This document shows, in pieces, positions 1 to 64,000 of a stretch of 64,000 nt of DNA. The translations under genes were made by a program, and so were the position numbers. The stretch spans positions 1 through 64,000 of the forward strand of contig NZ_JNKR01000006.1 in NCBI RefSeq assembly GCF_000702905.1, in the 5' to 3' direction. Position 1 is the first letter of the stretch. Every line of letters starts with the position of its first letter. The stretch comes from Mitsuokella jalaludinii DSM 13811. GTDB lineage: Bacteria > Bacillota > Negativicutes > Selenomonadales > Selenomonadaceae. Under the pieces are notes generated by a model. It saw nothing but the letters and a program-made list of their open reading frames with translations, did no database searches and had not been told where the DNA came from.

Positions 1-12
1 TTTTCCGCTCCA
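1..12 (+). tRNA. 3' end of a tRNA (probably tRNA-Gly), cut by window edge
   Basis: The first bases, ttttccgctcca, are identical to the 3' acceptor strand plus CCA of the complete tRNA-Gly that follows at 16-90. This suggests a tandem tRNA-Gly whose body lies outside the window. Confidence 0.7.
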
Positions 13-15
13 TTT

Positions 16-90
16 GCGGAAATAGCTCAGTGGTAGAGCACCACCTTGCCAAGGTGGGGGTCGCGAGTTCGAGCCTCGTTTTCCGCTCCA
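16..90 (+). tRNA. tRNA-Gly (GCC)
   Basis: A cloverleaf can be drawn by eye. The acceptor gcggaaa pairs with tttccgc, followed by discriminator T and an encoded CCA. The D-arm begins tagctcag, the anticodon stem ccacc/ggtgg carries loop TTGCCAA with anticodon GCC, and the T-arm contains gttcgag. It is the first complete gene of a four-tRNA cluster read on the plus strand. Confidence 0.95.
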
Positions 91-127
91 TTTGCCTGAT
101 TCCGCTCTGCGGATCACATATATCAAT

Positions 128-204
128 GGGCCTATAGCTCAGTTGGTTAGAGCAACCGGCTCATAACCGGTCGGTCCTTGGTTCGAGTCCAAGTGGGCCC
201 ACCA
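128..204 (+). tRNA. tRNA with CAT anticodon (elongator Met, or Ile2)
   Basis: Acceptor gggccta pairs with tgggccc (one G-U), followed by A and CCA. The anticodon stem accgg/ccggt encloses CTCATAA, giving anticodon CAT. The body does not look like initiator tRNA. Sequence alone cannot separate elongator Met from lysidine-modified Ile2, and the loop resembles both types. Confidence 0.9.
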
Positions 205-228
205 AAACAATCTTATAACCAATCACAT

Positions 229-306
229 GACTCAGTAGCTCAGCTGGATTAGAGTATTTGACTACGAATCAAAGGGTCGGGGGTTCGAGTCCCTCCTGGG
301 TCACCA
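229..306 (+). tRNA. tRNA-Arg (ACG), copy 1
   Basis: Acceptor gactcag pairs with ctgggtc, the anticodon loop CTACGAA gives ACG, and CCA is encoded. The whole 78-nt gene is repeated without a mismatch on the opposite strand at 2474-2551. Confidence 0.95.
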
Positions 307-310
307 TTGT

Positions 311-396
311 GGGTAGGTGCCCGAGTGGTTAAAGGGAACAGACTGTAAATCTGTCATCTTCGGATTACGATGGTTCGAATCCATCCCTGCCCACCA
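311..396 (+). tRNA. tRNA-Tyr (GTA)
   Basis: Acceptor gggtagg pairs with cctgccc (one G-U), the anticodon loop CTGTAAA gives GTA, and the gene has the long variable arm typical of bacterial tRNA-Tyr. CCA is encoded. It starts 4 nt after tRNA-Arg and is the last gene of the cluster. Confidence 0.95.
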
Positions 397-408
397 CCTT
401 GAATGCAT

Positions 409-433
409 AGCGTCGCGCAAGCGGCGCTTTTTT
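409..433 (+). terminator. Intrinsic terminator of the tRNA cluster
   Basis: agcgtcgc, loop gcaa and gcggcgct form an 8-bp stem with one G-U pair, followed by a run of T. Confidence 0.85.
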
Positions 434-443
434 CATGTCCATC

Positions 444-485
444 TTGCTCCTGACTGAGAAAAATGATACGATAAAATGATACGAT
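444..485 (+). promoter_or_regulatory. Probable promoter and 13-bp tandem repeat before the GH1 gene
   Basis: TTGCTC (444-449) and TACGAT (467-472) are 17 bp apart. The -10 element lies in a perfect tandem duplication of aaaatgatacgat (460-472 and 473-485), so alternative -10 positions exist. A short agcaga/tctgct hairpin follows near 491-522. The promoter assignment is an inference. Confidence 0.45.
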
Positions 486-524
486 AACGAAGCAGAAGAT
501 GTACATCAGAGGAAAATCTGCTGA

Positions 525-1946
<1,422 letters not shown>

Positions 1947-1951
1947 CCGTG

Positions 1952-1991
1952 AGACAAAAAATCCGCTCGGTGAAGAGCGGATTTTTTGTCT
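1952..1991. terminator. Bidirectional terminator between convergent genes
   Basis: gacaaaaaatccgctc and gagcggattttttgtc are perfect complements around a ggtga loop. T-tracts on both strands serve the GH1 gene (+) and the small gene at 2003 (-). Confidence 0.9.
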
Positions 1992-2002
1992 CTATGGATG
2001 CA

Positions 2003-2398
2003 TCACGATTCGAGCGGGCAGGAGTGCGTCTGGGCTTTTGGGCCGCGCTCAGCCGTGTGCTTGCCCTCGAAGAGCGCCTGACTCACGCGGCGCATGAGCT
2101 CTTCCTCCTCGGCGGCGGCGCTGAAGACAAGCTGCTTCTCTTCTGGCTGTACTTCGCCCTCGAGTGCCGTGATGGCGAGCTGCAGGCGGTGGTCCTTGTC
2201 CTTGCGGAAGGAATAGTTCTGGCGCGTGGCGAGCCACTCCGTGATCATCTCGATGTTCTGGAACGAAGCGTTCTTGTTGTAGTCTTTGTAGACCTCTGCG
2301 GCAATCGAGGCTGCGCGCTTCTTGTCCTCGGAGGCACCGATGATGGAGAAGGCTTTCTGCTGGCCTTCCGTGACGAGTTTCGTGACGATGTAGAGCAT
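2003..2398 (-). CDS. Hypothetical protein, 131 aa
   Basis: No family is recognised. It is a soluble, charged protein beginning MLYIVTKLVTEGQQKAF, with a helix-rich centre and an acidic stretch (AAAEEEELMRR) near residue 100; no signal peptide or membrane segment is visible. AAAGGATG lies just upstream of the ATG. It sits between the GH1 terminator and the inverted tRNA-Arg, so it is probably transcribed alone. The ORF is open throughout with a good ribosome site, which supports it being real. Confidence 0.65.
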   Translation of the reverse strand: MLYIVTKLVTEGQQKAFSIIGASEDKKRAASIAAEVYKDYNKNASFQNIEMITEWLATRQNYSFRKDKDHRLQLAITALEGEVQPEEKQLVFSAAAEEEELMRRVSQALFEGKHTAERGPKAQTHSCPLES

Positions 2399-2433
2399 GA
2401 GATCATCCTTTCAATGTACGTTGACTCTGGTAC

Positions 2434-2462
2434 GAAAAAAGCACTTGCCGAGGCAAGTGCTT
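2434..2462 (-). terminator. Terminator of tRNA-Arg copy 2
   Basis: On the minus strand, aagcacttgcc, loop tc and ggcaagtgctt are followed by a T-run, directly 3' of the tRNA. Confidence 0.85.
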
Positions 2463-2473
2463 CTGATTTCAAA

Positions 2474-2551
2474 TGGTGACCCAGGAGGGACTCGAACCCC
2501 CGACCCTTTGATTCGTAGTCAAATACTCTAATCCAGCTGAGCTACTGAGTC
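2474..2551 (-). tRNA. tRNA-Arg (ACG), copy 2
   Basis: The reverse complement is identical over all 78 nt to the tRNA-Arg at 229-306, including the encoded CCA. Identity extends about four bases 5' and two bases 3'. It has its own promoter and terminator. Confidence 0.95.
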
Positions 2552-2588
2552 ATGTTCTTGTTGGTGTTTATCGCTGTCAACGGATATT

Positions 2589-2617
2589 ATAATATCACCC
2601 CTTGGCGCATGTGTCAA
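2589..2617 (-). promoter_or_regulatory. Sigma-70 promoter of tRNA-Arg copy 2
   Basis: On the minus strand a consensus TTGACA (2617-2612) and TATTAT (2594-2589) are 17 bp apart, about 40 bp upstream of the tRNA. Confidence 0.75.
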
Positions 2618-2638
2618 CACTTTTTTTGAAAAAAGTGT
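2617..2638. repeat. Perfect 10-bp inverted repeat
   Basis: acactttttt and aaaaaagtgt flank a TG centre, between the tRNA-Arg promoter and the tetR promoter. It may be a regulator site or a weak terminator. Confidence 0.5.
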
Positions 2639-2705
2639 ATAGAGCCGGAAAATCCCGGTTTGAGGGCCGCCACAATAAAAAGATGAATTATATTCATTTT
2701 TCTCT

Positions 2706-2733
2706 TTATAAAGGGAGCATTTTCCTTTATAAT
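2706..2733 (+). promoter_or_regulatory. Palindromic operator overlapping the tetR -10 box
   Basis: TTATAAAGG (2706-2714) and CCTTTATAA (2724-2732) form a perfect 9-bp inverted repeat with a 9-bp centre. The right arm covers the -10 hexamer TATAAT (2728-2733) of the only plausible promoter for the TetR gene. A half-site-like ATAAAGGG follows near 2748. Size and position fit an autoregulatory TetR operator; binding is inferred. Confidence 0.6.
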
Positions 2734-2779
2734 AGAAAGAGTCAATGATAAAGGGAATGAATTCTTATGGACTGGAGCG

Positions 2780-3397
2780 ATGGACATGGAAGAGAAAATG
2801 GGCCGCCGGGAGCGGAAGAAGCTGCTGTCGCGCAAGGCAATTCTGGATGCCGCCGTCCGCGAGTTCTCGCGCAAGGGCTTCAAGGAAACTTCTGTGGCCG
2901 ACATCATGAATGCCGCAGACCTCGGCATCGGCACGTTCTACAACTACTTTGAGTCGAAGGAAGAGATCCTCATGTGCCTGCTGGGCCGTCTCGTGCACGA
3001 AGTCGATGAGGCGCTCAAGGACATGCGCGCGGCCAAGCGGCCGTCGTACGAACTCCTCGATGCAGGCTGCCGCATCACGGCGCGCTTCCTCGACGAGAAC
3101 CGCTTCCTGCTGCCGCTCTTTCTCGCGGCCGCCGAGCATTCGGCCAAGCCGCAGACTGAAGCGCACGACAAGATGCCCAAGGGCATGGTGACGCCTGGCT
3201 TCAAGCCGATCTTCGAGGACATCCTGCGCGAGGGGCAGCTTGCGGGGGAGATCCGCGACGATGTCCCGGCTGATCTCATCGCTGAGATGTTCCATTCCGT
3301 CTATCAGGCTGCGGCCTTCAGCAAGCTCCCCGTTGGTTTTCAAGAGAATGTGGCACTCAAGACGCGCCTGTTGCTCGCTGGGATACGCAAGGCGTGA
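2780..3397 (+). CDS. TetR/AcrR-family transcriptional regulator
   Basis: This 205-aa, one-domain repressor type has an N-terminal helix-turn-helix at about residues 12-58, with TSVADIMNAADLGIGTFYNYF as the recognition region (shown in part; YNYF is typical). The C-terminal ligand domain is divergent. In-frame ATGs occur at 2780, 2786 and 2798 and no strong ribosome site decides between them. The gene precedes the NirJ1/NirJ2-like pair by 45 bp on the same strand and has a palindromic operator over its -10 box. It therefore probably controls itself and the radical-SAM genes, perhaps in response to a tetrapyrrole. The ligand is not visible. Confidence 0.88.
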   Translation: MDMEEKMGRRERKKLLSRKAILDAAVREFSRKGFKETSVADIMNAADLGIGTFYNYFESKEEILMCLLGRLVHEVDEALKDMRAAKRPSYELLDAGCRITARFLDENRFLLPLFLAAAEHSAKPQTEAHDKMPKGMVTPGFKPIFEDILREGQLAGEIRDDVPADLIAEMFHSVYQAAAFSKLPVGFQENVALKTRLLLAGIRKA

Positions 3398-3442
3398 CTG
3401 AGCCGCAATGAGATGATGTTATCTATGTTTTAGGAGAGGCTT

Positions 3443-4633
3443 ATGATCAGTGTAACGAAACTCTTATTCGCACGGGAATACTTTGGCGACCGCCTGCGCT
3501 ATACGAAGAACGCGCACACGATGCGCAATGGCGCGGCAGAGGGCGTTGGCCCTGTCGTCGTCTGGAACTCGACGAAGACATGCAACCTCAAGTGCATGCA
3601 CTGCTACATGCAGTCGGATGCCAAGAAATACAAGGACGAGCTGACGACGGAAGAGGCGAAGAAGTTCATCGACGACCTCGCGGACTTCCATGTGCCCGTG
3701 CTGCTGTTCTCGGGCGGCGAACCTTTGATCCGTCCGGACTTCTTCGAGCTAGCGGCTTACGCGCAGGCAAAGGGCGTGCGTCCGACGCTCTCGACGAATG
3801 GCACGCTGATCACGCGCGAGGTCGCGCAGCGCATCAAGGACATCGGCGTCGGCTACGTCGGCATCTCGCTCGACGGCCTCAAGGATGTCAACGACAAGTT
3901 CCGCGGCGTCGACGGCGCCTATGAGAAGGCCATGCAGGGCATCAAGAACTGCGTGGCTGTCGGCCAGCGTGTCGGCCTGCGCTTCACGATCAACCACCAC
4001 AACATCCAGGAGCTCGACCGCATCTTCGACTTCATCGAAGCGGAGAACATCAACCGCGTCTGCTTCTACCACCTCGTCTACTCGGGGCGCGGTGAGCAGA
4101 TGATGGACCAGGATGTCACGCCGGAGGAATCACGCCGCGCGATGGACACGATCATCCGCCGCACGAAGGACTTCGAGGAGCGCGGGCTCAAGAAGGAGAT
4201 CCTGACGGTCGACAACCACTGCGACGGCCCTTACATGTACATCAAGGCGCTCGAGGCGGGCGACCTCGAGACGGCGGCCCAGATCAAGAAGTACATCTCG
4301 ATGAACGGCGGCAACCGCTCGGGCATCGCCTTTGGCGAGGTCGATCCCTTGGGCTACGTTCACCCGGACCAGTTCACGCAGCATCACACGTTCGGCAATG
4401 TGCGTGAGCGCAAGTTCGGCGATATCTGGCAGGATACGACGAACCCCATCATGGCGGGACTCAAAGACCGCAAGCCGCTCCTCAAAGGGCGCTGCGCGAA
4501 GTGCAAGTGGCTTGAGAACTGCAACGGCAACTTCCGCACGCGCGCGGAGGCACGCACGGGTGACTTCTGGGAGTCGGACCCGAGCTGCTATCTGACGGAT
4601 GAAGAGATTGGACTGACGGAGGAGACGAAATGA
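3443..4633 (+). CDS. Radical SAM/SPASM protein, NirJ1/AhbC-like (siroheme-derived haem synthesis)
   Basis: A 396-aa radical SAM enzyme. Its N-terminus (ISVTKLLFAREYFGD) is typical of the NirJ1 subgroup close to AhbC, the 12,18-didecarboxysiroheme deacetylase. CNLKCMHC (Cys47, 51, 54) binds the radical SAM cluster, FSGGEPL is the SAM-binding GGEP motif, and CAKCKWLENC near residue 353 is the SPASM region for an auxiliary cluster. AGGAGAGG lies at the right distance before the ATG. The stop overlaps the next start as ATGA, so it is translationally coupled to the NirJ2/AhbD-like gene. The role in haem or haem d1-like synthesis follows the subgroup; the exact substrate is inferred. Confidence 0.8.
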   Translation: MISVTKLLFAREYFGDRLRYTKNAHTMRNGAAEGVGPVVVWNSTKTCNLKCMHCYMQSDAKKYKDELTTEEAKKFIDDLADFHVPVLLFSGGEPLIRPDFFELAAYAQAKGVRPTLSTNGTLITREVAQRIKDIGVGYVGISLDGLKDVNDKFRGVDGAYEKAMQGIKNCVAVGQRVGLRFTINHHNIQELDRIFDFIEAENINRVCFYHLVYSGRGEQMMDQDVTPEESRRAMDTIIRRTKDFEERGLKKEILTVDNHCDGPYMYIKALEAGDLETAAQIKKYISMNGGNRSGIAFGEVDPLGYVHPDQFTQHHTFGNVRERKFGDIWQDTTNPIMAGLKDRKPLLKGRCAKCKWLENCNGNFRTRAEARTGDFWESDPSCYLTDEEIGLTEETK

Positions 4634-5628
4634 AGATCATCTCGTGGAATACGACGAATGCCTGCAACATGTACTGCGCCCACTGCTACCGCGACGCCGG
4701 CTGCAAGGCGGAAGAAGAACTGAGTACGGAGGAGGGCAAGAAGCTCCTCTCGGAGATTGCCAAGGCCGGGTTCAAGATCATGATCTTCTCGGGCGGCGAG
4801 CCTTTGATGCGCCCCGATATCCTCGAGCTCGTCAAGTACGCCTCGGACCTGCACATGATCCCGGTCTTCGGCACGAACGGCACGCTGATCACGCTCGACA
4901 TGGCGAAGAAGCTCAAGGAAGCCGGTGCCCGTGCGATGGGCATCTCGCTCGATTCGCTCGACCCGAAGAAGCACGACACGTTCCGCAGCTTCCCGGGCGG
5001 CTGGGAAGGCGCCGTGCAGGGCATGAAGAACTGTGCCGCTGTCGGCCTGCCGTTCCAGATCCACACGACGGTCATGGACTGGAATCAGGGCGAGCTCGAG
5101 GCCATGACGGACTTTGCCGTCGAGATCGGCGCGAAGGCCCATCACTTCTTCTTCCTCGTGCCGACGGGCCGTGCGAAGACCATCGAAGAGGAGTCGCTGC
5201 GCGCTGAGCAGTATGAGGATGTGCTCACGCGCATCATGAAGAAGCAGCAGGAAGTCGACATTGAGCTCAAGCCGACGTGCGCACCGCAGTTCCTGCGCAT
5301 CGCCGACCAGCTCGGCTACAAGACGCGCTTCCACCGCGGCTGCCTCGCCGGTCTCTCGTACTGCATCATCAGCCCGCGCGGCAAGGTCCAGCCGTGCGCT
5401 TACCTCAACATGGAGCTCGGCGACGTGCGCGAGACGCCGTTTGACGAGATCTGGGCCAAGAACGAAGTCCTGCAGAAGCTCCGCACGCTCGACTACAGCG
5501 GCGGCTGCGGCGCCTGCCAGTACAAGGGCGCCTGCGGCGGCTGCCGCGCGCGCGCAGCCTACTACCACGGCGGCGACTACATGAGCGAAGAGCCGTGGTG
5601 CCTCTACCACGGCCGCCGCGGCGAATGA
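4630..5628 (+). CDS. Radical SAM/SPASM protein, NirJ2/AhbD-like (haem synthase type)
   Basis: A 332-aa radical SAM enzyme related to NirJ2 and AhbD, which decarboxylates Fe-coproporphyrin to haem in the siroheme pathway. CNMYCAHC (Cys12, 16, 19) is the SAM cluster site, FSGGEPLMRP the GGEP motif, and CGACQYKGACGGC near residue 298 supplies the cysteines of the auxiliary cluster. It overlaps the upstream gene by 4 nt. A strong bidirectional terminator follows. ahbA/ahbB (siroheme decarboxylase) are not in the window, so the pathway assignment depends on their presence elsewhere. Confidence 0.8.
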   Translation: MKIISWNTTNACNMYCAHCYRDAGCKAEEELSTEEGKKLLSEIAKAGFKIMIFSGGEPLMRPDILELVKYASDLHMIPVFGTNGTLITLDMAKKLKEAGARAMGISLDSLDPKKHDTFRSFPGGWEGAVQGMKNCAAVGLPFQIHTTVMDWNQGELEAMTDFAVEIGAKAHHFFFLVPTGRAKTIEEESLRAEQYEDVLTRIMKKQQEVDIELKPTCAPQFLRIADQLGYKTRFHRGCLAGLSYCIISPRGKVQPCAYLNMELGDVRETPFDEIWAKNEVLQKLRTLDYSGGCGACQYKGACGGCRARAAYYHGGDYMSEEPWCLYHGRRGE

Positions 5629-5654
5629 CGCGAGACGCTATCTACATAAGAAGA

Positions 5655-5699
5655 CATCAAAAAAGACGCAATCCCATCGGGGATGCGTCTTTTTTGATG
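5655..5699. terminator. Bidirectional terminator
   Basis: catcaaaaaagacgca and tgcgtcttttttgatg are a perfect 16-bp inverted repeat with T-runs on both strands, between the NirJ2-like gene (+) and the small membrane gene (-). Confidence 0.9.
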
Positions 5700-5710
5700 C
5701 ATGTCGGGGT

Positions 5711-5950
5711 TCAATGACCGATCTGCTTCTTGGCCACGGCCTTGATCCACTTCCAGTGCCAGACGAGGTGGAAAATCAGGCCGACCATCATGATGTAGCC
5801 GCTGTAAGTGTGGACGTCTGTGATGATGCCCTTGAGGGTGCGGCCGCCGCCGAAGCCGCCGAAGAGATGGAAGTCGAGCACGATGCCCGTGATGATGCAG
5901 ACGAGGCCGCTGACAAACAGCAGCAGGTCCATGTAAAAGTTCTTCTTCAT
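5711..5950 (-). CDS. Small membrane protein, cytochrome b-like (DUF4405 type)
   Basis: A 79-aa protein with two membrane helices, MDLLLFVSGLVCIITGIVL and YSGYIMMVGLIFHLVWHW. His residues in VHTYSGY and IFHLVWHW resemble haem-ligand positions of b-type cytochrome folds. The start at 5950 is preferred because AAGAAGGG lies 6 nt upstream; an extension to 5983 has no ribosome site. It converges on the NirJ1/NirJ2-like operon, which fits a haem-related role. The haem binding is inferred. Confidence 0.65.
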   Translation of the reverse strand: MKKNFYMDLLLFVSGLVCIITGIVLDFHLFGGFGGGRTLKGIITDVHTYSGYIMMVGLIFHLVWHWKWIKAVAKKQIGH

Positions 5951-6054
5951 GAGAATCCCTTCTTTCTGATTCGCTGTATTCATGTGCTCAGTTTACGGGA
6001 GAGGGCTGAAAACTGCATGGAGATTCTATGAAAATGAAATTATATTTTCTCATC

Positions 6055-7500
6055 TTAACACTCGTGGCTTGAGTGGTGCGGTGCAGGGGTGCGGCGCAGT
6101 GCAATGCTCATGCAGAGCGCCTGCAGCAGGCCGACGAAGAGCAGCAGCAGGAGGGCGCGGCTCGTGCCGAGGCTGGTCGCTGGGGCGAGGCTTTGCGTGC
6201 TCTGCTGGCAGGCCGCGACGATGGCGGCTGGGATGGAGGTACCGACAGCGCCGGCGAGCTGCTGTACGGTGTTGCAGAAGGCGTTGCCGTCTGCGCGGAT
6301 TGCTTTGGGCAGTGCGCTGAGGCCGTACGTCAGGATGTTGCCGACGGAGAGGCCCTGTCCCATGGCGAAGAGGACGTAGATGGCAGTGAGCCCGAGCGTG
6401 CCGACTTCAGGGATGGCAAATTGGAAGAGGAGGAGGCTCAGCAGCAGCAGCGCACTGCCGGTAAGCAGGGGCTTCCTGGCGCCGAGGCTGTCGTAGATGC
6501 GGCCGCTGACGGGTGCGAACATGGCGCCGACGATGCAGCCCGGAAGCAGGATGCAGCCGGCTGTGAAGGCTGTCTCGCCCTGCACGATCTGGGAGAAGTT
6601 CGGCAGGAGAAAGCCGATGCCGAGGCAGACGAACTGGAAGCAGAGCAGTCCCATCGCCGAGAGCGTGAAGGCCCTGTGGCGCAGGATGGTGATGTTGAGC
6701 AGTGGATGCGCGCCGCGCTGGAGCAGGCGCTTCTCCTGACGGACGAAAAGCAGCAGCGAAAAGACGGTCAGGAGCAACAGGAGGGCGAGCAGCAGCGGCT
6801 CTGAAAGCAGGTCGTGGAGATAGCTCGTGAGCAGCAGGAAGGCGGTAAAGGCAGCTCCGAGCAGGATGAGCCCACGGGAATCGAAGGGGCGCGGGCCGTA
6901 GTCGGAGGACTGGCGGATGGCGTACGTGCCGACTGCGAGCGAGAAGAGCAGCACGGGCAGCAGGGCGATGAAGATCATGCGCCAGCCGAAGGTGCTGACG
7001 ATGTAGCCGCCGACGGAGGGACCGACGGCCGGCGCGAGTGCACAGACGAGCATGGCGGCGCCCATCATCAGGCCCATCTTGTCGAGCGGCGCCTGCTCCA
7101 TGACGATGAGGAACATCAGCGGCAGAGCGATGCCCGTGCCGGCGCCCTGCAAAAGGCGGCCGAACAGCAGTTGGGCAAAACTCGCGGAGGTCGCATCGAG
7201 CAAGGTGCCTGTCAGGAAGAGCAGGTTGGCTGCGAGGAAGAGCCGCTTCATGGCGAAGCGCTGCTTGAGGTAACTGGATGTCGGGATGACGATGGCGAGG
7301 ATCAGCAGGTAGCCTGTCGTGATCCACTGGACGGTGGAAGTGGAGATGGCAAATTCCTGCATGAGCGTCGGGAAGGTGATGTTCATGGCCGTCTCGATGA
7401 CGACGCCTGTGAAGGAGAGAAGGCCGGCGGCGATGATGGAGAGGAAAAAGCGCAGGTCTGCCCGTCGCTGGAATCCGGATATCGATTTGGAGGTTGGCAT
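6055..7500 (-). CDS. MFS drug/export transporter, DHA2 (EmrB/QacA) family
   Basis: A 481-aa membrane protein with about 14 hydrophobic segments. MNITFPTLMQEF and QWITTGYLLILAIVIPTSSYL form the DHA2 N-terminus, LFGRLLQGAGTGIALPL is motif B, and APAVGPSVGGYIV is the antiporter motif C (G-x-x-x-G-P-x-x-G-G type). It probably exports toxic organic compounds by proton antiport. AAAGGA precedes the ATG. It is divergent from a second, distinct DHA2 transporter at 7646 and shares a 145-bp control region with it. No adjacent regulator or membrane-fusion subunit is seen. Confidence 0.9.
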   Translation of the reverse strand: MPTSKSISGFQRRADLRFFLSIIAAGLLSFTGVVIETAMNITFPTLMQEFAISTSTVQWITTGYLLILAIVIPTSSYLKQRFAMKRLFLAANLLFLTGTLLDATSASFAQLLFGRLLQGAGTGIALPLMFLIVMEQAPLDKMGLMMGAAMLVCALAPAVGPSVGGYIVSTFGWRMIFIALLPVLLFSLAVGTYAIRQSSDYGPRPFDSRGLILLGAAFTAFLLLTSYLHDLLSEPLLLALLLLLTVFSLLLFVRQEKRLLQRGAHPLLNITILRHRAFTLSAMGLLCFQFVCLGIGFLLPNFSQIVQGETAFTAGCILLPGCIVGAMFAPVSGRIYDSLGARKPLLTGSALLLLSLLLFQFAIPEVGTLGLTAIYVLFAMGQGLSVGNILTYGLSALPKAIRADGNAFCNTVQQLAGAVGTSIPAAIVAACQQSTQSLAPATSLGTSRALLLLLFVGLLQALCMSIALRRTPAPHHSSHEC

Positions 7501-7645
7501 AAGTACATCCTTTCTGAATAACTCTGATGAATCGATGGGGGTATTTCTCCGCTTGGGAAATATGTATCAGTATAATAAGATTTTTAAAGTATGCGATTAA
7601 AATAAATGGGGTTGTGATATATTTTTTGGGGATTCAGGTGATTGT

Positions 7646-9022
7646 ATGACTTTGACGGATCGCGAGAAGATCCTGTTGCCCATGATGATGTCGGCCTTCG
7701 TGACGCCGTTCACGGGCAGTGCCCTGACGCTCTCGCTGCCGGATATCGGACTCGCTTACGGCGTCTCGGCTAATGAACTCGGCTGGGTGCTCGAGATTTT
7801 TCTGCTCGCCTCCATCGTATTCCTGCTGCCGATGGGCAAGATGGCAGACCGTTTCGGCAAGCGGCGCATCTTTCTCTTGGGGACGACGCTCTTCACATTG
7901 TCCTCCGCGCTCTGTGCCGTCATGCCGGATATGGGCTTCCTGCTCGTGGCACGTGCGCTGCAGGGCCTGGCGGCATCGATGCTGTATGCGACGAACATGT
8001 CGATCGTCGCGCTCTGCTTTCCGACGACGCAGCGCGGCCGCGCGCTCGGCTGGATGGTCTCGATGGTCTACGTGGGCCTGGCCTGTGGCCCGGTACTCGG
8101 CGGACTGCTCAATTACTACGCGGGCTGGCAGAGCATCTTCCTCTCCATCACGCTCGTCAGTCTTGCCTGTACCTGCGCGACATTGCGCTACCTGCATCAG
8201 GAATGGAAGGAACAGGAGGTGACAGGCGTCGATGGCAGGGGCGCACTGCTCTACGGTCTCGCGATGATCTTTGCGATGTTCGGTCTGTCGGAGCTGGCGG
8301 AACTCTCCTGGGCTTGGAGTTTGCTGCTCCTGGGGATGGTGCTTCTCGGCGCATTCCTCTGGCACGAGTGCAGGACGAAAGATCCCATCCTGCCCGTCTT
8401 CATGCTCGTCGAGAACCGCGTCTTTTCGCTGTCGAATCTCACAGCGATGATCGACTACAGCGCGACATTTGCCATCAGCTTCTTGCTGTCGATTTACCTG
8501 CAGTCGGTCCTCGGCCTTTCGTCTCGCGAAGCGGGCCTCATGATGCTGATCCAGCCTGTCATCATGGCTCTGCTTGCCCCGACCGCGGGCAAGCTGTCGG
8601 ATAAATATCAGCCGGCGAAGATAGCAGCCTTCGGCATGGCTGTCACGGCGCTCGGGATACTGGGCCTCGTCGCGGCCGTACGGCTGCAGTCGCTCTGGCT
8701 CGTCGTGCCGGTCGTCATCGTCATCGGCGTCGGCTGTGCCTTCTTTGCTGCGCCGAACAACAATGCCATCATGGGGTCTGTCGCCAAAAGGCACTACAGC
8801 CTCGCGACGGCGATGATTGGCACGGTGCGTCTCGTCGGGCAGGTCGTCTCGGTGGCCATCGTGACGATGGTCCTGTCGCTTGACTGGGATTCGCTGACGG
8901 AGATGGAGGAACTCGTCTACAACATCGAGCTATCGTTCATCGTCTTCACCGTGCTCTGTGCCATCGGCGTCTTCCCCTCCTGGGCAGCCCGGCTGAAGAA
9001 GGGTGATGGGAACGTAGGATAG
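7646..9022 (+). CDS. MFS transporter, DHA2 family
   Basis: A 458-aa transporter with about 14 predicted membrane spans. SLPDIGLAYGVSANELGWVL and MGKMADRFGKRRIF (motif A) mark the N-terminal half, VARALQGLAASMLYATNM is motif B, and GLACGPVLGGLL is the antiporter motif C. The proton-coupled export role comes from the family; the substrate is unknown. A strong hairpin terminator lies 5 bp after the stop. It is transcribed away from the DHA2 gene at 6055 and is only distantly similar to it, so this is not a simple tandem duplication. Confidence 0.88.
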   Translation: MTLTDREKILLPMMMSAFVTPFTGSALTLSLPDIGLAYGVSANELGWVLEIFLLASIVFLLPMGKMADRFGKRRIFLLGTTLFTLSSALCAVMPDMGFLLVARALQGLAASMLYATNMSIVALCFPTTQRGRALGWMVSMVYVGLACGPVLGGLLNYYAGWQSIFLSITLVSLACTCATLRYLHQEWKEQEVTGVDGRGALLYGLAMIFAMFGLSELAELSWAWSLLLLGMVLLGAFLWHECRTKDPILPVFMLVENRVFSLSNLTAMIDYSATFAISFLLSIYLQSVLGLSSREAGLMMLIQPVIMALLAPTAGKLSDKYQPAKIAAFGMAVTALGILGLVAAVRLQSLWLVVPVVIVIGVGCAFFAAPNNNAIMGSVAKRHYSLATAMIGTVRLVGQVVSVAIVTMVLSLDWDSLTEMEELVYNIELSFIVFTVLCAIGVFPSWAARLKKGDGNVG

Positions 9023-9027
9023 GATAG

Positions 9028-9070
9028 CAAGAATCCCCGCCTCTCTGGCATGAGAGGGCGGGGATTCTTG
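9028..9070. terminator. Bidirectional terminator between MFS gene and nagA
   Basis: caagaatccccgcctctc and gagagggcggggattcttg form a long near-perfect stem between the convergent genes. Confidence 0.88.
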
Positions 9071-9078
9071 CGTGGTGG

Positions 9079-10242
9079 TCATGCATGCCAGGCGTCGCGT
9101 CCGGCGACAATCGTGCGCTGGACGTTCAGCGCATTGTCAAAGATCGTGATGTCTGCATTTTTGCCGACGCTCAGCGAGCCGAGCTTGTCGTAGAGGCCAA
9201 GCTCCGCAGCCGGCGTCTTGGTGACCGCCTCGATGACCTCTTCAATCGGTGCACCGGTGTTTTCGCGGAAGATGCGCAGGCCGTCGTTCATGCAGAGCAC
9301 GCTGCCGGCAATCGTGCCGTCCTCGAGCGTTGCGAGCGTGCCCTTGACGAAGACCTTCTGGCCGCCAAGCTCGGACGGACCGTCGCCGAGTCCGCAGGCG
9401 CGCAGGGAGTCAGTGATGAGGATGAGGTGGTCCTTCTTGAGGCGGTAGACGAGGCGCTGTACGGCTGGATGGATGTGGACGTTATCGACGATGAGCTCGC
9501 AGTTGGCATCCGTATCGAGTGCGGCGCCGACGACGCCGGGATGCCGCTGATGCAGGCCAGTCATCGCATTGAAGAGATGTGTGATGTGCTTGGCACCGTA
9601 CTGCTCGATGGCCTGGCGCGCCGTCTCGTAATCGGCTGCCGTGTGGCCGAGCGAGACGACGATGCCGCGCTCATGGCAGTCGGCGATGAACTTGCCCTGG
9701 TCGTGCAGCTCCTCCGGTGCGACGGTGATGATCTTGACGATGTCCTCATATGGTGCAATCTTCTCGAAGTCGGCCTTAGCGATGTTCTTTTCGGCCTGGG
9801 CGCCTTTCTTGGCCGGGCTGATGAACGGTCCTTCCATGTGGCAGCCGAGCACGCGTGCGCCTTCTTCGCGCGCCATGGCCTCGCGTACGTGGCGGAAGGC
9901 GCGTTCGAGCGTCGGGAAGTCGTACGTCATGGTCGTGGGCAAAAAGGAGGTCACGCCGGTCCTGGCCTGGAAGCGCTGCATCTTCCGGATGGCTTCCGGC
10001 GTGTCATCCATCGTATCGGCGCCGACACAGCCGTGGATGTGGACGTTGAGAAAGCCCGGCGCGACATAGGCTCCGCGCGCGTCGATGCACGCCTCAAGTG
10101 CCGCCCGCTCCGCTTCCGATACGGAGGCGGCGGGACAGATTTTCTGGATGGTCTCATCGAAGAAGAGCGCGAGTCCTTCTTCTACGGCAAAGCGCCCCGC
10201 TTTGTCTGGTACGATGAACCGGCCGTTGATGATTGCTTTCAT
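9079..10242 (-). CDS. nagA: N-acetylglucosamine-6-phosphate deacetylase
   Basis: Removes the acetyl group from GlcNAc-6-phosphate, feeding amino-sugar catabolism and cell-wall recycling. The 387-aa amidohydrolase has HIHG (residues 68-71), the metal-ligand glutamate in GCHMEGPF, GHTAA and THLFNAMTG with metal/substrate histidines, and ITDSL with the catalytic aspartate. GAGGGA precedes the ATG. nagB is not next to it. It may act with the murP-murQ-mupG operon at 50.9-54.4 kb, whose MurQ product is GlcNAc-6-P; that link is inferred. Confidence 0.95.
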   Translation of the reverse strand: MKAIINGRFIVPDKAGRFAVEEGLALFFDETIQKICPAASVSEAERAALEACIDARGAYVAPGFLNVHIHGCVGADTMDDTPEAIRKMQRFQARTGVTSFLPTTMTYDFPTLERAFRHVREAMAREEGARVLGCHMEGPFISPAKKGAQAEKNIAKADFEKIAPYEDIVKIITVAPEELHDQGKFIADCHERGIVVSLGHTAADYETARQAIEQYGAKHITHLFNAMTGLHQRHPGVVGAALDTDANCELIVDNVHIHPAVQRLVYRLKKDHLILITDSLRACGLGDGPSELGGQKVFVKGTLATLEDGTIAGSVLCMNDGLRIFRENTGAPIEEVIEAVTKTPAAELGLYDKLGSLSVGKNADITIFDNALNVQRTIVAGRDAWHA

Positions 10243-10320
10243 GGATGTTCCCTCACTATCTTAGAATCGTTGCTTTTATTATACACCATCGCGCATGATG
10301 GCAGAACCGTCTGGCAGGAA

Positions 10321-10350
10321 TTGAAAAGTATCGGCGATTCCTGCTATAAT
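10321..10350 (+). promoter_or_regulatory. Sigma-70 promoter for the HAD-PHP operon
   Basis: TTGAAA (10321-10326) and a perfect TATAAT (10345-10350) are 18 bp apart, about 65 bp before the HAD start codon. Confidence 0.75.
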
Positions 10351-10415
10351 GAAGAGGAATTTTGTGGTGTTGCATCAGCTGCTGCAGGCGGCATGTTGAG
10401 ATTGTGAGGGATGGT

Positions 10416-11219
10416 ATGATCAAGATCATTTTTTCGGATATGGATGGGACGCTGCTGGACGAACATGGCAATGTCCCCGAGGGATTTGACGAGATAGCGG
10501 AGGAACTCCAAAAGCGCGGCGTCATGTTTGCGCCGGCCTCCGGGCGGCAGTACTACTCACTCGAGGACAGCTTCATGAAGTACAAGGACCGCTTCCTGTT
10601 CCTCGCGGAGAACGGCACGGTCGTCATCTACAAGGGAGAGAAGATCTTCACGTGCCCGATGGACAAGCAGATCGCGCAGCAGGTGCTCAAGGTAGTCGAG
10701 CCATTCCCGGAGATTTACGGCGTCTTCTGCGGCACGAAGAACGGCTACGTGCTTTCCCGGCAGTACACGGATGAATTCCTGCAGGAACTCCACAAGTACT
10801 ACACGCACTCTGAACCGATCCCGTCGTTCATCGATGTGCCGGATGAACCGGTCAAGGTGTCCCTGTTCGATCCGACGGGCCGCGCGGAAGAGACGATCTA
10901 CCCGCTCGTGCGTCAGTTCGAGAAGGACCTGCAGGTTGTCCTGGCCAGCGATTACTGGGTAGACCTCATGAATCCTGGCATCAACAAGGGCGTGGCCGTC
11001 AGGGAAGTGCAGAAGCGCTTCGGCATCCGCCCTGAGGAATGTGCCGCGTTCGGCGACTACATGAACGACGCCGAGATGATGGAAGCCGTCTCGTACAGCT
11101 TCGCGATGGGCAATGCGTACCCTGCAATCAAGAAGCTCGCGCGCTTCGAGACGGGTACAAATGTGGAGAAGGGCGTCCTGATGGGCATCGAGCGCCTGAT
11201 GAAGGAAGGACTGATTTAA
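10416..11219 (+). CDS. HAD-superfamily phosphatase, Cof/YkrA type
   Basis: A 267-aa cytoplasmic sugar-phosphate phosphatase of the Cof-type IIB group. FSDMDGTLLDE holds the nucleophile and acid/base aspartates, FAPASGRQY is motif II (Ser), KGVAV the motif III lysine, and AFGDYMNDAEM the acidic motif IV. The start at 10416 is chosen because gtgaggg lies 5 nt upstream; an ORF extension to 10362 lacks a ribosome site and crosses the 5' leader. It abuts the PHP gene directly (stop TAA, then ATG), so the two are one operon. Its substrate cannot be told. Confidence 0.88.
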   Translation: MIKIIFSDMDGTLLDEHGNVPEGFDEIAEELQKRGVMFAPASGRQYYSLEDSFMKYKDRFLFLAENGTVVIYKGEKIFTCPMDKQIAQQVLKVVEPFPEIYGVFCGTKNGYVLSRQYTDEFLQELHKYYTHSEPIPSFIDVPDEPVKVSLFDPTGRAEETIYPLVRQFEKDLQVVLASDYWVDLMNPGINKGVAVREVQKRFGIRPEECAAFGDYMNDAEMMEAVSYSFAMGNAYPAIKKLARFETGTNVEKGVLMGIERLMKEGLI

Positions 11220-12074
11220 ATGCGCATGGACTATCACATGCATTTCGAGAAGGGTTCCTACGACGAGACATGGGTCGAGGGCTTCTTCGAGGCCGCCAAG
11301 AAGCGCGGCCTTGCGGAGATCGGCATCTCAGAGCACTCACACACGTTCCCGGAATTCAAGGACCTTTACTATGAAGACCTCGTACTCGATGATTCGTTCA
11401 TCGGCACGTTCCAGCAGCAGTGGCTCAAGAGCAACAAGTTCAAGTACACGCTCGACGAGTACTTCGCCTTCATGCACAAGCTGCAGCAGAAGCATCGCGT
11501 CAAGATCGGCATCGAGGTCTGTAACTTCCAGGACCAGGCGAAGGTACGCGACATCCTCAAGGATTACGATTTTGACTACATCATCGGCTCGGTGCATTTC
11601 CTGCGCGGCTGGGCTTACGACTCGTCGGAAATCAAGGCGGAGTGGGAGAAGCACTCGCTCGAGGACATCTACGAGTGGTATACGGAAGAAGTGGAGAAGC
11701 TCGCGGACTCCGGCCTCTACGATGTGCTCGGCCATCCGTTCAACATCCGCCTGTTCCGCTACCTGCCGGATTTCGATGTGACGCCGTACCTCACGCGCGT
11801 GGCGAAGGCGCTCAAGAAAGCTGATATGGTCGTCGACGTCAATACGGGCACGTACTACCGCTATCCCATCCACGAGATCTCGCCATACCCTGATTTCATG
11901 AAGCTCGCGGCTCATTATGACCTGCCCATCATCACGACTTCTGATGCGCACAAGCCCGAGGATTGCGGCAATTACAATGAGATGGCTGTCGACTACGCCA
12001 AGAGCTTCGGCTATGCGGGCAGCATCCGCTTCGACAAGCGTCAGCGTACGCTTGTTTCGTTCGATTTGGAATAA
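11220..12074 (+). CDS. PHP-family phosphatase, histidinol-phosphatase-like
   Basis: A 284-aa metal-dependent phosphoesterase. The PHP signature MDYHMHFEKGS gives the first two histidine ligands, GISEHSH the third region, GIEVCN the glutamate, IGSVHFL and DVLGHPF further histidines, and TTSDAHKPED the C-terminal Asp/His pair. The family includes HisK/HisJ histidinol phosphatase. No his genes are adjacent, and the HAD phosphatase lies directly upstream, so a general phosphatase role is also possible. A second ATG at 11226 is an alternative start. Confidence 0.82.
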   Translation: MRMDYHMHFEKGSYDETWVEGFFEAAKKRGLAEIGISEHSHTFPEFKDLYYEDLVLDDSFIGTFQQQWLKSNKFKYTLDEYFAFMHKLQQKHRVKIGIEVCNFQDQAKVRDILKDYDFDYIIGSVHFLRGWAYDSSEIKAEWEKHSLEDIYEWYTEEVEKLADSGLYDVLGHPFNIRLFRYLPDFDVTPYLTRVAKALKKADMVVDVNTGTYYRYPIHEISPYPDFMKLAAHYDLPIITTSDAHKPEDCGNYNEMAVDYAKSFGYAGSIRFDKRQRTLVSFDLE

Positions 12075-12113
12075 ATTTCATATATTGTATCATGATTATT
12101 ATTGTTTTACCCC

Positions 12114-12142
12114 TTGACGAATGGAACCGGTAACGTTATAAT
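12114..12142 (+). promoter_or_regulatory. Strong sigma-70 promoter
   Basis: TTGACG (12114-12119) and TATAAT (12137-12142) are exactly 17 bp apart. Transcription would start near 12150, about 205 nt before the next start codon. Confidence 0.85.
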
Positions 12143-12149
12143 AACATCG

Positions 12150-12354
12150 AACCGAGAAAAACAACTCAGCTTGAGGAAAGTCATCTGATTAGCAAGATGG
12201 TGGCACAGACTGATGAGCCACATGCGAGTTCTTCTTGAGAGCCATCACATGTAGGGAAGTTTGTCTTGTAGTCTGGATGATTGACAGAAGTGAGTCGTGG
12301 GTGTTTGTTACCATTACTTTTTTGTTATTCATGCAGTTTCAAGGAGAGATTATC
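12150..12354 (+). other. Long structured 5' leader of the 70-aa gene
   Basis: The 205-nt untranslated leader contains successive short hairpins: ctca-gct-tgag near 12165, catct/agatg near 12184-12200, and gtggc/gccac near 12200-12220. No known riboswitch consensus is recognised. It could be a leader or an independent small RNA. Confidence 0.4.
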
Positions 12355-12567
12355 GTGAAAGTACAGATTTATTCGCAGTGGATGGAAGAAGTTTATGTGC
12401 CGGTCCGCGTGAGACAGTTTGCCAAGGCAGCGAAGCTCATGGGCAAGAGCTTCGAGCAGTATGCTGCCGCGGATAATGTGAAAGCTGACAAGGCCGATGA
12501 GCGCGAGCTCGTCGAAAGCTGGCTGAGTAAGCGCTCTGCTGCAATCGCTGCAGAGGGCGTTGCCTGA
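12355..12567 (+). CDS. Small hypothetical protein, 70 aa
   Basis: Starts at GTG 12355, 6 nt after the strong ribosome site aaggagag; upstream in-frame codons would run through the leader and are rejected. The product (MKVQIYSQWMEEVYVPVR at its start) is charged and helical, with a central KADKADERELVESWL stretch and no signal peptide. No family is recognised. A strong promoter, a long leader and a good terminator at 12587 make it a monocistronic, probably well-expressed gene. Confidence 0.7.
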   Translation: MKVQIYSQWMEEVYVPVRVRQFAKAAKLMGKSFEQYAAADNVKADKADERELVESWLSKRSAAIAAEGVA

Positions 12568-12586
12568 ACACACGCGAAAATACAGA

Positions 12587-12614
12587 AGACTCGCCGTCTG
12601 GCGAGTCTTTTTTT
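12587..12614 (+). terminator. Intrinsic terminator
   Basis: agactcgcc, loop gtct and ggcgagtct are followed by T7. Confidence 0.92.
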
Positions 12615-12638
12615 ATGCCGTTGAGCCTCGGTCAATGC

Positions 12639-13226
12639 TCAATGGAGTTTTTTGGCTGTCTCTGGCATCTGCGGAGCATGCGGGATGGAGAGGGCGACGT
12701 GCTGAACGGCCGCGGCCGTTTCGCGCATCATCGCCGGGGTCTTCTCGGCCCAGATGCGCTGGACCTTCTTGCGGAAGCCTTCTGCCGAGAAGGGGTTCTT
12801 CTTCTGGGCGGCGACGTGCTTCCTGATGACAGACTGGCATTTGTCCGATAGCTCGATGTCGCGCTGGGCGAGCAGGATCTGCAGCGTCGTGTCGACGAGG
12901 TAGAGGTGCAGGGTCTTGTCCTGCAGGCTCTTCTCTGTCGGCATCAGTCCCTCTTTGAGGTTGTGGAGCGACAGCGGCGCATCGCCCCAGCCCTCCTTGA
13001 AGATGCCGTCAATCTGGTAGAGCAGGAAGAGCAGGCCGTCCTGCTCGTAGAAGGCGAATTCCATCTCACCCGTGCGGAAGGCCTCGCGCGCGATGACGTC
13101 CGTGCGCGAGAGTTGCAGGATGAACATCGCGCCGTTGGCGTCGACCTGGAACATCGCGCCGTCGGCCTGCGTGGCAATCGGCATCGGGAATTTCTGGCCA
13201 ATCTCAAAATTCGTGTACTCACTCAT
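12639..13226 (-). CDS. Hypothetical protein, 195 aa
   Basis: No family is recognised. The first 130 residues look like a beta-rich soluble domain (MSEYTNFEIGQKFPMPI and repeated MF-x-V/I-L strands). The C-terminal 60 residues are basic and helical (FRKKVQRIWAEK). There is no signal peptide or membrane segment. cgaggga precedes the ATG. It converges on the 70-aa gene and is divergent from hydF, and no job can be inferred. Confidence 0.7.
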   Translation of the reverse strand: MSEYTNFEIGQKFPMPIATQADGAMFQVDANGAMFILQLSRTDVIAREAFRTGEMEFAFYEQDGLLFLLYQIDGIFKEGWGDAPLSLHNLKEGLMPTEKSLQDKTLHLYLVDTTLQILLAQRDIELSDKCQSVIRKHVAAQKKNPFSAEGFRKKVQRIWAEKTPAMMRETAAAVQHVALSIPHAPQMPETAKKLH

Positions 13227-13329
13227 GTTGTATCCCTCGTTTTCTTCGTATGTGCTCTTTCTATTTTACCACAATCTCATGGGTGGGAACATCCGGCTGT
13301 GCTATACTTAGGGAAAAGGGGGAATGAGC

Positions 13330-14556
13330 ATGAGCCTCAATGATACACCGCGCGCGATGCGCCTTCACATCGGCCTGTTCGGCCGCCGCAACAGCGGCAA
13401 GTCGTCTCTTATCAACGCGTTGACGGGACAGCATGTCGCGACCGTCTCGGATGTTCCGGGCACGACAACAGACCCGGTCTACAAGTCGATGGAGATCCAC
13501 GGCATCGGTCCCGTCGTCTTCATCGACACGGCAGGCTTCGACGACAGCGGCAGCCTCGGAGCGTTGCGCGTCGAGCGCACGAGAGATGCAGCGAAGGAGA
13601 CGGACATCGCCCTCGTGCTGCTTTCAACCGGTCCGGATGATGGAGCAGGAGCGGCAGGGAATGAAGATGCCTTTCGCTGGCTCGAGCAGCTGAAGAGGCG
13701 CGGCGTTCCCGCCATCTCCGTCATCAGCCGCATCGATGAGAGCACGGCGGCCGCATCTCTTGCGCAGGTCATCGAAGCGAGGACAGGTGAGCGTTCCGTG
13801 CTCGTCAGCGCTGCGACGGGCGAGGGTCTAGCGGCGCTGCGCGCGGAAATCGCGCGCCATTTGCCAGAGGACTACCGGGCGCGCAGCATCACGGCCGAGG
13901 TCTGCGAGAGCGGGGATGCAGTCCTGCTCGTCATGCCGCAGGACATCCAGGCGCCGAAGGGACGCCTGATCCTGCCGCAGGTCCAGACGCTGCGCGAACT
14001 GCTCGACCGCAAGTGCCTCGTCTCGTGCTGCACGACGGACTGCCTGCCCGCGATGCTCGCCTCGATGGCAAAGGCACCGGACCTTGTCATCACGGACTCG
14101 CAGGCATTCCGCACGGTGCATGCGCAATTGCCTGCCGACAGCCGCCTGACCTCGTTCTCGGTGCTGTTTGCGGCTTACAAGGGCGAGGCGCCGTTCTTTG
14201 CGGAGTCGGCCCGCCGTCTGCGCGCACTGCCCGCCGATGCAAAGATCCTGATCGCCGAGGCCTGCGCCCACAAGCCACTGCGCGAGGATATCGGCCGCGT
14301 CAAGCTGCCGCGCCTGCTCAAGAAGGTGCTCGGCGATGCAATCACCGTGACGGTGACAGCGGGCCGCGACTTCCCCGAGGATCTCACGCCCTTCGACATC
14401 GTCATCCACTGCGGCGCCTGCATGTTCAACCGTGCCTATGTCATGAGCCGCGTCGCGGCCTGCCGGAGCGCGCACGTGCCGATGACGAATTACGGTATGG
14501 CCATCGCCGCACTGCTCGGCATCCTCGACGATGTCGCGATACCAGGTGTTGACTGA
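13330..14556 (+). CDS. hydF: [FeFe]-hydrogenase H-cluster maturation GTPase HydF
   Basis: HydF is the scaffold that carries the 2Fe precursor to HydA. It has an N-terminal Era-like GTPase domain: FGRRNSGKSSLINAL is the P-loop, DVPGTTTDPV is G2, DTAGF is G3 and SRIDE occupies the G4 position. A dimerisation domain follows. The C-terminal Fe-S domain has CAHKPL and, about 50 residues later, HCGAC, matching the C-x-H-x(~50)-H-C-x-x-C signature. An ATG at 13324 is possible, but the ribosome site AAGGGGG (up to 13322) is well spaced only for 13330. hydE follows at 17366; hydG and hydA are not in the window. Confidence 0.94.
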   Translation: MSLNDTPRAMRLHIGLFGRRNSGKSSLINALTGQHVATVSDVPGTTTDPVYKSMEIHGIGPVVFIDTAGFDDSGSLGALRVERTRDAAKETDIALVLLSTGPDDGAGAAGNEDAFRWLEQLKRRGVPAISVISRIDESTAAASLAQVIEARTGERSVLVSAATGEGLAALRAEIARHLPEDYRARSITAEVCESGDAVLLVMPQDIQAPKGRLILPQVQTLRELLDRKCLVSCCTTDCLPAMLASMAKAPDLVITDSQAFRTVHAQLPADSRLTSFSVLFAAYKGEAPFFAESARRLRALPADAKILIAEACAHKPLREDIGRVKLPRLLKKVLGDAITVTVTAGRDFPEDLTPFDIVIHCGACMFNRAYVMSRVAACRSAHVPMTNYGMAIAALLGILDDVAIPGVD

Positions 14557-14582
14557 TTGCGGCTCGTTTTAGTTGGCTGTCC

Positions 14583-14611
14583 TTGCTGTACCTGCATGAA
14601 TACGATACAAT
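14583..14611 (+). promoter_or_regulatory. Sigma-70 promoter of the secreted protein gene
   Basis: TTGCTG (14583-14588) and TACAAT (14606-14611) are 17 bp apart, 33 bp before the start codon at 14645. Confidence 0.65.
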
Positions 14612-14644
14612 AGAAGAGAAACAAATACAACAGAGGTGAGTAAC

Positions 14645-15523
14645 ATGAAACACGCATCCTGCATTACGGCGAGCCTGCTCCTGCTGCTCGTCTGCTTCTC
14701 GTTCATGCCGCTCGGCATTGTGCGGGCGGAGGGCTGGTACTGGCTGTCGTCGGACAGCAAGTACAGCAAGTATTTTGAACCGTCTTCTGTTCACGTCACG
14801 CACAGCGCGGAGACGAGCCACGGCTCCGTCGCGACGGAGATTACGGCATGGACGAAGACGACGTACAGCTACGAGGGCGCCAAGGAGACGCTCGACAATT
14901 ACGGCCTTAGCGGCCTGATCCCTGACCCCGCGCAGCTGTCATACAGCCTTGCGGAGGTGGCCATCAATCCGCAGAACAGGACCATCCAGTACACGAAAGA
15001 GGATTTCTACAACCCGCAGGGCGCAGTCATCTGGTCGAAGGTGGACGGGCGCGTGAAGGAGATTACGAGCCAGCAGTTCGATGAGGCGTTCTATGATGCC
15101 ATCGTCGATTCGGTATTTGGTGTCGGCGAGGTGGACAGGGCCAGCGCCAAGGACCGCTGGCTCACGCTTTACTCGCATGCGGACGTCGATGGCACGCAGA
15201 CGCATGTGACGGCCGACACGACGACGATGCGCATGAAAGGCGACAATCTGCTCTTCTGGCAGTGGTCCGAGCACAAGGACGCCGACGGCAATGTTACGAA
15301 GATCACCTTCATGAAGCGGACAGTCAATCTGCCGCAGGGAACAGAGCGCCTGATCCGCGCGGAGACCTGGACGCCGTCTCAGGGATGGCAGGATGTGGAG
15401 AGCGGTCTCGACGGCGCTTATCACATGATTGCGGCCGATTCGCCAGCGTATCAAGGGCTCCTGCAGCTGCGCGCCTATGCGAAGGCCAATGCCATCTGGG
15501 TCCATCGCTACAGCATCTGGTGA
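14645..15523 (+). CDS. Secreted/periplasmic protein of unknown function
   Basis: A 292-aa protein with a clear signal peptide: MKHAS, a hydrophobic core ITASLLLLLVCFSF, and a cleavage region around VRAEG. The mature part begins WYWLSSDSKYSKYF and is rich in Thr, Trp and acidic residues; a middle segment has AINPQNRTIQYTKED. ATG 14645 is used because gaggtg lies 6 nt upstream. It shares a weak core pattern (AI-x(4)-RTI-x-x-TK-x-D, then W-S) with the secreted protein at 16679, suggesting distant paralogues. No enzymatic motif is seen. Confidence 0.75.
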   Translation: MKHASCITASLLLLLVCFSFMPLGIVRAEGWYWLSSDSKYSKYFEPSSVHVTHSAETSHGSVATEITAWTKTTYSYEGAKETLDNYGLSGLIPDPAQLSYSLAEVAINPQNRTIQYTKEDFYNPQGAVIWSKVDGRVKEITSQQFDEAFYDAIVDSVFGVGEVDRASAKDRWLTLYSHADVDGTQTHVTADTTTMRMKGDNLLFWQWSEHKDADGNVTKITFMKRTVNLPQGTERLIRAETWTPSQGWQDVESGLDGAYHMIAADSPAYQGLLQLRAYAKANAIWVHRYSIW

Positions 15524-15545
15524 GTCGATATACGGGAATCAAGCG

Positions 15546-15582
15546 GGCAGATCTCTTTTATTCAAAGGGGTCTGCCTTTTTG
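15546..15582 (+). terminator. Intrinsic terminator
   Basis: ggcagatctcttt and aaaggggtctgcc pair, allowing G-U, and are followed by a T-run. Confidence 0.75.
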
Positions 15583-15609
15583 TGTACAGACTGTTGGATG
15601 TGATATAAT
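15580..15609 (+). promoter_or_regulatory. Probable metA promoter
   Basis: TTGTGT (15580-15585) and TATAAT (15604-15609) are 18 bp apart. No SAM-I, SAM-II or T-box consensus is recognised in the 58-nt leader before metA. Confidence 0.6.
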
Positions 15610-15667
15610 AAGAAATATTGTATCTGTTTCCGTTTTACTGCCGTGGCATGTGGAAGGAAGTGTTTTC

Positions 15668-16603
15668 ATGCCAATCAAGATACCGAACAACTTGCCGGCC
15701 GCCCATATCCTCGAAGGAGAAAATATCTTCGTCATGGATGCGGACCGCGCTTACAGCCAGGATATCCGCCCGCTCAAGATCCTCATACTGAACCTCATGC
15801 CGATCAAGTACATCACCGAGACGCAGCTCTTACGCCTGCTCGGCAATACGCCGCTGCAGATCGAGGTGGACTTCATCTACACCGAGTCGTACACGCCGAG
15901 CCACACGTCGCAGGAATACCTGACGGAGTTCTACGGCACGTTCGCAGAAGTCCGCCACAAGAAGTACGATGGCATGATCATCACGGGTGCGCCCGTTGAG
16001 ATGATGCCATTCGAGGAAGTCGCCTACTGGGATGAGATCTCGGAGATCATGGAGTGGAGCAAGACGCATGTCTACTCGACGTTCCACATCTGCTGGGGCG
16101 CGCAGGCCGGCCTCTACTACCACTACGGCGTCCCGAAGTACCAGGTGCCAGAGAAGATCTTCGGCGTCTACAAGCATCACCTCTGCGTCGAGCACGAGAA
16201 GCTCTTCCGCGGCTTCGACGATGAGTTCTTCGTGCCGCACTCGCGCCATACGGAGAACCACCGCGAGGACATCGAGAAGGTGCCGGAGCTCACGATCCTG
16301 GCGGAGGCCGAGGGGGATGCCGGCGTCTACGCCATCGCCAACCTCAAGAAGCGCCAGTTCTTCATCACGGGCCATGCAGAGTACGACCCGCTGACGCTCA
16401 AGCAGGAGTACGACCGCGACGAGAAGGCTGGCATGCATCCGAAGATCCCGCAGAACTACTATCCTAATGACGATCCGACGAAGAAGCCTGTCGTGCGCTG
16501 GCGCAGCGTCGCGCACCTGCTCTTTGCCAACTGGCTCAACTACTACGTCTACCAGGAGACGCCGTACGTCCTCGACGAACTCTACAAGGAGAGCGACGAC
16601 TGA
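15668..16603 (+). CDS. metA: Homoserine O-acetyltransferase (MetA family)
   Basis: Acylates homoserine in the first committed step of methionine synthesis. It is a 311-aa cytoplasmic protein with the glutamine-amidotransferase-like fold of Met[11 protein letters not shown] carries the catalytic Cys142, and HSRHTE and HAEYDP supply the later His/Glu region. Residue 111 is Glu (GAPVE). In characterised MetA proteins Glu111 goes with acetyl-CoA use and Gly111 with succinyl-CoA, so acetyl transfer is expected here. ATG 15668 follows GGAAGGAAG; an in-frame ATG at 15650 would place that site inside the gene. It lies between hydF and hydE without an obvious functional link. Confidence 0.94.
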
Positions 16604-16678
16604 GTGCTTCACTAAACTTTCAGCCGACAGCTCTATACTGATGGTGTCACGATACAGCACGATACAGGAGGGAATCTC

Positions 16679-17338
16679 ATGAACAAGTTCAAGAATACCT
16701 GCCTCGGCCTGATGGCTGCTGCTGCCTTCTTCACGGCAGTGCCGGCCTGTGAGGCGGCCAGCATAGATGTGCCGGAGAATGTCTTCCAGTGGGTTCAGTC
16801 GACGGCGCGGCAGAATTACTACTTCAATAAGGAGCAGATGTGCTACGCGGTCAATCCAAACGGGGAAATCGATATCGGTACGCTGATCGTGCCGACGCTG
16901 CGCACGTTCGATGATGTCCAGAAGCAGGATGTCATCGACAAGCGCCGCTGGAAGATGCTGTCAGTCAAGGGGTACGACGACCTCGTCGGCTGTGCCGACT
17001 ACCTCGCCATCGACCTGCGCGACCGCACGATAAAGGTCACAAAGCATGACGACCTCGACAGCACGTGGTCGGCGCTCGACTCGACTGTCGACGCGGCAAC
17101 CATCGACATGAAGAAGCTCTCGGGCAAGGATGTCGACTTGAAGTTCTGCAACGCTGTCCTGCAGTATGCGGCCAAGCATCAGGATGAGCTCATCGCGCGC
17201 ACGAAGGGCAAGCTCAGTGCAGCCGATGCCAAGATCCTCAAGACGAAGAAGGACCCGCTGTTCCAGCCTGCAGCTGCGCCGCAGTCAGCAGATGCCGACA
17301 GCACGGCCGGCACGGCGAAGCACCGCGCAAGGAAATAA
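16679..17338 (+). CDS. Secreted protein of unknown function
   Basis: A 219-aa protein with a signal peptide (MNKFKNTCLGLMAAAAFF, cleavage near CEAAS). The mature region includes NVFQWVQSTARQNYYFN and a DYLAIDLRDRTIKVTKHDD segment resembling the core of the protein at 14645. The C-terminal tail is Ala/Lys/Arg-rich and probably disordered. GGAGGGA lies 5 nt before the ATG, and a cacgatacag tandem repeat lies in its leader at about 16649-16668. No enzymatic motif is visible. Confidence 0.75.
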   Translation: MNKFKNTCLGLMAAAAFFTAVPACEAASIDVPENVFQWVQSTARQNYYFNKEQMCYAVNPNGEIDIGTLIVPTLRTFDDVQKQDVIDKRRWKMLSVKGYDDLVGCADYLAIDLRDRTIKVTKHDDLDSTWSALDSTVDAATIDMKKLSGKDVDLKFCNAVLQYAAKHQDELIARTKGKLSAADAKILKTKKDPLFQPAAAPQSADADSTAGTAKHRARK

Positions 17339-17365
17339 AGGGATAGATTTGAGAGGAGGAGCGGT

Positions 17366-18412
17366 GTGGAGCAGCAGGAAATGGAAGCGTGCGTGAAGCG
17401 GGCAGAAGCGTCGCATGTGCTGACGCCCGAGGAGATCACAGCACTACTGGGCGCACCGGAGGTGGAAGAATGCCTCGCTGCGGCTGCTGACCGCGTGCGC
17501 CATGCATTTGTCGGCGACGGCGTGCACCTGCGCGGACTCATCGAATTCTCGAACATCTGCCGCCAGAACTGCATGTACTGCGGCCTGCGGCGCGAGAACG
17601 GCAAGGTCGAGCGCTATCGGCTCGACGCCGATACCATCGTGGAGCTCGCGCACAAGGCAAAGGGCTACGGCTATCAGACAGTCGTCCTGCAGTCGGGCGA
17701 GGACCTGTATTTCACGGCAGAGCGCCTCGCTGCCATCGTCCGTCGCCTCAAGGAGCTCGACCTCGCGGTGACGCTGTCGGTGGGGGAGCGCAGCTATGAG
17801 GAGTACGCACTCTGGCGCACTGCCGGTGCCGACCGCTATCTGCTGCGCATCGAGACGACGGACGAGGCGGTCTACGAGCGCTGGGACCCGGGCATGGACT
17901 ACGCGAACCGCGTGCGCTGCCTGCGCGACCTGCGCGCGCTCGGCTATGAGGTCGGCACGGGGACACTCGTGGGCCTGCCGGGGCAGAGCCTTGCTTCGAT
18001 TGCGGCAGACATCCTGTTCTACCAGCAGCTCGATGCGGACATGGTCGGCATCGGCCCCTTGATCCCGAATCCCGACACGCCGCTCGGCAAGGCTGTGCCG
18101 GGCGACTTTCACCTGACGCGACGCATGGTCGCCCTGCTGCGCCTGCTGCTGCCCGAGGCCAACATCCCCGCGACGACGGCCATGGAGACGATGGTGCCGC
18201 ACGGCCGCGAGCTCATCCTCGCGTCGGGGGCCAATGTCGTCATGCCGAATGTCACCGAGGGCGACCCGCGCCGCAACTATGCCCTGTACCCCGGCAAGGT
18301 CTGCGTGGCCGACACGCCGGCTGCCTGCCGCAGCTGCATGAGTGGGCGCATCCGCGCGATGGGACGCTTCGTCGCGAAGGACAAGGGCTTCCGCCGACAC
18401 CGCCAGTCGTGA
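17366..18412 (+). CDS. hydE: [FeFe]-hydrogenase H-cluster radical SAM maturase HydE
   Basis: HydE is one of the two radical SAM enzymes that build the H-cluster. It is a 348-aa TIM-barrel protein with CRQNCMYCGLR as the SAM cluster site, LQSGEDLYF in place of the GGE motif, and VGLPGQSLASIAADI with IGPLIPNPDTPL as family blocks. The start is GTG 17366, 6 nt after gagaggagg. A cysteine group CVADTPAACRSC near the C-terminus may hold a second, non-essential cluster. hydF is 2.8 kb upstream on the same strand, separated by metA and two secreted proteins. Confidence 0.94.
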   Translation: MEQQEMEACVKRAEASHVLTPEEITALLGAPEVEECLAAAADRVRHAFVGDGVHLRGLIEFSNICRQNCMYCGLRRENGKVERYRLDADTIVELAHKAKGYGYQTVVLQSGEDLYFTAERLAAIVRRLKELDLAVTLSVGERSYEEYALWRTAGADRYLLRIETTDEAVYERWDPGMDYANRVRCLRDLRALGYEVGTGTLVGLPGQSLASIAADILFYQQLDADMVGIGPLIPNPDTPLGKAVPGDFHLTRRMVALLRLLLPEANIPATTAMETMVPHGRELILASGANVVMPNVTEGDPRRNYALYPGKVCVADTPAACRSCMSGRIRAMGRFVAKDKGFRRHRQS

Positions 18413-18451
18413 ACCGATGGTGCCAAGAACGAAGAGAGAGGAGAGGATGTT

Positions 18452-19354
18452 ATGCGTGCATATGCTGTCATCGATATCGGCGGCACGGCCATCAAGTACG
18501 GCTGTGCAACAGAGGAGGGCCAGTTCCTCGAGAAAGCTTCCCGCCCGACCAGAACGGGGGCCGTGAGCATCCCCGATGCGGTCCTCGCCATCGTCAAGGA
18601 CATGGCCGCGCGCCATGAGCTTGCGGGCATCGCCATCGATACGGCGGGCATCGTGCGGCCGGGCGAGGACGGCGAGATCGTCTTTGCCGGTGAGACGACG
18701 TTCCCCGGCTACAGCGGCACGAAGCTCGGCCGCATCGTGCGCGAGACGATGCAGCTGCCCGTGCTCGTCGAGAACGACGTCAATGCTGCGGCGCTCGGCG
18801 AAGTATGGCGCGGTGCGGCCCGCGGCGCATCCTCTGCCTTCATGATCACGGTCGGCACGAACCTCGGCGGCTGCTTCGTGCAGCAGGGCCGCATCTGGCA
18901 CGGTGCGAGCTTCAGCGCCGGCGAGATCGGCTATCTGCGCTTGCACAATGAGAAGCGCATCTTGGAGGACGTCGCCTCGACGCGCGCCATGATTCGCGAG
19001 GCTGCCTTCTCACACAACATGAGCCCCTCAGAGCTCACGGGCGAGACGGTCTTCGACTGGGCGCGCGAAGGCGACGAGGAGGCATTGGCGGCCATCCAAG
19101 GACTGGCTGACAACCTTGGCGAGGGCCTAGCGGCTGTCTGCTGCCTGCTCAATCCAGAGGTCATCGTGCTCGGCGGCGGTGTCATGGCGCAGAGCGAGGT
19201 TCTCGGGCCGCTGCTCGAGCGGCGCCTCGAGAACCTCGTCATGCCTGCCATGCGCGTAAAGACGCATCTCGCCTTCGCCGTACTCGGCAACGATGCCGGC
19301 ATGCTCGGCGCGCTCTACGCGCTGCTGCAGCAGGAATATGTTGAAGTGCAATGA
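18452..19354 (+). CDS. ROK-family sugar kinase
   Basis: A 300-aa ATP-dependent sugar kinase. AVIDIGGTAIKYG is the phosphate-1 motif, IDTAGIV the start of the sugar domain, LPVLVENDVNAAALGE holds the catalytic Asp, and TVGTNLGGCFV is the phosphate-2 motif. The usual ROK zinc motif (C-x-C-G-x-x-G-C) is absent: GEIGYLRL is followed by NEKRILEDVAS. This places it with zinc-less ROK kinases such as BglK beta-glucoside kinase. The substrate is uncertain. A tight terminator follows. Confidence 0.85.
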   Translation: MRAYAVIDIGGTAIKYGCATEEGQFLEKASRPTRTGAVSIPDAVLAIVKDMAARHELAGIAIDTAGIVRPGEDGEIVFAGETTFPGYSGTKLGRIVRETMQLPVLVENDVNAAALGEVWRGAARGASSAFMITVGTNLGGCFVQQGRIWHGASFSAGEIGYLRLHNEKRILEDVASTRAMIREAAFSHNMSPSELTGETVFDWAREGDEEALAAIQGLADNLGEGLAAVCCLLNPEVIVLGGGVMAQSEVLGPLLERRLENLVMPAMRVKTHLAFAVLGNDAGMLGALYALLQQEYVEVQ

Positions 19355-19380
19355 AGATAGGAAATGACAGAGAACAGGAA

Positions 19381-19417
19381 AAGCCATCCGCGACAGCGTG
19401 CGGATGGCTTTTTTTGT
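19381..19417. terminator. Terminator between convergent genes
   Basis: aagccatccgc and gcggatggctt form an 11-bp stem followed by T7 on the plus strand. Confidence 0.9.
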
Positions 19418-19428
19418 TGCCTTGTGGA

Positions 19429-20196
19429 TCAGTGGAACAGGATCATGACGAGGCCGCCGACGGCCGGCATGCCGACGATGAAGACGCGAAGCAGGGGCAG
19501 CGGGGCGAGGTGCGTCATCTTCGCACCGAACCAGGCGCCGATCATGAGGCCGGCGAGCGTCTGGATGAAGATCGGGAAGTCGAGCCGACCGTTGAAGAGG
19601 TAGCTCAGGCCGCCTGCTGCCGAGATGGGCAGGATGACCATCATGCAGGTGCCGATGGTCTGCAATAGCGGCACGCCGAAGACGACCATGAGGGCGAGCT
19701 GGATGTAGGCCGCCGCGCCGATGCCGAAGGCACCGGAGAGGAAGCCCATGAAGAGGCCGATGGCGATGCCGTAGATCCAGAGCTTGCGCCCCGTCAGAGG
19801 CTCCTGACGGATCTTGATGTGGCGGCCGAGCCATTCGGCCTGGTACATCTTGATGTAGAGTGTCAAAGCGCTCGAGGCGAGCATGATGCCTGTGATCGCG
19901 CTGAGGATGGCGGACGGCACGATGTTGGAGAAGTTGGCGCCGAGATAGGCACCGGCGATGCCGCCTGCGCCCATGATGGCACCCGTCTTGACGAGCACCT
20001 CGTGCTGGCGGAAGTGGCTGATCGTGCCGGACAGCATCGTGAAGACCATCGAGGCGAGGGCCACGGCGAGCGCTGTGTGGATGGGCACGTGGAAGCCGAC
20101 GGTCAGCAGGGCAATCGTGACGCCGGCGCCGCCGGCCCCGACAAAGCCGATCAATGCGCCGAGGGCGAGCATGGAGGCGAATAGCAAGAGAATCAT
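19429..20196 (-). CDS. TauE/SafE (TSUP) family membrane transporter
   Basis: A 255-aa protein with about 8 hydrophobic segments and the two TSUP repeats (GFVGAGGAGVTIALLTV in the first half, GFLSGAFGIGAAAYIQ in the second). The family exports or imports sulfite, sulfoacetate or related organic anions; the substrate is unknown. MILLLFASM at 20196 is used. A longer reading frame to 20367 would run through the tRNA-Glu gene and is not credible. AAAGG touches this ATG, so an alternative TTG at 20187 is possible. Confidence 0.82.
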   Translation of the reverse strand: MILLLFASMLALGALIGFVGAGGAGVTIALLTVGFHVPIHTALAVALASMVFTMLSGTISHFRQHEVLVKTGAIMGAGGIAGAYLGANFSNIVPSAILSAITGIMLASSALTLYIKMYQAEWLGRHIKIRQEPLTGRKLWIYGIAIGLFMGFLSGAFGIGAAAYIQLALMVVFGVPLLQTIGTCMMVILPISAAGGLSYLFNGRLDFPIFIQTLAGLMIGAWFGAKMTHLAPLPLLRVFIVGMPAVGGLVMILFH

Positions 20197-20241
20197 CCTT
20201 TCTGATTTCTGATGTTTGTCTGAGCGCGCTTTGAGAGAAGC

Positions 20242-20271
20242 AAAAAAGCCAGGAGCAACTGCATCCTGGCT
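20242..20271 (-). terminator. Terminator of the gltX-tRNA-Glu unit
   Basis: On the minus strand agccagga and tcctggct form a hairpin followed by T6, just 3' of the second tRNA-Glu. Confidence 0.85.
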
Positions 20272-20282
20272 GTGATATACAA

Positions 20283-20357
20283 TGGTGACACCTATGGGAT
20301 TCGAACCCATGAACCCGGCGTGAGAGGCCGGTGTCTTAACCGCTTGACGAAGGCGCC
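20283..20357 (-). tRNA. tRNA-Glu (CTC), distal copy
   Basis: On the minus strand, acceptor ggcgcct pairs with aggtgtc (two G-U pairs), the anticodon stem ccggc/gccgg carries loop CTCTCAC with anticodon CTC, and CCA is encoded. It is separated by 1 nt from the proximal copy and differs from it in the acceptor 5' strand. Confidence 0.93.
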
Positions 20358-20358
20358 G

Positions 20359-20433
20359 TGGTGACACCTATGGGATTCGAACCCATGAACCCGGCGTGAG
20401 AGGCCGGTGTCTTAACCGCTTGACGAAGGTGCC
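20359..20433 (-). tRNA. tRNA-Glu (CTC), proximal copy
   Basis: Acceptor ggcacct pairs with aggtgtc, the anticodon is CTC and CCA is encoded. It starts 24 nt after the gltX stop on the same strand, so it is probably processed from the gltX transcript. Confidence 0.93.
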
Positions 20434-20457
20434 ACGTAACTGACTTGGTTTATTATA

Positions 20458-21918
20458 TTACACTTCCTGCAGTTTGGCAAGACTTTTTTTGAGGCGATCC
20501 AAAGAAATTTTTTTGCCGAGCAGAGAGAGGATTTCCGTGGCGCTGCCCGGCGTGACTTTCTGGCCTGCTGCGGCGATGCGCAGGACCCACATGGCGAAGC
20601 CCTTCTTGATTTCCTTCTCTTCGATGTAGGCGTTGAGCTTCTCGTAGAGTGCATCGTTGCTCCATTCGGACTCCGGCACGTCCTCTAAGAGGGCCATCAT
20701 GCCCGGCAGCAGTTCAGCGGCCTTCTCCGGCGTGACCTTGTTGCGCTTGTTGACGTAGAGCTCCGCATCGAAGGCCGGCTGCTCGCAGAGGAAGGCAATC
20801 TCCTGCGGCAGGTCGCCGAGGCGCTGGATGCGCGTCTTGAGCAGTGCGGCGAGATGCGCCCAGTTCTTCTCGAGGTAGTCGGGCAGGTCGCCGGCGAACG
20901 GGCGCGCCATCTTGGCGAAGTCCTCATCGCTCATGGCCTTGAGGTATTCGCCGTTGATCCAGCCGAGTTTGTCGTAGTCAAAGACAGCCGGGGATTTCGA
21001 GAGGCCTTCGAGGCTGAAGTGCGCGATGAGCTCATCCATCGAGAAAATCTCCTGGTTCGTCGTCTTCGGATTCCAGCCGAGCAGCGCGACGTAGTTGACG
21101 ATGGCGTCGGGCAGGTAGCCGGCCTTGACGAGGTCATCGAAACTCGTGGCACCGTGGCGCTTCGAGAGCTTCGAGATGGAGCCGTCCTCGTTCTTGCCCA
21201 TGACAGGGGCGAGGTGGATGAAGGTCGGGACATCCCAGCCGAACGACTCGTAGAGCAGGATGTACTTCGGCGTCGAGGTGATGAACTCTGCACCGCGCAT
21301 GATGTGCGTGATGTGCATGAGATGGTCATCGATGACGTTGGCGAAGTTGTAGGTCGGCATGCCGTCACGCTTCAGGAGTACCTGGTCCTCGAGCTCTTCG
21401 TTCTTGATCGTGATGTTGCCGTGGAGCACATCGAAGAACGTCGTCTCGCCCGTGAGCGGCATCTTCTGGCGGATGACATAGGGATCGCCGTTCTTGAGGT
21501 GCTCTTCGATGACCTCCGGCGAGAGGTTGCGGCAGGTGCGGTCATAGCCGCCGAACTGGCCGGCCGAGTGATCTTCGTCCGGGTCACAGAAGCAGTAGTA
21601 GGCGTGGCCCGTCTTGACGAGCTCCTCGGCGTACTGCTTGTAGAGATCCATGCGCTCGCTCTGGACGTACGGGCCGTACGGGCCGCCGAGGGATGGGCTC
21701 TCGTCCGGGACGATGTGCGCCATCTCGAGCGTGCGGTTGATGAAGTCGACGGCGTCGGCGACGTAGCGCGTGCGATCCGTGTCCTCGATGCGCAGGATGA
21801 ACTGGCCCTGCTGGGATTTTGCGTAAAGATAGCCGTAAAGGGCCGTGCGCAGGTTGCCGATATGCATGTAGCCCGTCGGGCTCGGCGCAAAACGCGTGCG
21901 GACAGTCTGCTTAGTCAA
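20458..21918 (-). CDS. gltX: Glutamyl-tRNA synthetase
   Basis: Charges tRNA-Glu for protein synthesis and supplies Glu-tRNA to HemA. The 486-aa class I synthetase has FAPSPTGYMHIGN (HIGH motif, residues 11-23), LRIEDTDRTR, and SKLSKRHGA (KMSKS motif, about residue 253), plus the C-terminal anticodon-binding helices. CFCDPDEDHSAGQFGGYDRTCR occupies the zinc-domain region. The start is TTG at 21918, with GAGGAGG 7 nt upstream; no ATG fits. Two tRNA-Glu genes lie directly behind it on the same strand. Confidence 0.96.
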   Translation of the reverse strand: MTKQTVRTRFAPSPTGYMHIGNLRTALYGYLYAKSQQGQFILRIEDTDRTRYVADAVDFINRTLEMAHIVPDESPSLGGPYGPYVQSERMDLYKQYAEELVKTGHAYYCFCDPDEDHSAGQFGGYDRTCRNLSPEVIEEHLKNGDPYVIRQKMPLTGETTFFDVLHGNITIKNEELEDQVLLKRDGMPTYNFANVIDDHLMHITHIMRGAEFITSTPKYILLYESFGWDVPTFIHLAPVMGKNEDGSISKLSKRHGATSFDDLVKAGYLPDAIVNYVALLGWNPKTTNQEIFSMDELIAHFSLEGLSKSPAVFDYDKLGWINGEYLKAMSDEDFAKMARPFAGDLPDYLEKNWAHLAALLKTRIQRLGDLPQEIAFLCEQPAFDAELYVNKRNKVTPEKAAELLPGMMALLEDVPESEWSNDALYEKLNAYIEEKEIKKGFAMWVLRIAAAGQKVTPGSATEILSLLGKKISLDRLKKSLAKLQEV

Positions 21919-21975
21919 TGGAATTCCTCCTCTTTTTTATGTATACGATGTGTGCATTGCGGGATATCTTTAAAA

Positions 21976-22004
21976 AGTATACTACAGAACAGCTTATGAG
22001 ACAA
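21976..22004 (-). promoter_or_regulatory. gltX promoter
   Basis: On the minus strand TTGTCT and TATACT are 17 bp apart, 58 bp before the start codon. The -35 box overlaps the tail of the dhaL terminator. Confidence 0.7.
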
Positions 22005-22031
22005 GAAAAGGCAAGGGATGGAGCCCTTGCC
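22002..22031 (-). terminator. dhaL terminator
   Basis: On the minus strand ggcaaggg and cccttgcc form a hairpin followed by ttttctt. Confidence 0.8.
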
Positions 22032-22057
22032 TGACTGGTTCAGCGATTTTTATCGGT

Positions 22058-22681
22058 TCACTTCCGCAGGAAGTTGTAGAGTGCGCGGTACATGAGCATG
22101 GAGCTCACAGCGCCCGGGTCCTCATGGCCGATGCTGCGCTCGCCGACGAGGCTTGCGCGGCCGCGGCGCGCGGCAATGGTCTTCGTGAAGTCCACACCCT
22201 CTTTGGCGGCATGCGAGGCCTCTTGGAGGACCTCGAAGAGCGTCTTGCCCTCAGCATGTTCCGGCAGGAAGCACTCGTGGATGGGAATCAGCGCGTCGAG
22301 CATGGTCTTATCGCCCTTTTTTGCATGGCCGCGTTTCTCGATGCCGGCAATAGCCGCGCCGAGGAGCTTTTCGAAGGAGGCGACGCTGAGTTTCGTGTCC
22401 TCGTCGCAGACCTCGGAAGCTCTGACGAATCCCGTGCCGTAGAGTGGGCCGGCGGCGCCGCCGACGTTGCGGATGAATGCCTTGCCAATCGTGTAGAGGA
22501 CGGGGCCCGGCTTCGTCGTGTCGTCCATCTCCTCGACGGCATCGAGCGCGGCCTGGAAGCCGCGGGCCATGTTGATGCCGTGGTCGCCGTCAGCAATCTG
22601 GCGGTCGAGATCCGTCAGGTAATCTTTCTGGGCGATGATCGCCGCGGCAACTGCATCGAGTGCGTCTTTGATTCTGGTCAT
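22058..22681 (-). CDS. dhaL: Dihydroxyacetone kinase ADP/ATP-binding subunit DhaL (orphan)
   Basis: A 207-aa all-helical nucleotide-binding subunit of the DhaKLM system. DRQIADGDHGINMARGF carries the Mg-binding aspartates, GGAAGPLYGTGF the glycine loop, and RRGRASLVGERSIGHEDPGA the C-terminal nucleotide-lid motif. AAAAGGAG precedes the ATG. No dhaK (substrate subunit) or dhaM (PTS phosphodonor) is next to it; the gene is bounded by a terminator and by a divergent LysR gene. It may partner a distant dhaK, or work with another DAK-like protein. Confidence 0.9.
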   Translation of the reverse strand: MTRIKDALDAVAAAIIAQKDYLTDLDRQIADGDHGINMARGFQAALDAVEEMDDTTKPGPVLYTIGKAFIRNVGGAAGPLYGTGFVRASEVCDEDTKLSVASFEKLLGAAIAGIEKRGHAKKGDKTMLDALIPIHECFLPEHAEGKTLFEVLQEASHAAKEGVDFTKTIAARRGRASLVGERSIGHEDPGAVSSMLMYRALYNFLRK

Positions 22682-22743
22682 ATGAAAAACTCCTTTTTAT
22701 CTAGCACCGATATCGTGATGATTATCTATACCAATGATATTAT

Positions 22744-22771
22744 ATTATAACATGAGGACGAAAAAGCACAA
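22744..22771 (-). promoter_or_regulatory. dhaL promoter
   Basis: On the minus strand TTGTGC and TATAAT are 16 bp apart, about 65 bp before the start codon. Confidence 0.6.
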
Positions 22772-22836
22772 GAGTGAATTGACAGAAATATGGGAGAAGA
22801 TAAACTCTTTCTACCTATGATTTTTGGGAAAAAGAT

Positions 22837-22865
22837 TTGCCTATTTTTGTGAGAAAAAGTATAAT
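22837..22865 (+). promoter_or_regulatory. lysR-type gene promoter
   Basis: TTGCCT (22837-22842) and TATAAT (22860-22865) are 17 bp apart, divergent from the dhaL promoter. Confidence 0.7.
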
Positions 22866-22933
22866 AGCAAGAAAGAGATATAGGACGTATGAATATTTGC
22901 TATAGACGGCTCCGGCCGGAAAGAGAGATCACT

Positions 22934-23845
22934 ATGGAAATCAAGGATATGCGGGCATTCTATGCCATCGTGGAAGAGGGCAACATCAGTCATGCGGCAC
23001 AGCGCCTCGACATTGCGCAGCCGGCGCTCTCGCGCCAGATGAAGCGGCTGGAGACTTCGCTCGGCGTGCAGCTCTTCGAGCGCGGTAGCCGGCGCATCCG
23101 CCTGACGGATGCGGGGCGCGTGCTCTACTCGCGCGTCGAGCACATCCTCGGCATGGTCGACGGGACGGTGCGTGAGATCACGGAGATCGGCTCCGGCATC
23201 GCCGGCTCGATCCAGCTCGGGACAATCACGACGTCGGGCGCACTGCTGCTGCCGGAGCTCATCTCCGAGTTCCACCGCCGCTACCCGCAGGTCACGTATC
23301 AGATCTGGGAGGCCGAGGGCGCGCGCATCCTGGAGCTGCTCGACAACCGCGTCATCGAGATCGCCATCACGCGCACGCAGGTGGACTCCAAGGTCTACGA
23401 GTCGATCGTGCTGCCGAATGAGCCGCTCGTCGTCGTCATGAATAAGGACCAGGTCATCGGTGCGTCCGACAGCGAAGTCCGCATGGAGGAGCTGCGCGAC
23501 ACGCCGATCATCATCCCGCTGCGCTGGCAGAGCCTCTTCATTGCGAACTGCCGCAAGCTCGGCTTCGACCCGCACATCCTCTGCGTCTCGGATAGCATCG
23601 TGCAGGACCTCCTGCTCGTCAAGCGCGGCATGGGCGCGGCCATCCTGCCCGTCTCATCGCGCACCTTGCTGACGGACGGCAATCTCCATTACAAGAAGCT
23701 CGTTTCGCCGGAGATGAGCACGCACACGGTCATCGCCTGGCTCAAGAACCGCACGCTCTCTTCGTCGAGCGAGCACTTCATCAAGCTCTTCCGCGAGATG
23801 TTCCTCGGCGAGAGGGCGCAGCACGGCGATGAAGAGACGGTGTGA
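22934..23845 (+). CDS. LysR-family transcriptional regulator
   Basis: A 303-aa LTTR. The N-terminal winged helix (MEIKDMRAFYAIVEEGNISH, then AAQRLDIAQPALSRQMKRLE) is canonical, and the C-terminal part forms the two-lobed effector domain. ATG 22934 is preferred over the longer frame from 22889 because alignment to the family starts there and AAGAGAG lies 7 nt upstream. It is divergent from dhaL, the usual layout for an LTTR and its target, so dhaL control is possible. The effector is unknown. Confidence 0.9.
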   Translation: MEIKDMRAFYAIVEEGNISHAAQRLDIAQPALSRQMKRLETSLGVQLFERGSRRIRLTDAGRVLYSRVEHILGMVDGTVREITEIGSGIAGSIQLGTITTSGALLLPELISEFHRRYPQVTYQIWEAEGARILELLDNRVIEIAITRTQVDSKVYESIVLPNEPLVVVMNKDQVIGASDSEVRMEELRDTPIIIPLRWQSLFIANCRKLGFDPHILCVSDSIVQDLLLVKRGMGAAILPVSSRTLLTDGNLHYKKLVSPEMSTHTVIAWLKNRTLSSSSEHFIKLFREMFLGERAQHGDEETV

Positions 23846-23991
23846 AAGCAATTAGAATCGAATTAATTCGGCAGGAATCCCTTTCTTTTTCCAGGGAGCT
23901 GCTATATAGTAGAGATATATTAAAAAATATATCTCTTTTTTTCTTATCTTCCGTTTGTCATTGGATATCATCTGGATATGGAGGGGATCAC

Positions 23992-24699
23992 ATGGATAAG
24001 GCAAATCAGCCGAGCAAACCAGTACGCATCTTCATTGTCGAGGACGAGCACCGCATCGCGCGCTTCCTGCAGATCGAGCTCGAGCACGAGGGCTTTGAGA
24101 CGGAGATCGAGGAGAACGGCACGCGCGCCTATGAGCGCATCATGCAGGGCAACTTCGACCTTGTGCTGCTCGATGTCATGCTGCCGGGCATGGATGGCCT
24201 GACCATCTGCAAGCGCGTGCGCGAGGTCTCGTCTCTGCCGATCATCATGCTGACGGCCAAGGACGAGGTCGAGGACAAGGTGGCCGGCCTCGACATCGGT
24301 GCTGACGACTACATGACGAAGCCGTTTGCCATCGAGGAGCTCATGGCCCGCATCCGCAATGCGCTGCGCAAGCACGTGCCGGACAATGGCGTGCCGCTCG
24401 AGGAGCGCCTGCAGGTCAAGAATCTCGTCATGTACCCGAAGCGCTATGAGGTCGAGGTCGACGGCGAGACGGTCCACCTGACGAAGAAGGAGTACTCGCT
24501 GCTCGAGTACATGATGCGCAATAAGCGCACGGTCCTCACGCGCGACCAGATCCTCGAGAAGGTCTGGGGCTACGATTACAGCGGCGACACGAATGTCGTC
24601 GATGTCTACATCCGCTACCTGCGCGCCAAGCTCGACGACCACTTCCATGAGAAGTACATCTACACGGTCCGAGGCGTAGGCTATGCGGTCAAGGAGTAA
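23992..24699 (+). CDS. Two-component response regulator, OmpR/PhoB family
   Basis: A 235-aa regulator. The receiver domain has IVEDE (acidic pocket), LVLLDVMLPGMDG with the phospho-acceptor Asp near residue 63, LTAKDE (Thr) and KPFAIEEL (Lys). The C-terminal winged helix holds LTKKEYSLLEYMMRN, and NVVDVYIRYLRAKL with TVRGVGYAV. The start at 23992 has GGAGGGG 7 nt upstream; the longer frame to 23842 overlaps the LysR end. It overlaps its sensor kinase by 17 nt. The closest general type is ArlR-like; targets are unknown. Confidence 0.93.
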   Translation: MDKANQPSKPVRIFIVEDEHRIARFLQIELEHEGFETEIEENGTRAYERIMQGNFDLVLLDVMLPGMDGLTICKRVREVSSLPIIMLTAKDEVEDKVAGLDIGADDYMTKPFAIEELMARIRNALRKHVPDNGVPLEERLQVKNLVMYPKRYEVEVDGETVHLTKKEYSLLEYMMRNKRTVLTRDQILEKVWGYDYSGDTNVVDVYIRYLRAKLDDHFHEKYIYTVRGVGYAVKE

Positions 24700-26161
24700 G
24701 GGCTTCTGGCAGCGCCTCTACTGCAGGAGCCCGCTCTGGCGCATGAAGATCTCGACGAAGATCACCTGCCTCTATGCGGCCATCCTGCTCGTCGTGCTGC
24801 TCCTCACGAGCGCCATCATGGGCCTCGGCATCTACTTCTCGTTCTACCATGAAGCGGAGACGGAAATCCACATCGCGATGCAGAACGTGCAGAAGGGGCT
24901 GGCCTCGTCGCGCAGCCTGCAGGCATTCCTGAAACGCGGCGATCTCGTCCCGCCTGGCGTCGTGATGCGCGTGACGGACCTGACGGGCAGTGTCATCTAC
25001 GAGAACGACTCACATTACCCCTCTCTTGATGTGGTGGAGGATCATCGTGTGAAGAACCCGCCGTTCTGGGCGGCCAAGGACATGGAAGTCGTCGAGTTCA
25101 ACCGCTTCATGATGTACTATACGACGATGGATGTGGCAGACCACGGACAGCTCTACCAGTTCCACTTCTTCCGCACGATTACGGCGGAGAAGAACTTCCT
25201 CATGGAACTCCAGCGCCTGCTGTTCCTCATCACGATCGCGGGCACGCTCGTCGCGCTTCTCGCGGGATATTTCCTGAGCAACAGGATACTCCAGCCCATC
25301 CGGAACCTCACGCAGACGGCGCGCAAGATCGAGGTGGAGCGCATGGACAAGCGCATCGAGGTGCCGCCGGCGCAGGACGAGCTGTCAGAGCTCGCCCTGA
25401 CGTTCAACCACATGCTCGACCGCTTGGAGCGCGGCTTCAATCAGCAACAGCGCTTCGTTTCGGATGCCTCGCATGAGCTCCGGACACCGGTGACGGTCAT
25501 TCTCGGCTACTCCGACCTGCTCGCGCGCTGGGGCCGCTCCGATGCGAAGATCCTCGAGGCGGGCATCACCTCGATTCGCTCGGAGGCTGAGGATATGCAG
25601 GACCTCATCGAGAAGCTGCTGTTTCTCGCGCGCGCCGATCAGAAGCGCCAGGTCCTGCACAAGGATTTCGTCCACCTCGATGAGCTCGTCGACGACGCCG
25701 TCCGCAAGATGAAGCTCGTTGCCAAGGAGCACACTGTGCGGCTGGCGGTCAATGAGCCGGGCATCATCTACGCGGACCCGGCCACGATGCGCCAGATGAT
25801 GCGCATCTTTCTCGAGAACGCGGTCAAGTACACGCCGGCAGGCGGCCATATCGCGGTTTCGTCTCGCCGCCTGCCAGAGAAGGGCTGCATGGAGCTGACG
25901 TTTGCCGATGATGGCATCGGCATCGCGCAGGAGGACAAGGGCAAGATCTTCGAGCGCTTCTACCGCGCGGACAGCGCGCGCACGAAGAAGGCCGGCAGCA
26001 TCGGCGGAACAGGCCTCGGCCTCTCCATCGCGAGCTGGATTGCCGAGCAGCACGAGATTGAGATTGCCGTCGAGAGCGAGCTTGACAAGGGCACGAAATT
26101 CATCCTGACCATCCCGCTGGCAGAGGATGACGAAAGCGATACAAGCGATAAAGAAGGATAA
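24683..26161 (+). CDS. Sensor histidine kinase (ArlS-like)
   Basis: A 492-aa membrane kinase. It has a first membrane segment (CLYAAILLVVLLLTSAIM), an extracytoplasmic sensor of about 130 residues, a second segment (LLFLITIAGTLVALLAGYFL), a HAMP domain (NRILQPIRNLTQTARKIE), a HisKA domain with FVSDASHELRTPV (phospho-His) and a HATPase domain with FLENAVKYTPAGG (N box), DDGIGI (G1), FYRADSAR (F box) and GTGLGLSI (G2). It is coupled to the upstream regulator by overlap. The signal is unknown. Confidence 0.93.
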   Translation: MRSRSKGFWQRLYCRSPLWRMKISTKITCLYAAILLVVLLLTSAIMGLGIYFSFYHEAETEIHIAMQNVQKGLASSRSLQAFLKRGDLVPPGVVMRVTDLTGSVIYENDSHYPSLDVVEDHRVKNPPFWAAKDMEVVEFNRFMMYYTTMDVADHGQLYQFHFFRTITAEKNFLMELQRLLFLITIAGTLVALLAGYFLSNRILQPIRNLTQTARKIEVERMDKRIEVPPAQDELSELALTFNHMLDRLERGFNQQQRFVSDASHELRTPVTVILGYSDLLARWGRSDAKILEAGITSIRSEAEDMQDLIEKLLFLARADQKRQVLHKDFVHLDELVDDAVRKMKLVAKEHTVRLAVNEPGIIYADPATMRQMMRIFLENAVKYTPAGGHIAVSSRRLPEKGCMELTFADDGIGIAQEDKGKIFERFYRADSARTKKAGSIGGTGLGLSIASWIAEQHEIEIAVESELDKGTKFILTIPLAEDDESDTSDKEG

Positions 26162-26173
26162 CAGGCATAAGGA

Positions 26174-26214
26174 AGCGGCCATGGGAAATTTGAATTTTCC
26201 CATGGCCGCTCTTT
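26174..26214. terminator. Bidirectional terminator
   Basis: agcggccatgggaaa and tttcccatggccgct make a long perfect stem flanked by T/A tracts between convergent genes. Confidence 0.9.
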
Positions 26215-26237
26215 TCTTGCAGTGTATAGCGCCCTTG

Positions 26238-27554
26238 TCAGTGGAACAGGCGCCCGAAGAGGTGCTTCTTCTCATTCGAGGCGATGTGGCGGACGCTGAT
26301 CTCGTCGGCTCCGTTGAAGAAAATGTCGGGGTTGGCGATGCTCTCGACCCACTCCTCCGAGTAAATCGGCTTGTCCATGAGCAGGGAGCTGACCTTCTTG
26401 CGGATGACCTCGAGTGCGGCTGGGTCATCCACATTGAGGGCGGCGGCGAGGAGCTGGCCAATCTTCTCCATGTCCTTTTCCTTCAGGGAACGCGTCGTCG
26501 GATTGAGGCTGGAGAGGCGCAGCACGGGGTGTGCGGGCCTGCGCTCTGCATCCGGCAGGCGTGCCGTCTTGATCATGAAGCCCGCGCGGTGCAGCTTCTG
26601 CTCGGTCTTCTGCGGGTCGGCATCTGGGGGCAATGCCGCGACGACGAGGTGGCAGTCTGTGCCGTCGCCCCAGATGGGGATGCCGTTCTCTTGCAGGGCT
26701 TTGCTCAGGGCACGCGCATTGGCGATGACCTGCTGCCCGTAGAGGCGGAAGGACGGCTCGGAAGCCTCGCGCAACGAGACGGCGAGGGCTGCGAGGCGGT
26801 TCTTGTGCAGGGCGGAATGACCGTTGTCGATGACGGAGCGCTCAATCGTCTCGGCCAGATCTTTCTTGCAGAGGATGATGGCGCCTTCAGGGCCCTGCAG
26901 CGAGTCATTCGTCGGGAAGGTCACGATGTCGGCGTCAGCGACGGGCGACGGCATGAGGCCTGCGGCAACGAGGCCGACGTTCTGGCCGATGTCGACCCAG
27001 AGCAGCGCGCCGGCCTCGTGCGTGACTTTCGCGAGGCGCTTCGTGTCGATGGCGAACGGGAAACTCGTCGGCGAGAAAATCACGATCTTGGGCTGGTGGC
27101 GTGCAATCTGCTCGTCGAGTTCCTTCCAGTCGATGTCGCGGTTCTCCCAGTCTGCTCCGAAGATGGAGAAGCGGTAGGAGAGGCCGTGGCAGAGCTCCTG
27201 TTTGCGGCCATTGAAGGAGAGGACGGGATTGCCGGATTTCAAGAGCGCCTTGAAGACGACGCGCGAGGCGGCGCTGATGCTGTCGAGGCGTACGATGGCG
27301 TGTTCCGCATGGAAGCACTTGAGCGCGCGCTCGACCGCCATGCGCTCAAAGCGCCCAGTGCGGCTGATGCCGTGGTAATCCGTGCTGACGTTGGCGAGGA
27401 TGCTGCCTTCGAGGTAGGCGGCAAACGGTGATTCGGCATTGACGGTCGGGATCAGGGACATCGTGAAGCGCTGCTCCTCGATCTCGTCCTGGAATTCGGC
27501 AAATACTTCTTCATCGAGCTTCTTGAGCGTGCTCAGTAATTCTTCTCTGTCCAT
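26238..27554 (-). CDS. Serine hydroxymethyltransferase homologue lacking the PLP lysine
   Basis: A 438-aa full-length SHMT-fold protein. The GLVAAGLMPSPVADADIVT block matches the SHMT core, but the following T-T-T-H-K-T-L-R-G-P-R-G segment reads FPTNDSLQGPEG, so the Schiff-base lysine is Asp217 and the preceding His is Asn216. The PLP-ring aspartate is kept (Asp188), while the usual D-x-A-H histidine is Gln191. The C-terminal R-L-x(6)-TTR block that binds the substrate carboxylate is kept. The frame is intact and a gtgaggt ribosome site is present, so it is not a decayed copy. It probably has a non-SHMT binding or catalytic role. Confidence 0.8.
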   Translation of the reverse strand: MDREELLSTLKKLDEEVFAEFQDEIEEQRFTMSLIPTVNAESPFAAYLEGSILANVSTDYHGISRTGRFERMAVERALKCFHAEHAIVRLDSISAASRVVFKALLKSGNPVLSFNGRKQELCHGLSYRFSIFGADWENRDIDWKELDEQIARHQPKIVIFSPTSFPFAIDTKRLAKVTHEAGALLWVDIGQNVGLVAAGLMPSPVADADIVTFPTNDSLQGPEGAIILCKKDLAETIERSVIDNGHSALHKNRLAALAVSLREASEPSFRLYGQQVIANARALSKALQENGIPIWGDGTDCHLVVAALPPDADPQKTEQKLHRAGFMIKTARLPDAERRPAHPVLRLSSLNPTTRSLKEKDMEKIGQLLAAALNVDDPAALEVIRKKVSSLLMDKPIYSEEWVESIANPDIFFNGADEISVRHIASNEKKHLFGRLFH

Positions 27555-27607
27555 ATAAGTACCTCACTTTTTGTGGAATTGTTTCGGCTGGTAGTGCACA
27601 TCCGGCA

Positions 27608-28867
27608 TCAGAACGGCCAGACGAGCGGGATGATGACCGTGCAGACAATCATCGAGACGAGGACGAGCGGCAGGCCGACCTTGACATAGTCCATGAAGTG
27701 GAACTTGCCAGGGCCGAGGATAAGTGTGTTCGGCGGCGTGGCGACCGGCGTCGTGAAGGCACAGGATGCGGCGATGCCGATGGCCATGAGCACGGGGAAC
27801 GGCGAGACGCCGATCGACTGGGCAATCGAGATGCCGATCGGGGCGAGCAGCGCTGCGGCGGCCGTGTTCGACATGAACTGCGTGAGGCCGCAGGACAGAA
27901 GGAACAGCGCCATGACGATGATGAGCGGGGAGGCGTTGCTGCCGATGATGCCGACGACGCCGTTGGCGATCATCGCACCGGCTCCCGTCTTGTCCATGGC
28001 CTCTGCGAGCGGCAGCATGCCGGCGAACAGGAAGATGGTCGTCCAGTCGATGCCGCCGTATGCCTGCTTCTCGCTGAGGCAGCCCGTGATGACGCAGGCG
28101 AGTGCGCCGATGATGGCGGCCGTCTGCATCGGCACGTTGATCGTCTTCGAGAGTGCCATGGCGACGACGACGAGGATGAGGATGATGGCACAGATGGCCA
28201 TCTTGCGCGTATCCTTCGGCAGGTCAGACGTCAGGTCGCTGAGGTTGCTGTCGATATGGCCGTGCGGGCAGAGCCGCCTGCCAATCGTCAGCATGTAGAT
28301 GACGCCGGCGATCGAGAGCGGGATGCCGATCCAGGCGAATTCAAAGAAGCCGAAGGGCTGCAGGCCGCTGGCGGAGAGCGTTGCGCTCATGAGGATGTTC
28401 GGCGGCGTGCCGATCATCGTGACGGTGCCGCCAACATTGGCCGCGACGGCCAGGGCCATGAGCTGCGGCGAGACGGCGAGGCGCGCGACGGCGCAGATCT
28501 GCACGACGACCGGCAGCAGGCAGGCGACGGTCGCGGTGTTCGACGAGACAGAGGACAGGATGATCGTGACAATCATGATGGCGGCCATCAGGCGCTTCTC
28601 GCCCGTGCCTGCGGCATGGACGACGGTGATACCGATGCGCTGGGCGAGGCCCGTCTGGAACATCGCGGCGCCGATGACGAACATGCCGGCGAAGAGTACG
28701 ACGGTGGAATTCGACAGGCCGGAGAATACCTGTTTCGGCGTTAGCACGCCGAGCAGGCCGAGGGCGATTGAGGCGCCCATTGCTGTGACGGCGAGCGGGA
28801 TGAGCTCGGTCACGAAGAAAAAGGCTGCTACCCCGAGGACAATCAGGGTCAATACTGCTGGATCCAT
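27608..28867 (-). CDS. SLC13/DASS-family anion:sodium symporter
   Basis: A 419-aa inner-membrane protein with about 11 hydrophobic segments. SSVSSNTATVACLLPVV and LTQFMSNTAAAALLAP are the paired S-N-T motifs, each followed by a pro-rich hairpin (IGTPPNILM, VATPPNTLIL), the substrate/Na-binding pattern of citrate, succinate or sulfate carriers. ATG 28867 follows AAGAAGGGA; the longer frame to 28924 is not supported. It lies 53 bp behind the SHMT-like gene's start and on the same strand but upstream of it, so the two may be co-transcribed. The substrate is unknown. Confidence 0.87.
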   Translation of the reverse strand: MDPAVLTLIVLGVAAFFFVTELIPLAVTAMGASIALGLLGVLTPKQVFSGLSNSTVVLFAGMFVIGAAMFQTGLAQRIGITVVHAAGTGEKRLMAAIMIVTIILSSVSSNTATVACLLPVVVQICAVARLAVSPQLMALAVAANVGGTVTMIGTPPNILMSATLSASGLQPFGFFEFAWIGIPLSIAGVIYMLTIGRRLCPHGHIDSNLSDLTSDLPKDTRKMAICAIILILVVVAMALSKTINVPMQTAAIIGALACVITGCLSEKQAYGGIDWTTIFLFAGMLPLAEAMDKTGAGAMIANGVVGIIGSNASPLIIVMALFLLSCGLTQFMSNTAAAALLAPIGISIAQSIGVSPFPVLMAIGIAASCAFTTPVATPPNTLILGPGKFHFMDYVKVGLPLVLVSMIVCTVIIPLVWPF

Positions 28868-29141
28868 AAATAGACTCCCTTCTTTCTGAAAGCTTCTCGC
28901 ATGAGGAACGGGATATTTCGCCATCCCTCTCGTTATCTCTTATCTATTCGTCGCGTTTTTACCGTTTTCCTCTTAGGCTCTACAAAAAAAGAGTCTCAAA
29001 CGACGAGAGTTGAAAATTTGTGTACTTTTGTGCAATTGAAGCAGGAAGTCAGCCGCTCTGGAAAGAATAGGGTAAGAAACCATCTGGGCATCTGGGATTG
29101 TAAAGAAAGAATGAGAGATTGGAAGAATGGAAGGAGCGTTC

Positions 29142-30023
29142 ATGAGGATGAGGGTACTTGTCACGGGTGTAACGGGACAGCTCGGGCACGATTGTGTCCT
29201 GGAGCTGAAGGATAGAGGCATTGAAGTGCAGGGCGTGTCGAGCCGGGAATTCCCCCTGACGGATGTGGAGGCGATGCGCCGCTATATGGCCATCTACAAG
29301 CCGACATGCGTCATCCACTGTGCGGCCTACACGGCAGTGGACCGGGCGGAGGATGATGAGGCGGCCTGCATGGCTGTCAATGCAGCGGGCACGGCGAACC
29401 TTGCCAAGCTCTGCCGCGAGTTCCACGCGAAGATGGTCTACATCAGCACGGACTACGTCTTCCCGGGAGACGGCACGGAGCCATATGAGACGGACGCGCC
29501 AAAGGGGCCGACGAATGTCTACGGGAAGTCGAAGCTCATGGGCGAGGAGGCCGTCAGCTCGATACTCCGGCGCTGCTTCATCGTGCGCATCTCGTGGGTC
29601 TTCGGCATCAACGGCAAGAACTTCATCCGCACGATGCTGCGCCTCGGCCAGTCCCATGCAAAGCTCACGGTCGTCGATGACCAGGTCGGCTCGCCGACAT
29701 ACACGCGCGACCTCGCGGTGCTGCTAGCCGACATGATCCAGACGGAGCGCTATGGCGTCTACCATGCGACGAACGAGGGCTTCTGCTCGTGGGCCGAGCT
29801 GGCGGCAGAGGTCTTCCGCCAGGCCGGCATGCCGGTTGTCGTCGAGCCCGTGCCGTCATCTGCCTATCCGACACGCGCTGTACGGCCGCATAACTCCCGC
29901 ATGAGCAAGAGGAGCTTGACGGAGGCAGGGTTTTCGCTGCTGCCGCGCTGGCAGGATGCCGTCGGGCGCTATCTCATCGAGCTCGAGAGCCTGAGGGAGC
30001 AGCAGGAAGCCCGCGCAGAATGA
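29142..30023 (+). CDS. rmlD: dTDP-4-dehydrorhamnose reductase
   Basis: Last enzyme of dTDP-L-rhamnose synthesis, a precursor of surface polysaccharide. The 293-aa short-chain dehydrogenase has VTGVTGQLGHD (NAD(P)-binding glycine motif), CAAYTAVDRAEDD, YISTDYVFPGD, and YGKSKLMGE with the catalytic Tyr-x-x-x-Lys. ATG 29142 is 6 nt after AAGGAG. rmlA, rmlB and rmlC are not adjacent, which is unusual because they often cluster. A strong terminator lies 38 bp after the stop. Confidence 0.9.
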   Translation: MRMRVLVTGVTGQLGHDCVLELKDRGIEVQGVSSREFPLTDVEAMRRYMAIYKPTCVIHCAAYTAVDRAEDDEAACMAVNAAGTANLAKLCREFHAKMVYISTDYVFPGDGTEPYETDAPKGPTNVYGKSKLMGEEAVSSILRRCFIVRISWVFGINGKNFIRTMLRLGQSHAKLTVVDDQVGSPTYTRDLAVLLADMIQTERYGVYHATNEGFCSWAELAAEVFRQAGMPVVVEPVPSSAYPTRAVRPHNSRMSKRSLTEAGFSLLPRWQDAVGRYLIELESLREQQEARAE

Positions 30024-30060
30024 AATGAATGGAGCATTGCATTACAGGATTTGTCCTCTG

Positions 30061-30096
30061 AGCGTGTACATCTCGGCGAGGTGTACACGCTTTTTA
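30061..30096 (+). terminator. Intrinsic terminator
   Basis: agcgtgtacatctc and gaggtgtacacgct (one G-U) are followed by tttttatttt. Confidence 0.9.
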
Positions 30097-30148
30097 TTTT
30101 CCTGGGATACAGAGTACGCGTATAAAACACAAATTACAGGAAAAAGTA

Positions 30149-30177
30149 TTGCATCCTGCTACTGTTTAGTGTATACT
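30149..30177 (+). promoter_or_regulatory. sstT promoter
   Basis: TTGCAT (30149-30154) and TATACT (30172-30177) are 17 bp apart, leaving a leader of about 60 nt. Confidence 0.75.
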
Positions 30178-30244
30178 AACACATGTACTTTTGAGAGAAA
30201 CGTATTTCGTTTCACTGCGTCAATTGCAATCAAGGGGGATTCAT

Positions 30245-31495
30245 ATGTTTCATAAGATTGGTAAGAAATACCGGGAGACTGCACTGATTAAGCTGATCAT
30301 CGTCGGCCTTATCCTCGGCATCATCATCGCGCTGGCAGCCCCGCAGGCCGTGCCGGCCGTCTCGGTGCTCGGCGATCTTTTCGTCCGTGCCCTCAAGGGC
30401 ATCGCACCGGTCCTCGTCTTCGTGCTCGTCATGAATGCTCTGGCTCAGAAGAATTCGGATGCCAGCGCTTCGATGAAGCCAATCGTGCGTCTCTACGTCT
30501 TCGCGACGTTCTGCGCCTCACTTGTTGCCGTCGCATACTCGTTTGCGTTCCCGACGGTCCTGCACCTGCAGGTTGCCGATGCGCAGCTCGCGCCACCGTC
30601 CGGCATCGTCGAGGTCCTGCACAACCTGATCCTCTCGGTCGTCGACAACCCGATCCACGCGCTGGCCAATGCCAACTACATCGGCATCCTCGGCTGGGCC
30701 TGCCTGGCTGGCATCGCGCTCCATGCGGCCAGTGACACGACGAAGAACATGCTCAACGACTTCGCGAAGACGGTCACGAAGATCGTGCAGTGGGTCATCC
30801 GCTTTGCACCGTTCGGCATCATGGGCCTCGTTGCCAACGCCATCGGCACGAATGGTCTCGGTGCACTGCTCGGCTACGTCCAGATCCTCGGCGTCCTGCT
30901 CGCGGCGTTCTTCACGGTCGCACTGGTCATGAATCCGCTGATCGTCTACCTGCACATTCACCGCAATCCGTATCCGCTCGTCTGGACGACGCTCAAGGAG
31001 AGCGGCCTCTACGCCTTCTTCACGAGAAGCTCTGCGGCCAACATTCCGGTCAATCTCGCACTCTGCGAGCGCCTCGGCCTCGATGAGGACACGTACTCGA
31101 TCTCCATCCCGCTCGGCGCGACGATCAACATGAGCGGCGCGGCCATCACGATTGCCGTTCTCTCGCTCGCCGCAGCGCACACGCTCGGCATCAGCGTCGA
31201 CCTGCCGACGGCACTCCTTCTCTGCCTCGTCTCGACTGTCGGTGCCTGCGGCGCCTCGGGTGTGGCTGGCGGCTCCCTGCTGCTGATCCCTGTCGCCTGT
31301 GCATCGTTCGGCATCGGCAATGACATCGCCATGCAGGTCGTCGGCGTCGGCTTCATCATCGGCGTCATCCAGGATGCCTGTGAGACGGCCCTCAACAGCT
31401 CGACGGACGTGCTCTTCACGGCGACGGCTGAATTCGCACAGCGCGCCAAGGAAGGCAAGTTGCGCAATGAGGACATGGTTTCGCACAACAACTGA
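30245..31495 (+). CDS. sstT: Serine/threonine:sodium symporter SstT
   Basis: A 416-aa DAACS-family importer for serine and threonine with about 8 membrane helices and two re-entrant loops. [21 protein letters not shown] is the first serine-rich hairpin (shown in part as [10 protein letters not shown]), [15 protein letters not shown] the NMDGT-type sodium motif, and [18 protein letters not shown] the second hairpin. ATG 30245 follows the ribosome site aaggggg; the longer frame to 30191 crosses the leader. Imported Ser and Thr could feed the deaminase at 56272. Confidence 0.95.
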
Positions 31496-31505
31496 TTTTA
31501 CGACA

Positions 31506-31543
31506 TAAAAAATGCGGTCCAGCTCTGCTGGATCGCATTTTTG
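31506..31543. terminator. Bidirectional terminator
   Basis: aaaaatgcggtccag and ctggatcgcattttt pair across a ctctg loop between sstT (+) and the cupin gene (-). Confidence 0.9.
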
Positions 31544-31557
31544 CTGTATAGAGGCGA

Positions 31558-31893
31558 TCATTTGCGGATGATCAGCGCCATGAAGACGAGATCTTCTGTC
31601 TTGGATGTGTTCTTGATGCCGTGCTGCTCGCCGTCCGGGCAGAACGTCGTCGCACCGGCACCAATCTCGACTTCCTTGCCGTTGTCGTTGTAGAGCGCAT
31701 GGCCGGAGAGGATGTGATACGTCTCCGTGTTGCCGACGTGCTGGTGGACGCCGATGCCGCAGAGTGGCGGCACAATGACCTTTGCGTACATGTCGCACTT
31801 GCCGTCGAGTTCTTTAGGTGTCAGGAGTTTGACGATCGTGATCGTGCCAATGCCTTTTTCTGCCTGTCCCGGTGCTGGTTCAATGAATGCCAT
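31558..31893 (-). CDS. Small cupin-domain protein
   Basis: A 111-aa single cupin barrel. GIGVHQHVGNTETYHILSG is cupin motif 1 (His, His and Glu metal ligands), and FCPDGEQHGIKN is motif 2 with the last His. Such proteins bind a metal and act as isomerases, dioxygenases or sugar/auxin-like binders; no substrate can be read here. GGAGATTTTACC precedes the ATG. It is divergent from the DUF218 gene, with a perfect hairpin at 31922 between them. Confidence 0.83.
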   Translation of the reverse strand: MAFIEPAPGQAEKGIGTITIVKLLTPKELDGKCDMYAKVIVPPLCGIGVHQHVGNTETYHILSGHALYNDNGKEVEIGAGATTFCPDGEQHGIKNTSKTEDLVFMALIIRK

Positions 31894-31921
31894 GGTAAAA
31901 TCTCCTTTTCGCTGTTCGAGC

Positions 31922-31940
31922 CTTGCCGCAGGGCGGCAAG
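31922..31940. repeat. 8-bp inverted repeat in a divergent control region
   Basis: cttgccgc, loop agg and gcggcaag. It lies 29 bp upstream of the cupin start and about 98 bp upstream of the DUF218 start, and is a possible operator. Confidence 0.45.
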
Positions 31941-32037
31941 TTTGTTACAATGGATATACAATTTATAGATTCTAGATAAATGCGGGGATTCCTCTATGAA
32001 GATGGGATTTGCGCTTTATTTTTTTGGAGGATGCGAT

Positions 32038-32796
32038 ATGGTTTATCTCTTGAAATTCGGGGCCAGCTGGGTACTGCCGCCTGGCATTTTCATCCTGGCG
32101 CTCTTTGTCTTGTCCTGGTGGCTCTTGAAGAAGCGCGGCGAGAAAAAAGCGGCAGCAATCCTGTTTGGCCTGACCTTTGCCTTCTACCTGCTCTGCACGG
32201 GCTTCGTTGCCGAGAAGACGATGGGCTGGCTGGAATCTGCTTACCAGCCGCCGGAGCAGGCGTCGGGCGATGTCATCATCATGCTCGGCGGCGGCGCCTA
32301 CAGCGACACGCCGGATGTCGACGGCACGGGGACGCTCTGCGCAAGCCCTGCGAGCCGCCTCTTGACGGCCGTGCGCCTGCAGCGTCAGCTCGGCGTGCCG
32401 ATCCTGCTGTCGGGCGGCCAGGTCTACGAGGACACGGGCGCGGAGGCGAAGATCGCCAAGCGCGTGCTCATGAGCCTCGGCGTGCCGGAGGAGAAGATAC
32501 TGACGGAGACGAAGAGCATCAACACGAGTCAGAATGCCCGCTTCTCAGCTGAGATCCTGCGCGAGAACGGCCTCTCGCACCCGATACTCGTGACGAGCGC
32601 CTTCCACATGAAGCGCTCGGTGCTCAACTTCCAGAAGCAGGGCGTGGCCGTCGAGCCGTTCCCGACAGACTACCTGGTCGCGCACCATCCTGTATTCCAC
32701 TACACGAAGCTGCGCCCGCAGACAGAGGCACTCCTAGACAATGTGACGGTGCTGCAGGAGACACTGCGCACCTTTGTGACGAGGTATATCGAATGA
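32038..32796 (+). CDS. DUF218 (SanA/YdcF/ElyC-like) membrane-anchored protein
   Basis: A 252-aa protein with two N-terminal membrane helices (WVLPPGIFILALFVLSWWLL and ILFGLTFAFYLLCTGFV) and a soluble DUF218 domain: VIIMLGGGAYSDT, LSGGQVYED, ETKSINTSQNARF and LVTSAFHMKRS. Relatives affect envelope integrity and enterobacterial carbohydrate assembly. ATG 32038 has TGGAGG 7 nt upstream. The stop overlaps the MATE start (ATGA), so the two genes are coupled. Confidence 0.87.
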   Translation: MVYLLKFGASWVLPPGIFILALFVLSWWLLKKRGEKKAAAILFGLTFAFYLLCTGFVAEKTMGWLESAYQPPEQASGDVIIMLGGGAYSDTPDVDGTGTLCASPASRLLTAVRLQRQLGVPILLSGGQVYEDTGAEAKIAKRVLMSLGVPEEKILTETKSINTSQNARFSAEILRENGLSHPILVTSAFHMKRSVLNFQKQGVAVEPFPTDYLVAHHPVFHYTKLRPQTEALLDNVTVLQETLRTFVTRYIE

Positions 32797-34136
32797 CAAA
32801 GAACTTGACAGAAGGATCGCCGGCCAAGCTGATTTTCTTCTTCACCATGCCGCTGATTGCGGGCAATATCTTCCAGCAGCTCTACGCCTTTGTCGACACC
32901 TTGATCGTCGGCCGCTTCCTCGGCGTCAATGCCCTGGCGGCCGTCGGCTGCACGGGCGCCCTGATGTTTTTGATGCTCGGCTTCGTCATAGGCTTCTCGA
33001 CAGGGCTCTCCATCTACACGGGCCAGCGCTTCGGCGCGCGCGACGAGGAGGGTGTGCGCAAGAGCGCGGCGGCCTGTGCCGTGCTCTCTCTCCTGGCCTC
33101 AATCGTCCTGACGACCGTCGGCGTGCTGCTCTGCCGCCAGCTCCTAGTCTGGATGCAGACGCCGGCGGAGATCCTCGACGGGGCCTATTCCTTCATCAGC
33201 CTCGTCTACGCAGGCATCGGCCTCTTCGTATTCTACCAGACGCAGACGAATCTCATCCGCGCGCTCGGCGACAGCAAGACGCCGACCGTGCTGCTCGCCT
33301 GCGGGCTTACGCTCAACATCATCTTCGAGCCGATCGCGATCCTCGTCTTCGGCTGGGGCATCCCGGGCGCTGCTCTGGCGACACTCGCCTCGCAGGTCTG
33401 CGGCAACCTGCTCTGCCTCTTCTTCATCCTGCGCAAGGTGCCTGCGCTGCGCACGCACCGGAAGGACTGGTGTCCGGACTTCAAGCTCTACTGGGAACAC
33501 CTGCGCATCGCCCTGCCGATGGGTTTCCAGTCGAGCATCATCGCGATTGGCGCTGTCATCCTGCAGGTTGCGCTCAATGACCTCGGCCCTACGGCCGTTG
33601 CGGCCTATGCAGCAGCCCAGAAGATCGAGTCCATCGCGATGATGCCGATGATGTCGTTCGGCATCGCGATGTCGGCCTACACGGCACAGAACTACGGCGC
33701 GCGCAAGTTCGAGCGCATCGGCGAGGGGGTGCGCAAGTGCTGCTACATGTCCGTGACGTTTGCCGTGCTTGCCGGCGCGGGGCTCATCTTCTTCGGCCCT
33801 TCGCTCATGCACCTCTTTGTCGGTGATGGGGCGCAGCAGGTCATCGACTTCGGCCACGAGTACCTGATTGTCAACGGCTCGTGCTACTGGATCCTCTCCT
33901 TCCTCTTCATCTTCCGCTACACGCTGCAGGGACTCGGCCAGAGCGTCGTGCCGACGATCGCGGGCATCATGGAGCTCTTGATGCGCACGGCAGCAGCGCT
34001 CTTCCTCTGCGGCTGGCTCGGCTACCTTGGCGCCTGCCTCGCCAACCCGATGGCCTGGATCGGCTCCTGCGTTCCTCTGGCCATCGCTTTCTACTGGACG
34101 CACCGGAGCTTCAAGAAAAAATATCATCTCGCCTGA
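32793..34136 (+). CDS. MATE-family efflux transporter
   Basis: A 447-aa transporter with 12 hydrophobic segments in two similar halves. TEGSPAKLIFFFTMPLIAGN and QQLYAFVDTLIVGRFLGVNALAAVG are the typical MATE N-terminus; the second half repeats this as RIALPMGFQSSIIAIGAVIL. It exports cationic compounds by Na+ or H+ antiport; the substrate is unknown. It overlaps the upstream DUF218 gene by 4 nt. Confidence 0.92.
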   Translation: MTKNLTEGSPAKLIFFFTMPLIAGNIFQQLYAFVDTLIVGRFLGVNALAAVGCTGALMFLMLGFVIGFSTGLSIYTGQRFGARDEEGVRKSAAACAVLSLLASIVLTTVGVLLCRQLLVWMQTPAEILDGAYSFISLVYAGIGLFVFYQTQTNLIRALGDSKTPTVLLACGLTLNIIFEPIAILVFGWGIPGAALATLASQVCGNLLCLFFILRKVPALRTHRKDWCPDFKLYWEHLRIALPMGFQSSIIAIGAVILQVALNDLGPTAVAAYAAAQKIESIAMMPMMSFGIAMSAYTAQNYGARKFERIGEGVRKCCYMSVTFAVLAGAGLIFFGPSLMHLFVGDGAQQVIDFGHEYLIVNGSCYWILSFLFIFRYTLQGLGQSVVPTIAGIMELLMRTAAALFLCGWLGYLGACLANPMAWIGSCVPLAIAFYWTHRSFKKKYHLA

Positions 34137-34258
34137 GCCCTTTTTGTAGGATTTGCAGGATTCAGGCAATTTCTGTCGAAAAAGAACTACAACAATAAAT
34201 CAAAACATCACAATGACAGTGATTGCTGAAAAGGGATTCAGGAAGGGATGGATTCAAT

Positions 34259-35941
34259 ATGTATCAGGATGAGTACAAACGCTGGGCAACTGCCGATCTC
34301 GTGGACTTCGATCTGAACAAGGAACTCAATGACATCGCCGGTGATGATGAGGCCATCAAGGACCGCTTCGCCGTCGCTTTGGAGTTCGGCACGGCCGGCC
34401 TGCGCGGCGTGCTTGGTGCAGGCACGAACCGCATGAACATCTGGGTCGTTCGCCAGGCTACGCAGGGCGTTGCCGACTGGGTCAAGACGCAGGGCGGCAC
34501 GCAGACCGTCGCCATCAGCTACGACAGCCGTCTCAAGGGCTGGAACTTCGCGCGCGAGGCCGCCGGCGTCCTCGCGGCAAATGACATCCACGTGCGCCTC
34601 TACGAGGAGCTCATGCCGGTACCGGCCCTGAGCTTTGCGACGCGCTACTACCACTGCAACGCCGGCATCATGATCACGGCTTCGCACAACCCGGCGCAGT
34701 ACAACGGCTACAAGGCATACGGCCCGGACGGCTGCCAGATGACAGATGATGCGGCCGCTGTTGTCTACGCGTCCATCCAGAAGACGGATGTGCTGACGGG
34801 CGCAAAGCACATGAGTTTTGCCGAGGGCGTCGAGAAGGGCCTGATCCAGTTCGTCGGCGAGGACTGCAAAGATGCCTTCTACAAGGCTATCGAGGCGCGC
34901 CAGGTCCGCCCGGGCCTCGCGAAGACGGCTGGCCTCAAGCTCGTCTATTCGCCGCTCAACGGCACGGGCCTCGTGCCAGTCACGCGCGTGCTCAAGGACA
35001 TCGGCATCACGGACATCACGATCGTGCCGGAGCAGGAGTACCCGAACGGCTACTTCACGACCTGCAGTTACCCGAATCCGGAGATCTTTGCGGCACTTGA
35101 GAAAGGCCTTGAGCTCGCGAAGAAGGAGCAGGCTGACCTCATGCTCGCGACGGACCCGGATGCTGACCGCGTCGGCATCGCGATGAAGTGCGCTGACGGC
35201 AGCTACGAGCTCGTCTCGGGCAACGAGATGGGTGTCCTGCTGCTCGACTACATCTGCCAGGGCCGCATCGAGAAGGGCACGATGCCGAAGAACCCGGTGG
35301 CTGTCATGTCCATCGTCTCGACGCCTCTTGCTGACAAGGTCGCCGAGCATTACGGCGTGGAGCTCCGCCACGTGCTGACGGGCTTCAAGTGGATCGGCGA
35401 CCAGATTGCACAGCTTGAGGCAGCTGGCGAGACGGATCGCTTCATCTTCGGCTTCGAGGAGAGCTACGGCTACCTCGCCGGCCCGTACGTCCGCGACAAG
35501 GATGCCGTCGTCTCCTCGATGCTGATCTGCGAGATGGCAGCTTATTACCGCTCCATCGGCTCGTCGATCAAGCAGCGCCTTGAAGAGATCTATCAGCAGT
35601 ATGGCCGCTACTACAACAAGGTCGATGCCTTCTCGTTCCCGGGCCTCTCGGGCATGGACAAGATGAAGGGCATCATGGTCAGCCTGCGCCAGACCCCGCC
35701 GACGGAGTTTGCCGGCAAGAAGGTCGTCGAGACGATTGACTACGCAGAGCCGGAGAAGACGGGGCTGCCGAAGGCAAACGTGCTCATTTACAAGCTCGAT
35801 GACGGCTCGACGGTTGTCGTTCGCCCGTCCGGCACGGAGCCGAAGATCAAGACGTACTTCACGACGCTCGGCAAGGACCTCGCAGAGGCACAGGCCGAGA
35901 AGGAGAAGCTCGCAGAGGCCGTCAAGCCTCTCTTAGCCTGA
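34259..35941 (+). CDS. Phosphoglucomutase/phosphomannomutase (alpha-D-phosphohexomutase)
   Basis: Interconverts glucose-1-P and glucose-6-P (and possibly the mannose phosphates). The 560-aa, four-domain enzyme has GTAGLRGVLGAGTNRMN, the phosphoserine loop ITASHNPAQYNGYK, the metal loop ATDPDADRVG, the sugar loop FGFEESYGY and the phosphate-binding RPSGTEPKIK. The length fits the PgcA-type Firmicute enzyme. ATG 34259 is used; ggaagggatgg lies upstream and the longer frame to 34223 is unsupported. pgi follows 155 bp downstream with its own promoter. Confidence 0.93.
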   Translation: MYQDEYKRWATADLVDFDLNKELNDIAGDDEAIKDRFAVALEFGTAGLRGVLGAGTNRMNIWVVRQATQGVADWVKTQGGTQTVAISYDSRLKGWNFAREAAGVLAANDIHVRLYEELMPVPALSFATRYYHCNAGIMITASHNPAQYNGYKAYGPDGCQMTDDAAAVVYASIQKTDVLTGAKHMSFAEGVEKGLIQFVGEDCKDAFYKAIEARQVRPGLAKTAGLKLVYSPLNGTGLVPVTRVLKDIGITDITIVPEQEYPNGYFTTCSYPNPEIFAALEKGLELAKKEQADLMLATDPDADRVGIAMKCADGSYELVSGNEMGVLLLDYICQGRIEKGTMPKNPVAVMSIVSTPLADKVAEHYGVELRHVLTGFKWIGDQIAQLEAAGETDRFIFGFEESYGYLAGPYVRDKDAVVSSMLICEMAAYYRSIGSSIKQRLEEIYQQYGRYYNKVDAFSFPGLSGMDKMKGIMVSLRQTPPTEFAGKKVVETIDYAEPEKTGLPKANVLIYKLDDGSTVVVRPSGTEPKIKTYFTTLGKDLAEAQAEKEKLAEAVKPLLA

Positions 35942-35960
35942 CTTTCACAGAAGAGAATAG

Positions 35961-35989
35961 TTCACAGAATAAGGGATACATGGTATAAT
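35961..35989 (+). promoter_or_regulatory. pgi promoter
   Basis: TTCACA (35961-35966) and TATAAT (35984-35989) are 17 bp apart, leaving a leader of about 100 nt. Confidence 0.7.
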
Positions 35990-36010
35990 AGAATCGTATG
36001 GAATAAGCGA

Positions 36011-36074
36011 TCTGCTGCCGGTATCCCTTCCGTATTCCTGAGCAAATGGCCGCGGTGAGAGAACCTGCAGCAGA
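36011..36074 (+). other. Structured leader of pgi
   Basis: tctgctgc (36011-36018) pairs with gcagcaga (36067-36074). After a single C-T mismatch the helix continues with GGT/ACC, enclosing about 40 nt that contain two gtaty-cc repeats. No known riboswitch class is recognised. Confidence 0.45.
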
Positions 36075-36096
36075 ACAAGAAGAGGAGTGTTAGAAC

Positions 36097-37560
36097 ATGA
36101 GTTTAAAGCTGAAATCCGGTTTTACGTTCGACTACGACAATCTTTACGGTGAAGGCAAAGTCACGGAAGCGGACCTCAAATCCTACGAGGAAGATCTCAA
36201 GAAGGCGCATGAAGCCATGAAGGTCATGCGCGAGACGGGCTTCATCCGTGCGCATCTCTCGAAGGACGGCGAACCGGAGAAGGTACTGTTCTCTCAGACG
36301 CCGTACGTTGAGGAAGGCCACATCAACAGCCCGAGCTCGCTGAAGCGCCTGCAGGAACTGACGGACCACGTCAAGGGGAATGTCGACGTCGTCGTCTCGA
36401 TGGGCATCGGCGGTTCCTACCTCGGCAACAAGGTCCTCTTCGACGTGCAGTGCGGTGCATACTGGAATGAACTCACGAAGGAAGAGCGCAACGGTTTCCC
36501 GCAGGTCTACTTCAGCGGCAACAACATCGATCCGCGCAGCACGGGTGATCTCATCCATCATCTCGAAGATGAGTCCAAGATCCTCAAGTACCATGAGAAG
36601 CGCAACCTCAAGGTCCTGCTGCTTGTCATCTCGAAGTCCGGCGGTACGCTCGACACGATGTCGAACTTCATGGTCGTCTATGACGCCCTGCAGAAATACC
36701 CGGGCATCGACGTCGAAGTCATCGCGGTCACGGACCCGAACATGGAGAAGCAGACGCTCCTCAAGAAGCTGGCCATCGAGAAGGGCTGGCCGCAGTTTGC
36801 TGTACCGGACGGTGTCGGCGGACGCTTCACGGTCTTCACGGAAGTCGGCCTGACGCTGGCCGCCTGCATCGGCTTTGACATCAAGAGCTTCCTCGACGGT
36901 GCCAAGGACATGGACAAGGCTTGCCAGAACGATGATATCTGGCAGAACCCGGCTATGCTCAACGCAGCGCTGAAGTTCGCTGCCTCGGAGAAGCACGGCC
37001 GCGACATCGAGGTCATGATGCCGTACGGCGATTACCTCAAGTCCGTATCCGAGTGGTACATCCAGCTGCTCGCAGAATCCCTCGGCAAGCAGTTCAACAA
37101 AGAGGGCAAGGAAGTCTGCTACGGCCGCACGCCGCTCGTCGCTGTCGGCACGACGGACATGCACTCCCAGACGCAGCAGCATCAGGAAGGCAAGCTCAAC
37201 AAGGTCGTTCAGTTTGTCAAGATCGAGAAGTGGGCGAATGACCTCGTGATCCCGAACACCTTCCCGGAGGCCAAGAAGCTGGCTGACATCTCCGGCGTCA
37301 CGATGAGCGAGGCCCTCGAGGTTGCCCGCCAGTCGAATGCCGATGCACTCGCTTCGAACAAACGCTATAATGCATGCTTCGCACTGCCGGAGCTCAATGC
37401 CTATCACCTCGGCGAACTCCTCTACATGCTCGCGATGAGCGTTGCTTATGAGGGTGAACTCGCAGATGTCGATGCCTTCAACCAGCCGGGCGTCGAGTCC
37501 TACAAGCGCATCATGGGACCGAAGCTCCAGGCACTCAAGGCTGCTAAAGCTGCAAAATAA
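36097..37560 (+). CDS. pgi: Glucose-6-phosphate isomerase
   Basis: Glycolytic isomerase, 487 aa with two SIS domains. VVSMGIGGSYLGNKVLF and VISKSGGTLDTMSNF bind the sugar phosphate, GGRFTVFTEVGLTLAA and TDMHSQTQQHQEGK are family blocks, and the C-terminal helix ends in a lysine-rich tail. A weak AGGAGTG site precedes the ATG. It is downstream of phosphoglucomutase and has its own promoter and structured leader, so it may be separately regulated. Confidence 0.96.
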   Translation: MSLKLKSGFTFDYDNLYGEGKVTEADLKSYEEDLKKAHEAMKVMRETGFIRAHLSKDGEPEKVLFSQTPYVEEGHINSPSSLKRLQELTDHVKGNVDVVVSMGIGGSYLGNKVLFDVQCGAYWNELTKEERNGFPQVYFSGNNIDPRSTGDLIHHLEDESKILKYHEKRNLKVLLLVISKSGGTLDTMSNFMVVYDALQKYPGIDVEVIAVTDPNMEKQTLLKKLAIEKGWPQFAVPDGVGGRFTVFTEVGLTLAACIGFDIKSFLDGAKDMDKACQNDDIWQNPAMLNAALKFAASEKHGRDIEVMMPYGDYLKSVSEWYIQLLAESLGKQFNKEGKEVCYGRTPLVAVGTTDMHSQTQQHQEGKLNKVVQFVKIEKWANDLVIPNTFPEAKKLADISGVTMSEALEVARQSNADALASNKRYNACFALPELNAYHLGELLYMLAMSVAYEGELADVDAFNQPGVESYKRIMGPKLQALKAAKAAK

Positions 37561-37620
37561 TCCATAGCACATACCCGAGGCTTATCTGTGGCAGTACACA
37601 GACGCAGTCAAAGGCGCAGG

Positions 37621-37655
37621 AAAGGCTCTGTCCGTTTGGCAGAGCCTTTCTTCGT
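37621..37655 (+). terminator. pgi terminator
   Basis: aaaggctctg, loop tccgtttgg and cagagccttt are followed by cttcgt. The T-tract is short. Confidence 0.8.
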
Positions 37656-37708
37656 ATAAAATAAAATCAGAATAATGTAAATATAATAATATAAGGGGAG
37701 GGATGCTG

Positions 37709-38332
37709 ATGCATGTGACGCCAAAGCAGATTGCCTTTGCAGCTGTAGCCGCTGTGCTGCTGGCAGTGGTGCTGTTCTGGCAGGGCGCAGCCGATGGGAT
37801 GGACCAGGAACTGCCGGAGACGGCCGCAGATGGAGGCAGCGCGCCCGCGGTGGCGCAGAAGAGCCGGGATGGCGCGCGCTACGAGAAGATTCGCGGCATG
37901 GAGAGCCAGGTGGCAGTCGAAGACCTGCGCAATCCCTTCTCGCCTGGGCACGAGAAGCGCGGCGAAGCGGCGGCCGCGCCTGTGAAAGCCGCGCAGAAGA
38001 CGGAATCTGCCCAAAATGTGCAGCCGCCCGCGCCGCCCGCCCGAGCGTCTATGAGGGCGGAGGCGGCTCCAGAGATGCCCGTCTCCGCGCCTGAGCCTGT
38101 ACTGGCACTTCGAGGCATCGTGCAGGGCGCGGAGCCGCTCGTCATCCTCTCGGACGGCGCGCAGAGCCGATCCCTGGCCGTCGGCGAGCACTTCTTCGGC
38201 TACGAGGTCGTCGAGATCGGCAGGGCGGGTGTGCGGCTTTGCGGCCCAGACGGTGAAATCTGGCTGCCAATGGCTTCATTCCATTCGGATGGAGAAGCTG
38301 CCGGACAAGATGACAGGATAGAGACGCGTTAG
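37709..38332 (+). CDS. PilP/GspC-like inner-membrane protein (pilotin/linker of a secretin)
   Basis: A 207-aa protein with an N-terminal anchor (IAFAAVAAVLLAVVLFW), a long Ala/Pro/Glu-rich periplasmic linker (about residues 35-130) containing VEDLRNPFSP, and a small C-terminal beta domain, LALRGIVQGAEPLVILSDG through VVEIGRAGVRLCG. This layout matches the HR/PilP domain that docks to the N-terminal domains of secretins. ATG 37709 is 7 nt from AGGGGAGG; the ATG at 37703 is too close. The secretin gene follows 39 bp downstream. Confidence 0.7.
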   Translation: MHVTPKQIAFAAVAAVLLAVVLFWQGAADGMDQELPETAADGGSAPAVAQKSRDGARYEKIRGMESQVAVEDLRNPFSPGHEKRGEAAAAPVKAAQKTESAQNVQPPAPPARASMRAEAAPEMPVSAPEPVLALRGIVQGAEPLVILSDGAQSRSLAVGEHFFGYEVVEIGRAGVRLCGPDGEIWLPMASFHSDGEAAGQDDRIETR

Positions 38333-38371
38333 CACAAGATGCGTAAAAGAGAAGAGGAAAGGAGGCAGCCG

Positions 38372-39679
38372 ATGACGGTCAACTGGACAAAGAGGATAGG
38401 GAGGGTAATGTTCGGCACGGTATTGCTCGGGTGCTTTTTGACAGGCGGCGTGGAGGCCGCACCCATCGAGATGCAGGTCGTCGAAGGCGATGTGCGCTCC
38501 GTGCTCATGTCGCTGGCGCGTGCGGGCCACGAGAACATCGTGCTCGATGACAGCGTGGAGGGGACGGTGACGCTCCATGTGACAGAGGAGCCGACGAAAC
38601 TCCTGCGCATGGTCGCTGCTTCGAAGGGGCTCGTGCTCGTCAAGGAGGGCACGACGTACCTCGTGACGACGGCCGCGCGGGCAGACGGCCTCAGGAGCGT
38701 GCACGTCTACCCCGTGCGCCATGCCGACCCCGCTGACATCGCGCGTGCGGCGGAGCTCTCGCTGCGCAGCGCGGCTGACAAGGCGGATGCGCAGCAGGAA
38801 GGCGCGGGCGGCAGTGCGCGCCGCGTCCTCGTCGATAGCGCGACGAATTCCGTGCTGTTCTATGGCACGGCAGCAGAGGCATCTGGCGTGGCGGAACTCG
38901 TGCGCCATCTCGACTGCAAGCCGCAGCAGGTATCGCTTGAAGCAAAGGTCGTGGCGCTCTCAAAGGACGCATCCAAGAAACTCGGCGTCGAGTGGCAGTG
39001 GTCATCGCTGCCGCAATATCCAGACTTCGAGACGACGTACCGCCACAAGGGCACGGACCATGAAGTGCAGGAAAAGGAGATCAAGCGCCACACGCAGGAC
39101 GGAACGGTGCCGGGCATCATCCAGTTCGGACGCGGCCCGGAGGGGGTGCCGTTCGAGTTCTACTACAGCGCGACAATACAGGCGCTCGTGACGCAGGGCA
39201 AGGCCAAGATGCTCGCGCGGCCGAATATCACGACGGTACAGGGCCGGGAGGCGCTTATCAACATCGGCGGCGAGGTCCCCGTGCCGACGCAGTCGGTGAC
39301 GAACAGCACGACGACGACGACGTACACCTACCGCCAGGCCGGCATCATCCTGCGCTGCACGCCGCGCATCCACGAGGACGGCCGCATCACGGCGACAGTG
39401 CACACGGAGGTCAGTTCGCCGCTCTACGTCGAGGACATCAAGGCCTACCGCTTCCAGAACCGCAGTGCCGACACGACGGTCAGCCTGCGCGACGGCGAGA
39501 CGATGGTCATCGGCGGCCTGATCGGCAGCGATGAATCGAGGACGCTGTCGAAGATCCCGTTCCTCGGCGACCTGCCCATCCTCGGCGCGTTCTTCCGCAG
39601 CGTGCGCCAGAGCCGCTCCGAGTCTGAGATCATGATCTTCCTGACCGCGCATGTCATCCCCGACGACGGTTCGACGTGA
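38372..39679 (+). CDS. Secretin (PilQ/GspD family), short form
   Basis: A 435-aa outer-membrane secretin with a signal peptide (GTVLLGCFLTGGVEAA). An STN/N0-like domain follows (EMQVVEGDVRSVLMSLARA), then an N1-type fold with a VLVDSATNSVLFYGT block, and the secretin core: LEAKVVALSKDASKKLGVEW, PNITTVQGREALINIGGEVPVP and SLRDGETMVIGGLI with IPFLGDLPILGAFF. ATG 38372 has AAAGGAGGC 7 nt upstream. It is shorter than most PilQ/GspD proteins. Only the PilP/GspC-like partner is adjacent; no ATPase, pilin or platform protein is nearby. Confidence 0.87.
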   Translation: MTVNWTKRIGRVMFGTVLLGCFLTGGVEAAPIEMQVVEGDVRSVLMSLARAGHENIVLDDSVEGTVTLHVTEEPTKLLRMVAASKGLVLVKEGTTYLVTTAARADGLRSVHVYPVRHADPADIARAAELSLRSAADKADAQQEGAGGSARRVLVDSATNSVLFYGTAAEASGVAELVRHLDCKPQQVSLEAKVVALSKDASKKLGVEWQWSSLPQYPDFETTYRHKGTDHEVQEKEIKRHTQDGTVPGIIQFGRGPEGVPFEFYYSATIQALVTQGKAKMLARPNITTVQGREALINIGGEVPVPTQSVTNSTTTTTYTYRQAGIILRCTPRIHEDGRITATVHTEVSSPLYVEDIKAYRFQNRSADTTVSLRDGETMVIGGLIGSDESRTLSKIPFLGDLPILGAFFRSVRQSRSESEIMIFLTAHVIPDDGST

Positions 39680-39707
39680 TGCAGATAATACGATAAGATA
39701 CAGAATC

Positions 39708-39760
39708 AGAAGCTTTGATAAAAGTCATGACGACTTTTGCTCGGAGCTTCTTTTCTTTTG
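39708..39760 (+). terminator. Double-stem terminator of the secretin operon
   Basis: Outer arms agaagct/agcttct enclose inner arms aaaagtc/gactttt, followed by tttcttttg. Confidence 0.75.
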
Positions 39761-39845
39761 CATAAACATCCGTTATAATAAGAAGGTGATTACAATAAAT
39801 GAATGAGATTCGTAATTGATGAATGTTCAGATTATGGGCGGGGGG

Positions 39846-40499
39846 ATGAGCGTGCAGTATCCGGTCAATATGGAGATCGCAGGGCGTGTCTGCGTGATCA
39901 TCGGCGGCGGGCGCGTTGCCGAGCGGAAGGCACATGTGCTCTTGCAGGCGGGCGCGCACCTCATTGTCATCGCACCGGCTCTGACGAGGCTGCTCTATCA
40001 GGAGGCGTCGACAGGATGTTTCTTCTGGCTGGCCCAGCCGTACGAGACGGGGTTCCTGCAGCGCGTGCGCCCGTTCCTTGTCTTCTGCACGGCAGATGAT
40101 CATGCGGTCAACCGCGTGGCGGCCGAGGAGGCGCGCGCATCCGGTGCGCTCGTCAATGTGGCCGATGAGCCGGAGCTCTCGGACTTCTTTGTGCCGGCGA
40201 GCATCCGGCGCGGCCGCTTCCTGCTGACCATCGGCACGGGCGGCCTTAGCCCTGCCTTTTCGCGCAGCCTGCGCGAACAGCTCGAGCAGGCATTCCCGCC
40301 GGCCTTCGGCCTCTGGATCGAGAGGCTGGCCGCGATCCGTCAGGAGATGAAGGACAAGCTGCCGACGAGCGATGACCGTCAGGCATTCTGGCGCGCGGCA
40401 TTGTCGCGGGACATCATGGAATTAGTCAAGGCCGGTCGTCTGAACCGGGCGGAGGTAATGATTCGACATGCAATTATTGATTTTAGGCCTCAATCATAA
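39846..40499 (+). CDS. Precorrin-2 dehydrogenase (SirC/Met8-type)
   Basis: Oxidises precorrin-2 to sirohydrochlorin using NAD. It is a 217-aa protein: YPVNMEIAGRVCVIIGGGRVAERKA is the Rossmann motif (shown in part as VIIGGGRVAERKA), VFCTADDHAVNR the catalytic-Asp region, and NVADEPELSDFFVPASIRRG the dimer block. A TATAAT at 39774 serves as promoter. The start is uncertain (39846 fits the family N-terminus; 39819 is possible). The end overlaps hemA by 32 nt, making it the first gene of the tetrapyrrole operon. A separate ferrochelatase domain is absent. Confidence 0.87.
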   Translation: MSVQYPVNMEIAGRVCVIIGGGRVAERKAHVLLQAGAHLIVIAPALTRLLYQEASTGCFFWLAQPYETGFLQRVRPFLVFCTADDHAVNRVAAEEARASGALVNVADEPELSDFFVPASIRRGRFLLTIGTGGLSPAFSRSLREQLEQAFPPAFGLWIERLAAIRQEMKDKLPTSDDRQAFWRAALSRDIMELVKAGRLNRAEVMIRHAIIDFRPQS

Positions 40500-41787
40500 G
40501 ACGGCGCCTGTGGAGGTGCGCGAGCACTTCGCGATTTCCCGGCAGGCCGTTCGCGACGGGCTGGAAAATCTCAACGAATACGAGGGGATATCGGAGGCCG
40601 TCGTGCTCTCGACCTGCAACCGCAGCGAGATGTACGCCGTCGTCGACGATGCAGAGGAAGATGCAGCGACGCTCAAGCAGTTCCTGTTTGACTTGACGGG
40701 CAACGACGAGGACATCGACGCGTATCTCTACTCGTTCGTCGACGAGGAATGCATCCGCCATCTCTTCAACGTGGCGTCGAGCCTCGATTCGCTCGTGCTC
40801 GGCGAGGGGCAGATCCTCTCGCAGGTCAAGGAGGCGTACGCGATTGCGCGCGAGGCCGGCACGACGAGCACCGTGCTCAATACGCTCTTCCACCGCGCCA
40901 TCGCGACGGGCAAGCGCGTGCGCACGGAGACGCGCATCGCCTACAATTCGGTTTCCGTCAGCTATGCGGCCGTCGAGCTTGCCGAGGAGAAGTTCGGCTC
41001 GCTTGCGGCCTCGAATGCGCTGATCTTTGGCGCGGGCAAGATGGCGGAGCTCACGGCACAGCACCTCGTCGCACACGGCGTGCGCAAGATCTACGTGGCA
41101 AACCGTCACATCGAGCGGGCTGAGCAGCTCGCGGCGGAGTTCGGCGGCGAGGCCGTTCCGTTCGACGGTGCGCTGAAGCGGGCGGTGGATGTCGATGTCA
41201 TCGTGACGTCGACGGGCGCGCCGCATTACGTCGTCAAGCCCTGGGAGACGCGCCAGCTCATGACGAAGCGCAAGGGCAGGCCGCTCTTCTTCATCGATAT
41301 CGCCGTGCCGCGCGACGTCGATCCGGAGGTCGCGGGCATCAAGGGCGTGACGCTCTACAACATCGATGCGCTGGAGGCCGTCGTCGACGAGCACAAGGAG
41401 GAGCGGCTGCAGGAGGCAAAGCTCGCGCATGCCATTGTGGAGGAGGAAGTGAAGTCCATCGAGGACAAATTCCAGTACCTCTCCTTCCGTCCGCTCATGG
41501 CGCTGCTCTCGGAGCGCTGCGAGCGCATCCGCCAGCGCGAGGTGCGCCGCGCATCGTCGAAGCTGCCGGACCTCACGAAGTCGGAGCGTCGGCAGATCGA
41601 GCACATGACGCGCATGATCGTGCGCAAGATCCTGCGCATGCCGATGATGAAGCTCAATGCTTCGGCGGGCACGCCGCAGGAGTCATTCTACATCGAGGCC
41701 ATGCGGGCCTTGTTCAAGTTGGACACGATAGGGGAGGCGGCAACGAGTGAAGAACGGCACAATCGTTATCGGGACGCGCAGCAGTAA
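40468..41787 (+). CDS. hemA: Glutamyl-tRNA reductase
   Basis: First enzyme of the C5 route to 5-aminolevulinate. The 439-aa protein has LNHKTAPVEVRE, VLSTCNRSEMYAV with the catalytic Cys50, FNVASSLDSLVLGEGQILSQVK, and an NADPH-binding ALIFGAGKMAELTA. A C-terminal dimerisation helix closes it. ATG 40468 lies inside the sirC-like gene, and its own 3' end overlaps hemC by 41 nt. Such overlaps imply translational coupling. Confidence 0.96.
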   Translation: MQLLILGLNHKTAPVEVREHFAISRQAVRDGLENLNEYEGISEAVVLSTCNRSEMYAVVDDAEEDAATLKQFLFDLTGNDEDIDAYLYSFVDEECIRHLFNVASSLDSLVLGEGQILSQVKEAYAIAREAGTTSTVLNTLFHRAIATGKRVRTETRIAYNSVSVSYAAVELAEEKFGSLAASNALIFGAGKMAELTAQHLVAHGVRKIYVANRHIERAEQLAAEFGGEAVPFDGALKRAVDVDVIVTSTGAPHYVVKPWETRQLMTKRKGRPLFFIDIAVPRDVDPEVAGIKGVTLYNIDALEAVVDEHKEERLQEAKLAHAIVEEEVKSIEDKFQYLSFRPLMALLSERCERIRQREVRRASSKLPDLTKSERRQIEHMTRMIVRKILRMPMMKLNASAGTPQESFYIEAMRALFKLDTIGEAATSEERHNRYRDAQQ

Positions 41788-42688
41788 GCTCGCGCTCTGG
41801 CAGGCAGACTATGTAGCAGACTGCCTGAAGGAGCGCTATCCGGATCTGCGCGTCGAGAAGAAGCTCATGACGACAAAGGGCGACAAGATCCTCGACGCGC
41901 CGCTCGCCAAGATCGGCGGCAAGGGGCTCTTCACGAAAGAGCTCGAGCAGGAGATGCTCGAGGGCGGCATCGACATCGCGGTGCACAGCCTCAAGGACAT
42001 GCCGACGGAGGTGCCGGAGGGTCTCGTGATCTCTGCCATCACGAGGCGATTTGATCCGGGGGACGCTGTGGTGAGCCCCGTGTACAAGACGCTCGAGAAT
42101 CTGCCGCAGGGTGCAAAGGTCGGCACCTCGAGCCTGCGCCGCAAGGCGCAGCTCCTGCACGCACGGCCGGACCTCAATATTTCGGACCTGCGCGGCAATG
42201 TCAACACGCGCCTGGAGAAGCTTGAGCGCGAGCACTTCGACGCGATCATCCTGGCCGTGGCAGGCCTCAAGCGCCTCGGCTTTGCGGACCGCATCACGGA
42301 GGTGCTGCCGCGCGAGATGGTGCTGCCGGCCGTCGGCCAGGGCGCTCTTGCCATCGAGACGCGCGAAGACGACCGCGAAGTGCGCGGGCTCATCGCCTTC
42401 CTCAACGATGAGGAGACGGTGGCCTGTGCCAGGGCGGAGCGCGCCTTCCTGGCCCGCGTCGAAGGCGGCTGCCAGGTGCCTGTCGGCGTCTACGCAGTGC
42501 CTGCTGCCGGAGAGCGGCTTCATGTCGAGGCGGTCATCGCCTCGCTCGACGGCGCGCGCCTCTACCGCGACACTGCTGTGGGCAGCGCGGCAGAGGCCGA
42601 GTCGCTCGGCAAATCGCTTGCCGACAAGCTGCTCGCGATGGGCGGCATCGAGATCCTGCACGAGATCGGCCTGCTGCTCGACCGGTGA
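41747..42688 (+). CDS. hemC: Porphobilinogen deaminase (hydroxymethylbilane synthase)
   Basis: Links four porphobilinogens into hydroxymethylbilane. The 313-aa protein has IGTRSSKLALWQADYV, VHSLKDMPTEVPEGL with the catalytic Asp region, GTSSLRRKAQL and VEGGCQVPVG with the dipyrromethane-binding Cys. It starts at GTG 41747 after ggggagg, inside hemA. It is the third gene of the operon. Confidence 0.96.
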   Translation: MKNGTIVIGTRSSKLALWQADYVADCLKERYPDLRVEKKLMTTKGDKILDAPLAKIGGKGLFTKELEQEMLEGGIDIAVHSLKDMPTEVPEGLVISAITRRFDPGDAVVSPVYKTLENLPQGAKVGTSSLRRKAQLLHARPDLNISDLRGNVNTRLEKLEREHFDAIILAVAGLKRLGFADRITEVLPREMVLPAVGQGALAIETREDDREVRGLIAFLNDEETVACARAERAFLARVEGGCQVPVGVYAVPAAGERLHVEAVIASLDGARLYRDTAVGSAAEAESLGKSLADKLLAMGGIEILHEIGLLLDR

Positions 42689-42763
42689 GGCGGGCAGAGA
42701 GAACCTGGGCGCAGCTGCGTCTGCGCTGGCGATATTTCACGAAGAGAAGAGGAGAGTTTTATT

Positions 42764-44290
42764 ATGGCAGGTATGGTATATCTGGTCGGGGCTGGTCCTG
42801 GGGACTACCGCCTCATCAGCCTCAAGGCAGTCGACTGCCTGAAGCGCGCCGAGGTCGTTGTCTACGACCGCCTCGCGGATGACCGCATCCTCGGCTGGGC
42901 GCCGCGCGATGCCGAGTTCATCTACGTCGGCAAGGCGTCGAGCCACCACACGATGAAGCAGCCGGACATCAATCAGCTGCTCGTCGACAAGGCGAAAGAG
43001 GGCAAGACAGTCGTGCGCCTCAAGGGCGGCGATCCCTTCGTCTTCGGCCGCGGCGGCGAAGAGGGTCTGCTGCTCGAGGAGAACGGCCTGCCGTTTGAGG
43101 TCGTGCCGGGCATCACGTCGGCCATTTCGGTGCCGGCTTACGCGGGCATCCCCGTCACGCACCGCGGCATCGCGACCTCGTTTGCCGTCGTCACGGGCCA
43201 TGAGGACCCGACGAAGGGCAAGAGCAACATCCACTGGGACAAGCTGGCGACGGGCGTCGACACGCTCGTCTTCCTCATGGGCGTCGCCAATCTGCCGCAC
43301 ATCACGGAAGAACTCATAGAAAACGGACGCCCGGCCGATACGCCGGCAGCCGTTATCCGCTGGGGCACGAAGCCGGAGCAGGAAGTCCTCATGACGACGG
43401 TCGGCACGGCCGCTGAGGATGTCAAGCGGAAGGGACTCAAGCCGCCGGCTATCTTCATCGTCGGCGAGGTCGTCAAGCTGCGCGAGAACCTGCAGTGGTT
43501 CGATAAGCTGAGCCAGAAGCCGCTTTTCGGGCGGACGGTGCTCGTCACGCGCGCGCGCAGCCAGGCATCGAAGCTCACTGCGTGCCTCGAAGAGCTCGGT
43601 GCCCGCGTCATCGAGAAGCCGGCCATCGCGATCGCTGCGCCGGATGACGGCTATGCGGCCGTCGATGCGGCCATCGCAGGAATTGACGCCTACCAGTGGC
43701 TGATCTTCACGAGCACGAATGGCGTCGAGCGCTTCATGGAGCGCCTCTTCGCCGCGGGCCGCGATGTCCGCGCACTCGGCTACGCGAAGGTCGCGGCCAT
43801 CGGGAAGACGACGGCGGGGAAGCTCGCCTCGTACGGCATCCGCGCCGACGTCGTGCCGCAGGAGTTCCGCGCAGAGGGCATCTTAGAAGCCATCAAGGGC
43901 AAGCTGCCGCCGCACGCGAAAATCCTCCTGCCGCGCGCTGCTGCTGCGCGCGAGATCCTGCCCGAGAAGCTGCGCGAGCAGGGGGCCGAGGTCGATGTCG
44001 TGCCGGTCTACCAGACGGTCATGGCGGAGACGGGCGAAGAGGAGCGCGCGGCGCTCCGGAAAGAGCTCGAGAGTGGCGCCATCGACTTCGTGACGTTCAC
44101 GAGCTCGTCGACCGTCGAGAATCTCGTCAAACTGCTCGGCGGCATTGAGCCGCTCGCGGGCGTCAAGGCGGCCTGCATTGGCCCGGTGACGGTCGAGACG
44201 GCCCGTCGGCACGGCATCGAGCCTGCCGTCGTGGCTTCGACGTACACCATTGAAGGTCTCGTCGAGGCCATGCGCGAAAGCCTCGTCTGA
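42764..44290 (+). CDS. cobA-hemD: Uroporphyrinogen-III C-methyltransferase / uroporphyrinogen-III synthase fusion
   Basis: A 508-aa fusion. Residues 1-245 are the SAM-dependent methylase that makes precorrin-2: [45 protein letters not shown] and [17 protein letters not shown]. Residues about 255-500 are HemD, which cyclises hydroxymethylbilane: [27 protein letters not shown] and [14 protein letters not shown]. Two consecutive steps, flux into siroheme or cobalamin, are thus linked in one chain. The fusion is known from clostridia and Negativicutes. The AAGAGGAGAG ribosome site is well placed. Confidence 0.95.
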
Positions 44291-44375
44291 GCAAAGGCGA
44301 GAGCCGACTTCATTCTGTTCTGCGATTGCCATGGCAGGTATCTGCCAGACATCTATGTATTTAGGAGATGTTGTT

Positions 44376-45356
44376 ATGTATAACCAGAAGCTTCGTCCGC
44401 GCCGCATGCGCATCACGCCGGCCATGCGCGCCATGGTCCGGGAGACGACTCTCTCGGCGAAGGATTTTGTCTACCCGATCTTTGTCGTTCCGGGCGAGCA
44501 TGTCAAAGAAGAGATCCCGAGCATGCCGAACTGCTACCATCTCTCGGTCGACAATGCGGTCGAGCTTGCCAAGGAGATCGCATCGCTCGGCATCCCGGCT
44601 GTCGAGGTCTTCGGCCTGCCGGAGTACAAGGATGCAGACGGCTCTTCAGCCTGGGACCCGACGAGCCCGGTGCAGCGCGCCATCAAGGCCATCAAGGCCG
44701 CGGTGCCAGAGCTCATGATTATCGGCGATGTCTGCCTCTGCCAGTACACGACGCATGGCCACTGTGGCCATCTCGAGGGCCATTACGTCGACAACGACAA
44801 GACGCTCAAACTCCTGCAGAAAGTCGCCGTCTCGCAGGCTGAGGCCGGTGCCGACATCATCGCGCCGTCCGACATGATGGACGGCCGCGTTGCCGCCATC
44901 CGCGAGGCACTCGACGAGCACGGTTTCCAGAATGTCTCCATCATGAGCTACGCCGTCAAGTACGCTTCGGGCTACTACGGACCGTTCCGCGATGCCGCCG
45001 ACAGCGCACCTCAGTTCGGTGACCGCCGCCAGTACCAGATGGATCCGGCCAATGCGCGCGAGGCGCTCAAGGAAGTCGACCTCGATGTCATGGAAGGTGC
45101 GGACATCATCATGGTCAAGCCGGCACTCGCTTACCTCGATGTCGTGCGCCAGGTCCGCGACCACATCCACCATCCTGTCGCTGTCTACAATGTCAGCGGC
45201 GAGTACGCGATGGTCAAGGCTGCGGCAGCGAACGGCTGGATCGACGAGAAGCGCATCGTGCTCGAGACGCTGACGAGCATGAAGCGCGCCGGTGCGGACA
45301 TCATCATCACGTACCACGCACTGGATGCGGCAAGATGGCTCAAGGAAGAGGAGTAA
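44376..45356 (+). CDS. hemB: Delta-aminolevulinic acid dehydratase (porphobilinogen synthase)
   Basis: Condenses two aminolevulinates to porphobilinogen. The 326-aa TIM barrel has [14 protein letters not shown], the cysteine-rich zinc site, and so is a zinc-type enzyme. It also has [16 protein letters not shown] and [10 protein letters not shown] with the two catalytic lysines. ATG 44376 is 8 nt after TAGGAG. The hemL start follows 3 nt after the stop. Confidence 0.96.
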
Positions 45357-45359
45357 GGT

Positions 45360-46679
45360 ATGCTGAATCTCGAAAAATCTCTGGCGGCTTTTAACGAAGC
45401 CAAGACGCTCATGCCGGGCGGCGTCAACAGCCCGGTCCGCTCGTACGCCAATGTCGACTGTAATCCGCCGTTCATCGCGAAGGCGAAGGGTGACCGCATC
45501 TTCGACATTGACGGCAACGAGTACATCGACTACGTGGGGTCGTGGGGCCCGATGGTCGTCGGCCATGCTCACCCGAACGTCGTCAAGGCGCTGCAGGAGG
45601 CGGCGACGCGCGGCACGAGCTACGGTGCGCCGACGCTCTTAGAGTCGGAGCTCGCGAAGCTCGTCATGCAGGTCTACCCGTCCATCGAGGTCATCCGCAT
45701 GGTCAACTCGGGCACGGAGGCGACGATGAGCGCGCTGCGCCTGGCGCGCGGCTACACAGGGCGCGAGAAGATCGTCAAGTTCATCGGCTGCTACCACGGC
45801 CACAGCGACAGCCTGCTCGTCAATGCCGGTTCGGGCATGGCGACGTTCGGCGTGCCGAGTTCGCCGGGCGTCACGAAGGGCACGGCGGCGGACACGATCT
45901 CGGTGCCCTACAACGACGTCGAGGCCATCACGAAGGTCATGGATGAGATGGGCGACGAGATCGCAGCGGTCATCATCGAGCCGGTTGCGGGCAACATGGG
46001 CTGCGTGCCGCCGAAGCAGGGCTACCTGCGCAAGATCCGTGAGCTCACGCAGGCGCACGGCACGATCCTGATCTTCGATGAGGTCATGTGCGGCTTCCGC
46101 GCGTCGCTCGGCGGTGCACAGGCGGCCTATGGCATCACGCCGGATCTCACGTGCCTCGGCAAGATCATCGGCGGCGGCCTGCCGGTCGCGGCTTACGGCG
46201 GACGACGCGACATCATGATGAAGGTCTCGCCGGCGGGGCCTGTCTATCAGGCGGGCACGCTCTCGGGCAATCCGCTCGCGATGACGGCCGGCATCGAGAC
46301 GCTCAAGATCATCACAGCAGAGCCGGAGCCGGGCGAGGCCGACTACAGCCGCATGCTGACGCTCAAGACGAAGAAGCTCCTGCTCGGCTGGCTCGAGAAG
46401 GCCAAGGAAGCCGGCGTCACGATCCAGGCGCATCAGGCCGGCTCGATGTTCGGCATCTTCTTCAACGAGCATGAGGTCTACAATTACGATGACTCGTGCG
46501 CTTCGGACCAGGAAGCCTTCAAGGTCTGGTTCAAGAGCATGCTCGAGCAGGGCATCTACCTCGCACCGTCGCAGTTCGAGACCCTCTTCATGTCCGGCGC
46601 ACACAGTGACGAAGACATCGACCGCACGATCGAGGCCGCAGGCAAGGCCTTCAAGGCAGTGGCAGAGAGCCGCCGCTGA
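45360..46679 (+). CDS. hemL: Glutamate-1-semialdehyde 2,1-aminomutase
   Basis: PLP enzyme that makes 5-aminolevulinate from the HemA product. The 439-aa class III aminotransferase fold has MPGGVNSPVRSY, MVNSGTEATMSALRLAR, FIGCYHGHSDSLLV, IFDEVMCGFR and CLGKIIGGGLPVAAYGG with the Schiff-base lysine. It is the last gene of the operon. A long structured element (46703-46888) and then a terminator (46922) follow, so the element is in the operon's 3' UTR. Confidence 0.96.
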   Translation: MLNLEKSLAAFNEAKTLMPGGVNSPVRSYANVDCNPPFIAKAKGDRIFDIDGNEYIDYVGSWGPMVVGHAHPNVVKALQEAATRGTSYGAPTLLESELAKLVMQVYPSIEVIRMVNSGTEATMSALRLARGYTGREKIVKFIGCYHGHSDSLLVNAGSGMATFGVPSSPGVTKGTAADTISVPYNDVEAITKVMDEMGDEIAAVIIEPVAGNMGCVPPKQGYLRKIRELTQAHGTILIFDEVMCGFRASLGGAQAAYGITPDLTCLGKIIGGGLPVAAYGGRRDIMMKVSPAGPVYQAGTLSGNPLAMTAGIETLKIITAEPEPGEADYSRMLTLKTKKLLLGWLEKAKEAGVTIQAHQAGSMFGIFFNEHEVYNYDDSCASDQEAFKVWFKSMLEQGIYLAPSQFETLFMSGAHSDEDIDRTIEAAGKAFKAVAESRR

Positions 46680-46702
46680 GTTTTTGCAAAGTTGACGCCG
46701 AC

Positions 46703-46888
46703 GGGACGGGGTTGGCCAACACTGCGCGATGAGCCCCTGCTAAACCGATTTTTTGCCTCAGAATCTCAATCCTTGCCAAAGAGCTAAACGCGCGTTGCTT
46801 GGACGACGCTCTTTGGCAAGGGCGGGATGGCAAAAAATCGGTTCTTCACGCAGGGCCTCAACGCTCCGCTTCTGGCCAGTCCCGTCCC
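46703..46888 (+). repeat. Structured 3'-UTR element, long form, copy 1
   Basis: An imperfect hairpin of 186 nt. Outer helix: gggacggg (46703-46710) with cccgtccc (46881-46888), then tggcca with tggcca. Internal-loop strands acactgcgc (46719-46727) and gctccgctt (46863-46871) follow. The second helix pairs the cctgc that ends at 46740 with gcagg at 46850-46854. Third helix: 46745-46757 with 46829-46841 (13 bp, perfect). Apical helix: 46771-46784 with 46808-46821 (14 bp, perfect). It is homologous to 58742-58926, with compensatory changes in the helices. It begins 24 nt after the hemL stop. Small reading frames inside it are treated as spurious. Confidence 0.8.
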
Positions 46889-46921
46889 TCTGGCTAGTGC
46901 AACGCCCGTTTTCATGCACAT

Positions 46922-46955
46922 AAAAACGCTGACAGCTTTTGCCAGCGTTTTTTTC
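46922..46955 (+). terminator. Terminator of the tetrapyrrole operon
   Basis: aaaaacgctg and cagcgttttt pair across acagcttttgc and are followed by further T. It lies downstream of the structured element. Confidence 0.85.
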
Positions 46956-47039
46956 GTGGGATTTGTGCGACCTCAATGGTCAATCGTGACATGGCGGCAG
47001 GGTGGCAGGGCCCTGCTGCCCTGCTGCCGATTCACTGTG

Positions 47040-47918
47040 TCAGCCAATCTCAATCGTATAGCTGAACACCGCTTCTTCGCCTGCTGCGAGGCGTTCACTT
47101 CCCTCGCGGTCGGCGAAGTCGCCATCGAAGTCCTCGTAGTCGGCGTGGCCGTGCCATGGCTCGATGCAGATGAATGGCGCGCCGCCCTGGCCCGGGGTCC
47201 AGAAGCCCCAGTAGGGGAAGTCCTTGGCGATGACAGACAGCGACTTATCGCTCTTTGTCGAGCGCAGCGTGACCTTGTCCGACTTGAGATTGTGGTAGGC
47301 GAGGACGTCGTCCTTGAATTCTTCATAGCAGAGCGGCAGGCGCGTACCCTTGAGCGGTTTCGTGCCATGCGCGCGAAGGTACTGGCCCTCCTTGTTGAGA
47401 GGCATGTTCGGCGCATCCTCTTCATGGTTGAACTCGAGGTAATAGTCGGAGAATGCTTCCCCGTGCACGATCGGGCAGCGGAAGGCGTCGTGTGCGCCGA
47501 TCGAGTAGATCATCTCGTGGTCGTCGTGGTTGTGCACCGTCCAGATGATCTTGACCTGTTTCCCGTGGAGTTCGTAGGCCACCTGGAGCTCGAATTTCCA
47601 CGGATAGCGCGCGAGCGATTCCTCCGTCCAGCAGAGCGAGAAGGCGATGCGGTCCGCCTCTTTCTCGACGAGCTGAAAATCGGAGATGCGGCCGAGGCCG
47701 TGGCTCGGCAGTTCGTACGTCTTGCCGCCCACACGGTACTTGTTGTCCTTGAGCTTGCCGACGATCGGGAAGAGCACCGGTGAGCTGTAGCGCCACCAGG
47801 TCGGGTCGCCGTTCCAGAGGTATTCCGTCTCGTCCTCGCGTTCCTTGATGGAGCGCAATTCCGCGCCGTGGTCGCGCACTTGCACGCAGAGCTCGTCGTT
47901 CTCAATAGTATAAAGCAT
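47040..47918 (-). CDS. Aldose 1-epimerase (galactose mutarotase) family protein
   Basis: A 292-aa beta-sandwich mutarotase of the LacX/YihR-like group. DHGAELRSIKERED is the N-terminal strand, WNGDPTWWRYSSPVLFPIVGKL the typical block (P-x-L-F-P), YELPSHGLGR holds the substrate His, IGAHDAFRCP the second His, and ICIEPWHGHAD the catalytic Glu region. gaggga lies 6 nt before the ATG. It stands alone and is divergent from pdxST. The sugar is not visible from sequence. Confidence 0.88.
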   Translation of the reverse strand: MLYTIENDELCVQVRDHGAELRSIKEREDETEYLWNGDPTWWRYSSPVLFPIVGKLKDNKYRVGGKTYELPSHGLGRISDFQLVEKEADRIAFSLCWTEESLARYPWKFELQVAYELHGKQVKIIWTVHNHDDHEMIYSIGAHDAFRCPIVHGEAFSDYYLEFNHEEDAPNMPLNKEGQYLRAHGTKPLKGTRLPLCYEEFKDDVLAYHNLKSDKVTLRSTKSDKSLSVIAKDFPYWGFWTPGQGGAPFICIEPWHGHADYEDFDGDFADREGSERLAAGEEAVFSYTIEIG

Positions 47919-47974
47919 TTGATTCCCTCATTTCTTTTTTTGGAAAATTACCTTTTGTTGTTCATTCGCGTTAG

Positions 47975-48041
47975 GGTCAGTCTATTCCTGCAAGGCAAGG
48001 CCAGATTTCTTCCGTCGCTTTGCCTAGAAGGTGGACTGACC
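47975..48041. repeat. 67-nt inverted-repeat structure in the mutarotase/pdxS control region
   Basis: ggtcagtc (47975-47982) and gactgacc (48034-48041) are perfect outer arms. Inside, aggcaa pairs with ttgcct. The function is unknown: an operator, a leader structure of the mutarotase transcript, or a terminator reading right (gtattttt follows). Confidence 0.5.
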
Positions 48042-48155
48042 GTATTTTTGACCTTGTGAAAATAAAGTGGATTGAGACTTTTGATAGACCCAGAAAGGCG
48101 TATACTGGGGAATGTAATCATTCCGGTGCACAGCAAGAGAGATGGAGGAATCGAT

Positions 48156-49040
48156 ATGGCAGAACAATTTGACAATCGCTATGAACTCAACAAGCAGCTC
48201 GCCCAGATGCTCAAGGGCGGCGTCATCATGGACGTCACGACGCCGGAGCAGGCGCAGATCGCGGAGGAGGCCGGTGCGTGTGCCGTCATGGCGCTCGAGC
48301 GCATCCCGGCTGACATCCGCGCGGCGGGCGGTGTCTCGCGCATGAGCGACCCGAAGATGATCAAAGGCATCCAGCAGGCCGTTTCCATCCCGGTCATGGC
48401 CAAGTGCCGCATCGGCCACTTCGTCGAGGCGCAGGTGCTCGAGGCCATCGAGATTGACTACATCGACGAGAGCGAGGTCCTCTCGCCGGCCGATGATGTC
48501 TATCACATCGACAAGCGCAAGTTCCGTGTGCCGTTCGTCTGCGGTGCGCGCGACCTCGGTGAAGCGCTGCGCCGCATCGCGGAGGGCGCCTCGATGATCC
48601 GCACGAAGGGCGAGCCGGGCACGGGCGATGTCGTGCAGGCCGTGCGCCACATGCGCAAGATCAACTCCCAGATTGCCACGCTGATCGCAAAGCGCGAGGA
48701 TGAGCTCTTTGAGGCGGCCAAGGCACTCGCTGTGCCGTACGCGCTCGTTCGGTATGTCCACGACAATGGCCGCCTGCCGGTCGTCAATTTCGCCGCGGGC
48801 GGCGTCGCGACGCCTGCCGATGCCGCGCTGATGATGCAGCTCGGCGCCGAAGGTGTTTTCGTCGGCTCTGGCATCTTCAAGTCGGGCAATCCGGCGAAGC
48901 GCGCCCGCGCCATCGTGCAGGCCGTGACGAACTACGAGGATCCGAAGATCATCGCGGAGCTCTCCGAAGACCTCGGCGAGGCAATGGTTGGCATCAACGA
49001 AGAGGAGATCGAGATCCTGATGGCCGAGAGGGGAAAATGA
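48156..49040 (+). CDS. pdxS: Pyridoxal 5'-phosphate synthase, synthase subunit PdxS
   Basis: Makes PLP from ribose-5-P, glyceraldehyde-3-P and ammonia delivered by PdxT. The 294-aa barrel has [49 protein letters not shown] with the catalytic lysine, [14 protein letters not shown] with the second lysine, and [20 protein letters not shown] 48156 is 5 nt after GGAGGAA; longer upstream reading is not supported. pdxT follows 1 nt downstream. Confidence 0.97.
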
Positions 49041-49041
49041 T

Positions 49042-49608
49042 ATGGCAAAGAGAATTGGTGTGCTTGCCGTGCAGGGGGCCTTTGCCGAGCACGAAGCGAT
49101 GCTCAGTTCCATCGGCGCAGAGTGCCGCGAATTGCGCAGCGCAGCGGATCTCGAACAGAAGCCGGACGCCCTCGTGCTGCCGGGCGGCGAGAGCACGGTC
49201 CAGCGCAAGCTGCTCATGGAAAGCGGCATGCTCGCACCCATCAAGTCGTGGATCGAGGAGGGCATGCCTGTACTCGCGACATGCGCCGGCCTCATCCTCT
49301 TGGCAGAGCATCTGAGCAACGATGAGCGCACGTGCTTCAAGACGCTGCCTGTCACCGTGCGCCGCAACGCCTACGGCCGCCAGCTCGGCAGCTTCATCAC
49401 CGAGGCCGAAGTCCGCCATATCGGCATGATGCGCCAGAACTTCATCCGCGCGCCGTACATCGAAGCGGCTGGTCCGGGTGTCGAAGTTCTCTCCGAGACA
49501 GATGGTCATATCACGGCTGTGCGCTACAAGAAGCAACTGGCGCTCGCCTTCCATCCCGAAGTTGGCCCCGACACGCGGCTGCACGAGGCCTTTCTGCGCA
49601 TGATATGA
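49042..49608 (+). CDS. pdxT: Pyridoxal 5'-phosphate synthase, glutaminase subunit PdxT
   Basis: A 188-aa class I glutamine amidotransferase that feeds ammonia to PdxS. GVLAVQGAFAEHEAML is the N-terminus, LPGGESTVQRKL the glycine-rich site, ATCAGLILLAE carries the catalytic Cys, and AFHPEVGPDTRLHEAFL the His/Glu of the triad. It is operonic with pdxS, and a strong terminator follows 14 nt after the stop. Confidence 0.96.
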   Translation: MAKRIGVLAVQGAFAEHEAMLSSIGAECRELRSAADLEQKPDALVLPGGESTVQRKLLMESGMLAPIKSWIEEGMPVLATCAGLILLAEHLSNDERTCFKTLPVTVRRNAYGRQLGSFITEAEVRHIGMMRQNFIRAPYIEAAGPGVEVLSETDGHITAVRYKKQLALAFHPEVGPDTRLHEAFLRMI

Positions 49609-49622
49609 GAAAATGGAACAAG

Positions 49623-49656
49623 AATAGGAGATACCAATCCGGTATCTCCTATTTTT
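49623..49656 (+). terminator. pdxST terminator
   Basis: aataggagatacc and ggtatctcctatt form a 13-bp stem followed by T. Confidence 0.9.
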
Positions 49657-49666
49657 ATGAGCACGA

Positions 49667-50416
49667 TTATTTGATGATGTGCTTGCCGCCGATGTAGCGC
49701 GGCTGCCAGTAGCTGTTGGACAGGCTGTCGATGCGGACGCCGCGGCTGGAGGAGGCGTGGATGAACTGGTCGTTGCCGAGGTAGATGCCGCAGTGGGAGG
49801 GGCCGGGCTCGTAGGTGGTGAAGAAGACGAGGTCGCCGGGCTCGAGCTGGCTCTTGCTCGTCGTGCGCAGGCCGAGGCGGTACTGGTCGTCGGCGAGACG
49901 CGGGATGCTGATGCCGTTCTTGCCGAAGACATACTGCAGGTAGCCAGAGCAGTCAAAGGCCTTTGGCGTCGCGCCGCCGAAGCTGTAGGGCACGCCGATG
50001 TACGACTTGGCTGTCGAGATGATGCTGCTGACCTTGCTGCGCTCGAGGATCGGCTTGTTGTTGGGCACGGTCGGGCCGTAGTTCGGCGCCGTGCTCTTCA
50101 GGCGCTCGAGCAGGGCTTCCTTATCCTTGATTGAGCCGTGGTGGATGGACTTTGTATCTTTGAGAGCGCGCCAGGTCGCGTTGTTGACGACGCCTGTTGC
50201 GCGCAGGTTGTTGTCCTTCTGGAACTGCGTGACGACGCGCTTCGTCTCTTCGCCGAAGATGCCGTCGATGTCCTTGATCGTGTAGCCGACGTTCTGGAGC
50301 TTCTGCTGCAGTAGCATGACGTCGCGTCCGGAGGAATTGATCTTGAGGACGGGGGCGGCAAAGACGGTGGCTGAGAACAGCACGGAAAAGAGTCCGGCAA
50401 GCAGGCCGGTTTTCAT
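49667..50416 (-). CDS. NlpC/P60 peptidoglycan hydrolase with PG-binding domain
   Basis: A 249-aa exported cell-wall hydrolase. The signal peptide (MKTGLLAGLFSVLFSATVFA) is followed by a peptidoglycan-binding domain (GRDVMLLQQKLQNVGY ... DGIFGEETKRVVTQFQ). A linker and then the NlpC/P60 domain follow, with AFDCSGYLQYV (Cys156), GPSHCGIYLG (His208) and FIHASSSRGV. It cleaves D-Glu-dipeptide stem bonds. ATG 50416 has AGGAG 7 nt upstream; ATG 50434 is an alternative. It lies behind the ArsR gene on the same strand. Confidence 0.92.
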   Translation of the reverse strand: MKTGLLAGLFSVLFSATVFAAPVLKINSSGRDVMLLQQKLQNVGYTIKDIDGIFGEETKRVVTQFQKDNNLRATGVVNNATWRALKDTKSIHHGSIKDKEALLERLKSTAPNYGPTVPNNKPILERSKVSSIISTAKSYIGVPYSFGGATPKAFDCSGYLQYVFGKNGISIPRLADDQYRLGLRTTSKSQLEPGDLVFFTTYEPGPSHCGIYLGNDQFIHASSSRGVRIDSLSNSYWQPRYIGGKHIIK

Positions 50417-50482
50417 GAGATGACTCCTGTGCATACGATCGAGTCCTTTCCAAGGGTAACAAGGGTCAACGGGGATGATGTG

Positions 50483-50863
50483 TCAGGATTCGCGCACGTG
50501 GTCGAGTCCCTGGCACATGAGCTTGACGACATGGTCATCTGCGAGGGAATACCAGGCCTCCTTGCCGTCCTTGCGGTACTTGACGAGCCTGGCCGTGCGC
50601 AGGACGCGCAGCTGGTGCGAGATGGCCGACTGGCCCATCTGCAGGGCTTCGGCGATGTCGCAGACGCACATCTCCTCTTCGACAACGAGCAAGGAGAGCA
50701 GTTTGATGCGCGTCTTGTCGCCGAGCACCTTGAAGAGCTCCGACAGGCGCAGGCTCGTCTCGTCGTCGAGCTTGTGGGTCAGTGCGTATTGGATCCGCTC
50801 GGGATGCGGGTGATTGACCTCGCAGAGCGCGCAGCGGTCTTCATTCTTGATGGTATCGTCCAT
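50483..50863 (-). CDS. ArsR/SmtB-family metal-sensing repressor (CadC-like)
   Basis: A 126-aa winged-helix repressor: LFKVLGDKTRIKLLSLL and MGQSAISHQLRVLRTARLVKYRKDG form the DNA-binding part. An N-terminal CALC pair (Cys11, Cys14) and CVC in MCVCDIAEAL (Cys66, Cys68) match the metal-binding cysteines of CadC-type sensors of Cd, Pb or Zn. No metal-efflux ATPase or carrier is adjacent; neighbours are cell-wall genes. The ATG lies 34 nt downstream of the end of mupG on the same strand. Confidence 0.9.
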   Translation of the reverse strand: MDDTIKNEDRCALCEVNHPHPERIQYALTHKLDDETSLRLSELFKVLGDKTRIKLLSLLVVEEEMCVCDIAEALQMGQSAISHQLRVLRTARLVKYRKDGKEAWYSLADDHVVKLMCQGLDHVRES

Positions 50864-50897
50864 TTGTTTCGTATTTCCTCTCGCATAGGGTATATAG

Positions 50898-52001
50898 TTA
50901 TATTATATCAGTTTCAGGGGCGAACCGGAACGAAAATTTTCTTCCCGGTGTGATGTACTGCAGCAGGTTGCACTCACTCTCGTCGACCATGGCGGCGACG
51001 TTCGTGCGCGGGTCGGCTGGTTGCGGCATGCGGATGATCTGTAGTTCGCCCATGTAGCGGCCGTAGCCTTCGTTGTCGATGGTGATGGCGCCTATGGGGT
51101 GCGTCGTCGCGTTGTCGGGCAGGACCTTGGCATGCATCTCGCGCAGCAGCCGGCGGCTCTCCTGCGCGCGGATGGCATCGCGCGCTTCGTCGAGGCGCGC
51201 GGTGAAGGTGTGGGCGAGGAGTTCGCGCTGGACGGGATCCTTCGTCATGTAGCGCGCGTGCAGCGTGACCTGGTCGCCCTGGAGATGGCCGATGCCCTGG
51301 ATCTCTTCAGCCGTCGGCAGGGAGTCGGCGAGGAAGACGGAGTCGCAGCCGAGTGCGACGAGGTGGCGGGCGGAGAGCTCGGCCGCTTCGTCGCGGTGCT
51401 CTTCTAGTGTCGGCAGGCCGTCCTTGAGCGGCGAGCGCCGGCGCCCCTGGCTCGCGACGAAGGCGCCGACGCGGATGCCGTAGCGGTGCAGCAGGATGTT
51501 GGCGTGGACGAGGCTCTGCTCGCTGAGGCCCGTGCCGCGGCGCGGGTAGAAGTTGTGCAGGGCATCGATGCGCGAGAAGTCCGTGCCGGCATCCTGCAGC
51601 TCCTTGAGGATGCGTCGCGTGATCGTCGAGGCGTTGAGTTGGAAGCGCATCTCGGGGAAGCGGTGCGTGAGGCGCGCGATCTCCTCGGCGGAGAAGCCGT
51701 AGTCGAGGCGCAGCGTCGTAATGCCGAGCATGCGGAATGAAGTCGGGTTGAAGTCGGGCAGGTCGAGCAGCTGGCAGGTCGCCGGCGAGACGTCGGAGAT
51801 GACTTCCATGCCGTGGCGGCGCGCCGCCTGCAGCAGCGTGCCGATCTCCTGCTTGAGTGCGCTGACATCCGTCTCAGGGATGTGCAGTGAGATGAAGATG
51901 CGCCGGATGCCATCATGCGCGGCCTTTTCCAAGAGTGCCAGATTCTCCGCTGGCGTGTTGTCGAGGCCGGGATAGAGCGAGATTCCATTATCCATATCCA
52001 T
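50898..52001 (-). CDS. mupG: 6-phospho-N-acetylmuramidase MupG (DUF871 family)
   Basis: Cleaves MurNAc-6-P-GlcNAc in Gram-positive-type wall recycling. The 367-aa protein has a TIM-barrel start (MDNGISLYPGLDNTPAEN), RRIFISLHIPETD, ISDVSP, LRLDYGF, LNASTIT, NFYPRRGTGLSEQ and a C-terminal cyclophilin-like domain (PIGAITIDNEGYGRYMGELQI). ATG 52001 has AAAGGGAG 7 nt upstream; the longer frame to 52052 overlaps murP. It follows murP and murQ in one operon, which supports the name. Confidence 0.9.
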   Translation of the reverse strand: MDMDNGISLYPGLDNTPAENLALLEKAAHDGIRRIFISLHIPETDVSALKQEIGTLLQAARRHGMEVISDVSPATCQLLDLPDFNPTSFRMLGITTLRLDYGFSAEEIARLTHRFPEMRFQLNASTITRRILKELQDAGTDFSRIDALHNFYPRRGTGLSEQSLVHANILLHRYGIRVGAFVASQGRRRSPLKDGLPTLEEHRDEAAELSARHLVALGCDSVFLADSLPTAEEIQGIGHLQGDQVTLHARYMTKDPVQRELLAHTFTARLDEARDAIRAQESRRLLREMHAKVLPDNATTHPIGAITIDNEGYGRYMGELQIIRMPQPADPRTNVAAMVDESECNLLQYITPGRKFSFRFAPETDII

Positions 52002-52048
52002 GTAAAACTCCCTTTCTGTTTGCATATGCGTCTGACAGGGGAAGGTTG

Positions 52049-53515
52049 TCATTTTTCCTCTGGCGGGTCATCGAAGCCGATGAGCCACGTCGCGATGAAG
52101 CCGCCGATGTAGGCTGTGATGAGGCCTAAGAGGTAGACGGGGATCTGGTCTGTTGCTGCGGCGAGCGGCAGGCCGGAGATGCCGAGCGTGGCGGCGCCGA
52201 CCATGAACTGCGCCTGCACGGCACCGCCGCAGGCACCACCGATGCAGGCGCCGATGAAGGGCTTGCCGAGCGGCAGTGTGACGCCGTAGATCAAAGGCTC
52301 ACCGACACCCATGATGCCGACGGGCAGTGCCGAGGCAATCGTCTTCTTGAGGAAGTGGTTCTTCGTCTTGCAGTAGACGGCAAAGCTCGCGCCGACCTGT
52401 CCCGCGCCGGCCATGGCGAGCACGGGCAGGAGGATCGTGACGCCGTAGCGCGAGAGGAGCTCCGCGTGGATCGGCGTGAGCGTCTGGTGGATGCCGAGCA
52501 TGACCATCGGCAGGAAGGTGCCGCCGAGGATGAAGCCCGTGACGGCGCCGCCAGAGCCGATGGCGCTCGTGGCCGCCGTGCCGATGCAGTCGGACAGGAA
52601 GCCGCCTAGAGGCTGCAGCACGCAGATGGCAACGGTGCCTGAGATCAGGAAGGTGAAGAGCGGCGTGAGGAAGAGGCTGAACATCTCGGGGATGATGCGG
52701 CGCAGTTGCTTCTCGAGCGCGGCGGCGAGCGCAGCGACGAGCAGCACGGAGATGACGCCGCCGCGCCCCGGCACGAGCGGACCGTCCGTGAGTTCGACCG
52801 AGGCGAGTGCGGGATGGGCGAGCAGCGCACCGAGGATGCCGCCGAGTATCGGCGTGCCGCCGAACTCCTTGGCGGCGTTGTAGCCGACGAAGAGGTTCAT
52901 GCCCCAGAAGACGGTGCTGCCGCCGATGGCGAGCAGCTGGTAGACGGCCGTCTGGGTAAATGCAGGTTCAACTTTGCTGACGACATTCAAGGTGCCGCTG
53001 ATGAGGCCGCAGGCGATGAAGGCCGGTATGAGCGGGATGAAGATGCTCGCGATGCGCTTGAAGAGCAGCTTGACGGGCGTCGCGTTCTTGGCGCGGATCT
53101 TCGCGTGCAGCGCCTTGCCGTCGCCAATCTCCGGTCTGTCTGATGACTCCGAGAGAGCAGTCGCAGTGGACGGTCCGACTGACTGTGCGCCGTCCGACAG
53201 TCCGACTTTGCCGGCAGTCGGACGGCCAGCAGAGGATGGTGATGCTGGAGAAGCGCTAGCGCGTGCCGCTTCGAGTTCCTTCAGGAAGGCCTCAGTCACG
53301 CGGTCGACGCGCCCCGGGCCGAAGATAATCTGGAGCTCTTCGCCCGCGTCGTAGACGCCGAGCACGCCCTCGACCGTCTTGAGTGCTTCAATCTGCTCGG
53401 GGCTCTTATCGTGCAGCACGAGGCGCAGCCGCGTCATGCAGTGCGTGGCCGATAGGATGTTGTCGGCAGGGCCCACAAGAGAGAATAGCTGTTTGGCGAT
53501 ATCCGTGTAATTCAT
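52049..53515 (-). CDS. murP: PTS system EIIBC component, N-acetylmuramic acid (or MurNAc-GlcNAc) specific
   Basis: A 488-aa PTS permease. The EIIB domain (residues 1-85) has ILSATHCMTRLRLVLHD with the phospho-Cys27. A linker of about 45 residues rich in Ala, Ser and Pro follows, then an EIIC domain with about 10 membrane helices, including GVGEPLIYGVTLP. No EIIA is fused or adjacent, as in E. coli MurP, which borrows the glucose EIIA. It overlaps murQ by 4 nt (ATGA) and precedes mupG. This context decides the MurNAc assignment over other Glc-family sugars. Confidence 0.87.
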   Translation of the reverse strand: MNYTDIAKQLFSLVGPADNILSATHCMTRLRLVLHDKSPEQIEALKTVEGVLGVYDAGEELQIIFGPGRVDRVTEAFLKELEAARASASPASPSSAGRPTAGKVGLSDGAQSVGPSTATALSESSDRPEIGDGKALHAKIRAKNATPVKLLFKRIASIFIPLIPAFIACGLISGTLNVVSKVEPAFTQTAVYQLLAIGGSTVFWGMNLFVGYNAAKEFGGTPILGGILGALLAHPALASVELTDGPLVPGRGGVISVLLVAALAAALEKQLRRIIPEMFSLFLTPLFTFLISGTVAICVLQPLGGFLSDCIGTAATSAIGSGGAVTGFILGGTFLPMVMLGIHQTLTPIHAELLSRYGVTILLPVLAMAGAGQVGASFAVYCKTKNHFLKKTIASALPVGIMGVGEPLIYGVTLPLGKPFIGACIGGACGGAVQAQFMVGAATLGISGLPLAAATDQIPVYLLGLITAYIGGFIATWLIGFDDPPEEK

Positions 53516-54426
53516 GCTTTAACTCCTCCTGCGGCCAGGCGGATGGCGGCTGCTAGATGGCCGCTCGTGCGCTCGAGCAATGCCTTGCCCTCGCTAGCGG
53601 AGACGTCTGCGACGACCATGAGGATGGCGAGTTTGGCGTGGCCGTCGGCCCCCTTGAGGGCCTTCTCCGCCTCTGTGCGCTCGCAGCCGCTGCCTTCCAT
53701 GACGATGCGGATGGCGCGCTCTTCGAGTTTCTTGTTGCTGGCCTTGACGTCGACCATGAGGTTGCCGTAGACCTTGCCGAGCTTGATCATCGTGCCGGTC
53801 GAGAGCATGTTGAGCACGAGTTTCTGTGCCGTGCCCGCCTTCATGCGCGTCGAGCCCGTGACGACCTCGGGCCCCGTGACAGGCGTCAGGGCGATGTCGG
53901 CGAGCGCGGCGATCTCTGCGTGCTCACTGCACGCGAGCGCAATCGTCAGCGCGCCGAGCTCTCTTGCGTACTTCAGCCCTCCGATGACGTAGGGCGTGCG
54001 GCCCGACGCCGCGATGCCGACGAGAACGTCTTTCGCGGAGAAGCCGTGCTCTTTGAGGTCGTGGACGGCGAGGCCCGGGTTGTCCTCGGCACCTTCCTGC
54101 GCGCGGAAGATCGCGGGAATGCCGCCCGCGATGAGCCCCTGCACGAGCTCGGGGTCCGTGCCGTACGTCGGCGGGCATTCGGAGGCGTCAAGGATGCCGA
54201 GACGGCCCGAGGTGCCCGCGCCGAGGTAGAAGAGACGGCCGCCATTTTCGAGGCGCTGGCTCGTCGCATCAATGGCCCGGGCAATCTCCGGCAGGATCTT
54301 CTCAATGGCCGAGGCGATCTTGCTGTCCTCCTGCTGCATGATCGTGACCATCTCGAGCGTCGTGCAGCTGTCGATATGAGCGGAGGCCGGGTTGCGGCGC
54401 TCCGTCGTGAGTCTTGATAAATCCAA
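53512..54426 (-). CDS. murQ: N-acetylmuramic acid 6-phosphate etherase
   Basis: Splits MurNAc-6-P into GlcNAc-6-P and lactate in the cytoplasm. The 304-aa SIS-domain protein has ATSQRLENGGRLFYLGAGTSGRL in part (GAGTSGRLGILDASECPPT is the signature, with the catalytic Glu), EGAEDNPGLAVHDL with the second Glu, GIAASGRTPYV, and TGSTRMKAGTAQKLVLNML. The start is TTG at 54426 with AAGGAG upstream. It is the first gene of murQ-murP-mupG. Its lactate product is of interest because a lactate permease gene lies next upstream. Confidence 0.94.
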   Translation of the reverse strand: MDLSRLTTERRNPASAHIDSCTTLEMVTIMQQEDSKIASAIEKILPEIARAIDATSQRLENGGRLFYLGAGTSGRLGILDASECPPTYGTDPELVQGLIAGGIPAIFRAQEGAEDNPGLAVHDLKEHGFSAKDVLVGIAASGRTPYVIGGLKYARELGALTIALACSEHAEIAALADIALTPVTGPEVVTGSTRMKAGTAQKLVLNMLSTGTMIKLGKVYGNLMVDVKASNKKLEERAIRIVMEGSGCERTEAEKALKGADGHAKLAILMVVADVSASEGKALLERTSGHLAAAIRLAAGGVKA

Positions 54427-54490
54427 AGAAAAACTCCTTCTCTCTATCTTTATTGTAGAACATAATACCTATAGTATAACACAAGAGACG

Positions 54491-54520
54491 AAAAAAGCCC
54501 TCCCCGAGAAGGGGAAGGCT
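54491..54520 (-). terminator. Lactate permease terminator
   Basis: On the minus strand agccttcccc, loop ttctc and ggggagggct (one mismatch) are followed by T5. Confidence 0.85.
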
Positions 54521-54535
54521 CTCTTGCTTGACGGC

Positions 54536-56068
54536 TCAGCCGACGAGGGACTGACCGAAGTAGACGATGCATCCCATGATGATGACAAACGGGATGTAGA
54601 TCTTGACGGCGAAGTACAGGAGCTTGCCCTCGCAGCCGACCGTGCCGATGGCGGCGACGGCAATCGCGATGTTCTGCGGGGAGATCATCTTGCCGGCGCA
54701 GGCGCCCAGCGGATTCGAGGCGGCAATCCAGGCCTGGACGCTCTCGCTCGCGCCGATGGCCATGGCCGAGTCCGTCTGCAGCTTGCCGAAGAGGACGCAG
54801 GACGAGGTAGCGGAGCCCGTGATGAACGTGCCGATGGAGCCGATGAAGGCGGCGATGAACGGGTACATCGTGCCCGTCGCGGCGACGGCCGTCTCCGCAA
54901 TCTCGTGCGTCATGCCCGCATAGCCCATGACCTTAGCCGTGGCGATGACCGTGATGATCGTGATGATGGTGAAGCGCAGGTTCCAAGCCGTGCGGCGCAG
55001 GCAGCCCACCATGCTGCCGAAGCCGGCACCCTGGATGGTACCACCGATGAAGGCCGCGAGCAGGATGAGAACACCGGGCGTTGCGAGCCAGGTGAAGGTG
55101 TACGGTTCACCGCCGGGGCCGTCGTAGATCAGCACGCTGGTCTTGATGAGGTTCAATGGATCATGGATGGCCGGGATGAGCTTCGACGTCATGAGCAGGA
55201 AGATGAAGATGAGGATGAATGGCATCCAGGCGCGGACGGCCGTGCCTGCCGTGATGGGCGCTTCGTCGTCATGCGGTGGCAGGGCGTGTTCCGAGTCATT
55301 GACGGGGAAGAGCTTGGCACAGGCGATGATGGCGGCCATCGCGACGATGGAACCGCCGACGACGGCGAGCTCCGGGCCCATGAACATGGCGATGGCAAGC
55401 TCTGTGGCAGAAAAGCCGACGCCGGCCGCCAGGCACATGAGCACCATGCCCTTGAGGCCTTTGAGGCTGTGACTTGCGACGATGACCATGAGAAACGGGC
55501 AGAGGACGGTGAGCGGTATGAGCTGTAGAGCCGTGTAGGTCGCGAGTTGTATCGGGTCGATGCCCGTGACATTGCCGAGCGTGACGATCGGGATGCCGAT
55601 GGAGCCGTAGGCAGTCGGGACTGAGTTCGCGATCAGGCAGACCATGGCCGCGAGCACCGGGTTGACGCCGATGCCGGCGAGCATGCCGGCTGGTATCGCG
55701 ACGGCCGTGCCGAAGCCGGCCATGCCCTCGAGGAAGCCGCCAAAGCCCCAGCCAATCAGCAGGATCAGCACGCGGCGGTCATTGCTGACGGAGGTCAGCA
55801 TCTTCTTGATCGTGTCCATCGCCTTCGTCTGGAGGGTCAGGTTGTAGGTGAAGATAGCGGCGATGATGACGAGCAGGATAGGCCAGCAGGCGAGTGCGAC
55901 ACCTTCGAGCGTCGCCTGGACTGCGTGGGGAATCGTCATGTCATTGACGAAGATGCCGGCCGTCAGGGCGATGACGAGTGCGATTGGGCAAGCCTTGTAG
56001 GCCGCTATCTTGAGCACACTCAGCGCGATGATGAGCCATAGGATTGGGGAGAGCGCGATGAGAAACAT
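54536..56068 (-). CDS. L-lactate permease (LctP family)
   Basis: A 510-aa carrier with about 13 membrane segments. IIAAIFTYNLTLQTKAMDTIKKML, GWGFGGFLEGMAGFGTAVAIPA and NPLGACAGKMISPQNIAIA are LctP-family signatures (each shown in part), as is VTLGNVTGI. It takes up or exports lactate with protons. The gene stands alone between its own promoter (56141-56170) and terminator. Selenomonads use or make lactate; direction cannot be told. Confidence 0.93.
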   Translation of the reverse strand: MFLIALSPILWLIIALSVLKIAAYKACPIALVIALTAGIFVNDMTIPHAVQATLEGVALACWPILLVIIAAIFTYNLTLQTKAMDTIKKMLTSVSNDRRVLILLIGWGFGGFLEGMAGFGTAVAIPAGMLAGIGVNPVLAAMVCLIANSVPTAYGSIGIPIVTLGNVTGIDPIQLATYTALQLIPLTVLCPFLMVIVASHSLKGLKGMVLMCLAAGVGFSATELAIAMFMGPELAVVGGSIVAMAAIIACAKLFPVNDSEHALPPHDDEAPITAGTAVRAWMPFILIFIFLLMTSKLIPAIHDPLNLIKTSVLIYDGPGGEPYTFTWLATPGVLILLAAFIGGTIQGAGFGSMVGCLRRTAWNLRFTIITIITVIATAKVMGYAGMTHEIAETAVAATGTMYPFIAAFIGSIGTFITGSATSSCVLFGKLQTDSAMAIGASESVQAWIAASNPLGACAGKMISPQNIAIAVAAIGTVGCEGKLLYFAVKIYIPFVIIMGCIVYFGQSLVG

Positions 56069-56140
56069 TTTGTCCTTCCTTTCTATGCTTATCGTTTAAA
56101 ATGATGGGTTCCATCTGAAAAAGAGATGAATGGATACCTC

Positions 56141-56170
56141 ATTATATAGACAGCTTTCGCAGAAAGTCAA
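56141..56170 (-). promoter_or_regulatory. Lactate permease promoter
   Basis: On the minus strand TTGACT and TATAAT are 18 bp apart, about 75 bp before the start codon. Confidence 0.75.
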
Positions 56171-56223
56171 TGGTGAAAATAAAGGTTTTATCTTTCTAAG
56201 AATAAAAATCTTCAGACAGGAAA

Positions 56224-56266
56224 ACGGGCGGAAAAAACCTCTCCGAAGAGAGGTTTTTCCTGCCCG
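56224..56266 (-). terminator. Threonine deaminase terminator
   Basis: On the minus strand aaaaacctctc, loop ttcg and gagaggtttttt, with outer cgggc/gcccg arms. Confidence 0.9.
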
Positions 56267-56271
56267 TTTAC

Positions 56272-57525
56272 TCAGTAGATTTTCTGGATTTCGTAGCCGT
56301 TCGCGTTGAGGGCCTGGATGATCTTCTGGATGTGCTGCTCGTTGTGCGTCTCGACGGTGACGGTCAATACGACCTTCTTGAAGCTGTCGGTGACCTTTGT
56401 CTGGTCGTGGTCGAGCTTGATGACGTTGGCATTCTCTTCGGCGAGGATGCGCGAGACGTTGAGCAGCTGGCCCGGCTTGTCCGGCAGCTGGACGGCGAAG
56501 CAGAAGACGCGGCCGCGCGCGATCAGAGCCTTGTCGATGAGCGCCGAGATGGTCGAGATGTCGATGTTGCCGCCCGAGATGATCGAGACGACCTTCTTGT
56601 CGTGGAACGGCAGCTTTGCGAGTGCGGCGAGCGAGAGGACGCCGGCGCCCTCTGCGACGAGCTTGTGCTTCTCGATGAGTGAGAGCAGGGCGTTCATGAT
56701 GTCGATCTCCGAGACGGTGATGATGTCGTCAAGGTACTTCTTGCAGAACTCAAATGTCAGCGTGCCGGCTGTCTTGACGGCGCAGCCGTCGGCGACCGTG
56801 TCAGCCGAGTCGAGCGTCACGACTTTGTCAGCCGCGAGCGCCGCCTTCATGCAGGCCGCATTCTCCGGCTCGACGCCGATGACCTTGACGTTCGGGTTGA
56901 CGAGCTTCGTCGCGAGCGCGACGCCCGAGGCGAAGCCGCCGCCGCCAATCGGGCAGAGGATGGCGTCGACATCCTTGAGTGCATCGATGATCTCGAGCGC
57001 CGTCGTGCCCTGGCCGAGGAGCACCTGCAGGTCGTTGAACGGGTGGATGTAGACATAACCGTGCTTCTTCTGGAGCTCGAGGCTGTGCGCATAGGCGTCG
57101 TCAAAGCCGTCGCCGTGCAGCACGACTTCCGCGCCGAGCGCGCGCGTGCCCTCGACCTTGAGGATCGGCGTCGTCGCCGGCATGCAGATGACGGCCTTGA
57201 CGCCGAGCTTCCGCGCTGCGTACGCTACGCCCTGCGCGTGGTTGCCGGCCGAGGCCGTGATGACGCCGCGCACGCGCTCCTCCGGTGTGAGCTGGCTGAT
57301 CTTGTTGTAGGCACCGCGGAGCTTGAAGGCACCCGTATGCTGAAGGTTCTCCGGCTTGAGATAGACATCGTTGTGGCAGAGCTCGGAGAAATAGTCACTG
57401 TGGATGAGCCTCGTCTTCCTAGCTACTCCCTCGAGCTGCTTGGCTGCGCGGTAGACGTCGGCAATCGTCGTGCTCTCCACGATTTCGGCATTCGAACGTT
57501 TCGACGATTTCTTCTCTTCAGGCAT
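56272..57525 (-). CDS. ilvA: Threonine ammonia-lyase (threonine deaminase) with one ACT domain
   Basis: Converts threonine to 2-oxobutanoate and ammonia. The 417-aa PLP enzyme has NLQHTGAFKLRGAYNKI with the Schiff-base lysine, ASAGNHAQGVAYAA, PIGGGGFASGVALA (phosphate loop), ISGGNID, and a C-terminal ACT domain (FAVQLPDKPGQLLNVSRIL). Catalytic core plus a single ACT is the shape of the short IlvA/TdcB-like group. ATG 57525 has AAGGAGGAC 7 nt upstream. Either isoleucine synthesis or threonine catabolism is possible. Confidence 0.92.
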   Translation of the reverse strand: MPEEKKSSKRSNAEIVESTTIADVYRAAKQLEGVARKTRLIHSDYFSELCHNDVYLKPENLQHTGAFKLRGAYNKISQLTPEERVRGVITASAGNHAQGVAYAARKLGVKAVICMPATTPILKVEGTRALGAEVVLHGDGFDDAYAHSLELQKKHGYVYIHPFNDLQVLLGQGTTALEIIDALKDVDAILCPIGGGGFASGVALATKLVNPNVKVIGVEPENAACMKAALAADKVVTLDSADTVADGCAVKTAGTLTFEFCKKYLDDIITVSEIDIMNALLSLIEKHKLVAEGAGVLSLAALAKLPFHDKKVVSIISGGNIDISTISALIDKALIARGRVFCFAVQLPDKPGQLLNVSRILAEENANVIKLDHDQTKVTDSFKKVVLTVTVETHNEQHIQKIIQALNANGYEIQKIY

Positions 57526-57734
57526 AGTTGCGTCCTCCTTTTTATGCGATACTTCTCGTATTTTATCCAGTTTATCACCTCGGACGTGCAAAAGTCAATT
57601 ACAACTTTACAGATGGGCCGAGCAGAGATTTCTTGAAAAAGTACGAGAAGTTTTTGGAGAATTTAGAGGAATTTGCCCATGTGTTCGCGAATTATACACC
57701 ATGAAAGAGAAATGCTACGGGAGGGATTCATTGT

Positions 57735-58181
57735 ATGGAAAGGTTGGCTCGTATCCTGGTTCCGGTTGACGGATCTGGTGCTTCCGACCAAGCCGTGCGT
57801 TTTGCCGCCATTCTTGCAGATGCGACAGGTGCTTCTGTCGACATCCTGCATGTATCGTATTTTGATAGCAGTACGGATGCGGATGAAGTATCGTGGCTGC
57901 CGGAATGCGTGGCAGGTCCCATCGGGCCCGAAGCCGAGAAGATCCTCGAAGGGGCGAAGCGGCTTATCCCGGAGGCAGTCCTCTATGAAGCGCATCACCG
58001 CACCGGCAGTCCGGCGCAGACGATCCTCGACTTTGCCGAAGAGCGGCGAAGTGACCTGATCGTCGTCGGCAGCCGCCGACTCGATGCACTTCATGCAGCG
58101 CTGCTCGGGAGCGTCAGCACGCAGGTCCTCTATGAGGCGAAGTGCCCAGTAACCGTGGTCAAAGAGAATCCTCATCCATAA
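57735..58181 (+). CDS. Universal stress protein, UspA family (first)
   Basis: A 148-aa Rossmann-like stress protein: RILVPVDGSGASDQAVRFA at the N-terminus, then GSPAQTILDFAEERRSDLIVVGSR. The usual ATP-binding G-x2-G-x9-G-S/T-V-S reads GSRRLDALHAALLGSVSTQV, with the second glycine replaced by Leu, so nucleotide binding may be weakened. gggaggg precedes the ATG. A second Usp gene follows 27 nt downstream, so they are probably co-expressed. Confidence 0.9.
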   Translation: MERLARILVPVDGSGASDQAVRFAAILADATGASVDILHVSYFDSSTDADEVSWLPECVAGPIGPEAEKILEGAKRLIPEAVLYEAHHRTGSPAQTILDFAEERRSDLIVVGSRRLDALHAALLGSVSTQVLYEAKCPVTVVKENPHP

Positions 58182-58208
58182 TGGATATCATGCTAAGGGG
58201 GTAATACT

Positions 58209-58625
58209 ATGATGAAGAATATCCTGGTACCGGTCGATGGTTCGGAAGGTTCGGACCGTGCTGTAACGGAAGCGATTTCCATTGCAGAGGCTTGTGAAGC
58301 GAAGCTCAACTTCCTCTACGTCGCGAACATCAACCAGCTCGCAATCAATGCCTGCCTGTCAGACGCCATCCTCGAGGCCGTGACGAAGGCCGGCAACGTC
58401 GTGCTCGACCGCGCGATGGAGATGGTGCCGTCGGGCATCGAGAAGGAAGCGTTCTCGGAGACGGGCTCGCCAGCCGTCGTCATCCTCGACTTCGCGACGA
58501 GCAATGACATGGACCTCATCGTCATGGGCAGCCGCGGCCTCGGTGTCGTCAAGGGCGTGCTGCTCGGCAGTGTCAGCCAGTACATCGTAGAGCAGTCGAA
58601 GTGCCCGGTACTGGTCGTGAAGTAA
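58209..58625 (+). CDS. Universal stress protein, UspA family (second)
   Basis: A 138-aa UspA domain with NILVPVDGSEGSDRAVTEA, GSPAVVILDFATSNDMDLIV and an intact ATP site GSRGLGVVKGVLLGSVSQYI. It differs enough from its neighbour to be an old duplication. AAGGGGG lies upstream of the ATG. Behind the stop lies the densest group of structured elements in the window (58659-59135). Confidence 0.92.
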   Translation: MMKNILVPVDGSEGSDRAVTEAISIAEACEAKLNFLYVANINQLAINACLSDAILEAVTKAGNVVLDRAMEMVPSGIEKEAFSETGSPAVVILDFATSNDMDLIVMGSRGLGVVKGVLLGSVSQYIVEQSKCPVLVVK

Positions 58626-58658
58626 GGTTTCATTCGTGTCCTTTTGTGGAAATGAGCC

Positions 58659-58730
58659 GTCGGCCATAGATGTCCATTGCTCCGCACAGCAAGCTGAAGC
58701 TGCGCCATGGACATCTATGGCCGACTTTTT
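58659..58730 (+). repeat. Structured 3'-UTR element, short form, copy 1 (terminator-like)
   Basis: A perfect 19-bp stem (58659-58677 with 58707-58725) encloses a 29-nt loop with cagcaagctgaagctgcgc. Six T follow the stem, so it can act as an intrinsic terminator for the Usp genes. It starts 33 nt after the stop codon. The loop matches the minus-strand loop of 59067-59135, while the stems are unrelated in sequence. Confidence 0.8.
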
Positions 58731-58741
58731 TCTTAAAGGAC

Positions 58742-58926
58742 GGGGAAGGACTGCCCAACGCTGCGCATGACCAGCTGCTGAACCTGTTTTTTGCCTTGGA
58801 ATCAATCCTTACCAAAGAGCTGAACGCGCTGCGCTTGAACGACGCTCTTTGGCAAGGAGTCTGGTCGGCAAAAAACAGGTTCTTGACGCAGCTGGTCAAA
58901 GCTCCGCTTATGGGCAGTCCTTCCCC
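58742..58926 (+). repeat. Structured 3'-UTR element, long form, copy 2
   Basis: Outer helix 58742-58757 with 58911-58926 (16 bp, perfect). Loop strands are acgctgcgc (58758-58766) and gctccgctta (58901-58910). Second helix 58768-58778 with 58888-58898 (11 bp, perfect). Third helix 58782-58795 with 58867-58880 (14 bp, perfect). Apical helix 58807-58820 with 58844-58857 (one mismatch). Same architecture as 46703-46888, with different but complementary helix sequences. Confidence 0.8.
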
Positions 58927-58954
58927 TGCTTTCGTGGGAAACAAGTTGATAGAG

Positions 58955-59000
58955 AAAATGCCAGGTATCTGGAAGATGTATCTTCGATGCCTGGCATTTT
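58955..59000 (+). terminator. Intrinsic terminator after the element cluster
   Basis: aaaatgccagg and cctggcatttt are perfect 11-bp arms around a 24-nt loop with secondary pairing. Confidence 0.7.
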
Positions 59001-59066
59001 GTATTGTGCTGACTGTATGACTGGCAGTAGCGGGATGAGAGTTCTTGCTGAACTGATGGGAGTGAA

Positions 59067-59135
59067 GTCATCTGGGGGTATCCATAAGTGGAGCTTCAGC
59101 CTGCTGCGCGGAACGTTGGATACCCCCCAGATGAC
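59067..59135 (-). repeat. Structured 3'-UTR element, short form, copy 2
   Basis: An 18-bp stem (59067-59084 with 59117-59135, one bulged base) encloses a 32-nt loop. Read on the minus strand the loop contains cgcagcaggctgaagctcc, matching the short element at 58659. It begins 25 nt after the nrdG stop, on the nrdG strand. The stem sequence is unrelated to that of the other short copy. Confidence 0.78.
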
Positions 59136-59160
59136 GCCGCGCTTCTGCGAATTCGAGAAA

Positions 59161-59673
59161 TCAATCTTCGTATAGCAGTACGATCTTTCCCTGCTGGCGC
59201 GTGGCGTTCATGTCGATGACGCGCTGGTTGGAGGAGCCGCGGAAATGGAGGGTGAGGTCGCGCAGTTCCTCGACGTACGCACCGTCGACGAGTACGTCGA
59301 CTTCCGCGAGCAGATCATCTGTCGCCTTGTCGTGGCGCGCCTGGAGTTCTTCGAGCGTGTAGCCCGAGTAGCTCCAGATGTCGAGGCCTGCCGCGTGGAT
59401 CTCTCTGGCGAGTTCGGCGAGCGGTGCGCACTGCAGGAAGGGCTCGCCGCCGCTGAACGTCACGCCCGTCAGCAGCGGGTTCAGGCGTATCTTCTGCAGG
59501 AGCTCCGCGAGCGTTTCCTCGTGGCCGCCCTCGAGCGGCTGCGTCTCCGGGTTCTGGCAGTTCGGGCAGCGGCGCTTGCAACCCTGCACGAAGATCGTGA
59601 AGCGGAAGCCGTCGCCGTCGACAATCGAGTCTTCGACGAGGCCAGCGACGTGCAGCGTATCATCTAGTGACAT
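59161..59673 (-). CDS. nrdG: Anaerobic ribonucleoside-triphosphate reductase activating protein
   Basis: A 170-aa radical SAM activase that generates the glycyl radical of class III ribonucleotide reductase. FVQGCKRRCPNCQNPETQ has the cluster cysteines 32, 36 and 39, and VTFSGGEPFLQ is the SAM-binding motif. ATG 59673 follows GGAAAGGACG. The gene directly upstream encodes a stand-alone NrdD-type glycyl-radical domain; a full-length NrdD is not in the window. A hairpin at 59712 lies between the two genes. Confidence 0.93.
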   Translation of the reverse strand: MSLDDTLHVAGLVEDSIVDGDGFRFTIFVQGCKRRCPNCQNPETQPLEGGHEETLAELLQKIRLNPLLTGVTFSGGEPFLQCAPLAELAREIHAAGLDIWSYSGYTLEELQARHDKATDDLLAEVDVLVDGAYVEELRDLTLHFRGSSNQRVIDMNATRQQGKIVLLYED

Positions 59674-59711
59674 GGTCAATCGTCCTTTCCTTATTGTGGT
59701 CATCCCAATAG

Positions 59712-59744
59712 AAAAGCCGCTGCCGGGGGGAGTGGCAGCGGCTT
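59712..59744 (-). terminator. Intergenic hairpin between the glycyl-radical gene and nrdG
   Basis: On the minus strand aagccgctgcc and ggcagcggctt form an 11-bp stem followed by ttttcta. It may act as a partial terminator (attenuator) lowering nrdG expression relative to the upstream gene. Confidence 0.65.
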
Positions 59745-59757
59745 CTCCTTGCATCAA

Positions 59758-60042
59758 TCAATGCAGGCCGTGCTTGACGCGGTCGTGCTCTTCGGCGCGC
59801 TTGGCGTCATTCCAGCGGTCGATGGTGCCGACGAGGTAGCCCGTGATGCGGCGGATGCGCTCGAATTTCTGCGGCTGGAGCTCGTAGCGGATGTCGACCT
59901 GACCGTCCTTCGTGGCGGAGAGCTTCAGGCTGTTGACCTTTTCCTTCGTCTGAGCCTGAACATAGTCGATATAATTGACGATCTCCTGCTCGGAGATATC
60001 GTTGAGTCCATTTACCGTGACATCAATGCCGTTTACTACCAT
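59758..60042 (-). CDS. Small stand-alone glycyl-radical-type protein, NrdD C-terminus-like
   Basis: A 94-aa protein. The last 35 residues, FERIRRITGYLVGTIDRWN followed by DAKRAEEHDRVKHG, match the C-terminal radical region of class III reductase (R-x-x-G-Y-L ... N-x-x-K-x-x-E-x-x-x-R-V-K-H), with Gly68 as the expected radical site. The zinc-site cysteines of NrdD and the 10-stranded barrel are missing. The first 60 residues (MVVNGIDVTVNGLNDISEQE) are a separate small fold. It shares an NrdR-box promoter with nrdG. The role is inferred: a spare part or assembly factor for NrdD, as GrcA is for pyruvate formate-lyase. Confidence 0.75.
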   Translation of the reverse strand: MVVNGIDVTVNGLNDISEQEIVNYIDYVQAQTKEKVNSLKLSATKDGQVDIRYELQPQKFERIRRITGYLVGTIDRWNDAKRAEEHDRVKHGLH

Positions 60043-60137
60043 CTGGGGTCACCAATCCTTCTCTGTATTGAATCCATCTTGCAATCTGTATGTTTAACCA
60101 TCCCGAGAATCGTGCTTCGTCTCGAGGACTTGCGTCA

Positions 60138-60185
60138 ATTATACAATATGTATTGCTGACGCGTCAAGACACCCACTACATATAG
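60138..60185 (-). promoter_or_regulatory. NrdR-controlled promoter of the nrd-like operon
   Basis: On the minus strand TTGACG (60167-60162) and TATAAT (60143-60138) are 18 bp apart. Two sites close to the NrdR-box core (C-w-A-t-A-T-a-T-w-G) are CAATATGTAT (60144-60153) in the spacer and CTACATATAG (60176-60185) just upstream of -35. They are 32 bp apart centre to centre, about three helical turns, as in known tandem NrdR boxes. Confidence 0.7.
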
Positions 60186-60202
60186 TTTTCTGACAATTCT
60201 AC

Positions 60203-60429
60203 TTATCCACAAGAAAAAGTGATTTTTCATGCTTCTAGTAAATATATATTCATCTTGACAAAATCCTGGGAAGGCATGCAGTCGCCTGATTCAAGGCGGG
60301 TATCGTGAAGATAGAAAAAGCGAATGAATAAAGATTCTCCATAATAAACTTATCCACAGAAAGCGATGGATAAATCCCAGGCTTTCTGTGGATAAACGGG
60401 AACAATATGTTGGGGCTGACTTATCCACA
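60203..60429. promoter_or_regulatory. Cluster of four DnaA boxes with a 15-bp inverted repeat
   Basis: TTATCCACA occurs at 60203-60211, 60350-60358 and 60421-60429, and its reverse complement at 60387-60395, in an AT-rich gap of about 390 bp without genes. Two of the boxes are the ends of a perfect 15-bp inverted repeat (60350-60364 with 60381-60395). No dnaA, dnaN or rpmH is near, so this is more likely a DnaA-binding regulatory or titration site than oriC. Confidence 0.6.
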
Positions 60430-60435
60430 GCCCCT

Positions 60436-61503
60436 TTATCTTGTGGCGGGTTCCTCCGGCTGCAGGACCGTGCGCGTCGGATACGGAATCTCGATGCCTT
60501 CCTCGCGGTAGCGGCGTGTCAGGGCCTTGATGAATTCATGCTTGAGCAGGAACTGATGCTCGAAGTAGCTTGAGTGCAGCACGACATTGAAGTCAATGCT
60601 CGACTCGCCGAAGGTGTGGAAGCGGACGGCAGGCTCCATCTTGACATCCTTGTCGATCTGAGCCATGACTTCCTTGGCGACATCGAGCGTCACGCGCTCG
60701 ACTTTGTCGAGGTCACTGTCGTAGGCGACGCCGACGGGGATGCTGATGACGATGTCCTTGCGCGGCATGCTGTAGTTCGTGATGTTCGACGAGGCAATCT
60801 TCTGATTCGGGATGACGATCATGTTGCCGCCGCCGGCCGGCACGATTGTCGTAAAGCGCCAGGTGATGTCCGTGACGCGGCCTTCTTCACCTGTGCTGAG
60901 CTTGATGTAGTCGTCGAGGCGCAGCTGCTTCGAGAGAATCAGGTGCAGGCCCGAGAAGATATTCGCGAGCGTCTCCTGCAGCGCGAGGGCGACGGCCATA
61001 CCACCGACACCCATGGCGGTGAGGATCGGGGCAATCGAGATGCCGTAGTACTGGAGCACGACGAGCACGCCCATCGCGTAGATGACGACGTTGAGGATCG
61101 TGTTGAGCAGCGTCGTCTTCGGCAGCTTCTGCTGGGAGCTCTCGATGTGCAGCGAGATGAAGCCGTTGATCGTGCGGGCTGCGACGCGCGTGATCGAGAG
61201 GATGATGACGGTGAAGAGGATGTAGGAGAAGAGGCGTGTCAGCGGCTCGATGATGTTGATCGTGTTGACGATCCAGTAAAGGCCGACGACGAGGCAGAGC
61301 GAGACGGGAACGCCGCGCAGCGCGTTGATGAAGATGTAGAACCACGAGTTCTCGTCGATGTTCAGGTGATTCTCGATGCGGCGGTTGATGAGCTTGTTGA
61401 GCATGATGCCGACCGTCAGCGATGCTGCGAGGATGCAGATCGGGATGAAGAGCATCTCCATCAGGTGTGTCCAGTCAATCCAGGACAGCCAATCATAAGA
61501 CAA
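60436..61503 (-). CDS. MscS-family mechanosensitive channel
   Basis: A 355-aa inner-membrane channel that releases solutes on hypo-osmotic shock. Three or more N-terminal membrane helices are followed by the pore helix region VGGMAVALALQETLANIFSG, then LRLDDYIKLSTGEEGRVTDITWRFTTI and VIPNQKIASSNITNYS of the beta domain, and a C-terminal alpha-beta domain. The start is TTG 61503, 8 nt after a perfect AAAGGAGG; an ATG at 61563 would put that site inside the gene. Confidence 0.9.
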   Translation of the reverse strand: MSYDWLSWIDWTHLMEMLFIPICILAASLTVGIMLNKLINRRIENHLNIDENSWFYIFINALRGVPVSLCLVVGLYWIVNTINIIEPLTRLFSYILFTVIILSITRVAARTINGFISLHIESSQQKLPKTTLLNTILNVVIYAMGVLVVLQYYGISIAPILTAMGVGGMAVALALQETLANIFSGLHLILSKQLRLDDYIKLSTGEEGRVTDITWRFTTIVPAGGGNMIVIPNQKIASSNITNYSMPRKDIVISIPVGVAYDSDLDKVERVTLDVAKEVMAQIDKDVKMEPAVRFHTFGESSIDFNVVLHSSYFEHQFLLKHEFIKALTRRYREEGIEIPYPTRTVLQPEEPATR

Positions 61504-61655
61504 GAAAATAACCTCCTTTAGAATAAAGGCACATCGGATTTGACAAATGGCCTTGCAGTACAAAGTATTTCTATTATACTATAGCTGTGGGAAAAGAAAA
61601 GTATAAAATCACGAGATGCAGTGATGCGTCACTTGTATAAAAAGGAGTGTTTTTC

Positions 61656-62192
61656 ATGGCAGAAATCCTGCACAAAGGCAAGCGCCTGCAGATCCGCAAG
61701 GCGACAATGGATGACCTCGACTTCATCCTGAAGCTCGAATACGACCCGGAGAACCTCAAGTTCATCGTGCCGTTCGACCGCGATGTCCACACGAAGATCA
61801 TCGAGGAGGGCAAGGCGTCGATGGACGTCATCGTCGAGGAGATCGAGACGAAGGAGCCGGTCGGTTACCTGCTCATCAACGGGCTGACGACGCCTGCCAA
61901 GGAGCTCGAGTGGACGCATGTCATCATCGCAAAGAAGGGCATGGGCTACGGCCACGAGGCGATGAAGCTCCTCAAGGCATGGGGCTTCGATGACCTCAAG
62001 TTCCACCGCGCCTGGCTCGACTGCAAGGACTACAATGCGCGCGCGCTGCACCTCTACGAGTCGGAGGGCTTGCAGCGCGAGGGCCTGATCCGCGAGACGA
62101 TCCTGACGAACGGCGTCTACGAGAACCTCGTGATCCTCGGCATCCTCGACCGTGAATACCAGGAGCGCAAGGCAAAGGGCCTCGAGCTCTGA
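61656..62192 (+). CDS. GNAT-family N-acetyltransferase
   Basis: A 178-aa acetyltransferase of the RimJ/SpeG-like group: LQIRKATMDDLDFILKLEYD, VGYLLINGL and WTHVIIAKKGMGYGHEAMKLL with the acetyl-CoA loop (Q/R-x-x-G-x-G/A reads KKGMGYG). NARALHLYESEGLQREG is the last conserved block. ATG 61656 is 8 nt after AAGGAG. The substrate could be a protein N-terminus, polyamine or antibiotic. A perfect 16-bp hairpin lies between it and treC. Confidence 0.88.
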   Translation: MAEILHKGKRLQIRKATMDDLDFILKLEYDPENLKFIVPFDRDVHTKIIEEGKASMDVIVEEIETKEPVGYLLINGLTTPAKELEWTHVIIAKKGMGYGHEAMKLLKAWGFDDLKFHRAWLDCKDYNARALHLYESEGLQREGLIRETILTNGVYENLVILGILDREYQERKAKGLEL

Positions 62193-62212
62193 TAATGGGA
62201 GAGACGAAACGG

Positions 62213-62252
62213 CAGCAGACTGGGAAACTCATCAGGGTTTCCCAGTCTGCTG
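62213..62252. terminator. 16-bp hairpin between GNAT gene and treC
   Basis: cagcagactgggaaac and gtttcccagtctgctg are perfect complements with an 8-nt loop. No clear T-run follows, so it may be a weak terminator or a treC leader structure. Confidence 0.6.
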
Positions 62253-62270
62253 TATTCAGGAGAAAATGCG

Positions 62271-63890
62271 ATGCGTTTTGAAAATAAGGTCGTCTATCAA
62301 ATCTACCCGAAGTCGTTCCAGGATTCGAATGGCGACGGCTGGGGGGATATCAATGGCATCAGGAGCCGTATGGACTATCTCGCGGGCCTTGGGGTCGACT
62401 ATTTGTGGATCACGCCGTTCTTCCCGTCGCCGCAGCGCGACAATGGCTACGATGTCGTCGACTACCGCAGGGTCGACCCGCGCTTTGGCACGATGGCGGA
62501 CCTCGAGGCGCTGATTGCGGAGGCTGAGGCACGCGGCATCGGCCTGATGTTCGACATGGTGTTCAACCACACCTCGACGGCGCACGAGTGGTTCCAGAAG
62601 GCACTGCAGGGCGATACGAAGTACATGGACTACTACATCTTCCGCGACGGCACGCCCGATGCGCCGCCGACGAACTGGCAGTCGAAGTTCGGCGGCTCGG
62701 CCTGGGAGTATGTGCCACATCTCGGCAAGTGGTACCTGCACCTCTTCGATGTCACGCAGGCTGATCTCAACTGGGAGAACCCAGCGGTGCGTGAGGAGCT
62801 CAAGGACATCCTGCGCTTCTGGAAAGCGAAAGGCGTCAAGGGCTTCCGCTTCGATGTCGTCAATCTCATCTCGAAGGGCGAATTCATTGATGACAAAGAG
62901 GGAGACGGCCGCCGTTTCTACACGGATGGCCCGCATGTGCACGAATACCTCAAGGAGCTCGTGCACGACAGCGGCATCGAGGGCATGGTGACGGTCGGAG
63001 AGATGAGTTCGACGACGATCGCGAACTGCATTCGCTACACGAACCCCCATGAGCACGAGCTCTCGATGACGTTTTCCTTCCACCACCTAAAGGTCGACTA
63101 CAAGGATGGAGACAAGTGGTCGCTGATGGCGCCCGACATCCACGCGCTCAAGGAGATTTTCGCCTCGTGGCAGGAGGGGATGGCACGAGGCGGCGGCTGG
63201 AACGCCGTCTTCTGGTGCAACCACGACCAGCCGCGCATCGTCTCGCGCCTCGGCGATGCGGGCCGCTACTGGAAGGAGTCGGCCAAGATGCTTGCAGCCG
63301 CCATCCACCTCATGCGCGGCACGCCCTACATCTACCAGGGCGAGGAGATCGGCATGACGAATGCCGACTTCACGGATATCTCTGACTACCGCGACGTCGA
63401 GAGCATTAATTACCACGACATCCTGCGCGCCTCTGGCCGTTCGGAGGATGAGACGATGAAGATTATCGGGGCGCGCTCGCGCGACAACGGCCGCACGCCG
63501 ATGCAGTGGACGGCAGGCGAGTCGGCCGGCTTCACCACAGGCACGCCATGGCTTGGCGTCAATCGCAACCACACCGCCATCAATGTCGAGGCAGAGCGCG
63601 AGGATGATGATTCCATCCTCGCCTTCTACCGCAGGCTCATCGCGCTGCGCAAGGAGCACCGCATCATCGCGGAGGGATCCATCCGCTTCCTCGAGCGGGA
63701 GAACGACGATATCCTCGCCTATGAGCGCGAGCTTGAAGGCGAGCATCTGCTTGTCCTCTGCAACTTCCGCGCATCGGACATCGCGATGCCGGAGCTGCAC
63801 GCAGCTGGCGAGAAGCTCATCGGCAATTATCCGGGCATCGCCGCTCGTCTGCGCCCCTATGAAGTCGTTGCCCTGCGCTGGGTCGAATGA
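62271..63890 (+). CDS. treC: Trehalose-6-phosphate hydrolase (GH13)
   Basis: Hydrolyses trehalose-6-phosphate, delivered by a PTS, to glucose and glucose-6-P. The 539-aa GH13 enzyme has VVYQIYPKSFQDSNGDGWGD, DMVFNHTSTAHEWF, GFRFDVVNLISKGEF with the nucleophile Asp, MVTVGEMSSTTI with the acid/base Glu, and FWCNHDQPRIVSRLGD with the third acid. The pattern NWQSKFGGSAWEY, and RRFYTDGPHVHEYL, is typical of TreC over oligo-1,6-glucosidases. AGGAG lies 8 nt before the ATG. No treP or treR is adjacent. Confidence 0.92.
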   Translation: MRFENKVVYQIYPKSFQDSNGDGWGDINGIRSRMDYLAGLGVDYLWITPFFPSPQRDNGYDVVDYRRVDPRFGTMADLEALIAEAEARGIGLMFDMVFNHTSTAHEWFQKALQGDTKYMDYYIFRDGTPDAPPTNWQSKFGGSAWEYVPHLGKWYLHLFDVTQADLNWENPAVREELKDILRFWKAKGVKGFRFDVVNLISKGEFIDDKEGDGRRFYTDGPHVHEYLKELVHDSGIEGMVTVGEMSSTTIANCIRYTNPHEHELSMTFSFHHLKVDYKDGDKWSLMAPDIHALKEIFASWQEGMARGGGWNAVFWCNHDQPRIVSRLGDAGRYWKESAKMLAAAIHLMRGTPYIYQGEEIGMTNADFTDISDYRDVESINYHDILRASGRSEDETMKIIGARSRDNGRTPMQWTAGESAGFTTGTPWLGVNRNHTAINVEAEREDDDSILAFYRRLIALRKEHRIIAEGSIRFLERENDDILAYERELEGEHLLVLCNFRASDIAMPELHAAGEKLIGNYPGIAARLRPYEVVALRWVE

Positions 63891-63907
63891 ACCCGATGAT
63901 TATCCTG

Positions 63908-63950
63908 CAATAAAAAATCAGCTCCAGGTCATGGAGCTGATTTTTTATTG
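63908..63950. terminator. Bidirectional terminator after treC
   Basis: caataaaaaatcagctcca and tggagctgattttttattg are a perfect 19-bp inverted repeat with T-runs on both strands. Confidence 0.92.
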
Positions 63951-63966
63951 CCGCAACATAGGCGGA

Positions 63967-64000
63967 TCATTCGTCTTCGCGGCACATATGCTTCTTTTTC
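63967..64000 (-). CDS. Possible C-terminal end of a minus-strand gene, cut by window edge
   Basis: On the minus strand the last frame reads KKKHMCREDE and then TGA. The adjacent bidirectional terminator suggests a convergent gene ends here. The fragment is too short to name. Confidence 0.35.
   Translation of the reverse strand, partial: KKKHMCREDE

Follow-up and report, generated by a model that had tools for sequence, protein, structure and literature searches.

Elements at the locus

The window, that is, the whole stretch of 64,000 nucleotides that was analysed, corresponds to positions 1-64000 of contig C6 in the 2.41-Mb draft genome of Mitsuokella jalaludinii DSM 13811 (here G000; a second Mitsuokella species is designated G002). 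The gap that separates a usp-like ORF (58209-58625, +; by-eye name) from an ORF on the opposite strand (59161-59757, -) contains, in this order, a short element, a long element, a hairpin of ordinary type and another short element; a second long element lies elsewhere in the window (Table 1). Apart from the ordinary hairpin, we read these as a degenerate short copy, a good short copy and two long copies of a repeat that resembles MITEs and has a hairpin with a fixed loop. Scores derive from the covariance model R1, which was built from 16 long copies only (the window's own included) and applied unfiltered to the short elements of the window, and from R2, a model of the short form built from eight short copies.

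Table 1. Repeat elements and related hairpins in the window.
Feature	Position	Strand	Description	Score
Second long element of the window	46703..46888	+	just behind a stop codon	R1 182.1 bits
Bare palindrome	46993..47028		G002 has a further long element here, oppositely oriented; either a remnant or an empty site	
Short element 1, degenerate	58659..58725	+	variable 19-bp stem, conserved loop	R2 75.2 bits
Long element	58742..58926	+	P1/J1/P2/J2/P3/P4/terminal loop	R1 207.7 bits
Ordinary hairpin, terminator-like by eye	58957..58998		internal control	R1 8.3 bits on either strand
Short element 2	59067..59135	-	stem of 18 bp, one bulged base; conserved loop; lies 3' of ORF 59161-59757 (-)	R2 78.8 bits

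An earlier note on this DNA had described the two short hairpins, and both lie where it placed them. The stem of the first is perfect and closes a 29-nt loop, while that of the second is interrupted by one bulged base and closes a 32-nt loop. The 20-nt loop reported to be common to both (CCGCGCAGCARGCTGAAGCT, up to three mismatches) occurs at these two sites only in the window, against 0.02 occurrences expected from shuffles. Their stems had been described as dissimilar, which holds for the stems overall but not for the innermost six bases of the 5' arm, which read TRTCYA in seven of the eight short copies of the genome.

A T6 tract follows short element 1, which stands behind the usp-like ORF. 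This CGACTTTTTT behind a gene, together with the plain terminator-like hairpin that represents the ortholog of short element 1 in G002, would suit ordinary transcription terminators. A terminator scan lists short element 1 as well, but one found versus 0.8 expected is no signal. Short element 2 lacks a T tract, nested helices with conserved inner loops would be unexpected in terminators, and 19 copies drawn from 12 class genomes keep the loop; we regard this explanation as very improbable.

A module common to the short and long forms

The edges of the short loop had been likened to those of the long elements, and this resemblance was borne out by R1, which gave the two short elements 32.7 and 33.3 bits on their own strands (19.5 and 9.0 bits on the opposite strands) versus 8.3 bits for the control hairpin. 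It is thus the loop edges, and not merely the presence of a stem, that tie the short to the long form. The edge AAGCTCCRCTTA occurs exactly only at 58899-58910 (in a long copy) and 59085-59096 (in a short copy); with two mismatches, eight occurrences were found versus 6.4 expected, which is not above chance. The degenerate state of short element 1 is apparent from ATTGCTCCGC, which stands in place of the AACG-type edges of the other copies, and the class-wide model R3 (see below) finds 59060-59140 (43.4 bits) and misses 58659-58725.

Alignments and R1 scores agree in showing an outer helix and internal-loop edges common to the two forms, so that the module proposed in the earlier note is supported. 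It had further pictured the short form as a long one whose inner helices were replaced by a cap. The common module stands, but the direction is doubtful, the long form being more likely a short one with added helices. In G005, a genome of a second genus, a long and a short copy have almost identical outer stems, and the short copy is devoid of the inner helices and of part of the 3' loop edge. Judging from its occurrence, the short form is probably the older one, because the short module is found in many families and the long form, for which 16 genomes of other families were covered, has been seen only in that of the window.

Copies, consensus and covariation

The genome carries 18 long copies (R1) and eight short ones (R2); the 30 R1 matches comprise the 18 long copies, seven opposite-strand echoes and five shorts. 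In the filtered genome search (R1, E <= 0.001), five of the eight shorts are listed, neither of those in the window among them, and three of ten full-length shorts in G002. The R2 search did not find the long copies. Short copies are undercounted, as R2 has no match in G005 although the short form is present there.

Sixteen of 17 long loci (L020 was left out) entered the long alignment A1. Its consensus runs from a free P1 through ACGCTSCGC, P2, CTGCTAAA, P3 (with T6-A6) and P4 to the terminal loop AAACGCGCTNCGCTTGRACG, followed by TTCTTNACGCAG, AANGCTCCGCTTA and P1'. Inside its free outer stem, the short consensus reads TRTCYA, AACGCTYCGC, GCAGCARGCTG, AAGCTYCGCTTA and TRGAYA, from which single copies deviate. 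Covariation is seen at 40 of 58 pairs in the 16 long copies (164 double-change cells versus 50 in shuffles) and at 16 of 23 pairs in the eight short copies, and the score of either alignment was reached by none of 500 shuffles. In addition, two tandem arrays of short copies differ by one unit between the species, with three (C3:48675-48937) versus four units in G002 (C6:325743-326121) and two (C2:103451-103634) versus three (G002 C6:713496-713810), and the stem changes in these arrays are compensated. A GAGGCG-like 5' flank was noticed by eye in the Mitsuokella short arrays.

Several Mitsuokella long elements are followed, at a distance of roughly 40-170 nt, by a further nested hairpin type of about 190 nt (TATTTCGCCTGCA...GAAGCCGAAATA), the outer stem of which is variable (L107 from about 1500; also L009, L011, L013, L015, L098, L165, L166, L167 and L097). 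This hairpin includes AGCGGAGCG, which is a J1 motif in reverse complement, and is absent from the R1 search list.

Distribution among relatives

Within the Selenomonadaceae, to which the window belongs, long copies (R1) were found in nine of 25 genomes; none were found in the 16 genomes of other families on which the model was run. Their number is patchy even within the genus (16 in G002, one in G001). Alignments made genus by genus differ in their helices and have related loop motifs, and the copies of G023 appear by eye to split into a type A and a type B.

With R2, weak relatives of the short form were detected in other families. Alignment A5, which took 19 of 25 distant short hits (six were left out) from 12 genomes of the class, has an invariant loop (AA.GCT.C ... 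CT.CG.TT.T) and covariation at 19 of 20 pairs. The loop similarity thus survives the broader alignment. At E <= 0.001, the model built from it, R3, matches 41 of the 300 genomes searched from the Negativicutes (24 of 227 if the count is limited to the better genomes; up to 15 candidates were scored per genome), which disposes of the objection that the short copies are terminators with random loops. In a draw from the phylum at E <= 0.0001, R3 matched two of 299 genomes, at least 10 of which belong to the class; both are Mitsuokella. Patterns of the element were not found in viral contigs, nor did blastn return matches for the long element in plasmids or for 58640-59150 in phages. One exact match of the terminal loop nominally outside the class comes from a metagenome bin (L063, MAG of uncultured Lachnospiraceae RUG12461).

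Mobility and terminal repeats

In G078, the short hairpin is the core of a repeat of about 102 nt with terminal inverted repeats. Pooling of the loci gives 46 near-identical copies, which show 46 different left flanks and as many different right ones. Thirty-nine of the 46 measure 102 nt between the repeat ends, and the end pattern gave 60+60 matches versus none in the control. At the 30 loci read, the same hairpin lies inside the inverted repeat, with a damaged right end at L349; three of them have flanks in common that stem from a repeated block. TATAT borders 36 of the 46 copies on both sides, as a target duplication might, though element ends and a TA-rich target are indistinguishable here. 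No autonomous partner or transposase was found in 12 stretches of this genome, whose paired ends enclose only units of 98-102 nt, alongside a few unpaired single ends. A clear replication-strand bias was not seen either (p 0.16; 98 listed positions, hand count, origin assumed at the contig start). Within C1:35,900-90,000 of this single-contig genome, copies at 35953, 61701 and 87449 are spaced 25,748 bases apart; the former two have long flanks in common and the third has the same short flank as read, as in a repeated block of about 25.7 kb.

A different inverted repeat, of 16 bp, occurs in G005 (23+26 matches, control 0) and encloses three of the eight long copies read, by eye. The same genome contains a 158-nt unit with a short version of the element, the stem of which is nearly that of the long copy. 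In the f6 genomes, yet another repeat surrounds the hairpin, by eye. The hairpin therefore occurs in units with different ends. Around the copies of the window's own genome, an outer terminal repeat outside the stem was found at none of the 18 long and none of the eight short copies, and at one of 16 long copies in G002. Because of this, and because many loci are common to G000 and G002, recent mobility is evident in relatives only.

Arrangement and bare palindromes

Neighbouring elements mostly face each other. Among 104 elements of five genomes, 35 pairs lie within 1 kb, 25 of them convergent, ten tandem and none divergent; the 21 long-long pairs comprise 20 convergent and one tandem, again with no divergent pair (loci common to G000 and G002 enter these counts twice). 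At C6:73,440-73,960 of the window's genome and in the corresponding stretch of G002 (C6:999,900-1,000,500, L158), long elements stand in opposite orientation with nearly the same P1 arm, and the former stretch retains a remnant of an oppositely oriented element.

Intergenic palindromes in such inverted pairs would also be expected if the elements were REP/BIME sequences mobilised by a RAYT (Y1) transposase; PMC8266576 portrays REP/BIME as pairs of inverted copies joined by a variable linker, and intergenic position, inverted pairing and variable linkers are common to both systems. However, PF01797 was unmatched in four of the nine genomes with long elements (G015, G018, G022 and G023, the last of which is 91% complete and had 23 copies read). 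A RAYT/Y1 transposase does not track the elements and was rejected as their mobiliser. Moreover, the stem sequence here is free, the loop is fixed and up to four helices are nested, in contrast to REP/BIME. We therefore consider a REP/BIME system improbable. A conserved GTAG-like tetranucleotide at the foot is a mark of REP/BIME, and what the eye finds in the Mitsuokella short arrays is the GAGGCG-like 5' flank.

According to another scenario, the variable stem is a pre-existing host hairpin and the conserved loop an insertion into its tip. Two loci polymorphic between G000 and G002, with the element in one species and a bare palindrome in the other, agree with this, as does a further individual inverted repeat that surrounds 11 of the 23 G023 copies above the 99% control level. 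Against it, the same analysis gave 0/23 in G017 and 0/18 in G000 (elsewhere 1/16 in G002, 1/6 in G022 and 0/8 in G005, where common flanks raise the control level), and in short arrays the flanks beyond the variable stem are alike, by eye. The hairpin of G002 at the site of short element 1 keeps its GAGSCG-like flank, for which reason we lean towards loss of the tip at this site, at least as likely as an insertion. The stem is copied along with the element in G078 and in six of the eight G005 copies, which weakens the stem as a host target hairpin. We regard this scenario as unlikely.

DNA or RNA

The strong covariation of both forms could also point to a functional structured RNA, for instance a 3'-UTR stabiliser or a processing site borne by the upstream gene's transcript. 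The position of the long elements would fit, the 5' foot lying no more than 50 nt behind the same-strand stop codon in 33 of 55 cases, and so would signs of constraint in place. In eight long ortholog pairs, changed bases amount to 17/410 (4.1%) in the motifs and 52/876 (5.9%) in other paired positions, versus 28/201 (13.9%) at other unpaired positions (Fisher p 4e-5 and 3e-4, respectively); the flanks changed at 33/213 (15.5%, 5') and 242/1148 (21.1%, 3') positions. As motifs and paired bases change less, something keeps stems and motifs in place, which could mean a host function.

Several observations, however, speak against an RNA of the strand shown. If an RNA fold were selected, G-T pairs would presumably be in excess over A-C, yet stem mismatches in 117 copies (99 long and 18 short), counted only where three pairs flank each side, are 29 G-T, 67 A-C and 73 other. 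In the long form, two stretches that recur hold 11 of the G-T and 45 of the 67 A-C mismatches, leaving 18 G-T, 22 A-C and 56 other; the A-C excess in these stretches could stem from a feature of the structure and not be a signal of the strand. In 13 ortholog pairs of G000 and G002 (doubtful pairs excluded), 626 stem pairs are unchanged and 19 doubly changed and still paired, next to single changes to G-T (17), A-C (15) or other mismatches (14) and two other double changes. Such an RNA should also favour one orientation, yet tandem gene gaps contain 25 sense versus 24 antisense long copies, with 30 in convergent and nine in divergent gaps (simple ORF calls of our own; of the 99 copies, 11 at edges were set aside). 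In the window and at 23 other loci, no element matched Rfam at gathering thresholds; a permissive search of 58600-59200 returned three unrelated sub-threshold matches, to models of two microRNAs and one snoRNA, with E values between 1.1 and 3.2. An RNA function of the + strand is thus unsupported by mismatch counts, ortholog changes and tandem-gap orientation alike, and we rate a structured RNA as unlikely.

A probable mobile repeat with a fixed loop

Most likely, the hairpins belong to a mobile repeat of the Negativicutes that is non-coding and MITE-like, a reading in which we have reasonable though not full confidence. The constant part of this repeat is a hairpin in which the stem varies freely in sequence yet stays paired and the loop, AACGCTNCG ... 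CTNCGCTTA, is fixed. A transposase supplied in trans would spread the copies by reading their ends, the folded DNA or both. Every active lineage of copies would thus keep fold and loop, with the letters of the stem drifting in compensated pairs, and the function would reside at the DNA level (as a hairpin or cruciform) rather than in RNA made from the strand shown. More speculatively, the fixed loop may be a portable recognition module that serves several unrelated terminal repeats and guides insertion to the tips of hairpins, those of older copies included, which would give rise to the nested and convergent arrangements. This might proceed via an undescribed structure-reading recombinase or a host factor, with selection through the loop driving the compensated drift of the stem; we put this forward tentatively, as an idea with the balance against it.

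Like bacterial MITEs, the elements are short, multicopy and, in G078, near-identical at different sites and bounded by terminal inverted repeats, and inverted repeats also surround some G005 copies. Unlike MITEs, one fixed-loop hairpin core sits within several different terminal repeats, the stems covary, inverted pairs are formed and a long nested form exists. We know of no loop common to these elements and the ERIC/RU-type repeats. The latter, as presented in PMC2759123, are small mobile intergenic repeats of enterobacteria (103-168 bp) that the authors liken to MITEs; as small mobile intergenic repeats they are comparable to the present elements by description, not by sequence. In the literature searched, including the available sections of PMC8266576, PMC6429828 and PMC8632094, these elements are not described.

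Summed up, with stem letters that are free, pairing and loop that are kept across the class and a nested enlargement in a single family, these repeats offer a natural test of selection that acts on DNA through structure only. They also serve as a warning that covariation by itself is no proof of RNA, and the near-identical copies in strains such as G078 make the mobilising enzyme findable.
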